Below, in pieces: positions 1 to 64,000 of a stretch of 64,000 bases of DNA; position 1 is the first letter of the stretch; each line of letters starts with the position of its first letter. Where the stretch lies: positions 1-64,000 of the IMG/VR virus record IMGVR_UViG_3300042294_004068. One strand, written 5' to 3'. Source of the DNA: a virus. The notes under the pieces are model-generated. The model did not search any database and was not told the DNA's origin. It saw only the letters and a list, made by a program, of their open reading frames with translations. The position numbers and the translations under genes are program-made.

Positions 1-85
1 CCTCCCTGCATTAATACCGTTGCAATTTAGGTGTAAGTTACTACGTGACACACCGTTGTAGTACAGGCGTACACGAGCGTGCCGT

Positions 86-91
86 TATAAT
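86..91 (+). promoter_or_regulatory. -10 box of a leaderless promoter
   Basis: A perfect TATAAT lies exactly six bases before the ATG at 98. This spacing puts the transcription start on the start codon, as in leaderless actinobacterial transcripts. No matching -35 is obvious. Confidence 0.5.
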
Positions 92-97
92 TTAAGA

Positions 98-283
98 ATG
101 ATTTCTGTGTTTGCGCATGCCGACCCGTCAGGTGACTGGGGTCTCCACCACGTATTACCAGCGCTCGCCGCTTTTGGGAGCACCGTTGGTATGTATCTCG
201 TCTTAGGGCGAGCCGCTATTTCGAAGTTGGTTCGACGGGCCGCTGGGTTATTGCGCAGCTTTTGCACACGCCGTCCGCATTAA
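98..283 (+). CDS. Small putative membrane protein (61 aa)
   Basis: Unrecognised 61-residue protein with one hydrophobic stretch (about residues 17-43) and a basic, Arg-rich C-terminus, so a single-pass membrane protein is plausible. The ATG was chosen because a perfect TATAAT ends six bases upstream and no Shine-Dalgarno sequence is present. Its 3' part overlaps a minus-strand zinc-finger ORF (216-317) tail to tail, so one of the two may be spurious. The promoter is the main support. Confidence 0.42.
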   Translation: MISVFAHADPSGDWGLHHVLPALAAFGSTVGMYLVLGRAAISKLVRRAAGLLRSFCTRRPH

Positions 284-317
284 GTTCCTCGCCGCACCAG
301 AAGCAATCCGTTGTCAT
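216..317 (-). CDS. 33-aa zinc-finger microprotein
   Basis: A very short ORF with two CxxC pairs, CFWC near residue 5 and CKSC near residue 19, as in a minimal zinc ribbon. Its ATG overlaps the stop of the preceding minus-strand mini-ORF (ATGA overlap), indicating translational coupling. It is the last gene of the leftward cluster. The role is unknown; such ribbons usually bind nucleic acid or partner proteins. Confidence 0.5.
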   Translation of the reverse strand: MTTDCFWCGEELNADGVCKSCAITQRPVEPTSK

Positions 318-391
318 AGCAGGTCATCCATTAAAGACACGCCGTCTTCAGGCACGGGTTCTTTAGTACAGTCACCGTCTCGCAATCCCAT
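314..391 (-). CDS. 25-aa leader-like ORF
   Basis: A short acidic ORF with a strong Shine-Dalgarno (AAGAGGAG at 398-405) seven bases before its ATG. Its stop overlaps the next start. The SD and coupling argue that it is translated, either as a microprotein or as a leader for the zinc-finger ORF after it. No family is recognised. Confidence 0.4.
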   Translation of the reverse strand: MGLRDGDCTKEPVPEDGVSLMDDLL

Positions 392-413
392 GCCGTTCTC
401 CTCTTGACAAACC

Positions 414-459
414 ATTAATTACTAACTATGCTAGCACCTAGCATAGTTTAGTAATTAAT
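414..459. repeat. Long near-perfect hairpin (21-bp arms, 3-base loop)
   Basis: Arms 414-434 and 438-459 are complementary except for one extra T, with a CAC loop. It covers the stop codon of the 455-661 gene and precedes the SD of the next mini-ORF. No U-tract follows on the minus strand, so it may be an operator, an mRNA-stabilising or attenuating hairpin, or an unusual terminator. Confidence 0.75.
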
Positions 460-661
460 CTATAAATCCCATGCCGCTAATGTTGCGAACAACTTGCGGC
501 TCGTTTGATTGAAGTTTCAACAATCCGTTAACCATCTCCGCTGCTTCATTGGCGCGAGCCGTTACTCTGATGTGCTCGTCTCTTGTGCGGGCCAGCTTGA
601 TGTCATTCTCTAGCCGCTCTGCGTGCAGCTGTGCTAATTCTAAAAGTTGTTCGGTTGTCAT
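455..661 (-). CDS. Small helical protein (68 aa)
   Basis: Unrecognised, mostly alpha-helical 68-residue protein with Gln, Leu, Ala and Glu heptad-like spacing, so a small coiled coil is likely. Its ATG overlaps the stop of the upstream terminase-like gene by four bases (ATGA), so the two are probably translationally coupled. A 46-base hairpin spans its stop codon. Confidence 0.7.
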   Translation of the reverse strand: MTTEQLLELAQLHAERLENDIKLARTRDEHIRVTARANEAAEMVNGLLKLQSNEPQVVRNISGMGFID

Positions 662-1641
662 CGTAGCTCGTCGAGCTCCTCGTCTGAGATAGCGGGTTGT
701 TCGGAAGTTGGTACAGCTTCAGCTTGGGGGGTAAAAATTTTGGCGGGTTCCTGATCGAGCTCCAGAACAACTTCCGCATCTTGTATGGAAGTCTGATCAA
801 CGAGCTGGCCCTGGATGACATTCGCTCCTGATTTCAAACGAGCAAGCCGTTCAGCAATAATCTCAGCGGGTGTGCGGGAATCCTTTAACTCCACGCCGAT
901 GTCAATCTCCATACCAGCACGCACGCCAGCACGGTCGAGAATCTCCGTCGCCGCTTTGAGGCGGACGGGTTCAGAGACAGCGGTCTCCATAAGTTCTTCA
1001 AGTTTGTCCACAGCGTAGGGAGCAGACTGTAGGAGTTTTGCGCGGGCCCGTTCCACATCGTGAGTTGACTTGTTATTTTTACCCAGGTGCATCTTGCACA
1101 GGCTGTCATCTTTGATGCGACCCGTTGACCACAACTGGCAGCGCATGCCTTCAAATGTTGTTTCGCGACAGCGGACGGGTAGAACTCTCGGCGCTCGCTT
1201 TGCGGTAGGCGGGCCGCCAGCTTCCTGCTCTTTTATGTAGGCGCGAGTTGCCGCTACCACCCAAGGTGGTGCTTGCCGTGATGCCTCGGCATCGACCACA
1301 AGGTCAAGGCCCGTTAGGTAATCTGAGTTTGAATTCTTCTGGTCAGAGAGCAGAGCCCGTTTGGTGCTGATGGTAAGCAGACGCCGCTCTTGGAGTTGTT
1401 CCTTAGAGCGGGCCTCAATGAGATTAGTTGCGTGACCTGATTCGGTATAGACGGGTGTCCATGTGAAGCCCATGCTTCGGAGGACTCCGCGGTTGGAGTA
1501 ATTATCCTCAACAACGCCGCGTTCGTGTTCGACCAATCCGTATTCAGAAAGGTCGGGCCGTAGGTCTACGGGTGTATCGATGATGGGAGCTTCGCGCTCC
1601 TCCTCATCTGGTGTTCCAAAAAGTGAGAGGCCGTCAGTCAA
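658..1641 (-). CDS. Putative small-terminase-like protein with zinc motif
   Basis: This 327-residue protein has a central zinc-binding motif (Cys around residues 158, 167 and 182, ending in CKMH). A helical region follows containing LKAATEILDRAGVRAG near residue 230. The combination of a Cys/His knuckle and an AA-ILDRAG helix is typical of small terminase subunits or DNA-packaging adaptors in actinophages. The N-terminus (1-150) is unassigned and the C-terminus is acidic. It is far from the large subunit at 37924, which has its own HTH neighbour at 37457. The TerS role is therefore uncertain and a structural or DNA-binding role is possible. Confidence 0.5.
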   Translation of the reverse strand: MTDGLSLFGTPDEEEREAPIIDTPVDLRPDLSEYGLVEHERGVVEDNYSNRGVLRSMGFTWTPVYTESGHATNLIEARSKEQLQERRLLTISTKRALLSDQKNSNSDYLTGLDLVVDAEASRQAPPWVVAATRAYIKEQEAGGPPTAKRAPRVLPVRCRETTFEGMRCQLWSTGRIKDDSLCKMHLGKNNKSTHDVERARAKLLQSAPYAVDKLEELMETAVSEPVRLKAATEILDRAGVRAGMEIDIGVELKDSRTPAEIIAERLARLKSGANVIQGQLVDQTSIQDAEVVLELDQEPAKIFTPQAEAVPTSEQPAISDEELDELR

Positions 1642-1656
1642 AATTTTTACCCCCCA

Positions 1657-1842
1657 CTAGTTCAAGCCGAGGTGATCCCTCAGCTCTAATCTTTTAGCTG
1701 CCAATTGGTCTGCGTAGTACGCCTTCTCCGTTTTGGTGCGGTACTCCGAGTTACGCAGACGCTCCACCAAAGCCTCAATCTCGGCTTTAAGTTCGAGCTC
1801 TTTTTCAACGTGAGCTTCTAGCTGCTCTGGTGTCATTGGCAT
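1657..1842 (-). CDS. Small coiled-coil protein (61 aa)
   Basis: A 61-residue charged protein, predicted almost wholly helical, with Glu/Leu/Lys heptads. It lies 15 bases upstream of the terminase-like gene in the same leftward operon. No family is recognised. It may be an accessory packaging or lysis factor by position only. Confidence 0.65.
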   Translation of the reverse strand: MPMTPEQLEAHVEKELELKAEIEALVERLRNSEYRTKTEKAYYADQLAAKRLELRDHLGLN

Positions 1843-1860
1843 CGTAAAGTTATTCCTTTG

Positions 1861-2157
1861 TTAGGACTTCTTCTTAGCTGGGGCCTTCTTGGCCTTTGTT
1901 GTTTCGGCTGCAAGTTTCTTGGTTACCTCTGCTGCTGCTACGGCTGCGATGCGACCGAAAGCTGGGTCCTTCTTGTTCATCCAGCGAAGAGCCGTTGGGA
2001 TGATAGATGCCCATAGAGCGTTGGCTACAAGGAGCCATTCGCCAGAACCAAAGTCAAGTGGGGAGCCCACTCCGCTGGTCTGGCTGACAATCATTACTGC
2101 GCCGATGACCTGACCTGCGAGGTTACGGAGGTAGGACTCGAGTGCTGCTTTGTTCAT
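1861..2157 (-). CDS. Holin-like membrane protein (98 aa)
   Basis: Two hydrophobic segments (about residues 10-28 and 40-58) are joined by a short loop. They are followed by WMNKKDPAFGR and a long Lys/Ala-rich tail. The arrangement of LR-L, two TMs, and a P-LRW-N-D-FGR motif resembles holin-like proteins of uncultured marine and freshwater phages. Holins form lethal membrane lesions to time lysis. A second two-TM candidate lies beside the endolysin at 25452, so which is the true holin is open. Confidence 0.6.
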   Translation of the reverse strand: MNKAALESYLRNLAGQVIGAVMIVSQTSGVGSPLDFGSGEWLLVANALWASIIPTALRWMNKKDPAFGRIAAVAAAEVTKKLAAETTKAKKAPAKKKS

Positions 2158-2324
2158 CGATGTATCTCTCTAAGTAGGGTTTTTTAGTTTCTACTTGGAA
2201 TACAAAATAACACACATGGTTGAAAAGTTTTTTTCAAAAATGGTGTGAAACAAGAGTCCTTTAATAAGGAAAGTTTTGACAGGAAAGTCCGAAATGAGCG
2301 TAAAACACTGGGTTTTTAATTATT

Positions 2325-2378
2325 GAACGACACCCAAAAAGTTCTGAATAAAAAGTGATTTTATACGGCGTGTCGTTC
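2325..2378. repeat. Inverted repeat at the end of the 2377-2562 gene
   Basis: GAACGACAC (2325-2333) pairs with GTGTCGTTC (2370-2378) across a 36-base AT-rich loop and touches the stop codon of the minus-strand gene. The surrounding gap (2158-2376) otherwise holds only AT-rich sequence. It may be a terminator or regulator hairpin; a U-tract is poor. Confidence 0.45.
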
Positions 2379-2562
2379 ACACATCGAGGAACTCTTCGAG
2401 CTTTTTAAGAAGGTGGCTTGCATCATCAACAAACTGGTTTTTGCCTTTGGGCCAGACGGTTTCGTCGAGTTCTTTATGTCTGTGCCAACCACCTGCTCGA
2501 GCAATCCGTAGGGCAGTGATGGCTTCTTCTCGAGTTAGGGTTATTTTATCTTTATCACTCAT
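2377..2562 (-). CDS. Hypothetical protein (61 aa)
   Basis: Unrecognised acidic protein with a TLTREEAITALRIAR helix and a second C-terminal helix. The ATG at 2562 is preferred over an upstream in-frame ATG because it overlaps the stop of the preceding gene (ATGAGTGA, eight bases), matching the tight packing of this leftward operon. Confidence 0.65.
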   Translation of the reverse strand: MSDKDKITLTREEAITALRIARAGGWHRHKELDETVWPKGKNQFVDDASHLLKKLEEFLDV

Positions 2563-2848
2563 CAGGGGTATCCTCCTTTTCAAGGATAGGCAGTTGCTTC
2601 AAAATGTCTGGGTCATTGTCAACTATGACATCAATGGCTCGACGGATTCCAAGGGTGTAGAAACTCTTATCGTCTTCCCCCATGGAGGCTTCCCAATCTT
2701 TGACCATCTGCTCGAGTTTTTCGACCTTATCCAAAATAGCATCGTTGGATAGACCTTCGACCTTTTGGATGATTTTTTGATAAGCCTCTGGGGTGATTTC
2801 ATTATTGATGGTCATGTCCCAAAGTAGGGCGGTAAGTGCTTGCTTCAT
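2555..2848 (-). CDS. Hypothetical helical protein (97 aa)
   Basis: Unrecognised, strongly acidic and helical. Its start overlaps the stop of the zinc protein upstream by four bases (ATGA). It is part of the 3801-to-2377 leftward operon of small proteins that starts beside the repeat-dense block. Confidence 0.7.
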   Translation of the reverse strand: MKQALTALLWDMTINNEITPEAYQKIIQKVEGLSNDAILDKVEKLEQMVKDWEASMGEDDKSFYTLGIRRAIDVIVDNDPDILKQLPILEKEDTPDE

Positions 2849-3324
2849 CGTATCTCCTCAAGACAGGTGGTGCATAGAAGGGCATCAAAACCTGTGGCTT
2901 CATAGGACACGGTTTTGTATTCGGTCACAGCGACAGGTGAGATTTGAACATCCCCTGCTGGAGTTGCTTCGACCCCACACTTATCGCATTTGACTTCGGC
3001 AATCCACTCAACGTTTTTGTCTGCGCTAAAGGATGCAGCAAGTCCACGAGTCAAAGCGTGTTCTGCTCCAGGACCACTGGTCTTTCTCAAGAACAATCTG
3101 GTGTCCTCAACAAGGACGACTGGTCTCATGTTTTTGCATGGGCAGTAGTAGCGGCTTGGTACACATTGGATAACACCCGATTCTGTGGAGTGTTTGTTTA
3201 TAGCGTGTCCACACAAACAGATTCGCTTGTCTGAACTTGGTTTGCGAGTCAAGGCTTGATCGACCTCAACTGCTTCTTCTGCGTTTATGCCTAACATGGC
3301 AAGTGCATTTCTAGCGTTTGTCAT
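2845..3324 (-). CDS. Double zinc-ribbon protein (159 aa)
   Basis: Two Cys clusters are visible. CLCGHAINKH with a following CPC, around residues 36-65, resembles the CxCGH-H-CPC knuckle common in actinophage proteins. A second ribbon is formed by CDKCG (about residue 113) and CTTC near the C-terminus. A nucleic-acid or protein-binding role is likely but unproven. The start overlaps the upstream membrane protein by 14 bases and the stop overlaps the next gene by four. Confidence 0.7.
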   Translation of the reverse strand: MTNARNALAMLGINAEEAVEVDQALTRKPSSDKRICLCGHAINKHSTESGVIQCVPSRYYCPCKNMRPVVLVEDTRLFLRKTSGPGAEHALTRGLAASFSADKNVEWIAEVKCDKCGVEATPAGDVQISPVAVTEYKTVSYEATGFDALLCTTCLEEIR

Positions 3325-3541
3325 TGTCGTCTCTTTCGTCTCTCATGAAGTTCCATCCCATGATGTTCTTGAATTGAACATCCGTTTCTGCTCGCTCAAT
3401 AAGTTGACCGAACATTCGCTCGAGGAACTCAGATTTTCTTTTAGCTTCTTTGTACTCTCGTACAGCAGAAATTATGAAGACTGCAAGTAGCACTCCAAAA
3501 AAGTTTGCAGTTGCAATTATCAATATCTCAATCCAGTTCAT
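3311..3541 (-). CDS. Small membrane protein (76 aa)
   Basis: An N-terminal hydrophobic helix (about residues 5-26) is followed by a charged helical tail rich in Lys, Glu and Arg, so a single-pass membrane-anchored protein with a cytosolic coiled coil is likely. It overlaps the genes on both sides. No family is recognised. Confidence 0.65.
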   Translation of the reverse strand: MNWIEILIIATANFFGVLLAVFIISAVREYKEAKRKSEFLERMFGQLIERAETDVQFKNIMGWNFMRDERDDNDKR

Positions 3542-3801
3542 TGGTCACCAACCTTCAATAACCCATGAGCCAGTAACTCATCGACAACCCAGCTTGCATC
3601 TTGGGTTGCAATCTTTAGCCACTCATCTGCATCAAGTGGAATCCTTGTAGGAAACCATTCCTTCATCAAACGACCAGCAACTATGTATTTAACTCTCTCA
3701 GGAGTAACTATCATTCCGTCATTCATAAAAGTATTATTACCTTTCGACCTAACACTTGTCAACCCAAATCCCCTAACTTTTTTTGACTTCTCTACAACCA
3801 T
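3538..3801 (-). CDS. Hypothetical protein (87 aa), first gene of leftward operon
   Basis: Unrecognised 87-residue protein with a winged-helix-like C-terminal half (WLKIATQDASWVVDELLAHG). It is the promoter-proximal gene of the leftward operon. Its start is preceded by the CATACACTA repeat rather than an obvious SD, so leaderless initiation is possible. A DNA-binding regulator acting on the adjacent repeats would fit, but this is inference. Confidence 0.6.
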   Translation of the reverse strand: MVVEKSKKVRGFGLTSVRSKGNNTFMNDGMIVTPERVKYIVAGRLMKEWFPTRIPLDADEWLKIATQDASWVVDELLAHGLLKVGDQ

Positions 3802-4240
3802 ACACTATATTTAAATACTACCATACACTACTTCTTAATTTTATAAATTTCAACCCAGTTTTCTAGGGGGTGAAACTTTTTTATCGTACGCGTCTAGAAA
3901 ATAGGTTAAGATTTATATTATTAAGTATAGTTTTTAGTTGTACTATCGTCAAAAATTAAAAGTTTTTTGTTTTTTCCTGATAGTACTGACCTTCCTGCAA
4001 AAACATGTACTATCGTCAAAAATTAAAAAACTTTACGATTTCAACGATAGTTATTTAAAATAACTATCAGCTTTTAAAAGATGGAAGGGCTTTTTTGACG
4101 ATAGTTATTTTTCTTTAAAAAAGTGCAGGAAGGTAGATACTATCGTCAGAAATTGAAAAACCTTTTAATGTTTTTGGCGCTAGTACAACCAAAGACCATA
4201 CACTAGATTTGAATAAGACTTAACTTAGAAATGTCGACAT
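3802..4240. repeat. Repeat-dense AT-rich non-coding block (candidate origin or control region)
   Basis: No convincing gene is present in 439 bases. TACTATCGTC followed by an A/T run occurs at 3941, 4008 and 4138. An inverted copy starts at 4091. A 23-base palindrome with 11-bp arms lies at 4046-4068. ACGATAGTTATTT occurs twice (4044 and 4098). ACCTTCCTGCA (3989-3999) is inverted at 4124-4134, and GTTGTACTA (3937) is inverted at 4181. CATACACTA occurs at 3799, 3822 and 4197. Such iterated, symmetric, AT-rich sites are typical of replication origins, partition sites or multi-operator switches. Confidence 0.8.
4046..4068. repeat. Perfect 11-bp-arm palindrome
   Basis: GATAGTTATTT, a central A, then AAATAACTATC. 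It sits in the middle of the repeat-dense block and shares the CTATC core with the direct repeats, so it may be a higher-affinity site for the same protein. Confidence 0.85.
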
Positions 4241-4900
4241 TTAGACTGTAAAAATGACAGCCTTATGGTGCTCAACCCTAATCAGAGGGTGGAGCCAAAT
4301 CTTGTAGCCAGCCTCCTTAGCCCCCACACACCAAGAGTAGTCCTCCCCAAACATGACAGGAAAATCTGCCCCCTCAATCTCAGTCTCCCTAATCCGAAAC
4401 CAAGGACGTTGCATCTTCTTGAAGACCTCAGCCTTGACGGCTACAAATCCAAAGCCAACCCCATCGACCATGACAGGTTCTCCCTCTAGAAGAAATTCGG
4501 TGGCGTTTAAGGAGACAGGGTGTCCATTACTGTTCAGACGCATAGCCGAAATCCGTCCATCTCGACCCACCGCAACCATCCCAGAGAGGATGTCCTTGTC
4601 CGACTGGATAAGGGCTTCAAAGGCTTCGACAGACCAAGAGATGTCGGAATCTATCCACACAATCTTTTCGCAGGTGAACTTCTCACCCCCAAAGGAGGTA
4701 GCCTCCCAATCTGACCCATAACTATCTGTAGCAGTGTTCTCTCTAGCACTTGGAACAAAGCTCGAAAATTGAGAGACGAAGTGATAACTCAGACCTTTTT
4801 TGCTCAGCCATTTAGTAGTTTCAATAAGGCTTTTTACAAAGTCAGCCTTCATATCAGAGCCTGGAGTTGCAATCACTATGTTGTAATGCTTCTTTTCCAT
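4241..4900 (-). CDS. GT-A-fold glycosyltransferase
   Basis: A 219-residue protein with the layout of small viral GT-A glycosyltransferases. The N-terminal strand is NIVIATPGS. The metal-binding motif WIDSDISW lies around residue 82, VGFGFVAVKAEVF near residue 148, and FGEDYSWC near residue 183 provides the usual acidic catalytic region. It would transfer a sugar from a nucleotide-sugar to a phage or host acceptor. It is divergently transcribed from the 4925 gene through overlapping promoters. The acceptor is unknown. Confidence 0.75.
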   Translation of the reverse strand: MEKKHYNIVIATPGSDMKADFVKSLIETTKWLSKKGLSYHFVSQFSSFVPSARENTATDSYGSDWEATSFGGEKFTCEKIVWIDSDISWSVEAFEALIQSDKDILSGMVAVGRDGRISAMRLNSNGHPVSLNATEFLLEGEPVMVDGVGFGFVAVKAEVFKKMQRPWFRIRETEIEGADFPVMFGEDYSWCVGAKEAGYKIWLHPLIRVEHHKAVIFTV

Positions 4901-4908
4901 GGCACCAC

Positions 4909-4918
4909 ACTATAGGAT
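4909..4918. promoter_or_regulatory. Overlapping divergent -10 elements
   Basis: On the plus strand TAGGAT (4913-4918) lies six bases before the ATG at 4925. On the minus strand TATAGT (complement of 4909-4914) lies eight bases before the ATG at 4900. The hexamers share bases, so polymerase binding for one gene should exclude the other. Confidence 0.5.
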
Positions 4919-4924
4919 GAACCC

Positions 4925-5272
4925 ATGAAAAAGAAGAAAACGACAGACTTTAATGACGAATTGCCCGCTGGCTCAGCGGTCTTAGAACATACAGACATCC
5001 TTATCCATAATGTTCATGAACCTGATAGGTGCGGCAAAGAGTTCTGTACCGTTCACAACCGCTCTAATCACCACATGCGCTCCTTCCCTCAATACTGGAG
5101 AAGTGACATAGGGGTTATGGAGAGGACATGCTCGCATGGCGTTGGACACCCAGACCCAGATGAATTTGCAATTGCAAAGGACATCTATCTAGCAATCCAC
5201 GGATGCGACGGATGTTGCCAAGCTCCCACACAACTTGTAGTACGCAGAGATTTAAGGAACTTAGGAAAATGA
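4925..5272 (+). CDS. Conserved Cys/His-rich phage protein (115 aa)
   Basis: The protein carries several Cys and His residues: a CGKEFCTVH segment near residue 37, CSHGVGHPDP near residue 69 and HGCDGCC near residue 94. This looks like a metal-binding protein, and similar sequences are common among actinophage hypotheticals. The function is unknown. No SD is visible and a -10 hexamer ends six bases upstream. Its stop overlaps the next start. Confidence 0.7.
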   Translation: MKKKKTTDFNDELPAGSAVLEHTDILIHNVHEPDRCGKEFCTVHNRSNHHMRSFPQYWRSDIGVMERTCSHGVGHPDPDEFAIAKDIYLAIHGCDGCCQAPTQLVVRRDLRNLGK

Positions 5273-5757
5273 ATATTCAAAGTATCAAAAATGCTTTAGC
5301 CATCGAAATGATGAAGGGTGGAGGTTGGGACCCCGATCATCCAGAAGAGCACCCCATTGAATGGGACTTGACTCGACCAGATAGTCAATACTCCATGGCT
5401 GTTGACCAAGCATCTAAAGTTACAGATTTTATTCTGCAACAGATTATGAATATGTCAGATGAATCAGATGATGAAGAAGAAGAGTTGGAAGAGTATGAAT
5501 TTGGACCTCTTCATAGAAACCAAACTAATACAACATCTGCCTCACTTTTTATTTTTATGGATGCAGGTACAGGCAATCCACGTTATGTTTCCGATGTTCG
5601 TAAGTGGTTAGAGAATGTCGACAAAGCAGGTATCCCAGATAACACAGAAATCGAGGGACAGTTATATTTAGATTATGACCTTAACGGCATAATTGAAACT
5701 ATTGAATGTGGAGAGTGTGGAACAAGAGATATGCTTATCTCCACCTGTGGGCATTGA
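5269..5757 (+). CDS. Hypothetical acidic protein (162 aa)
   Basis: Unrecognised. A central Glu/Asp-rich tract (about residues 62-78) is followed by a compact domain ending in CGECGTRDMLISTCGH, a likely zinc site. The ATG at 5269 was chosen over upstream starts because it overlaps the preceding stop (ATGA). Confidence 0.7.
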   Translation: MNIQSIKNALAIEMMKGGGWDPDHPEEHPIEWDLTRPDSQYSMAVDQASKVTDFILQQIMNMSDESDDEEEELEEYEFGPLHRNQTNTTSASLFIFMDAGTGNPRYVSDVRKWLENVDKAGIPDNTEIEGQLYLDYDLNGIIETIECGECGTRDMLISTCGH

Positions 5758-6128
5758 TGCTCAATCCTAAAAATCTAGCAAGACTATTAGACAAAAATAC
5801 TAATAAACCTTTGACCTACATATCAGGTCCTATGACAGGGTTACCTGATTTTAACCGCCCAGCATTCAATAATGCTGCAGACTATCTACGCTCACAAGGG
5901 TTAAATGTGTGGAATCCTGCAGAGGAGTTTGACTCAAACTATCTATATCCACGTAAGGTTTACATGCGCCGAGACATCGAAGCACTTTTAAAGTGCGACT
6001 CAATCGTGATGTTGAACGGGTGGGAGAAATCTTCTGGTGCTCGTTTAGAGCTTGAAATAGCTCGAGAATTGGAAATGAACATCTTCTACTTAGGAGATAA
6101 TAATCTATCTAAGGAGACTACAAAATGA
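5757..6128 (+). CDS. DUF4406-family protein (nucleoside deoxyribosyltransferase-like)
   Basis: The 123-residue protein has YISGPMTGLPDFNRPAF near its start and LNGWEKSSGARLELEIA near residue 87. These are hallmarks of DUF4406, a family structurally related to nucleoside 2-deoxyribosyltransferases and common in phages. It may act in nucleotide salvage, consistent with the ribonucleotide reductase downstream, but activity is not established. The start at 5757 overlaps the upstream stop (TGATG). Confidence 0.8.
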   Translation: MLNPKNLARLLDKNTNKPLTYISGPMTGLPDFNRPAFNNAADYLRSQGLNVWNPAEEFDSNYLYPRKVYMRRDIEALLKCDSIVMLNGWEKSSGARLELEIARELEMNIFYLGDNNLSKETTK

Positions 6129-6271
6129 GACCAACACCAGAAAAGCTTCCAGAAAACTTGCGTGACAAGTGTCCATATTGTGGACGTCCTAGGGAATACG
6201 ACGATGGTCACGGTCGTCCACGCTGCCCAAAGCAGGGATGCGCTGGACAGCACTCAGGCTGGAATAAGTAG
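6125..6271 (+). CDS. 48-aa zinc-ribbon microprotein
   Basis: A short ORF with CPYCG near residue 16 and a second Cys pair (Cys34 and Cys39), giving a four-Cys ribbon. The ATG overlaps the stop of the DUF4406 gene (ATGA), so it is probably translated by coupling. The role is unknown. Confidence 0.7.
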   Translation: MRPTPEKLPENLRDKCPYCGRPREYDDGHGRPRCPKQGCAGQHSGWNK

Positions 6272-6294
6272 TAGTTTCAGCAAGACCAAAAGCT

Positions 6295-6323
6295 TTGCAA
6301 TAACTAGTCTACGCAAGTAGGCT
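6295..6323 (+). promoter_or_regulatory. Sigma-70-like promoter for nrdJ
   Basis: TTGCAA (6295-6300), a 17-base spacer, then TAGGCT (6318-6323). Transcription would start near 6330, leaving about 38 nt of leader. The leader holds an AGGAG Shine-Dalgarno before the GTG start and is too short for a cobalamin riboswitch. Confidence 0.6.
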
Positions 6324-6367
6324 AAATCATCAACCCATAAACAGAACAACTGTCAGGAGACAACAAC

Positions 6368-8410
6368 GTGAGTATCGCTTTCTCTTTTTCACTATCAAAA
6401 GATTTCGTAGCAACATATAAAGAGAAGAAAGCGCCATTTGGTTATCGCGATGCTGGTGGAAACTCCGTTGGTGAAATTACATTCCTTCGCACTTACTCTC
6501 GTAAGAAAGAAGATGGAACTAAAGAGACTTGGGCTGAAGTCTGCGAGCGCGTAACCAACGGTACATACTCACTTCAAAAAGATTACGCAAAGTCTCAACG
6601 TCTTCCTTGGAACGATGCAAAGGCACAATCCTCTGCTAAAGAATTTTTTGATCGCCTATTCAACTTGAAGTGGACTCCACCAGGACGTGGACTTTGGGTT
6701 ATGGGTACAAGCATTGTCAACGTACAGAAGAACTCTGCTGCACTTCAAAACTGCGCATTTGTTTCTACTGCAGAGATGACAAAGAACAACCCAGCAAAAC
6801 CATTTGCATTTCTTATGGAAGCATCAATGCTTGGCGTTGGTGTTGGCTTTGACCAAGTAGGTGCAGACAAGGACTTCACTATTTATGAGCCACAAGGTGA
6901 AGAGGCTTACGTTATCCCTGACACTCGTGAAGGATGGCAGGAGTCAACCGTTGCACTTATTAACTCTTTCCTTAAGGAAGGACAGAAGGCTCTAGTTTTT
7001 GATTACTCAGAGATTCGTCCATACGGTGCACCTATTGCAACCTTTGGTGGAACAGCATCTGGTCCAGACCCACTCATCCTTCTTCACGATGTTATTCGCA
7101 AGATGTTCACTGGTCGTGCAGGTGGCAAGCTCACACGCACAGATATTGCAGATATTGGTAATTTGATTGGTCGTTGTGTAGTCTCGGGCAATGTTCGTAG
7201 AAGCGCAGAAATCCTCATTGGTGACATCAATGACGAAGACTTCCTCAACCTCAAAAATGCAGAGCGTTTCCCTGAGCGCAACTCATACGACCCAGAAAAT
7301 CCAGGGTGGGGTTGGATGTCAAACAACTCAGTCGCAGTTGAAGTTGGAACTGACTTCAACCCAATCATTGATGGAATTGTCCGCAATGGTGAGCCTGGCG
7401 TTATCTGGATGGATACGTCTCGTCAGTACGGAAGATTGGCAGACCCAATCAATAACAAAGACTGGCGAGTCGCAGGTTACAACCCTTGTGCAGAACAGTC
7501 TCTCGAATCATATGAAATGTGTACGCTCGTTGAAACTTACCTCAACCGTCACGACTCACTCGAAGACTACAAGCGAACACTCAAGTTTGCTTACCTCTAC
7601 GCCAAGACTGTAACTCTTCTCCCAACGCACTGGGAAGAGACAAACGCAATCATGCAGCGTAACCGTCGCATTGGTACATCTATGTCAGGTGTTGCAAACT
7701 TTGCAGATACAAAAGGTCTTCCAGTTCTACGTAAGTGGATGGACGAAGGCTATGCAGTTGTGAAGAAGTATGACGAGGTTTACTCAGAGTGGCTTGGAGT
7801 TCGTGAGTCAATTAAGACCACAACTGTTAAGCCATCAGGAACAGTGTCAATCCTTGCAGGTGAGTCACCAGGAGTTCACTGGACTCCAGGTGGAAAGTTC
7901 TTTAACCGTGCAATTCGTTTTGGTAACAACGACCCAATGCTTCCGTTGTTTAAGATGGCTAACTACACAGTTGAACCTGCATCAGAGTCACCAGAGACAA
8001 CATCAGTTGTTTACTTCCCAATCAAGTCAGATGCAGAGCGTGCAGAAAAAGACGTTACCATCTTTGAAAAGATGTCACTTGCTGCAATGGCTCAACACTG
8101 GTGGTCAGATAACTCTGTATCTGTCACAGTCTCATTTGATCCCGAGAAGGAAGGCGAGCATGTAGGCACAGTCCTTCACATGTACGACGGACAGCTCAAG
8201 ACTGTTTCATTCCTTCCATCAGGAAACTTTACTTACCCACAGATGCCTTACACACAAATCACCGAAGAAGAATACGAGGCTTCAGTTAACAAGATTTTCC
8301 CAATTGACTTCGATGGTGTTTACGCTGGACTTGCATCTGACGCAATCGGTGAGGCTTACTGCACCACAGATGCTTGCGAGATAAAACTAGTCGTGGAGAA
8401 CAACAAGTAA
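6368..8410 (+). CDS. nrdJ: Adenosylcobalamin-dependent (class II) ribonucleoside-triphosphate reductase
   Basis: It reduces ribonucleotides to deoxyribonucleotides using a thiyl radical made from adenosylcobalamin. The catalytic segment is NPCAEQ (Cys374, Glu376). Cys385 in YEMC is 11 residues later and pairs with Cys129 (QNCAF), matching C408, E410, C419 and C119 of the Lactobacillus leichmannii enzyme. The C-terminal shuttle pair is Cys665/Cys670. At 680 residues it fits the monomeric RTPR type. GTG start with an AGGAG SD. The following redoxin starts on its stop codon. The B12 requirement links it to the adenosyltransferase at 23486. Confidence 0.95.
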   Translation: MSIAFSFSLSKDFVATYKEKKAPFGYRDAGGNSVGEITFLRTYSRKKEDGTKETWAEVCERVTNGTYSLQKDYAKSQRLPWNDAKAQSSAKEFFDRLFNLKWTPPGRGLWVMGTSIVNVQKNSAALQNCAFVSTAEMTKNNPAKPFAFLMEASMLGVGVGFDQVGADKDFTIYEPQGEEAYVIPDTREGWQESTVALINSFLKEGQKALVFDYSEIRPYGAPIATFGGTASGPDPLILLHDVIRKMFTGRAGGKLTRTDIADIGNLIGRCVVSGNVRRSAEILIGDINDEDFLNLKNAERFPERNSYDPENPGWGWMSNNSVAVEVGTDFNPIIDGIVRNGEPGVIWMDTSRQYGRLADPINNKDWRVAGYNPCAEQSLESYEMCTLVETYLNRHDSLEDYKRTLKFAYLYAKTVTLLPTHWEETNAIMQRNRRIGTSMSGVANFADTKGLPVLRKWMDEGYAVVKKYDEVYSEWLGVRESIKTTTVKPSGTVSILAGESPGVHWTPGGKFFNRAIRFGNNDPMLPLFKMANYTVEPASESPETTSVVYFPIKSDAERAEKDVTIFEKMSLAAMAQHWWSDNSVSVTVSFDPEKEGEHVGTVLHMYDGQLKTVSFLPSGNFTYPQMPYTQITEEEYEASVNKIFPIDFDGVYAGLASDAIGEAYCTTDACEIKLVVENNK

Positions 8411-8634
8411 TGAGTCAAGTAGTTATTTACACAATGCCTAATTGTGTCCAGTGCAATGCAACCAAAAAGTATTGCGATGATAAGAACATCGAGTACACAA
8501 CCGTTGACATTAGTACTGACCCAAGTGCTTACAACCTTGTCTCCTCTTTAGGCTACAAGCAAGCACCTGTCGTTATAGCGGGGGATAGCCACTGGGCTGG
8601 CTTTAGACCAGATATGCTTGCGACCCTCCACTAA
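8410..8634 (+). CDS. nrdH: NrdH-type glutaredoxin-like protein
   Basis: A 74-residue thioredoxin-fold redoxin with the active site CVQC near residue 12 and the cis-Pro segment QAPVV near residue 55. The C-terminal WAGFRPDML is characteristic of NrdH. It would deliver electrons to the ribonucleotide reductase. Its ATG overlaps the nrdJ stop (TAATG), giving stoichiometric coupling. Confidence 0.9.
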   Translation: MSQVVIYTMPNCVQCNATKKYCDDKNIEYTTVDISTDPSAYNLVSSLGYKQAPVVIAGDSHWAGFRPDMLATLH

Positions 8635-8644
8635 AGGACAGACA

Positions 8645-8818
8645 ATGGCAACCTACGAGTACAAGTGCAAAAATGAGCATCTTCAAGAGGTTCGTCGTCC
8701 CATGACAGCCCCTGAAGAGGATGTCGTTTGCGATACATGCTCTGAGCCTATGAGTAAGATATACCACCCAGCTCCGACAATTTTTAAAGGTTCTGGGTTC
8801 TACTCAACTAGGAAATAG
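8645..8818 (+). CDS. FmdB-like zinc-ribbon protein (57 aa)
   Basis: The N-terminal ATYEYKCKNEH and a CDTC pair near residue 37 match the FmdB or putative-regulatory-protein zinc ribbon. The ATG at 8645 follows an AAAGGA SD; an upstream in-frame start overlapping nrdH is less likely. The role of FmdB ribbons in phages is unknown. Confidence 0.75.
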   Translation: MATYEYKCKNEHLQEVRRPMTAPEEDVVCDTCSEPMSKIYHPAPTIFKGSGFYSTRK

Positions 8819-8832
8819 AATTAATGTTGGGC

Positions 8833-8858
8833 GAGCCTATTGACGTGCCAGTAGGCTC
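8833..8858. terminator. Possible hairpin between operons
   Basis: GAGCCTA (8833-8839) pairs with TAGGCTC (8852-8858). It lies just after the FmdB-like gene. The following sequence is C-rich rather than a clean T-tract, so termination is only possible. Confidence 0.3.
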
Positions 8859-8888
8859 CCCTTCATACTTGGCTCAAAGGGGGTAATA

Positions 8889-9053
8889 ATGTTATTTACA
8901 CAAGGTGACGTTGTTGCGATTATTATTGCGTTATTAGGATGTTTAACAGTAATGGGGCTATTCTGGAGACAGAATGTTGCACTACAAAAACAAAACATTA
9001 GGCTCAGAAAGCGTATTGTTGAGTTAGAAGCAAAATCTACTCGTAGTAGATAA
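8889..9053 (+). CDS. 54-aa single-pass membrane protein
   Basis: An N-terminal transmembrane helix (about residues 7-26) is followed by a basic, coiled-coil-like tail. A strong SD (AAAGGGGG) lies six bases before the ATG. No family is recognised; the topology resembles small phage membrane or spanin-like proteins. Confidence 0.6.
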   Translation: MLFTQGDVVAIIIALLGCLTVMGLFWRQNVALQKQNIRLRKRIVELEAKSTRSR

Positions 9054-9093
9054 AATGCTATGATTGAATACCAAAGCATAAGGAAGGACAAAG

Positions 9094-9348
9094 ATGGCAA
9101 TTCAAGTACCGCACTTCGATGACCCGAAGGAAAAGATTGCATGGATTCGTGCAAAGACAGTAGAGCTTTCTGTAAATAGCGATAACCCTGCTATTGAAGA
9201 AGACCGTGCATCTCTTGATGCTGTTTATAAGGCAGCACTTGAAGAGGCTGATCTTGCAGAGTGGACACCTACTGAAGCTCAGCGTCATCCAGAGGTTGAC
9301 CCATTTGTTGAAGAAGTTCTTGCTCCACCAACTGAACCAACAGAATAG
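9094..9348 (+). CDS. Hypothetical protein (84 aa)
   Basis: Unrecognised acidic protein, helical with a Pro/Glu-rich C-terminus. An AAGGAAGGA SD precedes its ATG. The next gene begins on the base after its stop. Confidence 0.65.
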   Translation: MAIQVPHFDDPKEKIAWIRAKTVELSVNSDNPAIEEDRASLDAVYKAALEEADLAEWTPTEAQRHPEVDPFVEEVLAPPTEPTE

Positions 9349-9849
9349 TTGGAACGCTTAAAAGAATTCTTAGAAACAGACCTTGTGAATCTTTCACAGG
9401 GTCTTGTTTCTATTTCTAGAGCAACAACTCATGACTCTGCAAAAGTAAAAGAAGTTTATGATAGAAACGCTCATCTTATTGAGCCTTATCGTTTAGCTCC
9501 TGAAGAAGGTGCTGTTCTTAAAGTTTTTAACATCTTCTGGCAATTTCATGTTTGTGGTCAGATAGTTCTTCAAATTAAAGACAACAAGGGAGTTATTAGT
9601 TATTGGGTTGATTCCCAACTATCTAATAGGAACATCGCCACTAACGCTGTAATCCTTTTGAAAGAGTATGCATTTGATGTACTTAATCTTTCATCTTTAG
9701 AAGCCTACATTCTTTCAATAAACGAACGAAGTATTCGAGTTATTGAAAAGTCAGGCTTCTACAAAACAGAATCAGTTTACAAAGCCAACACCCCAGCAAA
9801 CTCCTCGGTTTTACATTTAATCTATAAAACACAGCCAGAAGACTTGTAA
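9349..9849 (+). CDS. GNAT-family N-acetyltransferase
   Basis: A 166-residue protein with the GNAT layout. Central strands around ISYWVDSQLSNRNIATNAV correspond to the region before the acetyl-CoA site. SINERSIRVIEKSGFYK near residue 125 is the typical RimJ-like N-x-x-S-x-x-x-x-E-K-x-GF motif. The substrate is unknown. The start is a TTG immediately after the upstream stop, suggesting coupled translation. Confidence 0.7.
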   Translation: MERLKEFLETDLVNLSQGLVSISRATTHDSAKVKEVYDRNAHLIEPYRLAPEEGAVLKVFNIFWQFHVCGQIVLQIKDNKGVISYWVDSQLSNRNIATNAVILLKEYAFDVLNLSSLEAYILSINERSIRVIEKSGFYKTESVYKANTPANSSVLHLIYKTQPEDL

Positions 9850-9859
9850 TAATGAAATT

Positions 9860-9880
9860 AGGGATTCTCCCTGTTTTGTT
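9860..9880 (+). terminator. Short stem-loop with T-rich tail
   Basis: AGGGA pairs with TCCCT across a three-base loop, followed by GTTTTGTT. It lies between the acetyltransferase and the first M23 gene. The stem is short. Confidence 0.4.
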
Positions 9881-9895
9881 AGTGTAAGGAACAAA

Positions 9896-10552
9896 TTGGC
9901 AAAAACTCAATACCCAATTGATGGGAAAAAAGGCAAGGCTTGGAAAATTACGAGCCCTTTCGGATGGAGAATACATCCAATCGAAAAAACAAAAAAGCAT
10001 CATAATGGCGATGACATTTGGGGATCTAACCCAAAGATATATTGCGAAGCATGGCATGACGGAACTGTTGTCTATGCAGGTACTTCAAAGTTAAAAAACC
10101 CTGACGGCTCTATTGGTGGAGTTGGTTATTATGTAGACCTTCGTAGCAAGATTGATGGTAAGTGGTACGTCGCTCGCTACGGTCACATGGTCGAAGGTTC
10201 ACTAAAAGTTAAGACTGGTCAGAAGGTTGAAGCTGGAACAATTCTTGGCATCATGGGAAACACAGGAGCTTCTGCTGGAAGACACCTTCACTTTGAAATT
10301 GTTGAAGGTAAAGTCCACCGCTGGGATTTAAACGGTAAAGGTTTTGTTAGCCCGATTGCTTTTGTTGAAGCAGTTATGTCTTTTGAAAAGTTAAAAACCT
10401 CTGCGCAAGAAACTACACCTGACACTGGTGCTGTTGACACTACACCTCCTAGCTTTGATGTAAGTAGTTTAGAAGCAAAAAAGAAACCAAAAGGAAAACT
10501 AGTAAACCCTGTACCTTCCTTTAATTCAAAGCCTAAAAAGAAAAAGCCTTAA
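9896..10552 (+). CDS. M23-family peptidase
   Basis: A 218-residue LytM/M23 zinc metallopeptidase that cuts peptide cross-links in peptidoglycan. Zinc ligands are visible in HHNGDDI (about residue 37) and HLHFE (about residue 128). No signal peptide is present, so it is a cytosolic lysin or virion-associated enzyme. The C-terminal 60 residues are low-complexity, Pro/Lys-rich. TTG start with an AAGGAA SD. It is a paralogue of the next gene. Confidence 0.85.
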   Translation: MAKTQYPIDGKKGKAWKITSPFGWRIHPIEKTKKHHNGDDIWGSNPKIYCEAWHDGTVVYAGTSKLKNPDGSIGGVGYYVDLRSKIDGKWYVARYGHMVEGSLKVKTGQKVEAGTILGIMGNTGASAGRHLHFEIVEGKVHRWDLNGKGFVSPIAFVEAVMSFEKLKTSAQETTPDTGAVDTTPPSFDVSSLEAKKKPKGKLVNPVPSFNSKPKKKKP

Positions 10553-10576
10553 AAGAACTGGTGTTCTAACTTAAAG

Positions 10577-10635
10577 TCGCATCTTTCTAGTTGACTTAGT
10601 ATTTTTATACAATTTTTAACTAGAAAGATGCACTT
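10577..10635. promoter_or_regulatory. Long inverted repeat before the M23-LysM gene
   Basis: GCATCTTTCTAGTT is perfectly inverted as AACTAGAAAGATGC, with further pairing outside (AAAGT and ACTTT) broken by one bulge. The AT-rich loop holds -10-like sequence. It ends two bases before the ATG at 10638. It could be an operator or an mRNA hairpin that blocks initiation. Confidence 0.6.
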
Positions 10636-10637
10636 TA

Positions 10638-11420
10638 ATGGCTAAGTCACAATTTCCAATTGATGGTGTTCCAGGTAAAGACTGGAAGGTAACCAGCCAC
10701 ATGGGTTGGCGTGTTCACCCTGTCAAAAAGCAGCGCAAACACCACAACGGCACAGACATCGTTGGTAAGGGTGGAAAGACCTACATCGAAGCATGTTTTG
10801 ATGGCAAGGTCACTTATGCAGGTCCATCTCAAACTAAGATGGACAACGGAGAGCCAAGCGGTTTTGGCTACTATGTAAAAATTACCAGCCAAGTAAATGG
10901 ACAGTGGTATAGCCATTTGTATGCCCATCTTGAGAAAAACTCACTTCAAGTTAAGACAGGGCAGAAGGTGACTGCTGGAACTGTACTGGGTGTCATGGGC
11001 ACTAGTGGCATGAGCACTGGTGTACATTTGCACCTCGAGGTATGGAAAGGAAAAACGCACGGATGGTCAGACGATGGATCAGGATTTTTGGAGCCAACGG
11101 AGTTCATCAAGAGTGTAATTGCAAGCGAGAAGGTAGCTGCAACTGCACAGTTACCGACTCCAGAGGATGTAGTTGTGCCGCTAGCTCCGACCAACGAGAA
11201 AGCTCCCGTCACGAAAGCATCACCCTCTGCGGATGTGAAAGCAAAGCCATCCTCCACACCTGCTCCTGCGGCAACTGCTAAGGTTCATAAGGTTGTATCT
11301 GGAGACACTCTTACCAGAATTGCTGCTTCCTACAAGACAACAATTGCTGTTCTTGTGAAGCTTAATGGTATAAAAGACCCAAACAAAATCAACGTTGGTC
11401 AAACAATTAAACTCCCTTGA
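10638..11420 (+). CDS. M23 peptidase with C-terminal LysM domain
   Basis: A peptidoglycan endopeptidase of 260 residues. The M23 domain (about 1-155) carries HHNGTDI and HLHLE zinc motifs. A Pro/Ala/Lys linker follows (about 170-212). The LysM repeat (about 213-259) has [16 protein letters not shown] and ends [10 protein letters not shown]. LysM binds N-acetylglucosamine chains. It is a paralogue of the preceding gene with an added wall-binding domain. No signal peptide. No clear SD; the start lies at the edge of a large inverted repeat. Confidence 0.9.
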
Positions 11421-11445
11421 CACCTTAAGGTCTAGCACATAGACT
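11417..11445 (+). promoter_or_regulatory. Canonical sigma-70-like promoter
   Basis: TTGACA (11417-11422), a spacer of exactly 17 bases, then TAGACT (11440-11445). The -35 overlaps the stop codon of the M23-LysM gene. Transcription should start near 11452 and read the 59-aa gene. Confidence 0.7.
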
Positions 11446-11485
11446 GCAGGTAAAAGAAACAATAACGACAGGAAGACAAAACGAC

Positions 11486-11665
11486 ATGTCATTAGCTCTC
11501 ACATGCGACGGACCCAGCTGTACTGCATCCGTTCCCAATACTTACGCCAATAAAGCAGCATGGGTTCTTATCTCCCATAAAAATGCAGACAAACATTTTT
11601 GTTCATGGAACTGCACTATTGCTTTTGTAACAGAAGTAGATGTCCTAGACGGTTTTAGCGATTAG
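11486..11665 (+). CDS. 59-aa Cys-rich protein
   Basis: A short protein with CDGPSC near residue 7 and CSWNC near residue 44, a four-Cys arrangement suggesting zinc binding. An AGGAAG SD precedes the ATG, and a canonical promoter lies 40 bases upstream. It sits just before the halogenase operon but has its own promoter. Confidence 0.65.
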   Translation: MSLALTCDGPSCTASVPNTYANKAAWVLISHKNADKHFCSWNCTIAFVTEVDVLDGFSD

Positions 11666-11670
11666 TAGGG

Positions 11671-11676
11671 TAGGCT
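11671..11676 (+). promoter_or_regulatory. -10 box of leaderless promoter for the halogenase operon
   Basis: TAGGCT ends exactly six bases before the ATG at 11683, with no SD. The same TAGGCT hexamer serves as the -10 of the nrdJ promoter. Confidence 0.45.
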
Positions 11677-11682
11677 TTCAAT

Positions 11683-12387
11683 ATGGGAAGAAAGTTAATC
11701 AAATTCGGTAAAAGCCACGACTACCCAGACACTCCTATTCCTATTAGGAATGTCGTACCTGACTGGTATAAAAAGTCTCCCCGTTTTATTGATGGTAAAG
11801 AGGCAAGTTACATCAATACAGAAAAAGGGTTACGCCCCAACATTGGCATGAAGATGTGCGTTCCTTTTTTTGATTCAATGATTTCTGGCTATACCGCCAC
11901 ACTTTGGCAAGATGTTCTTGTAACTAGACGTCCTGATGGTTTAAAAACCGAGTGGATAGTTGAACCAATTCCTATGATAGAAAGAAGCGTTCATGGAATG
12001 GAATTGCTGCCAATTCCAGCAGGTCATCATCATACTCAATATGCATGGGTAACACCTTTCTCAATTCAAACTCCACCAGGTTATAGCGTTTTGATTACTC
12101 ATCCATTTAATAGATTTGATTTGCCGTTTACTACTCTTACAGGTATTCATGATTCGGATGCGATTATGCCTCATGGTCATCTTCCGTTTTACATCAAAGA
12201 CAACTTTGAAGGAGTCATTCCTGCTGGAACTCCTATCTACCAAATTTTCCCATTTAAACGTGACAACTGGGACTCAGAGTTTGACCCTTCTTTAGCCGAT
12301 AAAGCAGACAAACGTATGTGGCAAGGTATGACCAAATTGTTTGGTCATTACAAACAAAACGTATGGAAGAAGAAGGAGTACAACTAA
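11683..12387 (+). CDS. Uncharacterised protein, halogenase-operon family member 1 (234 aa)
   Basis: Unrecognised function. Landmarks are VVPDWYKKSP near residue 23, CVPFFDSMISGY near residue 59, TPPGYSVLITHPFNR near residue 130, and IPAGTPIYQIFPFKRD near residue 190. It is clearly paralogous to the 24328-25056 protein; both end in KKEYN. It is distantly like the 21406-22176 protein. The beta-rich pattern would suit a cupin-like or binding fold. It is first in the operon and its stop overlaps the halogenase start (TAATG), so a partner or substrate-linked role is plausible. Confidence 0.75.
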   Translation: MGRKLIKFGKSHDYPDTPIPIRNVVPDWYKKSPRFIDGKEASYINTEKGLRPNIGMKMCVPFFDSMISGYTATLWQDVLVTRRPDGLKTEWIVEPIPMIERSVHGMELLPIPAGHHHTQYAWVTPFSIQTPPGYSVLITHPFNRFDLPFTTLTGIHDSDAIMPHGHLPFYIKDNFEGVIPAGTPIYQIFPFKRDNWDSEFDPSLADKADKRMWQGMTKLFGHYKQNVWKKKEYN

Positions 12388-13952
12388 TGGACCTTCGAGA
12401 TATAAAAGATGTCACTATTTTAGGTGGAGGGACCGCAGGATGGCTTGTTGCTCTCTATGCAAAAACGGTTCTTCCGACAAAAAAAGTAACTCTTATTGAG
12501 TCAGACAAGATTGGCATTCTTGGTGCAGGAGAAGGTTCAACTCCTCAGTTAATTTCATTTTTAGATGTACTTCAAATTCCTATTTCAAAACTTATTCAAG
12601 AAGCAGACGTAACTATAAAAAATGGAATCAAGTTTACAAATTGGAATAATGGTGGAAAGTCAGATTGGTTCTACCACCCATTTGTAGGGTACGGCAACTG
12701 TGCAGCTAGTAACGTATCTCTTGAGAGATATGTTTCAGGAACACCAACAATTTTTGCGGAAGCTGCAAAGTTAAAAGAGTCACAAGATGAGTGGTGTTTT
12801 ATAACTCGCTTATGTGAGCAAAATAAAGTTTCTTTTAAAACAATTCAAAATCAAATGTATTCAGCAGAAGATCCTGTTCTTCAATTTGAAAAAATGGGAT
12901 CTTTTTCTTTACATTTTGATGCTAGGAAGCTGGCAAAAACTTTATCCGAAATTGGTCAAGACAGAGGGATTATTCACGTTGAAGGGGTTGTAGAGGACTA
13001 CACAACTGATGATGAAGGCTATGTAACAACTTTAAAGTTGGAAAATGGAGAGTCTATAAAGACAGACTTTATTTTTGACTGCAGTGGCTTTAAGTCTTTT
13101 TTTAGCAAGAAGTTTAATACTAAGTGGATATCTGCAAAACAACATTTAACAGTTAATGCTGCTATGCCATTTTTTATTGATATGGATTCAGAAATTCCTC
13201 CGTACACAGAAGCTGTTGCAATGAAATACGGTTGGATGTGGATGATTCCTTTGCAGTCTCGCTACGGATGTGGCTATGTCTTCAACAGCGACATGATTGA
13301 TGACGAGCAAGCAAAAGAAGAAATTATTGAGTTCCTTGGCTATGACCCAGAGTGGCCTAGAGAGAAATCATTCTCATGGGAGCCAGGTTATTTAGAAGAG
13401 CCTTGGAAGAAGAATGTCTATACTGCAGGTCTTTCAGCAGGGTTCGTTGAGCCATTAGAAGCAACTTCTATTTGGACAACTATCATTGACTGGACTAGTG
13501 CAATTCTTGGTAACACCGAACTTATGTATATCAAAGACCAAGGTGTTATCGATGATTTCAATGCTTCGTGGCGTAAAAATCAGGAAGAAGTTATTGGATT
13601 TATTTACGCTCACTACATGAGTGGTAGGACTGATACAGAGTTCTGGAAGCACTACACATACGAGAATGCTCCAGCAAAAGCCAAGCAATACTTAGACATT
13701 AACAACAAGCGAGCTTTTATTGTTAATGACTTTATTGACCACGCATTCTTTGAAATTGATTCATGGTCTTATATTTTGCTTGGCATTAAAAATCAAAAGT
13801 TTATCGATAACCATAAACTCTTTGAGTTTTACAACTTTACTAGAACTTTTATGGAACAAAGATATATTAGTTTTAAAAAGTTAATTCAAACCGTTGCAGA
13901 TTTTGAAGCAGTCAGTCATAAAGAGTTCCTAGAGAGAATGAAAGAACAGTAA
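12387..13952 (+). CDS. Flavin-dependent (tryptophan-type) halogenase
   Basis: These enzymes use FADH2, O2 and halide to make HOCl/HOBr (or HOI) that halogenates an electron-rich substrate. The 521-residue protein has the FAD motif GGGTAGW (13-19) and GAGEGSTP (46-53). TIKNGIKF carries Lys78, aligned with catalytic Lys79 of PrnA/RebH. The diagnostic WMWMIP lies at 283-288, and EPLEATS carries Glu358, aligned with Glu346. All catalytic features appear intact. No flavin reductase is seen nearby, so host FADH2 is presumably used. The start at 12387 is coupled to the preceding stop. The substrate is unknown. Confidence 0.93.
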   Translation: MDLRDIKDVTILGGGTAGWLVALYAKTVLPTKKVTLIESDKIGILGAGEGSTPQLISFLDVLQIPISKLIQEADVTIKNGIKFTNWNNGGKSDWFYHPFVGYGNCAASNVSLERYVSGTPTIFAEAAKLKESQDEWCFITRLCEQNKVSFKTIQNQMYSAEDPVLQFEKMGSFSLHFDARKLAKTLSEIGQDRGIIHVEGVVEDYTTDDEGYVTTLKLENGESIKTDFIFDCSGFKSFFSKKFNTKWISAKQHLTVNAAMPFFIDMDSEIPPYTEAVAMKYGWMWMIPLQSRYGCGYVFNSDMIDDEQAKEEIIEFLGYDPEWPREKSFSWEPGYLEEPWKKNVYTAGLSAGFVEPLEATSIWTTIIDWTSAILGNTELMYIKDQGVIDDFNASWRKNQEEVIGFIYAHYMSGRTDTEFWKHYTYENAPAKAKQYLDINNKRAFIVNDFIDHAFFEIDSWSYILLGIKNQKFIDNHKLFEFYNFTRTFMEQRYISFKKLIQTVADFEAVSHKEFLERMKEQ

Positions 13953-14893
13953 TGGATTTTTCCAAGTTTCCATACGTTAGAGACTTAGGCGGACATATTA
14001 TCGATGTTCGTCGATTAATTGACCCTAACGAAAAAAAGTGGGGCGCGACTAATCTTTCTATTGGAAACTATAAAAATAAGTATGTTGGAGCTTTACGCTC
14101 TAGCAACTATGTCATTCTTGACAATGGGACTTACCATGTCACTGAAGGCAACCTAATAACCTCAAAGATTTATTGGGGAGAGTTCAACAAAGAGTTCAAA
14201 CTAGAAAAGCTAAGACTAATTGACACCTCAATTGCTGGAGATTTTAAACGAGGGCTCGAGGACCCAAAGGTTTTCTACCGCGATGGTGCATGGCACTTAA
14301 CCTGCGTAGTAATGGATAAAGGAGACTTTCCTTATGCACGAATGGCTATTGCTAGGCTAGACGCCAAATGTACTAAGTTTGTTGACTTTAAGATTTTTGC
14401 AGGTATGGATACCCAGCGTCCAGAAAAAAACTGGATGACTACATATGATAAAAATCCTTATTTTGATTTTATCTATGGACCAAACTCCACAGTTCAAAAC
14501 AACATGTTGACTTCGCTATTTTCAGATATAAAGCAGCTGTCTCAACTAAGAGGCAATACAAACTTGCTACTCCTTGAAGACGGGACCTACCTTGGGGTTA
14601 TGCACAGAACTTTTATTAAAAACGAGGCTAAGTGGGCCCCCGAAAGGTTTAGCACTCAAAACGCTGCAGTCCGAAACTACATCCACTACTTTGTAAGGTT
14701 TGACTCCAAAGGCAGTATTTTAGAGATTTCAAAAGGCTTCCAGTTCTTCAAATCTGGAATTGAATTTGCAGCAGGATTGGTAGCCCATAAAGATAACTTC
14801 CTAATAAGTTTTGGAAGAGATGATGTATCTAGTCATATTGCTGTTATGCCAAAAGAGCTAGTTTTAAAATCACTCATTCCAATCGAGTATTAG
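13952..14893 (+). CDS. GH130-like five-bladed beta-propeller protein
   Basis: A 313-residue protein with GLEDPKVFYRDGAWHL near residue 103, DGTYLGVMHRTF near residue 210 and IEFAAGLVAHKDNFLISFG near residue 270. These resemble the repeating LEDPR and EFAAGL signatures of GH130 mannoside phosphorylases and related sugar-acting propellers. Activity cannot be confirmed; it could be a glycoside phosphorylase, hydrolase or transferase. It is coupled to the halogenase by a TAATG overlap, so it may act on the same (perhaps glycosylated) substrate. Confidence 0.6.
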   Translation: MDFSKFPYVRDLGGHIIDVRRLIDPNEKKWGATNLSIGNYKNKYVGALRSSNYVILDNGTYHVTEGNLITSKIYWGEFNKEFKLEKLRLIDTSIAGDFKRGLEDPKVFYRDGAWHLTCVVMDKGDFPYARMAIARLDAKCTKFVDFKIFAGMDTQRPEKNWMTTYDKNPYFDFIYGPNSTVQNNMLTSLFSDIKQLSQLRGNTNLLLLEDGTYLGVMHRTFIKNEAKWAPERFSTQNAAVRNYIHYFVRFDSKGSILEISKGFQFFKSGIEFAAGLVAHKDNFLISFGRDDVSSHIAVMPKELVLKSLIPIEY

Positions 14894-14896
14894 AAT
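14891..14896 (+). promoter_or_regulatory. -10 box of leaderless promoter
   Basis: TAGAAT, overlapping the stop of the GH130-like gene, ends six bases before the ATG at 14903. No SD is present. Confidence 0.5.
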
Positions 14897-14902
14897 CGTT
14901 GT

Positions 14903-15139
14903 ATGACCCTGCTAGGTTCTGGCACTCAAAGCCAAGAAGACACTCGCGTCCTATTTGAGGAAGGCGATCACGAGCGGTACGCCCACTACGCCCCAAAAGA
15001 TGAAATTATGGAGGCGCTAGTTAATGGCACACCGATTATGGCTTTATGCGGAAAGATTTGGGTACCATCCCGAGACCCAAAAAAGTTTCCTGTTTGCCCC
15101 ATGTGCAAAGAGATTTTTGAGCATATGAGCCATGAGTGA
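14903..15139 (+). CDS. DUF3039-family protein (78 aa)
   Basis: The core HERYAHYAPKDEIMEALVNG, then ALCGKIWVPSRDPKKFPVC and CKEI match DUF3039, a small zinc-binding family largely confined to Actinobacteria. This is one of the best host markers in the window. The function is unknown. Its stop overlaps the next start by eight bases. Confidence 0.85.
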   Translation: MTLLGSGTQSQEDTRVLFEEGDHERYAHYAPKDEIMEALVNGTPIMALCGKIWVPSRDPKKFPVCPMCKEIFEHMSHE

Positions 15140-15344
15140 AACAACACAAATAATAAAGCTTGAAGACAAACCTCTAGAGTATGTAACTCTTCGAGAGCAG
15201 TGTGACTCCTGCGGTCATCAAGCTTATTATCGAATCACTTTTGAAGCAGGTCATCTATTTTTCTGTAGGCATCACTACATGAAGCAAGAAGACAACTTCT
15301 TTGAAAAGGCTTTAGATATTGTTGATGAGTCTGAATTACTTTGA
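15132..15344 (+). CDS. DUF7455-like small zinc protein (70 aa)
   Basis: CDSCGHQAYYRI near residue 24 and FFCRHHYMKQE near residue 43 resemble the DUF7455 type of actinobacterial proteins (CDRCGAQAYVR and FCGHH). A short metal-binding protein of unknown role, overlapping the DUF3039 gene, as these two types often sit together in actinobacterial genomes. It ends tail to tail with speD. Confidence 0.75.
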   Translation: MSETTQIIKLEDKPLEYVTLREQCDSCGHQAYYRITFEAGHLFFCRHHYMKQEDNFFEKALDIVDESELL

Positions 15345-15722
15345 AGGCTTTGTAAAGTCTTCGATAGTAAATCCGTCAGTTCTTTCAAGAACTACATAGG
15401 TATAGTCAAACAAACTTAAGTTAGTTTCAAGATTATCTAGTACCTGCTTTACAGGAAGCTCTCCACAAGTGTACAAATCGAACTGGACTTTTGAAGGCTT
15501 GTCCTCGTCCCAAATGTGCATTGCAATGTGAGAAGTTTCAATCATAACTACTGCGGTTAACCCGCGATTACCTTCAGCAGTTACGTATGAAGCGTAAGGT
15601 CCTTGAATGACCTTCATGTCAATTGATTCAACTAGATTGCGCATCCAGTCAATAACAACTTGTTCATCAGTCGGGGGATTTAGTGTCCAACCGTTCACTA
15701 GCAAATGATTGTGTAAAGGCAT
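15336..15722 (-). CDS. speD: S-adenosylmethionine decarboxylase-like proenzyme (SpeD)
   Basis: The 128-residue protein matches the class 1B AdoMetDC fold. The self-cleavage segment ETSHIAMHIWDE carries Ser64 as the pyruvoyl precursor and His69, and DLYTCGE carries the proton-donor Cys86. This gives decarboxylated AdoMet for spermidine synthesis. Phage SpeD homologues can be neofunctionalised to other pyruvoyl decarboxylases, so the substrate should not be assumed. It lies alone on the minus strand with an SD-like AGAGAGG before its ATG. Confidence 0.85.
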   Translation of the reverse strand: MPLHNHLLVNGWTLNPPTDEQVVIDWMRNLVESIDMKVIQGPYASYVTAEGNRGLTAVVMIETSHIAMHIWDEDKPSKVQFDLYTCGELPVKQVLDNLETNLSLFDYTYVVLERTDGFTIEDFTKPSK

Positions 15723-15778
15723 ATCTTTACCTCTCTTCGTAATTTGTCTTACCTTACAGTTTAGTAGAATAGTACTTT

Positions 15779-16264
15779 ATGATTAAAAAGTGGTGGAAAC
15801 TCACCGTGTTTCCTTTGTTTATTGTATTATTTCTTACTAGTTCTAGCATAGTCTCAGCAAAAGAAAGTGTTCATTGGAAGACTCAAAAAACCCAATGGAT
15901 AAAAGCTAATTCATGGAAGACTCTTGATTTTGATGGAAAAACATCAATTAGCAAGATAAGTAAAAGCAGAGCACTTTATTGCACACAAGTGGGGCTAAAA
16001 TTTCCCGCAAAGAAACCCGATTATATTAAAGTCAGATTTGCCAGAGTTCTCCCCAATGGAAGCTTAGATACAACTGCAACTAATACATGGGTATTAGGTA
16101 AGAAAGCACCAGAGACATGGCATGGCTCAATATGTTGGGCGATTAGCACAGAGCACCCAGTAAAGGTGCAAATCAAAATAAAAGGTAAGGGGAGTTACGA
16201 ATCCCACTTACGGCAGTTTAAAGCGTGGAGTCCGAACTCTGATCTTCCTCAGATGCTGGAGTAG
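15779..16264 (+). CDS. Secreted protein of unknown function (161 aa)
   Basis: A clear Sec signal peptide occupies residues 1-27 (KK, hydrophobic core, then SIVSA). The mature part is beta-rich with two Cys (about residues 67 and 118) that may form a disulphide. The ATG at 15779 lies eight bases after TAGAAT, so leaderless or near-leaderless initiation is likely. The family is unknown. Phage export of a soluble protein suggests action at the host surface. Confidence 0.7.
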   Translation: MIKKWWKLTVFPLFIVLFLTSSSIVSAKESVHWKTQKTQWIKANSWKTLDFDGKTSISKISKSRALYCTQVGLKFPAKKPDYIKVRFARVLPNGSLDTTATNTWVLGKKAPETWHGSICWAISTEHPVKVQIKIKGKGSYESHLRQFKAWSPNSDLPQMLE

Positions 16265-16493
16265 TTTCTAGAACCTCTTCTGCTTCTTTCATGTCATGGC
16301 GGGTAAGACCAAGGTCATAGGTCTGCTCACCCTCGTCAGCCTCGCGTACGACAGTAAAGCCACCGTCACGCCATACAACAGTTGGGACAGGCATAATGTC
16401 CTTGCATGCGCCATCGACCATGCAGTCTTGAATGTGGTTAGCAAACACACGGGCATTATTTGGGTAGCTGTGATAGCCGCAGATACATTTCAT
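16218..16493 (-). CDS. Zinc-knuckle hypothetical protein (91 aa)
   Basis: The N-terminus has MKCICGYHSYPNNA and later HIQDC, consistent with a C2HC-type zinc site; the remainder is acidic. It overlaps the 3' end of the convergent secreted-protein gene. TAGAAT lies six bases before its ATG, inside the end of the upstream gene. Confidence 0.65.
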   Translation of the reverse strand: MKCICGYHSYPNNARVFANHIQDCMVDGACKDIMPVPTVVWRDGGFTVVREADEGEQTYDLGLTRHDMKEAEEVLETTPASEEDQSSDSTL

Positions 16494-16497
16494 AGTT

Positions 16498-16818
16498 TTA
16501 TTCTACATCCAATCCCTTGGCCTTACGGCCCGCTCTGGTCTTAACTTTATTATGAACCCGACGGATTTTATCAACATGGAAGGACCTTAATGTCTTATAA
16601 CCTGCTGGCCCTCCCACCACATCTACCCACTCAGAACCAGTTTTTGGGTTCAAGACGTGCTTTATGAAATTGAATCTGCCTCGCTCTCCTTTGATGGAAA
16701 GCTCTGACCCTTGCTTGACATGTCTTCCATGGATGACTATCTCGCTCGAAGTAATCCAATGAGCAGTCGGGTTAGGCGTTGGATTAGAAGGTTCAGTCGT
16801 TTTTTTCCTGCGTCCCAT
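16498..16818 (-). CDS. Conserved actinophage-type hypothetical protein (106 aa)
   Basis: A basic protein with a Pro/Thr-rich start, then a compact beta-rich segment around GERGRFNFIKHVLNP, EWVDVVGG and RSFHVDKIRRVH. Similar proteins are frequent among actinophage hypotheticals. The function is unknown. It has the best leaderless promoter in the window: TTGACT, 17 bases, TATGAT, six bases, ATG. Confidence 0.7.
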   Translation of the reverse strand: MGRRKKTTEPSNPTPNPTAHWITSSEIVIHGRHVKQGSELSIKGERGRFNFIKHVLNPKTGSEWVDVVGGPAGYKTLRSFHVDKIRRVHNKVKTRAGRKAKGLDVE

Positions 16819-16824
16819 TTTGTT

Positions 16825-16853
16825 ATCATACCTTCTTCCTCTACTAAAGTCAA
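16825..16853 (-). promoter_or_regulatory. Complete leaderless promoter for the 16498-16818 gene
   Basis: On the minus strand TTGACT (16853-16848), a 17-base spacer, TATGAT (16830-16825), then six bases to the ATG at 16818. It is divergent from the plus-strand promoter at 16869. Confidence 0.65.
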
Positions 16854-16868
16854 ATTCCTTTATTACTT

Positions 16869-16874
16869 TATACT
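16869..16874 (+). promoter_or_regulatory. -10 box of leaderless promoter
   Basis: TATACT ends exactly six bases before the ATG at 16881, with no SD. The promoter is divergent from that at 16825-16853. Confidence 0.55.
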
Positions 16875-16880
16875 TTAATA

Positions 16881-18137
16881 ATGGCTACAACACCAAACAA
16901 CAATGTTTCTAAACCTTCTCGCGATCAAATCAACGCGTTTCGTTCAGACATGTTTGGACGTACCAAGGTCTCTGATGCTTTTACTTTATTTGACGCCTCC
17001 CACAGATACAGTCAAAACGGAGATTTTAGCGACGTAACCTCTGGTACCGCTTCAGCAACTCACATCCCAGAACAAAGCACAGCTGCTTTGACTGTTGGAA
17101 CTGCTTCTGGTGACAAGCTTTATAGAGAAACAAAAAAGGTTTTTTCATACCAACCAGGTAAATCATTACAGGTTTTGCAGACTTTTGTTTTTGCTCCAGC
17201 TAAAACAAATCTTCGTCAAAGAGCAGGATACTTTTCAGTCCACAATGGTTTTTATTTAGAGCTTGATGGAACAACCGTTAACTTTGTAAGACGTTCTTAT
17301 GCAAGTGGCAATGTTGTCGAAGTTCGAGTCCCTCAATCTGAATGGAATCTAGACAAACTTGATGGCACTGGTCCTTCAGATGTACTTCTTGACTTAAGTA
17401 AGGCACAGATTCTTTGGTCTGAGTATGAGTGGCTTGGTGTAGGTTCAGTTCGTCTTGGTTTTGCTATTGACGGTATTTTTATTGAGGCTCACCAGTTCAA
17501 CCACGCAAACAACATAGACACGGTTTATATGACTACCGCTTCACTTCCCTGCAGATATGAAATTGAAAATACAGGGACTACTGCTTCATCAAGCACAATG
17601 AAGCAAATCTGTATTTCAGTTATTTCTAACGGTGGGTATCAAAAGCAGTCAATCTCTTGGACAGCATCTCGTACTACAGCTGTTTCAGTTGGAACTACTT
17701 ATTACCCACTTGTAGCAATAAGACTTGCAGCTGGTCGAGAAGACTCCGTTATTCTCCCAGCTAACTTTGCTGCACTTCCATCAACTGATGGAAACTTTGT
17801 TATTTCTCTTATTAGAAATCCAGCCTCAATAACTGGGGGAACTTGGTCAACCCATTCAAACGACAATATTGAATATAATAACTCAGCAACTTCTATGAGT
17901 GGCGGAACTGTTGTGGGTGAGTATTTCTTAGCTGGCGGTTCTGGTCCAGGTAACTCAGGGAAGAGTGCTGCAGTTGGTCTTGACATCAATGGGCTAGCAA
18001 ACTTTGCTTTGCAACTTGGAAGAACTAATGCATCAAGCGTTGGCGGCCCAGTAAGTGATGTTTATGTTGTAGCAGCAAAAACTCTTTCAGGGACTGGAAG
18101 CGTTGTCGGTTCAATTTCTTGGTTTGACTTACTCTAA
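16881..18137 (+). CDS. Orphan tail or virion structural-type protein (418 aa)
   Basis: Residues about 90-230 are clearly homologous to the C-terminal part of the 57786-63890 tail protein. Shared landmarks are QPGKSLQ versus QSGKGIQ, VPQSEWNLD versus VPQSQWNID, GVGSVRLGF versus GAGKIRFGF, and LPCRYEIEN versus LPARYEVVT. It is therefore probably a virion or tail-fibre component. Unlike the tail array it stands alone, 27 kb away, under a leaderless promoter. It could be an alternative receptor-binding module. Confidence 0.7.
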   Translation: MATTPNNNVSKPSRDQINAFRSDMFGRTKVSDAFTLFDASHRYSQNGDFSDVTSGTASATHIPEQSTAALTVGTASGDKLYRETKKVFSYQPGKSLQVLQTFVFAPAKTNLRQRAGYFSVHNGFYLELDGTTVNFVRRSYASGNVVEVRVPQSEWNLDKLDGTGPSDVLLDLSKAQILWSEYEWLGVGSVRLGFAIDGIFIEAHQFNHANNIDTVYMTTASLPCRYEIENTGTTASSSTMKQICISVISNGGYQKQSISWTASRTTAVSVGTTYYPLVAIRLAAGREDSVILPANFAALPSTDGNFVISLIRNPASITGGTWSTHSNDNIEYNNSATSMSGGTVVGEYFLAGGSGPGNSGKSAAVGLDINGLANFALQLGRTNASSVGGPVSDVYVVAAKTLSGTGSVVGSISWFDLL

Positions 18138-18143
18138 ATAACC

Positions 18144-18172
18144 TGGACTTTTTTCACTTTCTCTGATAGCGT
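18144..18172 (+). promoter_or_regulatory. Possible leaderless promoter
   Basis: TGGACT (18144-18149), 17 bases, TAGCGT (18167-18172), then six bases to the ATG at 18179. Both hexamers are imperfect, but the spacings are exact. Confidence 0.4.
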
Positions 18173-18178
18173 CGAGCT

Positions 18179-19258
18179 ATGGAGAGTTGGCAAAAGCTAC
18201 TGAGGTCAGACACCCCTCTAACCTCTTATGTAGAGATGGACAGTCTTACGCGGGACTTGGTCCGTCCCTTCGATTACGAAACAGACGGTATTTCAACCTT
18301 TCACCCGTTTGTTCTTCCAGAACTTCCTAGTGAGTTTAACCTTGGCGTAATCGTTGGTGCCTCTGGGACAGGTAAGTCAACTCTCCTCCAATCTTTTGGA
18401 AATCCAGTAGTCACAAAATGGGACTCAACTAAATCAATTGCTTCACACTTTAAAGACCCAGTAGATGCAAATGAAAGACTTTCGGCTGCTGGATTAATGT
18501 CAGTACCTGAGTGGGTTAAGCCTTACAACGTTTTGTCGAATGGTCAGAAGTTTCGAGCTGACTTAGCAATATCTTTGCAAAGTGGTGCTGTCATTGACGA
18601 GTACACCTCAGTAGTAGATAGAAACGTAGCCAAGGCTGCTTCAACATCAATGTCTAAATACATCCGTCGCAACAACATAAAAGGAGTCGTACTGGCTACA
18701 GTCCACCGCGACATCCTTGAGTTCCTTGAGCCAGATTGGGTCATAGACACCGACCGCGGCGAGTGGACCTCAGGAAGGTATCTTCAACGACCTGAACTGG
18801 TTCTCGACATTTACCCTGCCCACAACAGCGTTTGGAGCTACTTCGCTTCGCACCACTATCTCTCGCAGCAACTCAATAAAGCCTCACACAGCTACGTGGC
18901 TATCTGGGAACAACAGTTAGTTGGTTACGTAGCATCCATGACTTACCCTTCAGGTACCGTACAAAATGCATGGCGTGAACATCGCTTAGTTGTACATCCT
19001 GATTATCAAGGACTTGGTTTTGGACCAAAGATTTCTGAAGCAGTTGCTCAACATTACTTAAGCAATAATAAAAGATATTTTTCTAAGACTTCTCATCCTC
19101 GTTTAGGAGAATATAGAGACACTTCTCCATTATGGAAACCAACTTCAAAAAATCACATGAAGCGTTCAGATGGACGTATACATCGTGAAAACATGCGGTG
19201 GGAATTAAATCCAAATCGATGGTCTTATTCTCACGAATACATTGGAAAAAATGACTAA
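18179..19258 (+). CDS. ABC-type ATPase fused to GNAT acetyltransferase
   Basis: The 359-residue protein joins two domains. Residues about 50-200 form an ABC-family ATPase. It has Walker A GASGTGKST (near 59), signature-like LSNGQ (near 119), Walker B VIDEYTS (near 137) and switch His in ATVHRD. Residues about 210-330 form a GNAT domain with LVVHPDYQGLGFGPKISE near 270, the acetyl-CoA site. It has no membrane segment, so it is not a transporter. ATP-driven modification of a protein or nucleic acid is one possibility. The next gene overlaps its stop. Confidence 0.85.
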   Translation: MESWQKLLRSDTPLTSYVEMDSLTRDLVRPFDYETDGISTFHPFVLPELPSEFNLGVIVGASGTGKSTLLQSFGNPVVTKWDSTKSIASHFKDPVDANERLSAAGLMSVPEWVKPYNVLSNGQKFRADLAISLQSGAVIDEYTSVVDRNVAKAASTSMSKYIRRNNIKGVVLATVHRDILEFLEPDWVIDTDRGEWTSGRYLQRPELVLDIYPAHNSVWSYFASHHYLSQQLNKASHSYVAIWEQQLVGYVASMTYPSGTVQNAWREHRLVVHPDYQGLGFGPKISEAVAQHYLSNNKRYFSKTSHPRLGEYRDTSPLWKPTSKNHMKRSDGRIHRENMRWELNPNRWSYSHEYIGKND

Positions 19259-19577
19259 TCTGTTACAGGTCTACACTGACTATATGAGCGATATGAACTC
19301 TCCTGACTCTCCGCAGGAAGAGCCAAAAAAGGACTCTGTTGATTTTAATCAACTAGAGATTGAGCTTGGCATGTCTTCTTTGGACGAAGATGCAGCTCAA
19401 ATGCATGAACTTTTTAAGTCTCTAGTTAAGGCAGGATTTAGAGAGCGTCAAGCTCTTCGCCTCGTTGCTCTAATTATCACCGAGCATGATGTTTTAGATG
19501 AAGCAATAGTTTTTCAGTCAGACATTGATTTTGATGACTCTGATGAGTCAGAGATAGATTTCGACGAAGAAGAGTAG
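19251..19577 (+). CDS. Acidic hypothetical protein (108 aa)
   Basis: Unrecognised, strongly acidic, with a C-terminal Asp/Glu/Ser tract. It has a helical core containing AGFRERQALRLVALIITEHD. The ATG at 19251 overlaps the stop of the ABC-GNAT gene, indicating coupling and a possible functional link. Confidence 0.65.
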   Translation: MTNLLQVYTDYMSDMNSPDSPQEEPKKDSVDFNQLEIELGMSSLDEDAAQMHELFKSLVKAGFRERQALRLVALIITEHDVLDEAIVFQSDIDFDDSDESEIDFDEEE

Positions 19578-19579
19578 TC

Positions 19580-19921
19580 GTGGAAGAGCAAGATCAAGAT
19601 AGGTTTGACTATCTCTTCGAACTCCTCCTTGAGATGGGTGCTGTAGAGTTTTATGGCATATCACCTGATACAGGTGAAGCGGTCTACAAGATAACTGATG
19701 TTTGCGAAGAGCTATTCCCTGAGCTTTGGAACATGCAAGTACAGCATGTAGGAGAAACCGCCAATGCCCTATGGCAAAAAGGCTTAGTTGAAATAAACCT
19801 TACAGTCTCAGGTGAGACAGTTTATTTTAGAGAGCATAACTATAATAAATATCTAGAATTAAAAGATTCCCTGTCAGTAGAGGAAAAATCTTTTATTCAA
19901 GTTTTTCTTGACGATATGTAA
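19580..19921 (+). CDS. Hypothetical winged-helix-like protein (113 aa)
   Basis: Unrecognised. The pattern of helices followed by a GLVEINLTVSGETVYF hairpin is reminiscent of a winged helix. GTG start two bases after the upstream stop. Part of the cotranscribed 18179-20193 group. Confidence 0.6.
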   Translation: MEEQDQDRFDYLFELLLEMGAVEFYGISPDTGEAVYKITDVCEELFPELWNMQVQHVGETANALWQKGLVEINLTVSGETVYFREHNYNKYLELKDSLSVEEKSFIQVFLDDM

Positions 19922-19953
19922 TACTATGGTTCATATCCGAGTAGGAGGTAGAA

Positions 19954-20193
19954 ATGGCTTACGCAAGATTTTTTTCTGATGATGTTTATGTATATGCACA
20001 TTCATCAGGCGGAGTAGTCTGTCAAATGTGCAGCTTCGGTGACATGATTGAAACTTTTTATAAAGCTGAATCAACTCAAGAAATGATTGACCACCTCAAG
20101 GCTCATCAAAAAAAGGGTGACTCTATGCCTTCAAATATTTTTGACATGCTTTGGGCAGATGACGCTGAAAACTACCCAACTAAAAAGAATTAG
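19954..20193 (+). CDS. Conserved small phage protein (79 aa)
   Basis: The layout DVYVYAHSSGGVVCQMC, then STQEMIDHLKAHQKKGD, resembles a small conserved actinophage family. A strong AGGAGGT SD precedes its ATG. The two Cys may form part of a metal site. It ends tail to tail with the next minus-strand gene. Confidence 0.65.
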   Translation: MAYARFFSDDVYVYAHSSGGVVCQMCSFGDMIETFYKAESTQEMIDHLKAHQKKGDSMPSNIFDMLWADDAENYPTKKN

Positions 20194-20600
20194 AAGTTTT
20201 TTACGTCTCTTAAACTTCTCATAGTTTCTTCTATATGAGGCGGAAGATTAGTTGGAATAATTGTATTGTTTTCGTAATTTTCATCTTTTCTTGGAGTCAT
20301 AATGACTGTCTTACCTGCATCGTTTGAGTATGCCCGAGGATTTCTTTTGTTTCTCCAGATTTCTGGACCAACTTCTTCCCATTCAGCTGGGTGAGCAGTT
20401 AGAGGTTTTAAGTTGTCGTGCCTCATAAGCTTTTCTAAAATTTCTGGTGTGAAATAAATAGTGTCTTGGTTGTGGGAAAATTCTGTAAAGACGTCTAACA
20501 CCTTTAAGTAAAACTCTTTGTAAATTGGCTGTTCGTCAACAATATCAAGCTCAGTCTTGGCATGACGCATCCATTCTTCTTTGCTGTATTCAAATGCCAT
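20190..20600 (-). CDS. Hypothetical protein (136 aa)
   Basis: Unrecognised. Helical N-terminus (FEYSKEEWMRHAKTELDIV) and charged remainder. The ATG overlaps the 3' end of the pyruvyl transferase-like gene by 11 bases, so the two form one leftward transcription unit. Confidence 0.65.
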   Translation of the reverse strand: MAFEYSKEEWMRHAKTELDIVDEQPIYKEFYLKVLDVFTEFSHNQDTIYFTPEILEKLMRHDNLKPLTAHPAEWEEVGPEIWRNKRNPRAYSNDAGKTVIMTPRKDENYENNTIIPTNLPPHIEETMRSLRDVKNF

Positions 20601-21321
20601 CGTTATTTCTATTCCTTACGTTGTCGTTGTACCACTGTCTGCCTTCGACAATACTATTGACGAATACAGGCTCACCTAAGTCTACCGAAGCAAACCAGTC
20701 ATACCACTTAGGCAGACAGTCTATGTATGGCCCATCTAGTAAAGCAAAAGGCACCCCATAGGCATGTGCAGTCATAGCAGCATGCATAGAGCCAGCTAGT
20801 ACAAATCTTGCACCAGAAATCTTGTGAACTATACGTATAGTGTCGTCAAGAGTTTCAACTACTGCACTATAAATTTCATCTGCTCCATACTCATGAGCAG
20901 TAAATTCATTATATTCAGACGGGTCTTTTAGATGGCGCATTACAAATGCCAAACCATTAGGTTGAGCTTTTGTCAGTAGTTCAGGAAGAACATAGGCAGG
21001 GTCTCTTGTAAATTCAACATCTATCCCATGTCTTGCTAACTCAGCTTGAGTGTTTGGGCCACGCACAGTCCTAAACTCACAGAGCTCAACAAGACTGCTA
21101 TCTAACTCTTCGCCTCTCCACCCACATGTAATAAAAACTGGTTTTAATCCAAGTCTTAAAGTTTCTTCTATTATTTCATTACATATAACGCTTCCCAAAG
21201 GGAAGTACATGTGGTCTTGGTTTTCTGCCCACATTTTATAAATAGAGGGTGGCGTTATTAACTCAGCCAGCGCATCGCCATAGTTCCTGACAACGCCATC
21301 CATCTTCCACTCGTATATCAC
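20590..21321 (-). CDS. Polysaccharide pyruvyl transferase-like protein
   Basis: The 243-residue protein has NYGDALAELIT near its start, the RGPNTQAEL motif near residue 84 and AFVMRHLKD near residue 125. GARFVLAGSMHAAMTAHAYG lies near residue 172. This series is typical of polysaccharide pyruvyl transferases (CsaB or WcaK type), which add ketal pyruvate to cell-wall glycans. The length is slightly short. A GTG start is used (21321). A role in altering surface glycans or superinfection is plausible. Confidence 0.75.
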   Translation of the reverse strand: MIYEWKMDGVVRNYGDALAELITPPSIYKMWAENQDHMYFPLGSVICNEIIEETLRLGLKPVFITCGWRGEELDSSLVELCEFRTVRGPNTQAELARHGIDVEFTRDPAYVLPELLTKAQPNGLAFVMRHLKDPSEYNEFTAHEYGADEIYSAVVETLDDTIRIVHKISGARFVLAGSMHAAMTAHAYGVPFALLDGPYIDCLPKWYDWFASVDLGEPVFVNSIVEGRQWYNDNVRNRNNDGI

Positions 21322-21378
21322 CCAACAACCCTACCCTCTCCCCCTCACCTTTATTTCTCGCAACGCCGATGCTTTTAA

Positions 21379-21398
21379 CGGAAAGGAAGCCCGGAAAA
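21379..21398 (+). repeat. Copy 1 of a 20-bp upstream element
   Basis: A divergent copy of the element CGGAACGGGAGCCCGGAAAA, here with AAGGAA in place of ACGGGA. It is seven bases before the TTG at 21406. Confidence 0.7.
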
Positions 21399-21405
21399 TC
21401 CAATT

Positions 21406-22176
21406 TTGAACTATGATAAATACATGGCTAAAGACAACAGCGACGAGATAGTCGTATATTGGGGACCAATTTTTGAAATTTACCCTGATACTTACATCGA
21501 CTGGAATATTTTTTATCAAGACCCAATAGAGGTCTTGCCAGAGTTTAAAAAACAAAAAGACAAAGGTGCTAAGCAAGAAAGTCTTATCTATTGCCCAGCT
21601 TTTAACTCCAACTACAAAAATACTTTTATGATAAATAATGTAACAGATAGTAAGTTTGTTTACAACAATCAGGAGGGTATGTGGGAGATACCAAATAAGT
21701 ATCAAATTCATCCAGCTAAATCTAAAGTTAGAACTCCATACATTGTAAATAGGCATCCATTGATGCTTTCAATGGCTTGGCTATTTGTTGCAGAAGAGAG
21801 CCTTGAGATGGAGATGATTGCCCCCTACCTACACAGAACCGAAGCTTCCAAGTATGGAGTTATTGGAACAGGTAAGTTTGACATTGGTAAGTGGTTTAGA
21901 CCAGTTCACGCAGAGTACCTACTGTGGGAAGGTGTAGAACACATGCACATTTCTGAAGGCGAGCCTATGTTTTATGTCAGGTTTAACACAGACAAAAAAG
22001 TTGTTTTAAAAAGATTTGTCAACAATGAAGAGATTTTTAAGCGTACTGTTTCTATAGTAGAAACTAAATATATTTTTGGTAAATTTCCTCCTTTAGAAAG
22101 ACTTTACGACTATTTTGCTAAAACAAGAACAAAAGATGTAATGCTAAAAGCCATCAAAGAGTCTGTGATTGATTAA
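21406..22176 (+). CDS. Uncharacterised protein, distant third member of the halogenase-operon family (256 aa)
   Basis: No known family is recognised. Its order of landmarks parallels the 11683 and 24328 proteins. CPAFNSNYKNTF corresponds to CVPFFDSMISGY, MEMIAPYLHR to VLITHPFNR, and ISEGEPMFYVRFNTDKK to IPAGTPIYQIFPFKRD. The start is TTG 21406 or ATG 21424; upstream lies the 20-bp repeat. Its stop overlaps the cytidylyltransferase start. Confidence 0.65.
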   Translation: MNYDKYMAKDNSDEIVVYWGPIFEIYPDTYIDWNIFYQDPIEVLPEFKKQKDKGAKQESLIYCPAFNSNYKNTFMINNVTDSKFVYNNQEGMWEIPNKYQIHPAKSKVRTPYIVNRHPLMLSMAWLFVAEESLEMEMIAPYLHRTEASKYGVIGTGKFDIGKWFRPVHAEYLLWEGVEHMHISEGEPMFYVRFNTDKKVVLKRFVNNEEIFKRTVSIVETKYIFGKFPPLERLYDYFAKTRTKDVMLKAIKESVID

Positions 22177-22628
22177 TGGAATCTTCAGCGCTTATTGAAC
22201 TTGAGAGGATGTTCAAGCAGAACAAAGTTGGATTTACTGCCTCATGCTTTGACTTACTTCATGCAGGGCACATTTTGATGCTTGAAGAGGCAAAAACCGT
22301 CTGCGATCACTTAATAGTTGCCCTGCAGACTGACCCAAGTATTGATAGACCCGAAAAGCGCAAGCCAATCCAATCTTTAATTGAGCGTCAGATTCAGTTA
22401 AAAGCAGTTAGTTATGTAGATGAGATTGTTGTTTATGAGACCGAGGAAGACCTACTCAACCTATTAAAAACCCTGCCTATTGATGTTCGTATCATCGGGG
22501 AGGACTACGCAGGTAAAGACTTCACAGGACGCGACTGGTGCGCAACTCACGGTATAGAAATTTATTACAATAGTAGGAAGCACGAATACTCTTCAACGGA
22601 GTTGATAGAGCGTATCCGAAAGGGTTGA
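22176..22628 (+). CDS. Cytidylyltransferase-like nucleotidyltransferase
   Basis: A 150-residue protein with GFTASCFDLLHAGHI (HxGH nucleotide-binding motif near residue 30) and a C-terminal STELIERI motif. These belong to the glycerol-3-phosphate cytidylyltransferase (TagD) and HldE-C type superfamily. It would activate a phosphorylated alcohol or sugar with CTP or ATP for glycan or teichoic-type synthesis. The substrate is not determinable. Start coupled to the preceding stop. Confidence 0.85.
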   Translation: MESSALIELERMFKQNKVGFTASCFDLLHAGHILMLEEAKTVCDHLIVALQTDPSIDRPEKRKPIQSLIERQIQLKAVSYVDEIVVYETEEDLLNLLKTLPIDVRIIGEDYAGKDFTGRDWCATHGIEIYYNSRKHEYSSTELIERIRKG

Positions 22629-22629
22629 A

Positions 22630-22845
22630 ATGAATTACAGAAGTATTGAAGCTGGCTCAATAGCTCAAGGGTGGGGAAGTTTTACTGCTCCAGCTTTAGA
22701 TGACGCTGTAACTCTATCTATTACTACTAAGTGTCCAGAAAAGTGGCTTCTTGTTGATAGAGAGACTGGACAGGTCTACCAAGGTTCTTCTGAAGTAAAT
22801 CCTTACATGTCTTCACAATACTTGTGGAAACCGATAGACTCTTAG
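22630..22845 (+). CDS. Hypothetical protein (71 aa)
   Basis: Unrecognised. Beta-rich, with DRETGQVYQGSS and WKPID segments. It begins two bases after the cytidylyltransferase stop, with an AAAGGG SD. Confidence 0.6.
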   Translation: MNYRSIEAGSIAQGWGSFTAPALDDAVTLSITTKCPEKWLLVDRETGQVYQGSSEVNPYMSSQYLWKPIDS

Positions 22846-22869
22846 TCTAAACCGATATAGAAAGACAGA

Positions 22870-23331
22870 ATGAGAAAAGTTGTAGTAGGTATTGCTTTAA
22901 TTGTTTTATCACTTGGAACTCTTGTTTTTACTCAGCAATCAAAAGCAGATTGCGCAGAACTTTACATAGACTATGGCCCGCTTAACGGTGGTGCAAAAAC
23001 AACTCAGTGCATTCCTGTAGAGGGAGAGATACCAGCTCTTGAGTTTTTAAAGCTTGCTAACGTTGATATCGAAGGCACTCAAAAGTATGGAAATGCTGTT
23101 GTTTGCCGAGTCAATAACTATCCAGACAGCTCTATGGAAACTTGTGAAAGTATGCCACCAGAGAAAGCGTACTGGGCAGTTTTGTATAAAGAGCATGACC
23201 ATTTCTTAAATCCATTTGATTTAGTTGGTGAATGGGGATGGGCTCAAACAGGTATTGACCAAATCCCAATTCATAATGGGGATGGGATTGCTCTTGTGTT
23301 TGCTAACAATGGAGAGGTTAAATTCCCGTGA
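22870..23331 (+). CDS. Secreted DUF4430-like (transcobalamin-like) protein
   Basis: Signal peptide at residues 1-26 (cleavage near SKA). The mature part has paired Cys residues and YWAVLYKEHD followed by IHNGDGIALVF. This pattern resembles DUF4430, the fold shared with the C-terminal domain of transcobalamin and intrinsic factor. A corrinoid-binding role is attractive because the cobalamin adenosyltransferase lies two genes downstream. The remote similarity and the absence of a lipobox leave this uncertain. Confidence 0.6.
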   Translation: MRKVVVGIALIVLSLGTLVFTQQSKADCAELYIDYGPLNGGAKTTQCIPVEGEIPALEFLKLANVDIEGTQKYGNAVVCRVNNYPDSSMETCESMPPEKAYWAVLYKEHDHFLNPFDLVGEWGWAQTGIDQIPIHNGDGIALVFANNGEVKFP

Positions 23332-23486
23332 AAACTCTAACGCGTCCTACTGACATTATTTCTGGCGAGCAGACTAAGGCAACTCTATGGGTGCAGTTTG
23401 CAGTAACACTTGGTTTTAACGCGGTAGGGCTTTACGTTTCTCATCAAATTACGCTACACGTGTGGCGTGCCATGACAGGACACTAA
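23328..23486 (+). CDS. 52-aa single-pass membrane protein
   Basis: GTG start overlapping the stop of the DUF4430-like gene; its own stop overlaps the adenosyltransferase start (TAATG). One hydrophobic helix (about residues 20-40) is followed by a His-containing tail. The tight double coupling places it in a cobalamin-related cassette. No family is recognised. Confidence 0.6.
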   Translation: MKTLTRPTDIISGEQTKATLWVQFAVTLGFNAVGLYVSHQITLHVWRAMTGH

Positions 23487-24055
23487 TGGTAAACCTCACT
23501 CGCATCTATACCAAGACTGGCGATGATGGCACCACATCTCTCGGAGATATGAGCCGTACATCTAAGAATGACCCACGCCTTGAGGCTTTTGCAACTGTAG
23601 ATGAGGCTAACTCTTTTATTGGTGTTGCTATGTTGCATGTAGAGAGTCGAGAGATAAAGACTCTTCTTCTTCGTATTCAAAATGAGTTGTTTGATGTTGG
23701 TGCTGATTTGTGCACTCCTGTAGTAGAAAACCCAACAACTGAAGCCCTTCGAGTTACCGAGAAACAGATTTACTATATTGAGACTCAGATTGACTATTAC
23801 AACTCATTTTTAGACCCCCTGCGTTCTTTTGTACTTCCATCAGGAACTTCTAGTTCTAGCCATCTCCATGTTGCACGTACAGTTGTTCGTCGTGCAGAAA
23901 GAGCAACATGGCATGCAATACATCAGTTTGGTGATGGAGTAAATCTTTTGACTGCTCGTTATTTAAATAGGTTGTCAGACCTTCTTTTTGTTATGGCTCG
24001 ATACGAAAACCGTTCAGTTGGAGATTCTCTTTGGGAAGCAGGTAGGGATAGATAA
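23486..24055 (+). CDS. PduO-type cob(I)alamin adenosyltransferase
   Basis: It transfers the adenosyl group of ATP to cob(I)alamin, making adenosylcobalamin. The 189-residue protein has the ATP-binding N-terminus IYTKTGDDGTTSLGD (near residue 7), VDEANSFIG near residue 35, and RTVVRRAER near residue 133. It ends with YLNRLSDLLFVMARYEN. The family's usual features are all present. Its product is the cofactor of the phage's own class II reductase (6368). ATG at 23486 is coupled to the upstream ORF. Confidence 0.93.
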   Translation: MVNLTRIYTKTGDDGTTSLGDMSRTSKNDPRLEAFATVDEANSFIGVAMLHVESREIKTLLLRIQNELFDVGADLCTPVVENPTTEALRVTEKQIYYIETQIDYYNSFLDPLRSFVLPSGTSSSSHLHVARTVVRRAERATWHAIHQFGDGVNLLTARYLNRLSDLLFVMARYENRSVGDSLWEAGRDR

Positions 24056-24165
24056 TGGCAGCTAAATCAGCTAGAGTTACAAACGACAAAAGAAACAACG
24101 GAAAAGCTTTTAAGAAGTATCCAAAAAAGTTTGATCAAACTAAGAGAAGATTAGTTACAGCATAG
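24055..24165 (+). CDS. 36-aa basic microprotein
   Basis: A tiny Lys/Arg-rich ORF whose ATG overlaps the stop of the adenosyltransferase (TAATG). It ends eight bases before the tRNA-Thr gene. It may bind nucleic acid. The coupling is the main evidence. Confidence 0.5.
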   Translation: MAAKSARVTNDKRNNGKAFKKYPKKFDQTKRRLVTA

Positions 24166-24172
24166 TTAAACT

Positions 24173-24247
24173 GCCCTGATAGCTCAGTGGTAGAGCATTC
24201 GCCTTGTAAGCGAAGGGTCGTCAGTTCAATCCTGACTCGGGGCTCCA
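24173..24247 (+). tRNA. tRNA-Thr (anticodon TGT)
   Basis: A full cloverleaf. Acceptor GCCCTGA pairs with TCGGGGC, D-stem GCTC with GAGC, anticodon stem TTCGC with GCGAA around loop CTTGTAA, and T-stem GTCAG with CTGAC. CCA is encoded at the 3' end. It decodes ACA, an abundant Thr codon in the phage collagen-like fibres. Confidence 0.95.
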
Positions 24248-24255
24248 CATTTCAA

Positions 24256-24326
24256 TCCCTGTTCGTCTAACGGCAAGACGCCGCCCTTTGGAGGCGGTTA
24301 TCGTGGTTCGAATCCATGACGGGGAG
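24256..24326 (+). tRNA. tRNA-Gln (anticodon TTG)
   Basis: Cloverleaf with acceptor TCCCTGT/ACGGGGA, D-stem GTC/GAC, anticodon stem CCGCC/GGCGG around loop CTTTGGA, and T-stem CGTGG/CCATG. CCA is not encoded. It decodes CAA, used for Gln in the Gly-Pro-Gln repeats of the fibres. It ends two bases from the next stop codon. Confidence 0.93.
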
Positions 24327-24327
24327 C

Positions 24328-25056
24328 TTAGTTATACTCTTTCTTAGACCAAAATCTGTCTTTGTATCCGTTATAAAAACTCATTTTTAGTTTTCTTAAA
24401 GAACCATTTACTCGTTTTACATCTTCTTTAGTAGTTTCAAAACTCATAGCATACGACTCTCTTTTAAAAGGAATCACTTGCACCATTGGGTACCCAGCAG
24501 GGAGTATTCCAGTCCATTCAGGGTCTATCAAAAAAGGAAAGTTGATTGGATGTGTAAAAGTGTCAGTGTCTACAACTCCTGGCAAACACTCAACAATTCT
24601 TTCATTTTTATCTCTATTTAAGGGGGATATAAACAGACAGGAGTAACCTGGTGGAGTGATAATTACCCAAGGCGAGTTAAATTTTGGAATTGCATTATTT
24701 GGATGCTCTTCAACTTGAGGATGTGTAGTCATTTGTAACGGGGGGTGGAAAGCAAGAACTTCATGGTCAGGCCACTGAAAAAGCTGTTGACCGTTTTGTT
24801 TAGTTACTTTTACATCTGTTGGTAAAGGGATAATATACCCAGCAGTCATGGCATCTAACATTGGTATGCATTTTTTGCCAGTTGCTGTCCCCTGATTAAT
24901 TCCTACTTCATTCCAGTAAACCTGACCCTGCTTGCCATCGATGTATGAAGGCAGTTTTTTATACCACTCTGGTAAAACCTTTTTTGCGGGGTAGGGTCTT
25001 ACTTCCTCAGGGATATCCCCTAAAGCATCTAAGAACTTAATTTTGATTTCTCGCAT
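24328..25056 (-). CDS. Uncharacterised protein, halogenase-operon family member 2 (242 aa)
   Basis: A clear paralogue of the 11683-12387 protein. Shared features are LPEWYKKLPSYIDGK versus VPDWYKKSPRFIDGK, KCIPMLDAMTAGY versus MCVPFFDSMISGY, and ITPPGYSCLFISPLNR. ILPAGYPMVQVIPFKRE and the C-terminal KKEYN also match. The function is unknown. It stands alone on the minus strand after the tRNAs. A weak TAAGTT -10 lies seven bases before its ATG. Confidence 0.75.
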   Translation of the reverse strand: MREIKIKFLDALGDIPEEVRPYPAKKVLPEWYKKLPSYIDGKQGQVYWNEVGINQGTATGKKCIPMLDAMTAGYIIPLPTDVKVTKQNGQQLFQWPDHEVLAFHPPLQMTTHPQVEEHPNNAIPKFNSPWVIITPPGYSCLFISPLNRDKNERIVECLPGVVDTDTFTHPINFPFLIDPEWTGILPAGYPMVQVIPFKRESYAMSFETTKEDVKRVNGSLRKLKMSFYNGYKDRFWSKKEYN

Positions 25057-25152
25057 ACTCCATAACTTACACTGTTTTTCCTATAAAACCCATACCTATG
25101 TGTTTTATAATCAGTTTATTCACTAAGTTTCCTTACCCGACAAGCAAGGAAA

Positions 25153-25195
25153 AAGGCGGCTGGACCAATAAAAAACGGTCCAGTCGCCTTCTTTT
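25153..25195 (+). terminator. Rho-independent-type terminator
   Basis: AAGGCGGCTGGACC (25153-25166) pairs with GGTCCAGTCGCCTT (25177-25190) with one mismatch, followed by CTTTTCT. A T-tract on the other strand suggests it may work both ways. It insulates the lysis cassette. A GATAAT -10-like box follows at 25205. Confidence 0.75.
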
Positions 25196-25237
25196 CTATA
25201 AGCGATAATAGACCTTGGACAGTGTATTGGAGGGAAA

Positions 25238-25459
25238 ATGAGAAAACTAGGACTCCTAAGCGTGGTAGCGCTAGGTCTTCTTCTCACAGGGTGTGGAAAC
25301 GGTCATTACCGATATCCATGTCAAGACCCTGTAAATTGGGAAACAGCAGATTGCAAACCGCCTATCTGCACAGTCGCTGGGACATGCCCAGAAGACTTGG
25401 TTGGTGAGGATGTAGTTAATGGAACTACATCAGATGGAGGAACAGTAACAAATGACTAG
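25238..25459 (+). CDS. Small lipoprotein of lysis cassette
   Basis: A 73-residue lipoprotein. Signal peptide with lipobox LLTGC (Cys19) is followed by YRYPCQDPVNWETADC and further Cys residues. Proteins of this type precede the holin and endolysin in many uncultured aquatic phages and resemble outer spanin-like lipoproteins. In a monoderm-like actinobacterial host the role is unclear. SD GGAGGG before the ATG. It overlaps the next gene by eight bases. Confidence 0.75.
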   Translation: MRKLGLLSVVALGLLLTGCGNGHYRYPCQDPVNWETADCKPPICTVAGTCPEDLVGEDVVNGTTSDGGTVTND

Positions 25460-25844
25460 AGTTAGGTACTCTTCAGCAGATCTAGATGCTCGCTTGAAGT
25501 TTATTCTTGGAATCATTCTTGGATTGATTCTATTGTTCACAGCAGTTGGCATTCTTTATGCGCTGATTTTTGTTACTCAGCCAGTCAATGCTCAGTCTGA
25601 GAATGACAAGATGTTCTTTAATGTTTTGGGAAGCATCGCAACATTTATTACAGGAACACTTGCAGGTATTTTGATTGGCAGCAAGGGCGGAGATTCTCCT
25701 GCACCTATTGACTTCGGAACACCAGAAGCACCTGCAGCAGCGGCACCAGTAGACCCAACACCTACTGAAGATGCTCCAACAGGTAAGCCAGAAGGCCAAA
25801 TGCCAGAAGAACAAGACATCGATGAAGGATGGGATAAAGACTAA
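25452..25844 (+). CDS. Holin-like two-TM protein (130 aa)
   Basis: Two hydrophobic segments (about residues 16-42 and 58-77) are followed by an Ala/Pro/Glu-rich acidic tail. It lies between the lipoprotein and the CHAP endolysin, so a holin or lysis regulator is likely. The tail is unusually long for a holin. Confidence 0.65.
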   Translation: MTRVRYSSADLDARLKFILGIILGLILLFTAVGILYALIFVTQPVNAQSENDKMFFNVLGSIATFITGTLAGILIGSKGGDSPAPIDFGTPEAPAAAAPVDPTPTEDAPTGKPEGQMPEEQDIDEGWDKD

Positions 25845-25846
25845 CA

Positions 25847-26407
25847 ATGGCAGATATGGGGACAGCAGCCAAACTTATTGAGGTTGCAAAAGCTGAATTA
25901 GGAACTATTGAAGGTCCTAAGGATAACGAAACAAAGTACGGTGCTTACACAAAGGCTAACTTCCAACCCTGGTGCGGAAGTTTCGTCAACTGGTGCGGGA
26001 ACGAGGCCGGGGTAAAAATCCCTAACACTGTTTTCACTCCAGCTGGCGCAGCAGCGTTTAAAAAAGCTGGTCGTTGGTACGACGCACAAGTGTGTGACCC
26101 AGAGCCAGGCGATATTGCGTATTTTGATTTCCCGGCAGATGGCGTTGATCGTATTAGTCACGTTGGAATTGTCATTGCAGACAATAACGATGGAACTGTC
26201 TGGTGTATCGAAGGAAACACTAGCCCAGATAAAAAGGGAAGCCAACGAAATGGCGGACAAGTTTCAAAGAAACTTCGTGGATATAAGAAGAACAAGGCTG
26301 GCGAACAGATTTCAATCGTTGGCTTTGGTCGTCCTAAGTTCAAAGGAGCGGGTGCAGCACCTGCTGCTCCAGCTGCAGCAGCTAAATGCCCAACTTGCGG
26401 TAAGTAA
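25847..26407 (+). CDS. CHAP-domain endolysin
   Basis: The 186-residue protein has the CHAP catalytic Cys in WCGSFVNWCG (near residue 43), the catalytic His in ISHVGIV (near residue 103) and CIEGNTS near residue 122. CHAP enzymes cut peptidoglycan amide or peptide bonds. The C-terminus is Ala/Pro-rich and ends in a short CPTCGK pair. No signal peptide, so release depends on a holin. It starts two bases after the holin-like gene. Confidence 0.88.
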   Translation: MADMGTAAKLIEVAKAELGTIEGPKDNETKYGAYTKANFQPWCGSFVNWCGNEAGVKIPNTVFTPAGAAAFKKAGRWYDAQVCDPEPGDIAYFDFPADGVDRISHVGIVIADNNDGTVWCIEGNTSPDKKGSQRNGGQVSKKLRGYKKNKAGEQISIVGFGRPKFKGAGAAPAAPAAAAKCPTCGK

Positions 26408-26416
26408 GGAAATATA

Positions 26417-26605
26417 ATGGAAGCAGTAATTGTTTACCTTCTTCTTGGCGCTGTCATAGCTTTAATTGCTATTGCTGATGACAAAAACGCAAAGAAGATT
26501 GAAAAAGGATATAACCCAAACGCTACTGACCGCGATGGCGATGGGATTATTCAAGAAGGAACTAAGTTCCAACGTAAGGCAAAAAAGCCTAAGAAAAAGC
26601 AATAA
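26417..26605 (+). CDS. Small membrane protein with EF-hand-like loop (62 aa)
   Basis: An N-terminal TM helix (residues 3-20) is followed by NATDRDGDGIIQEGTKF, a DxDxDG calcium-binding loop, and a Lys-rich tail. Last gene of the lysis cassette, closed by a strong terminator. Similar phage proteins carry the D-DGDG-Q-GT-F motif; the function is unknown. Confidence 0.65.
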   Translation: MEAVIVYLLLGAVIALIAIADDKNAKKIEKGYNPNATDRDGDGIIQEGTKFQRKAKKPKKKQ

Positions 26606-26626
26606 CAGCTTCTAGACTTACGAAAG

Positions 26627-26661
26627 CACCTGTAGTAGAGTGATCTATTACAGGTGTTTTT
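26627..26661 (+). terminator. Strong intrinsic terminator after lysis cassette
   Basis: A 13-bp stem (26627-26639 with 26644-26656, one G-T wobble) has a GTGA tetraloop and is followed directly by TTTTT. This is a textbook Rho-independent terminator. Confidence 0.9.
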
Positions 26662-26686
26662 CATTATATAGACAAAGGGACTTTAT

Positions 26687-27868
26687 ATGTTGCGTAACCT
26701 CAGCGAGCTATTCCTAGCAGCTACTCTCCTAATTTATGTTGTTCCATACATTATTTGGAAAGTCTTTAAAACTGACAACTTTGTCCCACTACCAATTATT
26801 CAGATTATCTCTGGCCTTCTCCTAGGCCCAGCAGTTCTTGGCTCTCTACACCCTGAGTTCTTCAACTACTTATTTACTAAAGACAATATCAATGTCTTGA
26901 GTGGAGTGGCGTGGCTTGGCATTATCTTTTTTGTTTGGTCAGCAGGAGTTCACCTAGATATAAAAGCAGCCTTTACAAATAAGAAAGACACCTTCACAAC
27001 AGCATCACTAGCCTTAACTGGCCCTCTAGTTTTTGGTTCTATCTTTGCTTTTATTATCTATGACCGAGGTCCTTGGGCAGGAGAACAGGCAGCAACTTGG
27101 CAGTTTGTTCTTGCTGTGGGTATGGGCATGGCTGTAACAGCGCTACCAATTTTGGTTTTGTTGATGGAAAAGCTTGGCATTTTTAATGGACCTATAGGAA
27201 GAAGAGTCCTAACTTATGCAAGCTTAGATGATATTTTTATTTGGGTTGTTTTAGGCATAATCATTATGGATTGGGATAGGTCTTTACGACAGCTAATCTT
27301 CCTTCCAATTTTTGCTTTGGCAGCCTACGGCTTAAACGCATTAGTAAAGACTCTTAAAAACAAACAAGACATCTGGTACATAACAATTGTTTGGACTATT
27401 GCAGTTGCTCTTGCTGCAGACTGGTCAGGATTGCACTACATCGTAGGTGGCTTTATGGCTGGTGCAGTAATGAAGAAGGAGTGGTTTGAAGAAAAGCAAC
27501 TCGAGGTCTTCAAAAACACAGTCTTAATTTTGATGATGCCTACATACTTCTTACTAACTGGTTTAAGGACCAGTTGGGAAGTAAGCGGTATTGCAGTTCT
27601 TCTCTTGGCTCTTGGTTTGTTTGCTGTTCAGTTTGCTGGAAAGACTACTGGTGTTTTTGTGGCAAGCAAGATTCTAGGTTGGCCTAAGGGCGAGTGGAAA
27701 CTTATGGGCACTTTGCTTCAGACAAAGGCTCTTATAGAAATCATATTTGCTACGATTCTTTTGGATAAAGGCATCATCACAGCGGACATGTTTACAGCTC
27801 TCTTGCTTATGGCTGTACTCAGTACGATGGTGACGATACCGATAGCCAGAAAGCTTTTAAAAGCTTAA
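26687..27868 (+). CDS. CPA2-family cation/proton antiporter
   Basis: A 393-residue protein with about 11-12 transmembrane helices. ISGLLLGPAVLG (near residue 40) and LTYASLDDIFIWVVLGI (near residue 175) match the discontinuous helix and conserved acidic motif of the CPA2 Na+/H+ and K+/H+ exchangers (NapA and KefB/C type). It lacks a C-terminal regulatory domain, typical of short CPA2 members. It would move Na+ or K+ out in exchange for protons, altering pH or ion balance. An AAAGGGA SD lies before the ATG. Rare in phages. Confidence 0.88.
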   Translation: MLRNLSELFLAATLLIYVVPYIIWKVFKTDNFVPLPIIQIISGLLLGPAVLGSLHPEFFNYLFTKDNINVLSGVAWLGIIFFVWSAGVHLDIKAAFTNKKDTFTTASLALTGPLVFGSIFAFIIYDRGPWAGEQAATWQFVLAVGMGMAVTALPILVLLMEKLGIFNGPIGRRVLTYASLDDIFIWVVLGIIIMDWDRSLRQLIFLPIFALAAYGLNALVKTLKNKQDIWYITIVWTIAVALAADWSGLHYIVGGFMAGAVMKKEWFEEKQLEVFKNTVLILMMPTYFLLTGLRTSWEVSGIAVLLLALGLFAVQFAGKTTGVFVASKILGWPKGEWKLMGTLLQTKALIEIIFATILLDKGIITADMFTALLLMAVLSTMVTIPIARKLLKA

Positions 27869-28164
27869 TCGTGTTTTAGGTTGCTTGGCACTTTAGCCAG
27901 CTTTCCTACAAACCCTTCTGGTGCATCTTCGAATCCGACCTTCTCATCAAGGTAGCCTTTGATTGCTCGTGGCACAATGAAAGTCAAAATTTCTCTTGCC
28001 TCACATACGTTGCATCCACAAAACGGTAGACCGCTTTCAGTCTCCACTTCAGAGTTCTCCTCATCCACGGAGTCGTACAAAGCCATCATGTAGCCTTCCA
28101 AACCATTTTGTAGGTCGGTAGCCCAATCTTCATCCCTAATCACAAACTCTTTAATTTCGCTCAT
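27865..28164 (-). CDS. Conserved actinophage-type hypothetical (99 aa)
   Basis: Contains FCGCNVCEAREILTFIVPRAIKGY near the middle (CxCxxC). Cys-x-Cys-x-x-Cys followed by REIL-F-VPR is frequent among actinophage hypotheticals. Acidic N-terminus. It ends tail to tail with the antiporter gene. TATGAT lies six bases before its ATG. Confidence 0.65.
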   Translation of the reverse strand: MSEIKEFVIRDEDWATDLQNGLEGYMMALYDSVDEENSEVETESGLPFCGCNVCEAREILTFIVPRAIKGYLDEKVGFEDAPEGFVGKLAKVPSNLKHD

Positions 28165-28170
28165 TCCATC

Positions 28171-28176
28171 ATCATA
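28171..28176 (-). promoter_or_regulatory. -10 box of leaderless promoter
   Basis: On the minus strand TATGAT lies six bases before the ATG at 28164. The intervening GATGGA could also serve as a weak SD. Confidence 0.4.
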
Positions 28177-28194
28177 CGCTGCTTCGGCGTAAAA

Positions 28195-28214
28195 GGGAAT
28201 GGGAGCCCGGAAAA
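28195..28214 (+). repeat. Copy 2 of the 20-bp upstream element
   Basis: GGGAGCCCGGAAAA core preceded by GGGAAT. It lies 26 bases before the ATG of the 45-aa zinc protein at 28241. Confidence 0.75.
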
Positions 28215-28240
28215 TAGGATTTTTATGCTAGCCTCATTCC

Positions 28241-28378
28241 ATGATTGAATTCCTTAAAAAGCTTTTTTGTAAGCACCCAATCACCACCCAAAGCTCCTGC
28301 CCTTTCACCATGAAGAATTACGACATCTGCATCGCATGCGGAAAGGTCTCAGAACGGAACGGGAGCCCGGAAAATTGA
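28241..28378 (+). CDS. 45-aa zinc-knuckle microprotein
   Basis: FLKKLFCKHP near the start and CIACGKV near residue 30 give two metal-binding pairs (C-x-H and CxxC), as in small phage proteins with a KLFCKH start. The C-terminus runs through the third copy of the 20-bp element. Its stop overlaps the TTG start of the methyltransferase. Confidence 0.6.
   Translation: MIEFLKKLFCKHPITTQSSCPFTMKNYDICIACGKVSERNGSPEN
28355..28374 (+). repeat. Copy 3 of the 20-bp upstream element
   Basis: An exact copy of CGGAACGGGAGCCCGGAAAA, directly abutting the TTG start of the methyltransferase. It is identical to copy 4. Confidence 0.85.
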
Positions 28379-29163
28379 TTTCCGAGCCATATAAAGACAT
28401 TCCTAAAGAGATAGTGAATGTTCTTGAAGACCTTATTACCCCTGAAGACTCATACCATCAGGGGCATAAGCGTCGTATGGCTCGCACCCTTGATGTACTT
28501 CTCAAAGAGAAACCAAAAGGCAAGCTACTAGAGCTCGGAACTTCAAAAGTTATTCCGTTGTCACTTCAGCAGCTAGCTCCAGATTTAGAAGTTCATGTCA
28601 CCGATTTTGACAAAGACTTGCCTTTAAGTGGTACTTCAACTATCTCAATCAAGGATAAAACCCTCAAAGCAACGACATACAGGGTTGACTTAGAGACAGA
28701 GGTTATCCCTGTTGAAGATGCCACTTTTGATGTAGTTATCTGCTGCGAAGTCATAGAACACATGGAGTTAGACCCCATGTTTATGTTGGCTGAGATAAAT
28801 CGAGTTTTGAAGCCAAATGGAAAGCTAATCCTCACCACACCAAACATCACCAGCTCACGGGCTTTATACAAGATGCTTCGAGGAACAGATCCATACTTCT
28901 ACATGCAATACCGACACAAGCCAGCCTTGTATCGCCACAACTACGAATACAGCGAATACTCACTACGCCAAGTAGTCAAGGCAGCAGGGTTCTCAGGTCA
29001 GGTATGGACCGAGGACTCTTTCGAAGACGGGGTTATGGAAGATATCACCCGCCTACGACAGCTTGGCTACCCACTTACCTCAATCGGGGACAACATCTTT
29101 GCAACCCTCACCAAAACTCGTGGAGTTGTAAATCGCTACCCCTCAGTAATCTACGCAGACTAA
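28375..29163 (+). CDS. SAM-dependent class I methyltransferase
   Basis: Core motifs are KLLELGTSKVIPL (motif I, near residue 46), VDLETEVIPVEDATFDVVIC and CEVIEHM (motif post-III, near residue 118), then LKPNGKLILTTPN. These place it in the UbiE/Methyltransf_11-type superfamily. The substrate is unknown; the C-terminal Tyr/His-rich part resembles sugar or small-molecule methylases. TTG 28375 is chosen because the GGGAG of the 20-bp repeat sits at SD distance and its start overlaps the preceding stop. Confidence 0.75.
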   Translation: MISEPYKDIPKEIVNVLEDLITPEDSYHQGHKRRMARTLDVLLKEKPKGKLLELGTSKVIPLSLQQLAPDLEVHVTDFDKDLPLSGTSTISIKDKTLKATTYRVDLETEVIPVEDATFDVVICCEVIEHMELDPMFMLAEINRVLKPNGKLILTTPNITSSRALYKMLRGTDPYFYMQYRHKPALYRHNYEYSEYSLRQVVKAAGFSGQVWTEDSFEDGVMEDITRLRQLGYPLTSIGDNIFATLTKTRGVVNRYPSVIYAD

Positions 29164-29166
29164 TAA

Positions 29167-29186
29167 CGGAACGGGAGCCCGGAAAA
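29167..29186 (+). repeat. Copy 4 of the 20-bp upstream element
   Basis: Identical to copy 3 and directly abutting the ATG at 29187. The internal GGGAG is nine bases before the ATG, so it may serve as SD within a larger conserved site. Confidence 0.85.
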
Positions 29187-29360
29187 ATGGCTAAATGCAC
29201 AAAGAAAGGTTTTCAAAGTAGGGAGCTGGCTGACAGGATGGTTCAAATGAAGAACTATTCTGAAACCAAAAAAGGGCGACCAGCCAATTACTTTCTACAC
29301 CCTTGCGATGCCTGTAACCACTGGCATGTCTTAAAAGCACGCTCGGCTCGTACTATCTGA
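29187..29360 (+). CDS. 57-aa zinc-ribbon protein
   Basis: A short basic protein with CTKKGFQSRELADRM at the start and HPCDACNHWHVL near residue 40. Similar Cys/His proteins are common in actinophages. It follows the fourth copy of the 20-bp element immediately. Confidence 0.7.
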   Translation: MAKCTKKGFQSRELADRMVQMKNYSETKKGRPANYFLHPCDACNHWHVLKARSARTI

Positions 29361-29366
29361 AAATGG

Positions 29367-29624
29367 CTATTTTGTTGAAGGTTTTGCTTTTTTAAACCTT
29401 AGTCCTTTTAGTTTCAAGATTGCAGGTTTTTCTGAATACTTAACCCACTCATAGACAAAAATGCATCCAGCGATTAGGAAGCCCAAGGACTCTGCTTGAA
29501 CTATGTAATAGGTGGTTGGGTCTACTAGGTAGGTCTCCCAAGGGAAGGTGTATGCAACTACAGGGAAAGCAATGGCATTGCCAAACACCACTGAAGTTAC
29601 GATGCTTTTATATACGTTTGTCAT
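29367..29624 (-). CDS. Small membrane protein (85 aa)
   Basis: Two hydrophobic segments (about residues 8-27 and 42-58) and a basic tail rich in Lys. The ATG at 29624 is favoured by an AGAGAAAG SD over an upstream start overlapping the NlpC/P60 gene. It is cotranscribed behind that gene. Confidence 0.65.
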   Translation of the reverse strand: MTNVYKSIVTSVVFGNAIAFPVVAYTFPWETYLVDPTTYYIVQAESLGFLIAGCIFVYEWVKYSEKPAILKLKGLRFKKAKPSTK

Positions 29625-29643
29625 TGTGTCTTTCTCTTCTCTA

Positions 29644-30405
29644 CTAATTGTTAGTTTCAACAATTCGAGTATAGGTAATTACAACGTCTCCATTACCTTT
29701 ACCCCACTTGCTGATAGATGTAATTTCTGTCTTGTCCCCTCTTTTACCGCCAGAGTGGAGCATCTCGTCTGGTCCAGTGTAGATAGCAGTGTGAAAAGCC
29801 CTGCTATACCCCCTGTGAGTAAATGCAACTATGTCTCCGATTTTAGGCTCATCAACAAGGGTTCCTGCTTCTTTTTGAACCGAAGCGCTGTGATAGAGGT
29901 TGATTCCCAAGTGGGCGTATGTCCAAAGCACAAGTCCCGAACAGTCCCAAGCATCAGGGGTAGAGCCACCTAGGGCGTACCATGTTTTACCGACATAGTT
30001 CTTGGTAAGGGCGATTGCCTTATTGAGGTTTGTAGTGTCCTTAGCAATTTTCTCTAGACGAGCAATCTCTGCCTCTAACTCTGCTTGCTTGCGTTCAGCG
30101 TCTGATTCGAGTTTGTCTTGTCTTGCTTTTTCTTGAGCTAGCCAGTCTATAGAGCCAATCTCAGGAGTTTCTATCTTGATGATTGGACCAGCCACTAAGG
30201 ATGATGTTTTTACTGGCCCCGAAAGGATGCTTGTGACCTGCACAGGATTAACAACCTTTGGAGCGGGGATTGTCACTAGTTGTTCTTTTGTTACTTCTTG
30301 AATCTGTTCTGGCACCGCTTCTGCAAGAGCAAAAGCAGCACTTGTACCTGTAGTTATTACTAGTGCTGTCATTGCACCAGCTGTAATGAAACTTTTCCTT
30401 TTCAT
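29644..30405 (-). CDS. Secreted NlpC/P60 peptidoglycan endopeptidase
   Basis: Signal peptide at residues 1-27. A Pro/Val-rich linker is followed by a Glu/Lys/Ala coiled coil (about 88-130). The NlpC/P60 domain (about 135-250) has catalytic DCSGLV (near residue 156) and His in HTAIYTG. The layout mimics host RipA-type cell-wall hydrolases of Actinobacteria. Such enzymes cut the stem peptide. It has an AAGGAAAGG SD and a perfect CRP-type palindrome 85-100 bases upstream. It could have been acquired from a host with its regulation. Confidence 0.88.
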   Translation of the reverse strand: MKRKSFITAGAMTALVITTGTSAAFALAEAVPEQIQEVTKEQLVTIPAPKVVNPVQVTSILSGPVKTSSLVAGPIIKIETPEIGSIDWLAQEKARQDKLESDAERKQAELEAEIARLEKIAKDTTNLNKAIALTKNYVGKTWYALGGSTPDAWDCSGLVLWTYAHLGINLYHSASVQKEAGTLVDEPKIGDIVAFTHRGYSRAFHTAIYTGPDEMLHSGGKRGDKTEITSISKWGKGNGDVVITYTRIVETNN

Positions 30406-30489
30406 TTGGCGACCTACCTTTCCTTGGTAGTTAGTACTCGGTCGTTGAGTGTTGAGGTGTTCCTATTAAGTTGTTCGTCCACCATAGCA

Positions 30490-30505
30490 TGTGACCCACG
30501 TCACA
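30490..30505 (-). promoter_or_regulatory. CRP/GlxR-type operator
   Basis: TGTGA-CCCACG-TCACA, a perfect match to the CRP consensus TGTGA-N6-TCACA. The nlpC-like promoter would have a -10 near 30464-30469 (CTTAATAG on the minus strand). The palindrome centre would then be about 41 bases upstream of the start, the class II activation position. In actinobacteria CRP/GlxR regulators control cell-wall hydrolase genes such as rpfA. Confidence 0.7.
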
Positions 30506-30661
30506 TACAACCTCATTTGGCTTAAAATCTAAACTTTCTATAATAAACACCCCTTTTACTAGCAGGGATGCATGGAAAAAACGGGGAAAACCCATTTTGA
30601 CTCTAAAAAAGCCAAATATACGCTCAGTTCGTACGATCTGAACTTTATCATACCTTTAAAA

Positions 30662-30680
30662 AACACCCCTCTTGGGTGTT
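30662..30680 (-). terminator. Minus-strand intrinsic terminator
   Basis: AACACCC and GGGTGTT pair around a five-base loop; read on the minus strand the stem is followed by TTTTTT. It would block leftward transcription entering the nlpC-like promoter region. Confidence 0.6.
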
Positions 30681-30702
30681 GTAATTTAGAATTAAGTTAC
30701 TA

Positions 30703-30708
30703 TAAACT
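30703..30708 (+). promoter_or_regulatory. -10 box of leaderless promoter
   Basis: TAAACT lies six bases before the ATG at 30715, with TTGTAA 18 bases upstream as a weak -35. The 14-bp block TTACTATAAACTAT is repeated exactly at 42081-42094. Confidence 0.5.
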
Positions 30709-30714
30709 ATTCTC

Positions 30715-31248
30715 ATGACTACACATAACAGACCACAGTTCAGCTCCCTTACTAACAACCCAATGGGAATTGTTGGTGTTTTTCAAGAGAGGCCGAACAA
30801 GTACATGATGCTGCTTTCTTTCGCTCAGGAAATTTTGCGCGAAGAGTCACACCTACCGTCAGTTGACCGCGAGACCATTGCTGCATTTGTTAGCAACCTC
30901 AACGGCTGTCAGTATTGCTGTGGCTCTCATACCGCTTTCACTGCTTCACTTGGTGCAACAGAAGAAGACCTTGCAATTATCAAGGGCGACTTCACTGGTC
31001 ACCGTTTAGAGGCAATCCTCAACTATGTCAAGAAGCTGACTTTAGCTCCAAGCTCTATCTCAGACGAAGACCGTTTAGCAGTGCTTGATGCTGGATTTAC
31101 CGAAGAAGAGCTAAAAGACGCAATTGCAGTTTGCGCTGCTTTTAACCTCTTTAACAGAGTTGTTGAAGGTCACGGTGTTGCCCCACACGACAACTACGAT
31201 GCTGATGTTGCAATGATTAATGAACACGGGTATGACCGTAGATATTAA
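30715..31248 (+). CDS. AhpD-like (carboxymuconolactone decarboxylase family) protein
   Basis: The 177-residue helical protein has SNLNGCQYCCGSHTAF near residue 62, the CxxC-x-x-H active site of AhpD-like alkylhydroperoxidases. These proteins reduce peroxides with thiol partners. A second conserved helix, GFTEEELKDAIAVCAAFNLFNR, lies near the C-terminus. It may protect the infected cell from oxidative stress, including reactive by-products of the halogenase, although that link is inference. Confidence 0.85.
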   Translation: MTTHNRPQFSSLTNNPMGIVGVFQERPNKYMMLLSFAQEILREESHLPSVDRETIAAFVSNLNGCQYCCGSHTAFTASLGATEEDLAIIKGDFTGHRLEAILNYVKKLTLAPSSISDEDRLAVLDAGFTEEELKDAIAVCAAFNLFNRVVEGHGVAPHDNYDADVAMINEHGYDRRY

Positions 31249-31735
31249 TCCTTATCAAGAGTCGACTGGCTTCTACTCTAGTAGAACAGCCATGTCGTCT
31301 CTCGACGACACTTGGTCTACGCCAAGAAACTACTATGCCAAGGTAAATGCAGAGTTTAACTTTGCTTTGGATGCAGCAGCCCTGCAGTCCTCTACTTTGG
31401 TGGTAGATAACTGGTATGGACCAGACCACCCTCAGGCAGACAGACAAGACGCTTTCCAGCGTGATTGGACTGCTGACGCCCAAGGTGGTGCTATTTGGCT
31501 TAATCCTCCTTATGGCAAGACCATTAAGGACTGGATGAGAAAGGCTGATGCTGAATCTCAAAAAGGAGCCACGGTTGTGTGCCTAGTGCCAGCAAGAACT
31601 GACACTGCTTGGTTCCACGACTACGCAATACACCACGAAGTTCGTTTTATTCGTGGAAGGCTGAAGTTTGGTAACTCGACCAATGCAGCCCCCTTCCCCA
31701 GCGCTTTGGTGGTCATGAGACCACTAAACAAATAG
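31220..31735 (+). CDS. Phage N-6-adenine DNA methyltransferase (Dam type)
   Basis: The 171-residue protein matches the phage Dam family. DDTWSTPRNYYAKVNAEF near residue 30 and FALDAAA are followed by the catalytic NPPYG (near residue 94) and LVPARTDTAWFHDY, then RFIRGRLKFGN. It would methylate adenine N6 in phage DNA to evade restriction. The start is ATG 31220 or 31232; both overlap the AhpD gene. Confidence 0.9.
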   Translation: MNTGMTVDINPYQESTGFYSSRTAMSSLDDTWSTPRNYYAKVNAEFNFALDAAALQSSTLVVDNWYGPDHPQADRQDAFQRDWTADAQGGAIWLNPPYGKTIKDWMRKADAESQKGATVVCLVPARTDTAWFHDYAIHHEVRFIRGRLKFGNSTNAAPFPSALVVMRPLNK

Positions 31736-31748
31736 AAAGGTAGTAATT

Positions 31749-31982
31749 ATGGATATCGATTGGCAAGCACCTTTTAAGTTGGCCTTTGACTTAGGTCTTT
31801 TCTTAGTAGGGTCACTCATCGTGGTAATTGTTGTTGGATTTTGTCTTCTTTTGCTTTATGCAATTGTTAAGACTTTCTTCCAAGCTTTTGCTCGTGCTAA
31901 GGCAAATGTAGAAAACAAGAGTCCGAGCAAGCCAAAGAAAAAAGAAGAACCAAAGCCAACTCATCTCAAGCCAGTGCAGTAG
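31749..31982 (+). CDS. Membrane protein (77 aa)
   Basis: A long hydrophobic stretch (about residues 8-44, one or two TM helices) is followed by a Lys/Pro-rich cytosolic tail. An AAAGGTAG SD is present. No family is recognised. Confidence 0.65.
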   Translation: MDIDWQAPFKLAFDLGLFLVGSLIVVIVVGFCLLLLYAIVKTFFQAFARAKANVENKSPSKPKKKEEPKPTHLKPVQ

Positions 31983-31990
31983 GCGGGTCC

Positions 31991-32710
31991 ATGCTCCCAG
32001 AATTAAAGTTTAGTTCTGATGTTGTTGTAGAACTTGTAAAGCACAGCGCTTCAGATGATGATGTTGCCTTTGCTGCTCGCGTATCTACTTTAGGTGAAAG
32101 AGCTCAGTCCCAAATCGGGACTGAGGACTCTAAATTGGGCGGTCTTATTAATTTCTTGATGCGAGACCGTCATGGATCACCTTTCGAGCACTCGGTCTTT
32201 ACTTTCTATGTAAAGGCTCCTATTTTTGTTTGGAGAGAGCATATGCGTCATCGCATTGCTTCCTACAACGAGGAGTCTGGGCGTTATCGAGTTTTAGAGC
32301 CAGAGTTCTATATACCTAACAAAGAAAGAAAACTGCTTCAGATTGGAAAACCAGGAGCATATATCTTTGAAGATGGTACTGACGAGCAACATGCAATTGT
32401 CTACAGTAACTACCGACGAGTCTGTAAAGACTCATACATGGAGTACGAAGAGATGATTCGATTGGGTATCGCACGGGAGGTTGCTAGAGGCGTTCTTCCT
32501 CTTACTATCTACTCTTCTGCTTATGTGACGATTAATTCTCGAAGTCTTATGAACTTTTTATCTCTTCGTCGTAATGTTGAAGGTCAAAGTTTTCCGTCTT
32601 ACCCGCAACGCGAGATTGAGATGGTTGCTGAAAAGTATGAAGAATTTTTTAAACAGCTTATGCCTTTAACTCATGATGCTTTTGTGAAGAACGGACGAGT
32701 ATCCCCTTGA
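31991..32710 (+). CDS. thyX: Flavin-dependent thymidylate synthase
   Basis: ThyX makes dTMP from dUMP using methylene-tetrahydrofolate, FAD and NADPH. The diagnostic RHRIASYNEESGRY motif (RHRxxSxNExSxRY) lies at residues 86-99. SPFEHSVFTFYVKAP upstream and RSLMNFLSLR near residue 185 complete the family signature. The 239-residue length is typical. Its stop overlaps the TTG start of the recombinase. Confidence 0.95.
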   Translation: MLPELKFSSDVVVELVKHSASDDDVAFAARVSTLGERAQSQIGTEDSKLGGLINFLMRDRHGSPFEHSVFTFYVKAPIFVWREHMRHRIASYNEESGRYRVLEPEFYIPNKERKLLQIGKPGAYIFEDGTDEQHAIVYSNYRRVCKDSYMEYEEMIRLGIAREVARGVLPLTIYSSAYVTINSRSLMNFLSLRRNVEGQSFPSYPQREIEMVAEKYEEFFKQLMPLTHDAFVKNGRVSP

Positions 32711-33390
32711 GTGAAGGTATTGCCTATTGCTATGCACGTGTGTCTACTCAGATGCAAGCAGAAGAAGGTGTCTCTCTTGACGCACAAGAAAGACAGTTAA
32801 TTGCTGCTGCTGAATCTGCTGGATACAAAGCGGTAATTCTTCGTGAAGAAGGTAAATCTGGTAAAAGTATTACTGGAAGACCTGTTTTGCGAAAAGCATT
32901 AGATGAATTAGACGCAGGAAAAGCGCAAGCACTTTTTGTTACACGCTTAGACAGACTTGCACGTTCAACAAGAGACTTTTTAAGTATTGTTGACCGTTCA
33001 CATAAATACGAGTGGCGTTTAGCACTTCTTGATTTGGGATTGGACACTGGTACATATCAAGGACGTTTTGTTGTAACCATCATGTCTGCAATGGCAGAGA
33101 TGGAGCGTGGAATGATTTCTATGCGTCAAAAAGACGTACATAAAGACCGTAGAGACGCGGGGAAGATTTGGGGTGTCACAATTGGCCCTAAATCTCCTCT
33201 ATCTGCAGAGATTAAAGAAAGAATTTATAGTCAGCGTTTAGCTGGACTTTCATACGGAAAAATTGCTGAAGGTTTAGAAAATGACAAAATAGAACCACCT
33301 CGTGGAGGAAACGGGTGGTATGCAGCTAACGTGAGACACATTTTTTTGGCGTATTCAAAAGAGAAAAGCATTTTAGGCGAACTCCAATAA
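32707..33390 (+). CDS. Serine recombinase (resolvase/invertase type)
   Basis: YARVSTQMQ near residue 9 carries the catalytic Ser. TRLDRLARS near residue 80 supplies the Arg motif, followed by AMAEMERGMI. A C-terminal LSYGKIAEGLENDKIEPPRGG-WY segment resembles the start of the DNA-binding domain of large serine integrases, but the protein stops at 227 residues. It might be an integrase remnant, a resolvase or an invertase acting on tail genes. TTG start overlapping the thyX stop. Confidence 0.88.
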   Translation: MSEGIAYCYARVSTQMQAEEGVSLDAQERQLIAAAESAGYKAVILREEGKSGKSITGRPVLRKALDELDAGKAQALFVTRLDRLARSTRDFLSIVDRSHKYEWRLALLDLGLDTGTYQGRFVVTIMSAMAEMERGMISMRQKDVHKDRRDAGKIWGVTIGPKSPLSAEIKERIYSQRLAGLSYGKIAEGLENDKIEPPRGGNGWYAANVRHIFLAYSKEKSILGELQ

Positions 33391-33480
33391 GGTAAAATTA
33401 CTACGTAGTTTTGTGTGGACAGCAAGCTACAACAGGCGGTTTGTTAATCGCTTGTATTGCCGTGCGTTGGAGGCAGTGCT

Positions 33481-36400
33481 TTGTTGCGTACATTTTTTGG
33501 AAGAGCCGAACTTAATCTAAAAAGATTTTGGCTATCAGCTGCTGCTACCCCTTTTATAATTTTTCTCATCGGGGTTTTAACTCCACAAGCTGCACATGCT
33601 TCTGACGAACAGGGGGTCCAACCAACACCAGACCCAAACCAAGCGCCAAGTTCAAATGCGTCGTCGGGAGGTGATCCACAAGCTTCTTCCAGTGGCTCAG
33701 CGCAAGAGCAAATCACAGAAGTGGCAACCGCAGTAGCAACAGCGGAATCTGCAGTAACACAGTTGGAAACAAAAGTTGACCAGATTTTGGAGGTAGCAAC
33801 ATCAGTATCTCAACCTTCTACGCAAGTAACGGAATCAATATCTAATGCTCAAACTGCGGTAACAGAAGCTTCAAGTGCTACCCAACAAGCCAGTGAATCA
33901 GTACAAACAGCACAAACAGCAGTTACCGTATCGCAAATTGCCAATCAAACTTTGGCCCAAGCAACCTCCACAGTTGAGGCCCAAACCGCAGCAGTAGCAA
34001 CAGCAACATCAGAGGCAACTGCTGCAGCAACAGCAGTATCTAATCAAGAAACAGTAGTCTCTCAAGCACAAGCAACTGCAACTTCAACTCAAGCAGCAGC
34101 AGATTCAGCAAACACAAGTACAACAGTTACAGAGACTTTTAATAACAACACCACCAGCGTAGTTACAGTAACTACTGGTGGAACAACAGTAACTTCTTCA
34201 ACTGGCTCCACTGGTGTTTCAATTGGCGGAAACTGGAACACCCCTCAGACGGCTGGTCCTGCTCTTACAATTATTAATCCAACTAACGATATTGTTATTG
34301 ACGTTAATCCATCTAATACTGGAACAGTTACTCAGGTTGTAATGGGTGTGTACGCTAAAAATGGCGATACTCCAATTATTACAACAAACACAGATGGAAC
34401 CATAACCACAACGGTTTTAGACAACAACGTATCTACTCAGCTACAACCAGTTCAATATACAACTACCGAGACGGTTACTGGCACAAATATTGATACTGTA
34501 ACTATTGTAAAAGATTCCGATTATTACATTATCGACAATATTAAAGTCACGAAAACAACTTCTGACCCAGCGCTTGTTGCTGCAGCTCAGCAAGCAGCAA
34601 CTACTCTTGCCACAGAACAAGCTACTTTAACAACCCTGCAAACAGCTCAAACAACAGCAAATAACAATCTAACTTCAGCTCAAGAAAGCCTTTCTACAGC
34701 TCAAACAACTCAAGAGATGGCTCAGGATTTAGCTACAGTGTCTACTGCTGGCGCTGTTTCGGCAGTCGCAACAGCTCAAGCTTCAGTAGAACCAGCGATG
34801 ACCGCCGTTGTTGAAGCAGTTGTAGTAGTTGCTCAGACTCAAGTTGTTGTTGCTGAAGCAGCAGTTGAAACCGTATCTAACACACTTCAAACAGTTGTTG
34901 CTTCAGCAGACGCTCTTCCACTACAAAAACCAGAAGTTACTGCAGTAGTTGATGCTGCTGTTGATGCAGTTGTTGGGGCACAAGAAGCGGTTGAAGCAGC
35001 AAAGACTGCTATGGAGACTGCAGTTACTTTAGCTCAAACAGCTTTAACAGAACCAGTAGCAGCAGCAGCAGTTGCAGAGAAAACAGAAGTTTTAACACAA
35101 GCTCAAGCTGCAGTTGATGCTCAAGAGGTAGTAGTAACGCAAGCCGTTACTACCGAGGCAGCTGCTCAAGCCGTTGTGGATTCTGCTACAACTCCAGGAT
35201 TAAAAGTCGAGGTTTACAACACTCAAGGGCAAAATGCTTCTCCGACTCTTCCTGCAAACGCAGTTCCAATTCACACCACTACAGATACAAATGGAATTAA
35301 TGAGCAGTGGGGTAGCGGAAACGTTGCTGGCTCAAATCGCGGTGAAGATGTCATTGTTAAATACACTGGTCAGTGGACTCCTCAAACAACTGGGACTCAG
35401 TACCTTCATGCACCAGCAGATGACGGGGTAAGGCTTTACCTTAATGGTGAGCTAGTAATTAATGATTGGTATGACAAAGGCGGAGGTGGTTCTACAGCAG
35501 ATGTAGAGACAATCGCTGGAACAAGCAAAGTTTTTGAGTTTTGGTATTACGAAAATGGTGGTGGCGCTCATGTAGCTTTAATGCGTTTCACAGATAGTGG
35601 TTGGCAGATTATTCCTGGCTCTGAGTTTAGCCAATCATCAGCCACTGCTCAGCAATTGCAGACATTGGCCTCTGCCGAAGCAAATCTTGCAGCAGAACAA
35701 ACCGAGCTTGAAGTCTTAGAGGCAGTAGAAGATGTTGCTCAACAAGATTTAGTAAGTGCTCAAGAAGATTTACAAGATGCTGAAGAAGCTACTGATGCGA
35801 TGGAGACAGCTGTAGTTCTAGCTCAGACAGCAATTACAGAGACAGTTGAAGCAATACAAGCTGTTCAAACTGCTCAAACAACTGTGGCTGAGGAAGTTAT
35901 TCTTCAGAGTCCTATAGCTGCCCCGTCAAATATTGTAGTTACACAGTTGTCAAATGGAGATGTACAAGTTTCTTGGGACCCACCAGCAGGTGTAATTTCT
36001 CCAGAACGTTATGCAATTTCTTGGTCAAATGGAAGTGGCGGATGGGGTGTAGCAACTGGTAATGCGGGAGACGCCAATGCTCTTAATACAAGCATTGTTC
36101 TTTCAGCATCTCTATTTGAGTCAACTGGTGGATTAGACACTACTTATCAAATCAGTGTTCGCTCAGATAATGATTCACTTGCTAAATACTCAGATGTAGT
36201 TGCAACTCAAATGTTTATTTCCGATCCCACCCCGGCTCCAGAACCTCAACCAACTCCTCAGCCTGAACCAACTCCGAATCCTGAGCCTCAACCAGAGCCG
36301 CAGCCTGAACCCACGCAGCCAGAACCAGAGCCAGAACCGCAGCCAGACCCACAGCCAGAACCAGAGCCAGAACCCACCACACCTGAGCCAGAACCTGAAA

Positions 36401-37158
36401 CACCTGAACCTCCTATTGAACCTGAACCTGAGACTCCTGTAGAGCCTGAACCTGAGACTCCTGTAGAGCCTGAACCTGAGCCTGAGACGCCAGTAGATCC
36501 TGAACCAGAATCACCAGAACAACCAACAGACCCAGAAACTGAACCAGAATCGCCAGAGCAACCAACCGAACCCACCACACCTGAACCAACTCCTACCGAG
36601 CCTGAAGAAAAAGCTCCAGAAGCAATTATAGAAGATGCATTGGCTGATGGTGTTCTAACTGCTGAAGAAAAAGAAGCAGTAGTTGAAGCAATTTTGGAAG
36701 ATCTAGCTCCAGGAGAAGCTGTGACTTCAGAACAACTTGCTGAAGCTGGTATCAGTTACGAGGACTTACCGCCAGAAACTCCTGTTGAAACCAGAACTGA
36801 CGAGAACGGCAATCCTGTCATAATTACTGCTGAGGTTGCTGCCGCTTTAGTTTTGTTGGAGAACCCAGCAGAACTTTTGACTGAGATTTTTTCTGACCCA
36901 GGACAAGTGCTTTTAGCACTTGGAAGCATTGGTGCTGATATGTCAGAAGAAGAACGAGAAGAAGCGGAACAGATGATTGTTGCAACCGTTGTTGCTGCTG
37001 GAGCTGCAATACAAGCAGCCGCTGCCGCTGCAGGAACTGCTGGGTCTTCCAGTGGTGGAAGTGGTGGAAGCGGCGGAAGCGGCGGCGGAGGAGCAACTGG
37101 AAAAATGGATGGAACTAGAAGAAGAACTACTAGTGGAAAAGTTAGGAAGGTGAAATAA
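33481..37158 (+). CDS. Giant secreted PA14/FN3 protein with coiled-coil and Pro-Glu repeats (1225 aa)
   Basis: The start is TTG 33481 with a GGAGG SD. A Sec signal peptide covers residues 1-40 (cleavage near QAAHA). A long Ala/Thr/Gln coiled coil with heptads follows (about 75-240 and 370-570). A PA14 domain (about 575-720) contains [17 protein letters not shown], then a second coiled coil. An FN3-like domain (about 812-905) is followed by a Pro-Glu repeat tract (about 915-1042), an acidic region, and a Gly-rich, basic tail. PA14 domains bind carbohydrates. Export is unusual for a virion protein, so a host-surface adhesin or fibre precursor is possible. Confidence 0.8.
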
Positions 37159-37341
37159 ATGAAAAACTTCTTGAGAGATGTGTTAGACCAACTGTGGACA
37201 CTTCTAGGTATGTTTGTTGCTTGGATTGTTCTAGACGGCTCAGCTAAGACCGTGGTTGGCTATGCCATTATCTGGGCGACAGTTGTATGGGTTATTACAT
37301 ACAGACTGAGAAACCCAAAAGAAGAAGAGGATGAAGAGTAA
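37159..37341 (+). CDS. Two-TM small membrane protein (60 aa)
   Basis: It begins on the base after the PA14 protein stop. It has two hydrophobic helices and an acidic tail (PKEEEDEE). It may help anchor or export the preceding protein. No family is recognised. Confidence 0.65.
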   Translation: MKNFLRDVLDQLWTLLGMFVAWIVLDGSAKTVVGYAIIWATVVWVITYRLRNPKEEEDEE

Positions 37342-37342
37342 A

Positions 37343-37375
37343 AGTCAGGAAGGTTAAACTGATGTCTTCCTGACT
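37343..37375. repeat. Perfect 10-bp stem-loop after the 37159 gene
   Basis: AGTCAGGAAG pairs with CTTCCTGACT across a 13-base loop. No T-tract follows, so termination is doubtful; it may be a processing or protection hairpin. Confidence 0.55.
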
Positions 37376-37429
37376 CAAATGGTTGATTTAAAGCTCTATC
37401 TATGATAGATTTACACAGGACGCGTTGGA

Positions 37430-37435
37430 TACAAT
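37430..37435 (+). promoter_or_regulatory. -10-like box before the terminase genes
   Basis: TACAAT at 37430-37435 gives a start near 37442 and a short leader with TGGAGA before the ATG at 37457. No good -35. Confidence 0.35.
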
Positions 37436-37456
37436 GACACAGATGGAGATATAAAG

Positions 37457-37915
37457 ATGAGCAATGAGCTTGTAGAACAGTATGCCCAGCTTATTCAACC
37501 GCACCTCGAAGATGCGAAGAAGGCGTATGGAGCAAGAACTCAAAACAGTCCAGCGCATAATGCAAGTCGTGAGTACACACGACTGTTAATTGAATTTCGT
37601 AATAAAGGTGGAAGTCTTCCACTTCTAGCAAAGCGACTTAAAGTGGCATATGCAGGAGTTCGCCGTCGCGTTGTTATGAATGAGATAAATGTTTCTAATA
37701 TTAAACCTCAAACTAAAATTCGAGGAGAAGCAGTCAAAGAGGCTGCCGACCGAGTACGAATTGCTAAAAAGCGCGGCACAGACCAGTATCACGACCAACT
37801 TGCCGAAGAATATAAGTCAGGAATTTCTCTTTCTAATTTAGCAAAAGAGTTAGGTCTTAGCTCTGCTGCACCGCTGTACTATGGAGTTCAGAGAAGTCTT
37901 CAAAGAAATAGATAG
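37457..37915 (+). CDS. Helix-turn-helix protein, candidate small terminase subunit
   Basis: A 152-residue basic protein with two HTH-like segments: GGSLPLLAKRLKVAYAGVRR (near residue 55) and GISLSNLAKELGLSSAAP (near residue 122). It lies eight bases upstream of the large terminase gene, the usual place for TerS, which binds packaging sites. A transcription-factor role is the alternative. Confidence 0.65.
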   Translation: MSNELVEQYAQLIQPHLEDAKKAYGARTQNSPAHNASREYTRLLIEFRNKGGSLPLLAKRLKVAYAGVRRRVVMNEINVSNIKPQTKIRGEAVKEAADRVRIAKKRGTDQYHDQLAEEYKSGISLSNLAKELGLSSAAPLYYGVQRSLQRNR

Positions 37916-37923
37916 GTGTCGAT

Positions 37924-39345
37924 ATGGGAAAGAGCTTCATGGAGCAGCTCGCCATGCTATCGCAAGAAGAGCAAGCTGCGGTTCTTTCCAGTATTGACCC
38001 AGAATTACTTCAATGGGATTGGCGTTCTTGGGGTAGACCAGAACAACTTCCTCCAGAAGGTGATGATTGGAATATTTGGCTTGTACTTGCAGGTCGTGGT
38101 TTTGGTAAAACAAGACTTGCAGCCGAATGGGTAAGAGAGCAAGCTAAATACACCACAGAGGGTCAAAGACGTTTTGCATTGGTGGCTCGTACTGCAGCCG
38201 ATGTTCGTGACGTTATTGTTGAAGGTGAATCAGGAATTATCAATGTTTCTCCACCATCAGAGCGTCCACATTACGAGCCATCAAAACGTCGCTTAACTTG
38301 GCCTAACGGAAACACTGCCACACTTTTTACTGCTGACGAACCAGACTCACTTCGTGGTCCACAATTCACTCACGCATGGGGCGATGAGATTGCAGCTTGG
38401 CGTCAAACTCCAGATGCTGCAGGTATGACTGCATTTGACAACCTTCGAGTCGGTACTCGTCTTGGTGCAAAACCAAAAATTGTTTGCACAACTACTCCTA
38501 AGAGAGTCCCACTTCTCTACAAATTGATTGAAGAATCAACTAATTCAAAGAGTCTTTCAAAAGTTATTGTGACCAGAGGCTCCACAATGGACAACGCTGG
38601 AAACTTGTCTGGAACATATCTAGACACAATTATGGGTGTTTATGAAGGAACATCACTTGCTCGTCAAGAGCTTTACGGTGAAATGCTTGATGATGTTGAA
38701 GGCACACTGTGGACAATGGAGATGATAGAAAGTTCTAGACAAGGACTTCTTCCTCCTCAGGCTCCACTTCGTTGTATTGGTGTTGACCCTTCTGTTGCAG
38801 AAAACCCTCGAGATGAGTGTGGAATTGTTGTTTGCGCTTCAACTGCTGATAGAGATTTATATAAACGTCACGCTTGGGTTTTAGAAGATGCATCAGTTCT
38901 TGGCTCACCAGAAGTGTGGGCAAATAAAGTTGTTGAGATGGCTAGACGTTGGGGTGCACCAGTAATTGCTGAAGTAAACCAAGGTGGAGCACTAGTTCGC
39001 AATGCTATTAATGCAATTGACCCAAATGTTAAAGTTTTGGAAGTGCACTCAAAACATGGTAAAGCGCTTCGCGCCGAACCTGTTGTTCTTGCTTACGAAC
39101 AGAATCGCGTTCATCATATTGGATATCTTCCAGACCTTGAGTCTCAGATGACAACTTGGGTTCCAGGAGAGTCCAAAAAATCTCCAGACCGTGTGGATGC
39201 TCTAGTTCACGCAATGACGGCCCTCCTAATCAAACCTCCGCAAGGGTTTGTTGGTGGCAATCTTGTAGCCAAATCTTTTTCCTCACGACGCTTGCCTAAT
39301 TTTAGAGCAGGTGGCGGAGGTCGAGTTTTTACTCCTAGAAGTTAA
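37924..39345 (+). CDS. terL: Terminase large subunit
   Basis: The 473-residue packaging motor has Walker A AGRGFGKT (near residue 56), Walker B with THAWGDEIAAW (near residue 148) and the coupling TTTPK (near residue 195). The nuclease domain has GVDPSVAENPRDECG (near residue 286), AEVNQGGALVRN and a final SPDRVDALVHA. The composition matches Terminase_6-type large subunits. Its stop overlaps the end of the convergent primase gene by four bases. Confidence 0.96.
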   Translation: MGKSFMEQLAMLSQEEQAAVLSSIDPELLQWDWRSWGRPEQLPPEGDDWNIWLVLAGRGFGKTRLAAEWVREQAKYTTEGQRRFALVARTAADVRDVIVEGESGIINVSPPSERPHYEPSKRRLTWPNGNTATLFTADEPDSLRGPQFTHAWGDEIAAWRQTPDAAGMTAFDNLRVGTRLGAKPKIVCTTTPKRVPLLYKLIEESTNSKSLSKVIVTRGSTMDNAGNLSGTYLDTIMGVYEGTSLARQELYGEMLDDVEGTLWTMEMIESSRQGLLPPQAPLRCIGVDPSVAENPRDECGIVVCASTADRDLYKRHAWVLEDASVLGSPEVWANKVVEMARRWGAPVIAEVNQGGALVRNAINAIDPNVKVLEVHSKHGKALRAEPVVLAYEQNRVHHIGYLPDLESQMTTWVPGESKKSPDRVDALVHAMTALLIKPPQGFVGGNLVAKSFSSRRLPNFRAGGGGRVFTPRS

Positions 39346-41963
39346 AAAGCTCTATTGAAGTTATTTAAAGTGCTCCAATCAAGCTCAGCACTTTGAACAA
39401 CTCTTGGAACTAGGGTTCTTCCTCTAATAACTGCTCTAGAGCCTGTTCCTTCGATTGTTACTCCTCTTTCAGTCATTTTCTTTTGTAGAGAACCTTGACT
39501 TAGAGGACGTTCTCCGCGTTCTTCGCTCCATTGACGGTAGACGCCATAAACAATTTTTAGAGCAACGCTAGCTGAAGGATTTTCATTAGTCTCTTCTGAC
39601 AAGAAGATACCGATGCGGTCTTCATTCTTACGATACATCTCAGCAGCTTCAGCTACTTGAGTGCACCAACCCAATGCATCACGAGATGACGAACCTAGAA
39701 TTTTTATCGCACCATCAACAGCCCATGACAAAACTGCTGGCAGTGCTCCTTCTGGGTCGAATATGTATGCCTTCAAATTAGGATCAGGGTTTTCAGGCAC
39801 TCGTGTCATTGGCATCGGACGGATACGACGCCACATGGCATCATCCGTGATGATTGGGCGGTGGTTTGTCGTAACCCAGAGTTTGGCTCTAGATTCGAAC
39901 GTGAATGGCTGTTCTCCTGGAGAACGAGCAGAGATTACAGATGAACCAGTCAACTTCTTAACTTGATTTTCTTTAATTCTTTCATTGTCTGGCAATTCGT
40001 CTACCCAAACTAGGCGACGTCCACGCAACTGAGCCCAGTGGTAAGCATCAGTATTACCACTGCTCATATCGTTTGCAGCAAGAATGTGAGAGTCAAGAGG
40101 CCACGCATATTGCTCAGTGCCAAGACATTTCACAATTGCTTCAACAAGAGTGTTTTTACCAGAACCTGCTGGTCCATAGACAAGAAACATAATGTCGTAG
40201 ATGTTTGAACCAGTTATTGAATACCCAGCAGCTTTTTGAAGCCAGTCTTGATATTCCTTATCGCCACCAGTTGCAAAATCTAAGAACTGCTGCCAACGAA
40301 CATTGGTGTGTCCTCGAGTATATGTAACTGGAGCACGTCGAGTGATGTGTAAGTCTGGTCGTCCTTTAAGAAGTTCACCAGTTTTTAAATCAATAACTCC
40401 GTTGAGAACACCTAAGAGATTTTCATCGTTGTCCCAGCGACTAACAGGGATTTCAATTCTTGGGTCGGACTTTGCAGACTCAATTGCGCCCTTCATTCTT
40501 GCATTTGAGCGAGATTGATGTGCCCATTGAATAACTGAAGCTTGTTGAGAATCTGGATACTGAATTACTTCAGCAGAAATAATTGGTGGAACTCTTTTAG
40601 CTAGTTCTTGAACTTCCAACGACTCTTTGTCTGGCTTCCAGTAGCCTTCTTTCCAAACAAACCAACCCAAACCGCTCGTATAACGAATGCCAGCGCCAAA
40701 TACGTCAACAAGGCGACGACCGTTACCTGTGTCAGAAAGCGAACGTTTGCTTTCATTTCCTCCGTCTTCGATTCGTAGAGCATCTGGGTCCTTTGGAACA
40801 TTGATATTTGTTAATGATGTGGCTTGTTCAATGGAATCTCCATCTTCAATACCAGCCATAACTGTACTTGAAATTGGACCAGTGCCCATTGGAAAAAATG
40901 TAGGTTCTTTTGGAGGTTGGACAACACCAATTAGCGGTTGAACAACACCAGTCAGCGGTTGTAGCTCATTTTGTGGCTGAGATAGGCGCTCTGCTTGTTG
41001 TTTTTGCCATTCAGCTGTCTCTGGAGAAATGAATCCAATCTTTGGATTTGATGCTACAAAGTCAATAGCACGGTGAACGTGGTGCAAGAGTCCATTAGTA
41101 CCGTCTATGTGAAGAGGTGGTCGAATTTTTGTAGCGTTGAATCGAATCATGTCTGACTCAATCATTCGTCTAGCGTCTTTGCTAGTTCCAAATTTATTTG
41201 CAAGAGCGCATGTCAATTTATAAACATCAACAGCACGGGCACCCTCATCAATACCTTTTTCAAGAATTCCAGAGATATCAACTTTTTCGTATTCGAGGTC
41301 GTCCCAATCTCCAGACTCTAAAGTAAAGCTGGTTCTCTTAGATCTCTTACGTAAAGCAGCAAGTAGTTGTTCTGGTGCTTCAGCAATTTCAATTTCCCAA
41401 GGTGCTTTTCCAGGAACCCACTCATAGTTAACTCCAGAGAAGTGTTTACTTGGTGCAATCAGAACATAACCGTTGTGCTTAATATCAATTCCATTAAGAC
41501 CCATCTTGGAAAGATTTCCAATAAGTCCTTCTGAATCATCGCAACGATAAAAAATGTGACGACCACGAGTAGCAACACCTCGGTCGTTTGTATAGACACC
41601 AGTTATCGCTTCTACTGTTGGTGGTAGTGCGCCTTCAACTAGTTCTTCAAATTTAATAAAAGAGTCAGGACCACCAGAACGTGGGTCAATATCGATTACA
41701 AAAAATCCACTCTTAGAACAGTGAACTCCAACGTTGTAGTTTGAATTTTCAGTCCACCATTGTTCAACTCGTGCAGGGTCGTGTGTGGACATAACATTCC
41801 ACTCATTAAGAGCTGGGTGTTTTCCTACCTCTTTAGGTTCACCATGAGGCTTATTGCACGTACAACGCCCATTAACAATTCCGTGGCAGGGAAGAATGCT
41901 CCAGTCAATACTTGAATAGAACCTTGCGCCTTTGACAAGGCGTTCGGAGGACTCGTCGCTCAT
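39342..41963 (-). CDS. Bifunctional primase-polymerase and SF3-type helicase
   Basis: The 873-residue protein joins an archaeo-eukaryotic primase domain (about 15-210) with a D5/SF3 helicase (about 500-820). The primase has a FVIDIDPRSGG metal-binding DxD motif (near residue 90) and an RGRHIFYR segment. The helicase has Walker A GPAGSGKNT near 598, RRLVWVDELP near 645 and TTNHRP near 693. It would prime and unwind phage DNA. It is the only minus-strand gene between 30406 and 64000. SD GGAGG precedes the ATG. Confidence 0.92.
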   Translation of the reverse strand: MSDESSERLVKGARFYSSIDWSILPCHGIVNGRCTCNKPHGEPKEVGKHPALNEWNVMSTHDPARVEQWWTENSNYNVGVHCSKSGFFVIDIDPRSGGPDSFIKFEELVEGALPPTVEAITGVYTNDRGVATRGRHIFYRCDDSEGLIGNLSKMGLNGIDIKHNGYVLIAPSKHFSGVNYEWVPGKAPWEIEIAEAPEQLLAALRKRSKRTSFTLESGDWDDLEYEKVDISGILEKGIDEGARAVDVYKLTCALANKFGTSKDARRMIESDMIRFNATKIRPPLHIDGTNGLLHHVHRAIDFVASNPKIGFISPETAEWQKQQAERLSQPQNELQPLTGVVQPLIGVVQPPKEPTFFPMGTGPISSTVMAGIEDGDSIEQATSLTNINVPKDPDALRIEDGGNESKRSLSDTGNGRRLVDVFGAGIRYTSGLGWFVWKEGYWKPDKESLEVQELAKRVPPIISAEVIQYPDSQQASVIQWAHQSRSNARMKGAIESAKSDPRIEIPVSRWDNDENLLGVLNGVIDLKTGELLKGRPDLHITRRAPVTYTRGHTNVRWQQFLDFATGGDKEYQDWLQKAAGYSITGSNIYDIMFLVYGPAGSGKNTLVEAIVKCLGTEQYAWPLDSHILAANDMSSGNTDAYHWAQLRGRRLVWVDELPDNERIKENQVKKLTGSSVISARSPGEQPFTFESRAKLWVTTNHRPIITDDAMWRRIRPMPMTRVPENPDPNLKAYIFDPEGALPAVLSWAVDGAIKILGSSSRDALGWCTQVAEAAEMYRKNEDRIGIFLSEETNENPSASVALKIVYGVYRQWSEERGERPLSQGSLQKKMTERGVTIEGTGSRAVIRGRTLVPRVVQSAELDWSTLNNFNRAF

Positions 41964-42129
41964 ATAACCTCCGTCGTCATGAATCCAAAGTTACCTGACT
42001 CTACAATATGAGTCAAGAGTTTTTTTAGTGTGTAGCAAATATACCCTGCAAGAGGCCAAATAAAAGTAGCCAACTAACTTTTACTATAAACTATATCCAT
42101 AGTCCTATAGTCTGGAAGTCGGTACCTAA

Positions 42130-42528
42130 TTGCTAATTCCTCAAGCTAACTCATGGTGGGAACCAGGTACCCCAAATTTTCTGGATATAGGGGATATCTC
42201 AGCGGTTTTGGTATTTCTAATTACCCTCACAGGAGCCTTTTTTGCTGTAACAAAGTTTTGGCTAAAACTACTCCGTCGAATCATTCGTGAAGAAATTGAA
42301 GTGGCTACAGCACCAATTCATCCTAGCGCGAATGGGGGGCTCAGTCTAGCAGATGTGGCTAGAAAAACAAATAAGCTAGAAGAGCAACTGTCAGAGATGC
42401 ATAAAGACAGTCTTGAGACTAAAGATTTGTTGATAAAGGTGCTGGCTCAGTCCGTGATAATTCCAGACACTCCGCCTATGGTTGAACCACCTATGAAGCG
42501 AAAAGGCCGTAAGTCCGCTTCTTCTTAG
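42130..42528 (+). CDS. Membrane-anchored coiled-coil protein (132 aa)
   Basis: One strong TM helix (about residues 24-44) is followed by a basic linker and a heptad-like helix (VARKTNKLEEQLSEMHKD). Holin-like or envelope-associated. The TTG start is uncertain; an exact copy of the promoter block TTACTATAAACTAT lies 36 bases upstream. Confidence 0.6.
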   Translation: MLIPQANSWWEPGTPNFLDIGDISAVLVFLITLTGAFFAVTKFWLKLLRRIIREEIEVATAPIHPSANGGLSLADVARKTNKLEEQLSEMHKDSLETKDLLIKVLAQSVIIPDTPPMVEPPMKRKGRKSASS

Positions 42529-42666
42529 AAACACTTTTTTTCTTAATTTCCGACACGCCATAAGTCACTAATTATTTCATTTTTATATCTTCACTGCTAT
42601 CCTCATATCTAGAGTAACTGTAAGGTTTACGGTAACTCTACATAGAAGGAAAACTGGAGGATTTCA

Positions 42667-42942
42667 GTGAGTTTAGCTGAGAAATTAAACAGTGCTACTC
42701 GTACTCAACCAGGTTTGCCCTGCGGTGTAGGCAAGCTATTGACAGAGCTAAAAGGCGAAGATAAAGAAGCCTTAGAAATTATTTTTTCAACCCGTTCCGT
42801 GCCTGGAACAGTATCAAATAGGCAAGTACATAAAATCCTTCTTGAGGAAGGATATGAAATTGCATTTGCCTCTATCACCCTTCATCGACGTAAGCAATGC
42901 CGTTGCTTTACAAGTCGAGATCAGGCATATAAGGAGAACTGA
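42667..42942 (+). CDS. Small HTH-like phage protein (91 aa)
   Basis: Contains VSNRQVHKILLEEGYEIAFASITLHRRKQC, an HTH followed by a basic Cys pair, like small phage DNA-binding proteins. GTG start with a GGAGG SD. Its stop overlaps the phosphoesterase start. It might act as a packaging or regulatory factor. Confidence 0.7.
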   Translation: MSLAEKLNSATRTQPGLPCGVGKLLTELKGEDKEALEIIFSTRSVPGTVSNRQVHKILLEEGYEIAFASITLHRRKQCRCFTSRDQAYKEN

Positions 42943-44159
42943 TGTCGTCTTTAACCGACAAACTCACTGAGCTTATTTCCCCAGGGCCAAGTGGTTCGGA
43001 TATAAGAGCGACCAATACTCCTGAATCTTGGAGACCTCGTCTTGAGATAGACCCAGAAAAAGGTGAAGGTTATTTTATTTCTACCCCTAGACCAGCAGGA
43101 AACAGTCCTGATGGTGTTGAACTATTAAAAGAATTTGATTTAGACCCAAGTGATTGGACTATTACGTCCATCAGAAAATCTCGCTGGCAAAATCATAAAG
43201 GCGATTGGCTTGAAGCTTTTCGAGCAAGTCTTGTACCAACCAGCACAAAAAAATCTTCCGAACTTGATTTTGATTTAGAAAAATTAATACAAGATGTTTC
43301 AAAGTGGAGACCTTCAAAAGTCTCACAAAAAATTACAGGTGATTTAGCTTTTATTTTTGCTCCAAGCGACCAGCAAATTGGAAAAAAGCAAGGAGACGTA
43401 GGAACCGACACCACAGTGTCAAGGTTGCTCACCCTCACAGAGATGGGTGTTCAGAGACTTCACGAGCTGAGAAAAATTGGAAGACCTATAGGAACAGTGG
43501 TTATTCCATTACCGGGAGACCATGTAGAAGGTATTGTTTCGCAGAACGGAAGAGTTCAAGGGCAAGCAGCCTCTGATTTAGGAATTACAGAACAAACCAG
43601 ACTTGCTAGACGAGTTCTTATGGCTCAAATTAAAGCTTTTGCTCCTTTAGCAGAGCGCATCATAGTTCCAGTAGTTAATGGAAATCATGACGAAGCAGGT
43701 CGTCAAGTTATTACAGACCCTTCAGATGGTTGGAATGTTGAAATCGCGAGCGCTGTTCAGGATGCTTGCGCTGAGAATGAAAACCTTTCTCACGTTGAGT
43801 TTAGGTTTCCAGAAAAGTCCCATCAAACATTGTCAATAAATATTTGTGGAACTATGGTCGGATTGTTCCACGGGCATCAGTCAGGTTCTAATGTCATGAA
43901 GTATCTTCAAGAGCAATCTGCAGGTCAAACTGCCCTTGGAATGTCTGACATATGGATTTCTGGGCACTTTCACAATTTTAAAACTATGGATATTGGTGAG
44001 CGTCTGTGGCTTCAGTGTCCAACAGTCGACCCCGGAAGTGCGTGGTTTAGGGACCGCCACGGGCTAGAATCGCCACCCGGAGTTTTGACCCTTGTTGTAG
44101 GAGATGGCTACAACCCAAGAAGGGATATTAGCGTTCTTTCAGTGCCTAGGTCTGCATAA
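42942..44159 (+). CDS. Calcineurin-like metallophosphoesterase
   Basis: The 405-residue protein carries metal motifs in order: SDQQIG (near residue 145), PGDHVEG (near residue 193), NGNHDE (near residue 247), FHGHQSG (near residue 308) and SGHFHNF (near residue 345). This is the GD-GNHD-GH series. The N-terminal 120 residues are an unassigned extension. It could be a nuclease or phosphodiesterase in phage DNA metabolism. Translation is coupled to the preceding HTH gene. Confidence 0.85.
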   Translation: MSSLTDKLTELISPGPSGSDIRATNTPESWRPRLEIDPEKGEGYFISTPRPAGNSPDGVELLKEFDLDPSDWTITSIRKSRWQNHKGDWLEAFRASLVPTSTKKSSELDFDLEKLIQDVSKWRPSKVSQKITGDLAFIFAPSDQQIGKKQGDVGTDTTVSRLLTLTEMGVQRLHELRKIGRPIGTVVIPLPGDHVEGIVSQNGRVQGQAASDLGITEQTRLARRVLMAQIKAFAPLAERIIVPVVNGNHDEAGRQVITDPSDGWNVEIASAVQDACAENENLSHVEFRFPEKSHQTLSINICGTMVGLFHGHQSGSNVMKYLQEQSAGQTALGMSDIWISGHFHNFKTMDIGERLWLQCPTVDPGSAWFRDRHGLESPPGVLTLVVGDGYNPRRDISVLSVPRSA

Positions 44160-44173
44160 TTTAAGACATAGCC

Positions 44174-44265
44174 ATGTCTATAACAGCGTACAATAGAGAG
44201 CGATTTAGGAATCTGCTTGCCTGTGCAGATTTCACTGCATGCTATCGAGACCTGGAGCACCACTG

Positions 44266-44266
<1 letters not shown>
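44174..44266 (+). CDS. 30-aa ORF coupled to the giant tail gene
   Basis: Its TGA overlaps the ATG of the giant fibre gene (TGATG). It lacks an SD and a recognised family. It may act as a translational leader controlling the 6.3-kb gene after it. Confidence 0.4.
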
Positions 44267-50559
<6,293 letters not shown>

Positions 50560-50580
50560 GAATGACAGAGAGGAGATAAC

Positions 50581-51282
50581 ATGCCAGCAATTGATTTTCC
50601 AAATAACCCGACGCTAAATCAGGTTTACACAAATGGAGTTAACACTTATTCTTGGGATGGTACTGCTTGGCGACTAGTTCGTACTAGTGCTCAAGGTCCT
50701 ACTGGTCCTACAGGACCAGCAGGTGCAGACTCAACAGCTATTGGTGCAACTGGACCTACAGGTGCGCAAGGACCAACTGGCCCAGAAGGACCAGCAGGAG
50801 CTCCTTCAACTACACCTGGTCCAATTGGACCTACAGGTGCGACAGGTTCTTTCGCGATTGAACCTTGGACTTTATATACACCTGTTTGGTATGGCAGCAC
50901 AACTAATCCGCAAATCGGTAATGGAATTATTCAAGGTAGATATACCTATGTAGGTGCAACAATTTTTGGAGAAATTAGAATTCAAGCTGGAACTTCTGGA
51001 TTTAACAGAGGAAGTGGAACTTATTCTCTAAGCCTTCCTTCAAACGGTATCGTCGAGAATTACCAGCCTGTAGGGCAAGTGGTTATGCGAGATGAAGGTC
51101 CAGGTATTACTTACTTTGGAACTGCAATTTTCAACAATAACTTTACAAACAGAATTGAATTGTTTATGCACTCACAGTCTGCAACATTTGATGAAGGTGT
51201 AGCAGTTACTGAAAGCACTCCATTTTTGTTTAGCGGTAATGACAAGATTCTTGTCCAATTCACATACGAGTCAGTGGTATAG
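50581..51282 (+). CDS. Short collagen-like tail-fibre protein 1 (233 aa)
   Basis: The N-terminal anchor MPAIDFPNNPTLNQVY with YSWDGTAWRL is shared with the 51297 and 54339 proteins. A collagen-like stretch covers about 40-90. The C-terminal beta-rich domain (about 95-233) resembles a receptor-binding head. AGAGGAGA SD. Confidence 0.85.
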   Translation: MPAIDFPNNPTLNQVYTNGVNTYSWDGTAWRLVRTSAQGPTGPTGPAGADSTAIGATGPTGAQGPTGPEGPAGAPSTTPGPIGPTGATGSFAIEPWTLYTPVWYGSTTNPQIGNGIIQGRYTYVGATIFGEIRIQAGTSGFNRGSGTYSLSLPSNGIVENYQPVGQVVMRDEGPGITYFGTAIFNNNFTNRIELFMHSQSATFDEGVAVTESTPFLFSGNDKILVQFTYESVV

Positions 51283-51296
51283 GAGGCGAGTAGATA

Positions 51297-53186
51297 ATGG
51301 CAGCTATTGATTTTCCTAATTCTCCTACACCAAACGATTTATTTACTTCAGGTAGTCAAACTTGGCAGTGGGATGGAACTTCTTGGAACTTAGTTATTTC
51401 TCAAGTTGTTGGTCCTACTGGTCCTCAAGGTCCTACTGGAGCAGCAAGTAATGTAACTGGTCCTACAGGTGCGACAGGCACTGTTCTTTTAGCATCAGAC
51501 ACTCCTCCAACTGGAGCTTCTGCAGGTGATGCTTGGTTAAATACTGCAACTGGAAAAATTTATGTTTACTTTGATGACTACTGGGTTGAGTCTGCATCAA
51601 GTTTGAGCGGTAGCCAAGGTCCTACTGGAGCTACAGGTGCTACTGGCCCTCAAAGTACAGTTCTAGGTCCAACTGGTCCTACAGGTTCTACAGGACCAAC
51701 AGGCCCACAAGGAAATACAGGCCCATCTGGTCCTCGAGGTTTTGACATCACTGGGCCTACTGGTCCACAAGGTCCTACAGGTGCACAAGGTGTAACTGGT
51801 CCTGAAGGTGAAAGAGGTCCTACAGGTCCTATTGGACCAATCGGAAATACTGGTCCTCAAGGTGAAGAAGGTACAACTGGCCCAACTGGTGCACAAGGTT
51901 TGCAAGGTGCTACTGGCCCAACTGGTCCTCGCGGATTCGTCGGTCCTACTGGCCCAGTAGGTGCTACTGGTCCGTCAGTAACTGGTGCGACAGGTGCAAC
52001 TGGTGCTTCTGGCCCGACAGGTCCTGCAGGTGGACCTACAGGTCCAACAGGAGCAACAGGCCCTACTGGTTCTGAAGGTCCAACTGGTGCTGCTGGTCTT
52101 CGTGGTGCGACTGGTGCTACAGGTGCCACAGGTGCTGCCTCTACTATTCCAGGACCTACAGGTCCTACAGGTCCATCTGTAACTGGCCCAACTGGTGCTG
52201 CTTCCAATATTCCAGGACCAACAGGTCCTACAGGACCAACAGGTGCTGGTCCTACTGGTCCTACAGGTTCAGCGGGAGCAAGTTTTGCTGGAGTAACATC
52301 TACAAGCAACCTTTCTGTTTCTTTAGGATCTGAAAACTTTATTGTTAATAAAGTTGATGCTTTTGCTGTCGGAACTCGAGCTCGTTTAGCTAGTGCTAGC
52401 TTCCCTCAGGATTATATGGAAGGTGTCATCACCACAATTGTTGGCACAAGCATCACCATGTTTGTGGACAAGGTAAATGGTGAAGGAAATACATATGCAA
52501 GTTGGAACTTAGTTCTTGGTGCTGGAGAAATCGGACCTACAGGTCCTACTGGTCCTCAGGGTGCTTCTATTAAGTTTAAAGGTACTGTTCAATTTGACGT
52601 AAATCTTCCAGCAAGTGGAAATCAAATTAACGATGCTTATGTAGTTTCTGCAACAGGTGACCTTTGGGTTTGGAACGGAACTACTTGGCAAAATGTGGGA
52701 CGTATTCAAGGTCCTACTGGAGGCACAGGGCCTACTGGGTCACAAGGACTAATTGGTCCTACAGGTCCTACAGGTGCTGATAGCACAGTTGCAGGACCTA
52801 CTGGACCTACTGGAAGCACTGGACCTACAGGCTCTACTGGTATTCAAGGACCAACTGGACCTGCATTCTTTAATCTAACTGGTCCTCAGTATTTAGCTTC
52901 TGTAACTCTTACTGCTAATGACAATGCTTCTTTAGTCAAGTTGAACAGCTCTTCTCCTACTGTTGTAACTATTCCAGCAGATGGAACTAGCGGATATACA
53001 TTCGACACTGGTTCTCAGATTGTTTTGACGCAATTAGGTAGTGCTGTTTTCAGTGTTACTGGTGCTGCAGGAGTTAGTGTTCTTAGTGAAGGAAGTCGCT
53101 ATACAAGTAAGCAGCGTTATGCAGTAGCTTCTCTAATTAAACTTGGAGCTAATTCGTGGTTGTTAAGCGGAAACCTACAGGCTTAG
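51297..53186 (+). CDS. Collagen-like tail-fibre protein 2 (629 aa)
   Basis: [24 protein letters not shown] anchor, then two long collagen-like tracts separated by [21 protein letters not shown] globular insert lies around 335-410 and a [15 protein letters not shown] domain near 455. A C-terminal beta-rich head (about 530-629) follows. Gly-Pro-Thr and Gly-Pro-Gln triplets use mostly ACA/ACT and CAA/CAG. AGGAGGC SD. Confidence 0.87.
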
Positions 53187-53187
53187 A

Positions 53188-54111
53188 ATGCTGATATCTA
53201 CCCATGCAATGCATGCGACCCTGCCAGTAGCTTTTTTACCTACTAGCTGGTCACTTGTTCCTACCAGTTCTTTTGGCTCTACCAACATTAATTCAATTGC
53301 TACAAATGGCATGGGGCAATTTGTAGCAGTCGGTAGTTCTGGAAAACTTGCCACATCTAACGATGTTTCAACTAGTTGGACCCAGAGAACTTCTGGTTTT
53401 GCTGGTAGCAATATTTATGCAGTGGCATATGGAGACGATATTTATGTTGTTGGAGGAAGTTCTGGAAAACTTGCTACATCAACTGATGGAATAAACTGGA
53501 CACTACGTTCATCTTCTTTTGGTGCTAGTGCAATCTTGGGAATCACATACTCTCAAGCGGCAGGTTTGTGGATTGCTGTAGGTGGTTCTGGAAAGTTAGC
53601 TACCTCTATTGATGGAATTGATTGGACTCAAAGACTTTCTTCTTTTGGGACTTCTTTTATAAACAACGTTTATTCTGACGCAAATCTTATTATTGCTGTT
53701 GGATATGATGGAAAACTTGCAACATCAACAAATGGGGTTAGTTGGACTCAACGCGGGTCATCTTTTATATCAAGCACAATTTTTTCAGTTGTAGGAAATC
53801 CAGCAAGAGACAAGTACATTGCCGTTGGAGACTCAGGAAAAATTGCTAGTTCTACTAATGGTCTTACATGGATTCAGTCTTTCCCAGCAAGTAGTTTCGG
53901 ATCTTCTCAGATTAGGTCAGTCGCAGCAAATAGTGAGAACTACTATCTAGCTGGAGGAACTGCAGGAAAAGTTGCTACCTCAACGGATTCTATTCAATGG
54001 ATTCAAAGAAATTCTGGTGTAGGCATATCCAACGTAAATGATGTTTATTTCGACGAGTCTTTAGCCATTGTTGTTGGAAACGGTGGCAAAATTGCTTACT
54101 CAGGAGGGTAA
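53188..54111 (+). CDS. Seven-bladed beta-propeller tail-associated protein (307 aa)
   Basis: Seven repeats of about 40 residues, each with a GSSGKLATSTDG-NWTQR-like motif, indicate a seven-bladed propeller of the sialidase/Ycf48-like class. It lacks the collagen tract. It probably forms a receptor-binding or glycan-binding head. ATG two bases after the preceding stop, so coupled. Confidence 0.8.
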   Translation: MLISTHAMHATLPVAFLPTSWSLVPTSSFGSTNINSIATNGMGQFVAVGSSGKLATSNDVSTSWTQRTSGFAGSNIYAVAYGDDIYVVGGSSGKLATSTDGINWTLRSSSFGASAILGITYSQAAGLWIAVGGSGKLATSIDGIDWTQRLSSFGTSFINNVYSDANLIIAVGYDGKLATSTNGVSWTQRGSSFISSTIFSVVGNPARDKYIAVGDSGKIASSTNGLTWIQSFPASSFGSSQIRSVAANSENYYLAGGTAGKVATSTDSIQWIQRNSGVGISNVNDVYFDESLAIVVGNGGKIAYSGG

Positions 54112-54113
54112 AG

Positions 54114-54290
54114 ATGTTTAGATACAACTTGACATATGACAATCCAAGAGGCCCTATGGTCGAGATTTTAGATGGTGCCAACGTGATTGACGAGAGTGGT
54201 CCGTGGGAGTCTATCGAGTCAGCCACTACTTGGGCAGAAGCATATGTGGGATTAAAAAATTCAAATGAATCAGAACCAGAAGTTGGATAG
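54114..54290 (+). CDS. 58-aa hypothetical protein in tail array
   Basis: An acidic short protein with an AGGAGGG SD five bases before its ATG. The pattern YNLTYDNPRGPMVEIL-W-SIESATTWAEAYV is typical of small proteins in fibre clusters. Possibly a fibre chaperone; the function is unknown. Confidence 0.65.
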   Translation: MFRYNLTYDNPRGPMVEILDGANVIDESGPWESIESATTWAEAYVGLKNSNESEPEVG

Positions 54291-54338
54291 TAATTATCCA
54301 AGTAAAATAGATAGTTAGTCCAGAAAGGAGCAAGCAGA

Positions 54339-54989
54339 GTGGCAGCAATTGATTTTCCAACGCCCGTAGTAGTTGGAGAAGAGTTCACATCTGGCGGTCA
54401 AACCTGGGTCTGGACTGGACTAGTTTGGGAAGCTAAGCGTGTAACTCCAACAGGTCCTACTGGTCCACAAGGTATTCAGGGTCCTACTGGAGCTACAGGT
54501 CCACAAGGTGACACTGGTCCACAAGGTATTCAAGGTCCGACAGGCCCAGTATCAGATGTAGCTGGTCCTAGTGGTCCAATTGGTCCTACTGGTCCACAAG
54601 GACCTACAGGTCCACAGGGTTTGCAAGGAGACCAAGGTCCTCGCGGTTTTACTGGTCCAACTGGAGCAGATTCAAATGTTACAGGTCCTCAAGGTCCAAC
54701 AGGCCCTCGTGGTGTTACAGGTCCTACTGGTACTACAGGACCACAGTCTGAAGTTCCAGGTCCTACAGGTCCTACTGGCCCAGTCGGTAAGTTTACTGCT
54801 AGCCCAACTCAACCTGACTTGTTGACTGCCGTTAATGGTGATGCTTGGTTTGATACAAACACCGCTATTACTTATGTTTTTTACAACGGAGTTTTTATTG
54901 AGACTCAGGGTGGTTCAACAGGACCAGCTGGAGCAACAGGTCCTGTAGGTTCTTTTGCTGTTAGCACAAGCTGGTGGTTAGGTACGTAA
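54339..54989 (+). CDS. Short collagen-like tail-fibre protein 3 (216 aa)
   Basis: [27 protein letters not shown] anchor homologous to the two fibres at 50581 and 51297. A collagen-like tract (about 36-147) and a [22 protein letters not shown] domain follow. It ends soon after a second collagen bit, without a large head. GTG start with an AAAGGAG SD. Confidence 0.83.
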
Positions 54990-54991
54990 TA

Positions 54992-55084
54992 ATGCAAAAC
55001 ACGAGCACTTTTTTAAAATCAAAGATTTGTAGCAGTGGTATTCTACTAACAGATCTCGTGTGTGGTGAGAGAGGTAATGAATAA
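54992..55084 (+). CDS. 30-aa ORF coupled to the 55084 tail gene
   Basis: Its TAA overlaps the ATG of the next gene (TAATG). It parallels the 30-aa ORF before the giant fibre gene, although the sequences are unrelated. A weak candidate for a coupling leader. Confidence 0.35.
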   Translation: MQNTSTFLKSKICSSGILLTDLVCGERGNE

Positions 55085-57768
55085 TGCCCGGCTTTTTAGG
55101 TGGTAGCTCAGGCGGCTCAAGCGGTGTTGGTGGAGAAATTAACTTCCCAAAGGAGTTTATTGACCCAGTAACTAAACTTCGCGTATCCGAGCCTGAGAAC
55201 CTCATCGATACCGACTTTGAATATGGTCTTCAGCCTACTAAGTGGGAAACTGTTGAGCTCATCAACAACACTCCATCATTCTTTTCTAAGTCTGGTGACA
55301 CCACTATTCCCAACATTACTGCCATCACAACTAACGATGGCACACGTGAAATTACCGTCAGCACTGGCCTCCCACACGGGCTTGCGGTCGGTATTCCTAT
55401 TAACGTAACAGGAACAAAATCAATTACAGCCGATGGTGCATACATCATCAACTCTATTCCGAACCCAAATACTTTCACCTACCTATGTCGCGACGTTCAG
55501 CTAGGCAATAACTCTATTGAAGACCTTTACTCCTCAGTTATTACAGGCGAGTTTTTCCAAGGTTCGCAGCTGCGTCTAGCAGACGCCGCTGGTATTACAA
55601 CAGACGGTGAGTCAGTTTCAACACTTACTGTTACAACAGGTTCTACTCACGGTTTTTATGTTGACACTCCGTTCTATTTCTTGAACCTAAACTCAACTAT
55701 TTCGCAGGAATTCCCTGCAAATAACAACGAAGCTAAGTCTTTTGACGCTTCTAACTCTGCTGTAGCCCAAACATTTGACGGTTCTAACACTCTTTCTCAA
55801 ATCAATATTGATTGGTCTAACTCTGCAACTGTAGCTGGCGTTACTAGCACAGTTAATATGAATGCTCAAAACCTTGTGAACAACACTATTACTGTTGCTC
55901 ACGGCACAGAAAATTTTGCAAACAGAGCTGTTGGAACTCCGTTTTACTATGATGTTGTATCTGGAGGCGGATATTTTGCTACCAATCCTCGCGGCGTTGT
56001 CTTCCTAAAAACAGCAACTGCTCTAGGAACTTCTAGCTCTACCTTCCAAGTTTCAGCAGTTCCAGATGGTGATGTCATTGAAATCCCAACCACAATGACA
56101 GGAACTTTCCAGTTAGCTAACCAAGCACGTACTTTTGCTGGAAATAATACTAACTCTCTTACAGAAGTTGTAGTTGATATTGTTAAAGATACTCCAAAAG
56201 TTTTTGATGGTTCAAACAGCTCTGTTCAAATAGGTCAAGTAACTTCCTACAGCGGCTCCCTAGTAAACGTCACTTCAGCCCAAGCAATCCCTCTCGAGTG
56301 GTACTTCGGAGCTATGGTTTTCTACAACACCACTGGTACCGCTGCAAACGGTCTTACAAATAACACCACTTATTTTATTGACTCTTTCTTCTCTACTGGC
56401 GGACTTAACTACGCTTTCACTCTTAAACCTCTTCCAACTTCAGCAACAATTACATCAATTTCTGGTGGAACTGGTACTCAAACATTTAAACAAATTGGTG
56501 TGTCTCCAGATAGAGATATCTTCCACGTAAAAGACCACGGATACTCTCGCTTTGACATGCTTCGCTATGTTTCACCTGAAAACGGTGCTTTTACAGTAGT
56601 TGACTCATCTCAAGTCAAAAATTTCTACTTTGTAGCTACAGTTATTGACCAACACAACTTCACTTTGAATCAGACCGTTGGTGAGCTAAGCCCACTAACT
56701 ATCTCAAGATCAGGCTTTTCTAGATACGCAATTACTCCAACAACCGTGACGCCTATAGGTATGACTGCCCCTATTACTTATGCAGTTACAAGCGGAACTC
56801 TTCCATCAGGTCTGTCTCTCAACCCTTCAACTGGAGTTGTTTCTGGAACTCCTACAGAAAATATTGCAGTCCCAGGACGTCAAGTTATTATTACTGGTAC
56901 AGACGTAGACGGCATTTCTGCATTCCAAGTACATACATATCAGTTTGATCAACCTCCTGCTTTGTACTCATTCTCAAGCGTTACATTCACACCAGGTGGT
57001 GCTGGTGGTACAGGTGGTCCTAACCTATCTCAAGCTCGCTCGGGTGCGGGCAACCCTTCATGGGGTAATACTTATATCAACATGCCAGGCAACACTGGAA
57101 CAATTGTTTGGACTGTCCCTGAGGTTGCAACATACCGAGTAGAAGCTTATGGAGCAGCTGGTGGTTGGTCCAACGGTTGGGGTGCTCGTGGTGGCTATGG
57201 AACTCGTATGCGTGGAGACTTTAACTGGAGTCTCGGCGATGAAATTAAAATTGTTGTAGGTCAAGCTGGCTCTAATGATGGTTCTACTGGTGCTGGTGGT
57301 GGTGGAAGTTTTGTTGCTCGTCGCTCAGATAACCTTCCATACTTAGTTGCTGGCGGTGGCGGTGGAGCGGGCGCTGGCTGGTACGGATATTCTGACGCAA
57401 CTACTGGTGAATCTTCCCGAGGATCTAACTCATTTGGTGGAGCAGGTGGCGGTAACGGTGGTAACGGCGAGTCTCATGGTGGAGGCGGCGGTTTCTATGG
57501 GAACGGCGGCGGCTGGGCAGGACCTGGCACATCATTCGTAAATGGTGCATACGGCGGCTCTTACTCAAACGCTGGTGGTTTTGGTGGCGGTGGTGCTAAC
57601 CGCGGTTGGGCTGGCGGTTCTGGCGGTGGCGGTGGTTACGCTGGTGGACCAAGTTCTTGGTGGTCATCTGCTGGTGGTGGAGCAGGTTCATACAATGCTG
57701 GTGCTAACCGTAGTGATTCGGAAGTTGCCAGTGGCGGTAACGGTCAAGTTTCAATTACGAGACTGTAG
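55084..57768 (+). CDS. Tail or virion structural protein with Ig-like and Gly-rich domains (894 aa)
   Basis: The N-terminus GGSSGVGGEINFPKEFIDPVTKLRV matches phage virion proteins that begin after a Gly-rich start. Several beta-rich repeats follow (HGL, HGFYV and HGYSRFDML segments). A putative Ig domain (LPSGLSLNPSTGVVSGTP, near residue 577) precedes a C-terminal glycine-rich domain (about 640-894) with GGGGSF and AGGGGGAG patterns. Such Gly-rich modules occur in tail-tip receptor-binding proteins. SD AGAGAGG. Confidence 0.8.
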   Translation: MPGFLGGSSGGSSGVGGEINFPKEFIDPVTKLRVSEPENLIDTDFEYGLQPTKWETVELINNTPSFFSKSGDTTIPNITAITTNDGTREITVSTGLPHGLAVGIPINVTGTKSITADGAYIINSIPNPNTFTYLCRDVQLGNNSIEDLYSSVITGEFFQGSQLRLADAAGITTDGESVSTLTVTTGSTHGFYVDTPFYFLNLNSTISQEFPANNNEAKSFDASNSAVAQTFDGSNTLSQINIDWSNSATVAGVTSTVNMNAQNLVNNTITVAHGTENFANRAVGTPFYYDVVSGGGYFATNPRGVVFLKTATALGTSSSTFQVSAVPDGDVIEIPTTMTGTFQLANQARTFAGNNTNSLTEVVVDIVKDTPKVFDGSNSSVQIGQVTSYSGSLVNVTSAQAIPLEWYFGAMVFYNTTGTAANGLTNNTTYFIDSFFSTGGLNYAFTLKPLPTSATITSISGGTGTQTFKQIGVSPDRDIFHVKDHGYSRFDMLRYVSPENGAFTVVDSSQVKNFYFVATVIDQHNFTLNQTVGELSPLTISRSGFSRYAITPTTVTPIGMTAPITYAVTSGTLPSGLSLNPSTGVVSGTPTENIAVPGRQVIITGTDVDGISAFQVHTYQFDQPPALYSFSSVTFTPGGAGGTGGPNLSQARSGAGNPSWGNTYINMPGNTGTIVWTVPEVATYRVEAYGAAGGWSNGWGARGGYGTRMRGDFNWSLGDEIKIVVGQAGSNDGSTGAGGGGSFVARRSDNLPYLVAGGGGGAGAGWYGYSDATTGESSRGSNSFGGAGGGNGGNGESHGGGGGFYGNGGGWAGPGTSFVNGAYGGSYSNAGGFGGGGANRGWAGGSGGGGGYAGGPSSWWSSAGGGAGSYNAGANRSDSEVASGGNGQVSITRL

Positions 57769-57785
57769 GAAAGAGGATAATATAA

Positions 57786-60700
57786 ATGCCAATTAACGTA
57801 ACAGCTGCTGGTGCTGTTGGTACTCACTCTTTTTCTAGAGTAAACGTGAATCTTGATGAAGATTTCATCTACTTTAAGAATACAGCCCCGAACGTTATCC
57901 CAGCTGCCCTAGCTCCTGGAGTAGCATTTTTGTATACATCTGGTGTTGGGTCAGTTACAGGATTTACCGAGAATGGTCTTGTTTATGTAACTACAACTCA
58001 ACCAAAAAAACTACAATTTAGTGCAACTTTTAATGGCTCAGCACTCAATCTTACTGATAGCGCAGCTGGTTCAATTAAGTTTAATACTCCAATTGTTTAC
58101 GCAAATAAGCTAAATATTGACGCATCAACACCAACAAATCAAGCAGTGAAGTATTACACAAACGGAACTCCTTTAGTTGGCTTGACTAGTGGAGATACAT
58201 ACTTCTTAAAGAACGTATCAATTTCTGAGTTTGCTGGTTCACAGGCACTTTATGCCTTTACTAGCCACACCTTTACAACCTGTGGAAAGACTGGTCGTGT
58301 TGGACCTACTCAAACAGAAATGCGTAACTTTTATAATACAACTTGGGACGATCAATATATTTCTCAGGGTTCATTTGTCGGTTATCAAGACTGGACAGTT
58401 CCTGTATCTGGTATTTACAGCTTTAACGTTCGTGGTGCTTCTGGTTTTGATGGTAACGGATCTGGTGGTGTAGGCCGCGGAGCTGTTGTTGAAGGACGTA
58501 TTGCTTTAACTAAAGGTGAAGTTATTACAATCGCCGTTGGTCAACGTGGTGAGCAAGGTGGAAGTGCTACATGGGGTGGCTCTGGTGGTGGAACATTCGT
58601 TGTTCGTAAAACTGGTAACGAGCCTTTGTTTGTCGCTGGTGGTGGTTCTGCTGAATCAAACTCTGGTGCTGGACGAGATGGTGTTCTTACAAGACTTGGT
58701 GGTACATCTACCAATGGTCAGCAAGCTGGCGGTAGTGTTGGTTTTGGTGGTCGTGCGCAAAGCCCTCTTGGTTACTCTGCTGCTGGTGGAGGTTTCTTCT
58801 CTCGCGGACAGAACGGTAGCTTTGGCTCAGAACCAACATTTGGTGGTGGTTCATTCCTAGACGGTCTAACCATGGGAACTAACATTCGTACTGGTGGTTA
58901 TGGTGGTTTTGGTGGCGGTGGTCAATCTGACGGCAACCGTGTAGGTCAGTCTGGTGGTGGCGGTGGCTACTCTGGTGGTGGCGGTGCTCGTTCTACAACA
59001 GCCAACCAGTCTGGTGGTGGTGGTGGCTCATTCATCGTAGCTACTGCTACAAATGTTGGAACTTCTACAGGTATCTTTGACGGAGCAAACACATTTAATG
59101 GTTCTCCAATTTCAAACCTTTCTACATATAACACAGGTGAAGGTCAAGTTACAGTATCACTAGTTTCTAGCTTTACAACTGGTAACAGTATTCACCCAAC
59201 AGCACAGGATGCAGAAAACGGTACAAATGCAATTGCCATTGCACCAGCTGGTTCTTCATACCACGCTTTTGTGCCAATCAGCTTAGACATTCAAAATGAT
59301 CAAATTCATAGTGCTGCTCCACACACTCTTACAAATGGTGAAGCAGTTCAAGTAAATTTCAATGGAGTTCCTCCAGTTGGAATAACAAATGGATCAATTT
59401 ATTACATAAACACAGTCAGTGCGTTTAGCTACCGATTGAGCACTACTCCTGCACCATCGTTTACAAATATTAACTTAACTGCTCCATCTTCTCGAGAAGT
59501 CGCAACAACTGCTAAGTTGAGTCGTGTTGTTGTAAACACAGCTACTGACACTTTGACTATTAATAACCACGGATTCTTAGTAGACCAACCTCTACGTTAC
59601 AACGTTGGTGATGGAACAGCTATCGTTCCTCTTATTGATCAAGCTACATACTATGTATCTGAAGTTATCAATGCTAACCAAATTAGGTTGAAGTCTTCTT
59701 TGAACTCTCCTACTTACATTAATTTCACTAATACTGGTACTGGTACTGGTCACAGCTTTATCTTCTTGACTGTTAACGCTCTTGAAGATACTCTCTACAT
59801 TCCTAACCACGGCCTTGTATCTGGTCAAGCAATCCGCTATTCAAAGGGTGGTTCTGGAAACGTTGTCATCCCAGGTTTGACTGATAACAACACCTATTAC
59901 ATTGTTAAAGTTGACAACAGCATTGTGCGCCTTGCTACAAACAAAGCATTAAGCATTATTGCAAATATCACTAACCAAGATCCATGGCCAGCAACTGGTA
60001 CTCATTCGCTGTTTATTACATCGCTTGATTACACAACTGACACAATCACTCTTCCAAGTCACGGATTCTTGCAGGGAGAGCTTGTTGAATATGACTCAAA
60101 GGGTCAGACAGTTGTCAATGGTTTGACTACTGCTACTCCATACTACGTAATTTTCGTAGATGGAGATAACATCAAACTTGCTACAACTCCAGAAAATGCT
60201 GATGCAGGTACAGCTGTTGATCTAACAGCGAGCCCAGCAGGTGTTGGACGTCATACTTTACGTTCTTTGTCAAAGACTCCAGATGGTATTTACACCATCA
60301 CTTCTACACCTTCTCCTCAGACATTTACTGTCGAGGCAGCAGGTAACGTTCCAATTATTACAAAGGTGTTTAACCCAAGAGGCACAATCGACCTTGAGCT
60401 AAATACTTTCTTTATTCCTTCTCACGGTTTTACAACTGGAACAAAAGTCACATATGAGCAAGGAGATGCTGCAACTGATATTGCTGGTTTGACAAACAAC
60501 ACTGATTATTATGTTGTTGCAATCAACCGTGACTATCTACGTCTAGCAACTTCAGCAGAAAATGCTGCAGCTGGTATTACTCTTAACATCAGCGACCACG
60601 GTACTGGTGTTGGTCACAAGCTTATTACTGACCAAATCAACGGTAACGTAACTGGTTCAGGAACCGTATCTGTTTCATCTGGTTCTGTTCTTGTTAACGG

Positions 60701-63700
60701 TTCTGGTACTGCGTTCTCGAAGATTCTAAAAGTGGGAGACCGTTTCCGTCTATTCCCACCTAACGTAACTAAGCAGCATGGAACTATGGTTTTTGCTGCT
60801 GCAGATGTAAACACAGCTACAAACTTGATTACAAAGAGCAACACCTTCACTACAGGAACACAAGTTGTGTTCTCTGCTGGTGGTGGAACTGCGCCAGCTC
60901 CTCTAGTAGAAGGAGCTACCTACTTTGTAAGAGCAGTTAGCGCTGGGTCTACTATGACTCTTCACCCAACATCAACTGATGCTACTAACAATACAAACGT
61001 TATTGACCTCACAACAGTTGGTACTGGAAGTAATTTCTCTATATCTAGCACAGTAAAAACATTTGCTGATGCTGATGTGAATACAACTAACAACAGAATT
61101 GTTGACACTCACAATTTTGTCACTGGTGATGTTGTTAAGTTTGCAGCAAATGGTGGTGTACCACCAACACCTCTAGTTGATGGTTACTACTACTATGTTC
61201 GTGCAGTTTCTAACACAGAAATTACTCTGCACACTACATTGAACGATGCTCAAAATAACCTTCAGGCTCTTGACTTCAGTACACAAGGTACTGGTACAGG
61301 GTTCACTCTTACAAACACTGTTCCAGTAGGTCCAATCATTCGTCGTATCACCGCGATTGGTGGAGATACTCAGATTACAGTGGACCGTCCGTATGCAAAC
61401 GCATATAGCGCTGTTTCTTACTCATATCCAACATTCGTCTATGTACGTCCTCAGGGCTACTCACTACACCGTCCATTCGATGGTGGCGTTGAGATGTCAG
61501 TAGGTGCTAAGACATCGTTTGGTCAGATTGTTCGTCAGACTCGTAAGTACTTCCGTTACCAATCAGGTAAGGGTATTCAGTCTTCTTGCGGTGTTAACTT
61601 CCAGCCTTCAATTGACCTTGAGAGTATGAGACAGTTCAGCTCACTTACAGTTGAATGTAAGACTCGTCGCCCTCACGGACTTGTTTCTGGTCTCTTTATT
61701 GTAGTAAATGGTGCAGAAGATTCTTATGGAAATACAAGCACTGTTTACAACGGAGAGTTCCAAGTAACAGTTGTTGACCTAACAACATTCCGATTTACTT
61801 CTACACAACCGATTATTGAAAACCGTGCTTACGGATTCCCTCAGTTCTATGTTCGTGAGTGGTCAAACGGTGCTGTCCGTGAAGGTATGTTCGACTTCCA
61901 GAACGGTGCATACTTCGAGTTCGATGGTGAAGCTATCTACGCCGTACGTCGTTCATCTACTCAGCAGCTAGCAGGTACAGCAGCTGCTCTACAAGGCTCA
62001 GAGCTTATCTTTGGAACAAACACAGCGTTCCAAGCTCAGGTTGAAGTTGGTGACTTTATTGTTATGCGTGGTCAGTCTTATAGAATTACAGAGATTGAGT
62101 CAGATACACGTATGTCGATTCGTCCTGAGTATAAGGGTTCTTCTGGAACAGAGAAGGAATTCAATCCTCAGACTCAAGTCAATACAACCACTGACATCTT
62201 TACAATTATTGGTCATGGTTTTGCTGATCGTTTACCAGTTATCTACAACTCCATTGACGGCGAGCCTATTGGTGGAATGATTAACGGTCGTACATACTAT
62301 GTTGATTTGATTAACAACAACACCTTTAAACTTGTTGCTGACCCAGATTCTGAAATTAACGTAGATTTGTCTACTACAGGAACAACCACAGTCCACTCAT
62401 TTGTACCTGCTAAGTCAGGTATTGTTATGACAAAGACTGTAGATACCCGAGTTCCTCAAAGCCAGTGGAACATCGACGTTTGCGATGGTTCTGGTCCTAC
62501 AGGATATAACTTAGATATTTCTCGTATTCAGATGGCTTACATTGACTACTCTTGGTACGGTGCAGGTAAGATTCGCTTCGGTTTCAAGACTACAGACGGT
62601 CAAGTACAGTACGTTCACGAGTTTGTCCACAACAACAACTTGTTCGAGTCATACTTCCGTTCAGGTAACTTGCCAGCTCGTTATGAAGTTGTAACTTACG
62701 AGAACCCAACTTATATTCCTTACCTCTTCCACTGGGGTACTTCGGTCATCATGGATGGTCGTTTCGATGATGACAACGCGTACCTCTTCACTGGTTCAAG
62801 CCAGACTCTGCAGGTAACTGGAACAACCGCTAAGTCATTTGCTTCATCTGGTATCAACCTAACAACTGACTTGTTTACTGTACAGAGTCACGGTTTTGCA
62901 ACTGGTGATTTGCTACAGTTCCAGTCAATTGCTACTAACGGATTCCCAGGTAATAACCTTTTGAACCCAGCAACTCAGATTGTTGGTTCTAACACAAGAG
63001 CTAACCTGACTAACGATGCGTTGTATGGAGTTCTGGTCAATTCACCTAACTTGATTCACTTGACCCCACCTAACGTAACAATTAGCCGTGGAACTTCATA
63101 TGCAATCAATCCTCAGACAATTACTAGTGCTCAAACTGGTACGACTGTAACTATCGTAACCACACAACCACACAACTTGAGTACTGGTATGTATGTCGGT
63201 GTATACGGCTCAACCCGTGTGCCAAATGGTCCGTTCTATGTGACAGTTACTAACTCAACTACATTCACATATCAGGCAACCAACGTTTCAACACCTGTGA
63301 CTGCACTAAATGATCCAGCTATCATCATCTCTGAGGTCATTAACTTCACTACCCAAGGAAACACCCAGTACACTTACTTCTTATATCCAAATGGCTCATT
63401 GAACAACACATCTGGTCCTAACTACCAGCCATTGTTATCAATTCGCCTCTCTCCTTCAGTATCTGAAGGTTTGACAGGTAAGCTTGGTGACCGAGACGTT
63501 ATCAACCGAATGCAGCTACGTTTGCAGGAAATTGGTGTGTCTACGACACAGTTGGTTGACTGTAAGGTTCTTCTAAATCCACGTCTAAACAACCTAAACT
63601 TCGTGGGTGTAGATACACCTTCCTTGACTCAGATTGTTGAGCACACAGCTCAGGACACAGTGTCTGGTGGAGTTCAGGTTTACAACTTCCGTGCTGCTGG

Positions 63701-63890
63701 TGGTGCTAGCGGTGCTGAAGACACCACTGTGGTAGATGTTTCAAGCCTGTTTGAGTTGTCAAACTCTATTCTTGGTGGAGACTCAATTTTCCCAGATGGT
63801 CCAGACATCTTGACAATTGCAGTATCTAGATTGACTGGTAACGCTACACTAACCTCAGCGAAGATGTCATGGGCAGAAGCTCAGGCGTAG
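57786..63890 (+). CDS. Giant tail or baseplate-associated protein (2034 aa)
   Basis: N-terminal beta repeat (about 1-150), then a Gly-rich domain (about 215-465) related to that of the preceding protein. Many repeats of about 60-90 residues follow with a shared NNHGF-G-Y-G-L-TYYV-NN-I-L pattern. A C-terminal module (about 1225-1650) has YQSGKGIQ, VPQSQWNID and LPARYEVV, homologous to the orphan 16881 protein, and more repeats follow. Virion structural. SD GGAAAGAGG. Confidence 0.82.
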   Translation: MPINVTAAGAVGTHSFSRVNVNLDEDFIYFKNTAPNVIPAALAPGVAFLYTSGVGSVTGFTENGLVYVTTTQPKKLQFSATFNGSALNLTDSAAGSIKFNTPIVYANKLNIDASTPTNQAVKYYTNGTPLVGLTSGDTYFLKNVSISEFAGSQALYAFTSHTFTTCGKTGRVGPTQTEMRNFYNTTWDDQYISQGSFVGYQDWTVPVSGIYSFNVRGASGFDGNGSGGVGRGAVVEGRIALTKGEVITIAVGQRGEQGGSATWGGSGGGTFVVRKTGNEPLFVAGGGSAESNSGAGRDGVLTRLGGTSTNGQQAGGSVGFGGRAQSPLGYSAAGGGFFSRGQNGSFGSEPTFGGGSFLDGLTMGTNIRTGGYGGFGGGGQSDGNRVGQSGGGGGYSGGGGARSTTANQSGGGGGSFIVATATNVGTSTGIFDGANTFNGSPISNLSTYNTGEGQVTVSLVSSFTTGNSIHPTAQDAENGTNAIAIAPAGSSYHAFVPISLDIQNDQIHSAAPHTLTNGEAVQVNFNGVPPVGITNGSIYYINTVSAFSYRLSTTPAPSFTNINLTAPSSREVATTAKLSRVVVNTATDTLTINNHGFLVDQPLRYNVGDGTAIVPLIDQATYYVSEVINANQIRLKSSLNSPTYINFTNTGTGTGHSFIFLTVNALEDTLYIPNHGLVSGQAIRYSKGGSGNVVIPGLTDNNTYYIVKVDNSIVRLATNKALSIIANITNQDPWPATGTHSLFITSLDYTTDTITLPSHGFLQGELVEYDSKGQTVVNGLTTATPYYVIFVDGDNIKLATTPENADAGTAVDLTASPAGVGRHTLRSLSKTPDGIYTITSTPSPQTFTVEAAGNVPIITKVFNPRGTIDLELNTFFIPSHGFTTGTKVTYEQGDAATDIAGLTNNTDYYVVAINRDYLRLATSAENAAAGITLNISDHGTGVGHKLITDQINGNVTGSGTVSVSSGSVLVNGSGTAFSKILKVGDRFRLFPPNVTKQHGTMVFAAADVNTATNLITKSNTFTTGTQVVFSAGGGTAPAPLVEGATYFVRAVSAGSTMTLHPTSTDATNNTNVIDLTTVGTGSNFSISSTVKTFADADVNTTNNRIVDTHNFVTGDVVKFAANGGVPPTPLVDGYYYYVRAVSNTEITLHTTLNDAQNNLQALDFSTQGTGTGFTLTNTVPVGPIIRRITAIGGDTQITVDRPYANAYSAVSYSYPTFVYVRPQGYSLHRPFDGGVEMSVGAKTSFGQIVRQTRKYFRYQSGKGIQSSCGVNFQPSIDLESMRQFSSLTVECKTRRPHGLVSGLFIVVNGAEDSYGNTSTVYNGEFQVTVVDLTTFRFTSTQPIIENRAYGFPQFYVREWSNGAVREGMFDFQNGAYFEFDGEAIYAVRRSSTQQLAGTAAALQGSELIFGTNTAFQAQVEVGDFIVMRGQSYRITEIESDTRMSIRPEYKGSSGTEKEFNPQTQVNTTTDIFTIIGHGFADRLPVIYNSIDGEPIGGMINGRTYYVDLINNNTFKLVADPDSEINVDLSTTGTTTVHSFVPAKSGIVMTKTVDTRVPQSQWNIDVCDGSGPTGYNLDISRIQMAYIDYSWYGAGKIRFGFKTTDGQVQYVHEFVHNNNLFESYFRSGNLPARYEVVTYENPTYIPYLFHWGTSVIMDGRFDDDNAYLFTGSSQTLQVTGTTAKSFASSGINLTTDLFTVQSHGFATGDLLQFQSIATNGFPGNNLLNPATQIVGSNTRANLTNDALYGVLVNSPNLIHLTPPNVTISRGTSYAINPQTITSAQTGTTVTIVTTQPHNLSTGMYVGVYGSTRVPNGPFYVTVTNSTTFTYQATNVSTPVTALNDPAIIISEVINFTTQGNTQYTYFLYPNGSLNNTSGPNYQPLLSIRLSPSVSEGLTGKLGDRDVINRMQLRLQEIGVSTTQLVDCKVLLNPRLNNLNFVGVDTPSLTQIVEHTAQDTVSGGVQVYNFRAAGGASGAEDTTVVDVSSLFELSNSILGGDSIFPDGPDILTIAVSRLTGNATLTSAKMSWAEAQA

Positions 63891-63899
63891 GAGAGACAC

Positions 63900-64000
63900 A
63901 TGCCAATTCAGCGACTTGGGATTCAGAACCCAACGGGTAATACTGATACTGTTCTTGCTACATTTTCTGAAGCGCACCTTGTTTCAGTAATTATTGCCAA
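63900..64000 (+). CDS. Virion structural protein, N-terminal fragment (cut by window end)
   Basis: Begins MPIQRLGIQNPTGNTDTVL, like small phage structural proteins with an N-terminal IQRLG motif. Only about 33 residues are seen. An AGGAGA SD precedes the ATG. Confidence 0.65.
   Translation, partial: MPIQRLGIQNPTGNTDTVLATFSEAHLVSVIIA

Follow-up and report, generated by a model that had tools for sequence, protein, structure and literature searches.

Flavin-dependent halogenases (FDHs) of phages recur beside a protein with a predicted dUTPase-like fold and, in most relatives, beside a small membrane protein; in the phage studied here, the first of these pairings is represented by genes A and B. 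On balance, we favour the reading that A and B make up a recurrent phage halogenation cassette, in which the FDH has a DUF6065-like, dUTPase-fold partner. A three-gene pathway for the halogenation of a glycan, as an earlier note on this DNA had suggested, is not supported. The same pairing is found beside VirX1, the only viral halogenase that is well characterised, so it is A, and not the third gene C, that is the clue worth testing. To our knowledge, no natural substrate of a phage halogenase is known. A partner kept beside these enzymes, down to the VirX1 locus, is a concrete handle on their role: should it turn out to alter which substrate is chosen or where the enzyme is located, what viral halogenation does could be tested.

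The locus and its source phage

The window analysed here is a stretch of 64,000 nt, positions 1 to 64,000 of the 110,921-base virus record IMGVR_UViG_3300042294_004068, which comes from a freshwater-type bacteriophage. An actinobacterial host is suggested by DUF3039 and by WhiB-like genes, the latter found both in the record and in contigs related to it. The three ORFs and both of the TAATG couplings reported in the earlier note agree with the sequence (Table 1). At the B–C junction, the gene for the membrane protein sits instead in the related contigs L004, L086, L087, L089 and L094.

Table 1. Features of the A-B-C locus and related genes in the window
Feature	Coordinates	Strand	Basis and remarks
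59-aa Cys-containing ORF	11486..11665	+	just 5′ of gene A; kept in L004, L086, L087 and L089; outside the cassette
TAGGCT, −10-like hexamer	11671..11676	+	leaderless spacing before gene A; consensus match only
Gene A, 234 aa, DUF6065-like, dUTPase-like fold	11683..12387	+	PHROG 7084, E 7.5e-34; predicted fold
A–B TAATG stop/start overlap	12385..12389	+	stop 12385-12387, ATG at 12387
Gene B, 521 aa, flavin-dependent halogenase	12387..13952	+	PF04820, E 7.2e-96
B–C TAATG stop/start overlap	13950..13954	+	stop 13950-13952, ATG at 13952
Gene C, 313 aa, GH130-type five-bladed propeller	13952..14893	+	predicted fold; Foldseek 7fip, E 3.2e-9
Second A-family gene, no adjoining FDH	24328..25056	-	A profile, E 2.1e-55
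SAM methyltransferase	28336..29163	+	PF13489, E 2e-13; homologues directly 5′ of C in other phages

A leaderless promoter had been proposed for the operon. TAGGCT is kept at −12 to −7 of the ATG of gene A in the window, L004, L086, L087 and L089, and lies two bases closer in L094, and no Shine-Dalgarno sequence was found before gene A in the window or its relatives. On the other hand, some TANNNT occurs at the same position in 6 of 18 sampled genes lacking a Shine-Dalgarno sequence. Given the conservation of the hexamer, a leaderless start of gene A is plausible.

The closest relatives share 81-83% identity in A, 73-80% in B and 62-86% in C. Where computable, dN/dS against these relatives is about 0.04-0.12 for all three genes, and 0.22 for A versus L094, values that are rough given that synonymous changes are near saturation. 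Since these ratios are low, A, B and C are all kept by purifying selection and are not chance ORFs.

The record holds a second, different FDH at 72342-73850 (L100:12342-13850), outside the window and 30% identical to B; it is preceded by collagen-like genes, a methyltransferase and a glycosyltransferase-like gene. The relatives G001 and G002 likewise have two FDHs, and L094 has two in tandem. Other genes of the window include an S-adenosylmethionine decarboxylase (15336-15722, minus strand; 97% identical in L086), a protein whose N-terminal half is P-loop-like (GASGTGKST) and which also has a GNAT acetyltransferase domain (18179-19258; kept in L094), a polysaccharide pyruvyl transferase-like protein (20590-21321, minus strand) and a sodium/hydrogen exchanger family protein (26687-27868), here in a phage genome.

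Neighbours of viral halogenases

We fetched 56 distinct FDH loci with the FDH (B) alone as query. In this set, where shared ancestry within phage lineages inflates neighbour counts, the A family is present in eight copies, of which seven lie no more than 400 bp from the FDH; about one would be expected at such a distance if placement were random, and none of 20000 random placements was as extreme. All scans together gave 21 distinct FDH loci with an A gene, which lies within 1.2 kb of the FDH in all but one. The A gene may be upstream, downstream, convergent or divergent relative to the FDH, with gene orders shuffled, and the FDHs so partnered are spread over several deep branches of their tree and over phages of two or more host groups, the VirX1 operon included. 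The unknown protein that the earlier note saw before the halogenase is, then, a real partner, adjoining FDHs of several clades.

One instance is that of cyanophage Syn10, in which the order is FDH, VirX1 and an A-family gene, with overlaps of 11 to 17 bases between successive genes. VirX1, which iodinates substrates and prefers iodide (PMC8407142), is the second FDH ORF of this operon; the Syn10 protein is identical to PDB 6qgm and is called a “hypothetical protein” in the GenBank record (L341:4508-6872). The A protein of the window and that of Syn10 match weakly by BLASTP (E 0.001, a single pair), and the A profile finds Syn10 A at 1.4e-14. The FDH-A order is also seen in five further cyanophage loci, those of S-CREM1, S-RIM44, Sf-FR1, P-TIM40 and Sf-FP1. 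The S-CREM1 A gene is annotated as “triphosphate nucleotidohydrolase”, and the halogenase of this phage is treated as a lone tryptophan halogenase where the description of the phage discusses it (PMC9964418).

The commonest neighbour of the viral FDHs is a highly conserved membrane protein of about 100 aa (~95-123 aa) with three hydrophobic segments (for example, L086:7041-7412 and L004:6571-6942). Its gene is present in 48 of the 56 distinct FDH loci, always within 100 bp of the FDH, and missing from the other eight. It belongs to no PHROG family and has no match in 50,697 phage records; two members give weak SdpI matches. It was not found in the record of the window phage, and for that reason it was invisible to the earlier note. 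When the membrane protein itself was the query, 60 of 80 loci held an FDH; in other viral contigs, it stands alone between the primase and SSB-like genes of a replication operon. We thus reject it as an obligate FDH partner, given these solitary copies and its absence from the window phage.

Could B be a stand-alone auxiliary metabolic halogenase, acting on tryptophan, indole or another small host aromatic, with A and C unrelated genes stacked next to it by gene shuffling? Lists of auxiliary genes have included phage halogenases from 2010 or earlier (PMC3037559), and prnA-like phage genes have been reported as lone ones (PMC3037559, PMC10452541, PMC10611076). A is missing from the surroundings of the FDH in most phage loci, and both A and the membrane protein also occur alone. 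However, each of the two keeps within a few hundred bases of the FDH in several FDH clades, a closeness well in excess of what random placement gives, and in Syn10 the genes for A and VirX1 overlap. We therefore regard a solitary B as possible but rather unlikely. No paper on the pairing of FDHs with A or with the membrane protein was found among the open-licence papers searched.

Decoration of tail fibres was also considered, given that the second FDH of the record, that of DSL-LC01 and several cyanophage FDHs are near tail or collagen-like genes. Collagen-like genes lie within 5 kb in 6 of 56 FDH loci, 6 of 65 A loci and 14 of 62 C loci; because they are not enriched near FDHs, there is no support for such decoration as the general case.

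The halogenase

The earlier note described B as a complete FDH, and its features bear this out. The match to PF04820 (Trp_halogenase) scores 322 bits against a curated cut-off of 21, PHROG 2928 (“tryptophan halogenase”) is also matched, and solved FDHs in the PDB are matched down to 1e-57. The FAD motif GxGxxG is present as GGGTAG and WxWxIP as WMWMIP. In the alignment, K78 and E358 fall on the catalytic Lys and Glu of Thal, and these residues are found in 67 and 66, respectively, of the 67 other aligned FDH rows. (In the alignment and in the FDH tree, the row named VirX1_Syn10 is the neighbouring paralogue of VirX1.) Thus, judged by its sequence, B is an intact-looking flavin-dependent halogenase under purifying selection. 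An in-frame loss is seen in a relative: the FDH at L086:5705-7054 is without 72 codons present in that of the close relative L087.

A recent host origin of B was rejected: in 395 genomes from the class to which a Microbacteriaceae MAG belongs, there were 11 matches at E<=1e-20, the best full-length one about 31% identical.

One motif departs from the expected. FxxPxxSxG, a signature used for genome mining of FDHs (PMC12645471), reads FVEPLEATS in B, with Ser replaced by Ala and Gly by Ser. As this puts EATS rather than ESTG beside the halide site, the activity of B cannot be assumed. It is conceivable that the change alters halide binding next to the catalytic Glu, so that B has lost the ability to halogenate, or else is a related flavin monooxygenase: EATS is found in 65 of 67 aligned viral rows, whereas Thal, RebH and VirX1 have ESTG. 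Against this, the protein is under purifying selection, with K78, E358, the FAD motif and WxWxIP strictly conserved, and 9luq, a solved FDH-family protein filed as a tryptophan halogenase, has ESTS, with Ser likewise at the last position. The signature is hence not a strict requirement for an FDH, and we consider the loss of halogenation by B improbable.

The propeller

The model of C (pLDDT 91.3) matches, by Foldseek, 7fip, dozens of GH130 entries and Leishmania MPT proteins, in agreement with the GH130-like propeller that had been predicted. C itself has no match in Pfam, PF04041 (GH130) included, and 15 of 52 relatives of C match PF04041, the best at 9.1e-5. The Glu-Asp of a GLEDPK stretch is invariant in all the C relatives.

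It had been suggested that C acts in one pathway with the halogenase, A, B and C together halogenating a glycan-linked or surface molecule, with C acting on the sugar. The frames are coupled, the order A-FDH-(membrane protein)-C is shared with six related contigs (53-86% protein identity; one identical over the cassette), the predicted fold of C is that of a mannoside phosphorylase, and glycosyltransferase-like and pyruvyltransferase genes lie elsewhere in the record. However, the co-conservation of the three genes, which holds within this clade, fails for C outside it, as only the window phage and these six contigs have the order. Even there, C is more divergent in L089, whose A and B are similar, and the usual downstream neighbour of an FDH is the membrane protein, not C. 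When C was the query, 77 of 78 loci had no FDH in the fetched flanks. C is found directly 3′ of a methyltransferase, a homologue of that in the window, in L095, L263, L264, L265, L267, L271, L272, L275, L277, L278 and actinomycetia phage DSL-LC01, and in none of these 11 loci does an FDH adjoin C. C is, then, not a consistent halogenase partner; its commoner neighbour is the methyltransferase, and it probably derives from a methyltransferase–C module. Nothing points to a glycan as the substrate, and FDHs are known to act on aromatic, electron-rich rings (PMC8407142). We judge the glycan pathway quite improbable.

The partner with a predicted dUTPase fold

Since A had no significant match, and C just a weak one to GH130, when the PDB was searched by sequence, predicted folds were needed for both. 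The predicted structure of A (pLDDT 95.3, from 67 sequences) finds dUTPases and dCTP deaminases in the PDB by Foldseek, with a best E of 5.5e-4 and, versus 3ecy, a TM score of 0.72 on the 119-residue target. In BFVD, the named hits are mostly dUTP diphosphatases, ranked below unnamed phage relatives. A itself has no match in Pfam, with none to DUF6065 (PF19541) at E<=1; 13 of 67 relatives of A do match this family, the best at 3.5e-7. By eye, A has G-x-x-D-x-D and G-T-P-x-x-Q, reminiscent of dUTPase motifs 3 and 4, while the PRSS-type motif 2 and the Gly-rich motif 5 are absent from the alignment. Because these two motifs are missing and PF00692 (dUTPase) is unmatched in A, as it is anywhere in the record, we term A dUTPase-fold and not a dUTPase.

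Most members of the A family live apart from halogenases. With A as query, 77 of 80 loci had no FDH, and across viral contigs A-family genes are multicopy, often in tandem pairs (L106, L112, L119 and many more). Since they are so often in tandem and so often far from any FDH, the family must have uses beyond halogenation. Homologues without an FDH are found in haloarchaeal viruses, and the bacterial DUF6065-like loci show no FDH neighbour and no clear function.

The fold invites the thought that the target of the cassette is a nucleic acid or a pyrimidine nucleotide, and that A serves to bind the nucleotide once halogenated or to clear it; the two motifs reminiscent of dUTPases, the proximity of A homologues to ribonucleotide reductase in HF2 and S-RIM4, and the lack of a canonical dUTPase in the record, its relatives or Syn10 are consistent with it, but the missing motifs 2 and 5, the unmatched PF00692 and the mostly FDH-free surroundings of A, along with the fact that we know of no FDH acting on nucleotides, make it very improbable.

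A working model for the cassette

For the cassette of A and B that we favour, the following scheme can be drawn from FDH chemistry. No Flavin_Reduct gene was found in the phage record, so FADH2 would come from the host, where a flavin reductase would supply it to B. From O2 and halide, B would make HOX, which Lys78 would hold, as in the FDH family, with Glu358 helping to place or activate an aromatic substrate. To judge from adjacency, A would most probably work together with B, whether by binding or handling its substrate or by assembling with it. In most relatives, the membrane protein could be a further component of the cassette, one that the window phage does without. C would be a mannoside-phosphorylase-like propeller of another module that came to lie 3′ in the clade of the window. 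Aromatic, electron-rich rings are the usual substrates of FDHs. By analogy, a small aromatic metabolite or an aromatic protein residue would be likelier as the substrate of B than a sugar, which is unlikely for this chemistry.

It is tempting to go further and propose that viral FDHs operate with one or two further components, a dUTPase-fold subunit and at times the membrane protein, and that their natural substrate is a nucleotide, a nucleic acid or a protein-bound aromatic and not free indole. Taken as a whole, this is a speculative and unlikely extension. Were it true, the broad in vitro range of VirX1 would reflect a missing partner.

Comparison with known systems

C shares its propeller fold and the invariant Glu-Asp with GH130 mannoside phosphorylases and with the Leishmania MPT mannosyltransferases, at 12-15% identity. 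A shares its predicted fold with the dUTPase/dCTP deaminase superfamily, from which it differs in the unmatched PF00692, the absence of motifs 2 and 5 and the presence of extra N- and C-terminal parts; DUF6065 is matched by relatives of A and not by the A of the window.

Phage DSL-LC01 (OQ999401) resembles the window in having an FDH of the B clade and a C homologue (42% identical), but in this phage the two are far apart, and neither A nor the membrane protein was found. Its FDH (L001:8001-9572) reads EPLDFSS where B has EPLEATS, and its WxWxIP is broken; although reported as a halogenase, it may be inactive.

With PrnA, RebH and Thal, B has in common PF04820, the FAD motif, the Lys and Glu, and WxWxIP, at about 30% identity over the conserved part. 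It differs from them in having EATS, not ESTG, and in that no biosynthetic gene cluster surrounds it.

A close parallel to the arrangement in the window is the VirX1 operon. VirX1 and B are distant (phmmer E 1.6e-39), VirX1 with ESTG and B with EATS; the gene order is FDH-FDH-A in the former and A-FDH-C in the latter; and VirX1 prefers iodide (PMC8407142). Both, however, are viral FDHs with the Lys, the Glu and WxWxIP, and in the VirX1 operon as in the window, an A-family gene accompanies the halogenase, there overlapping its end.
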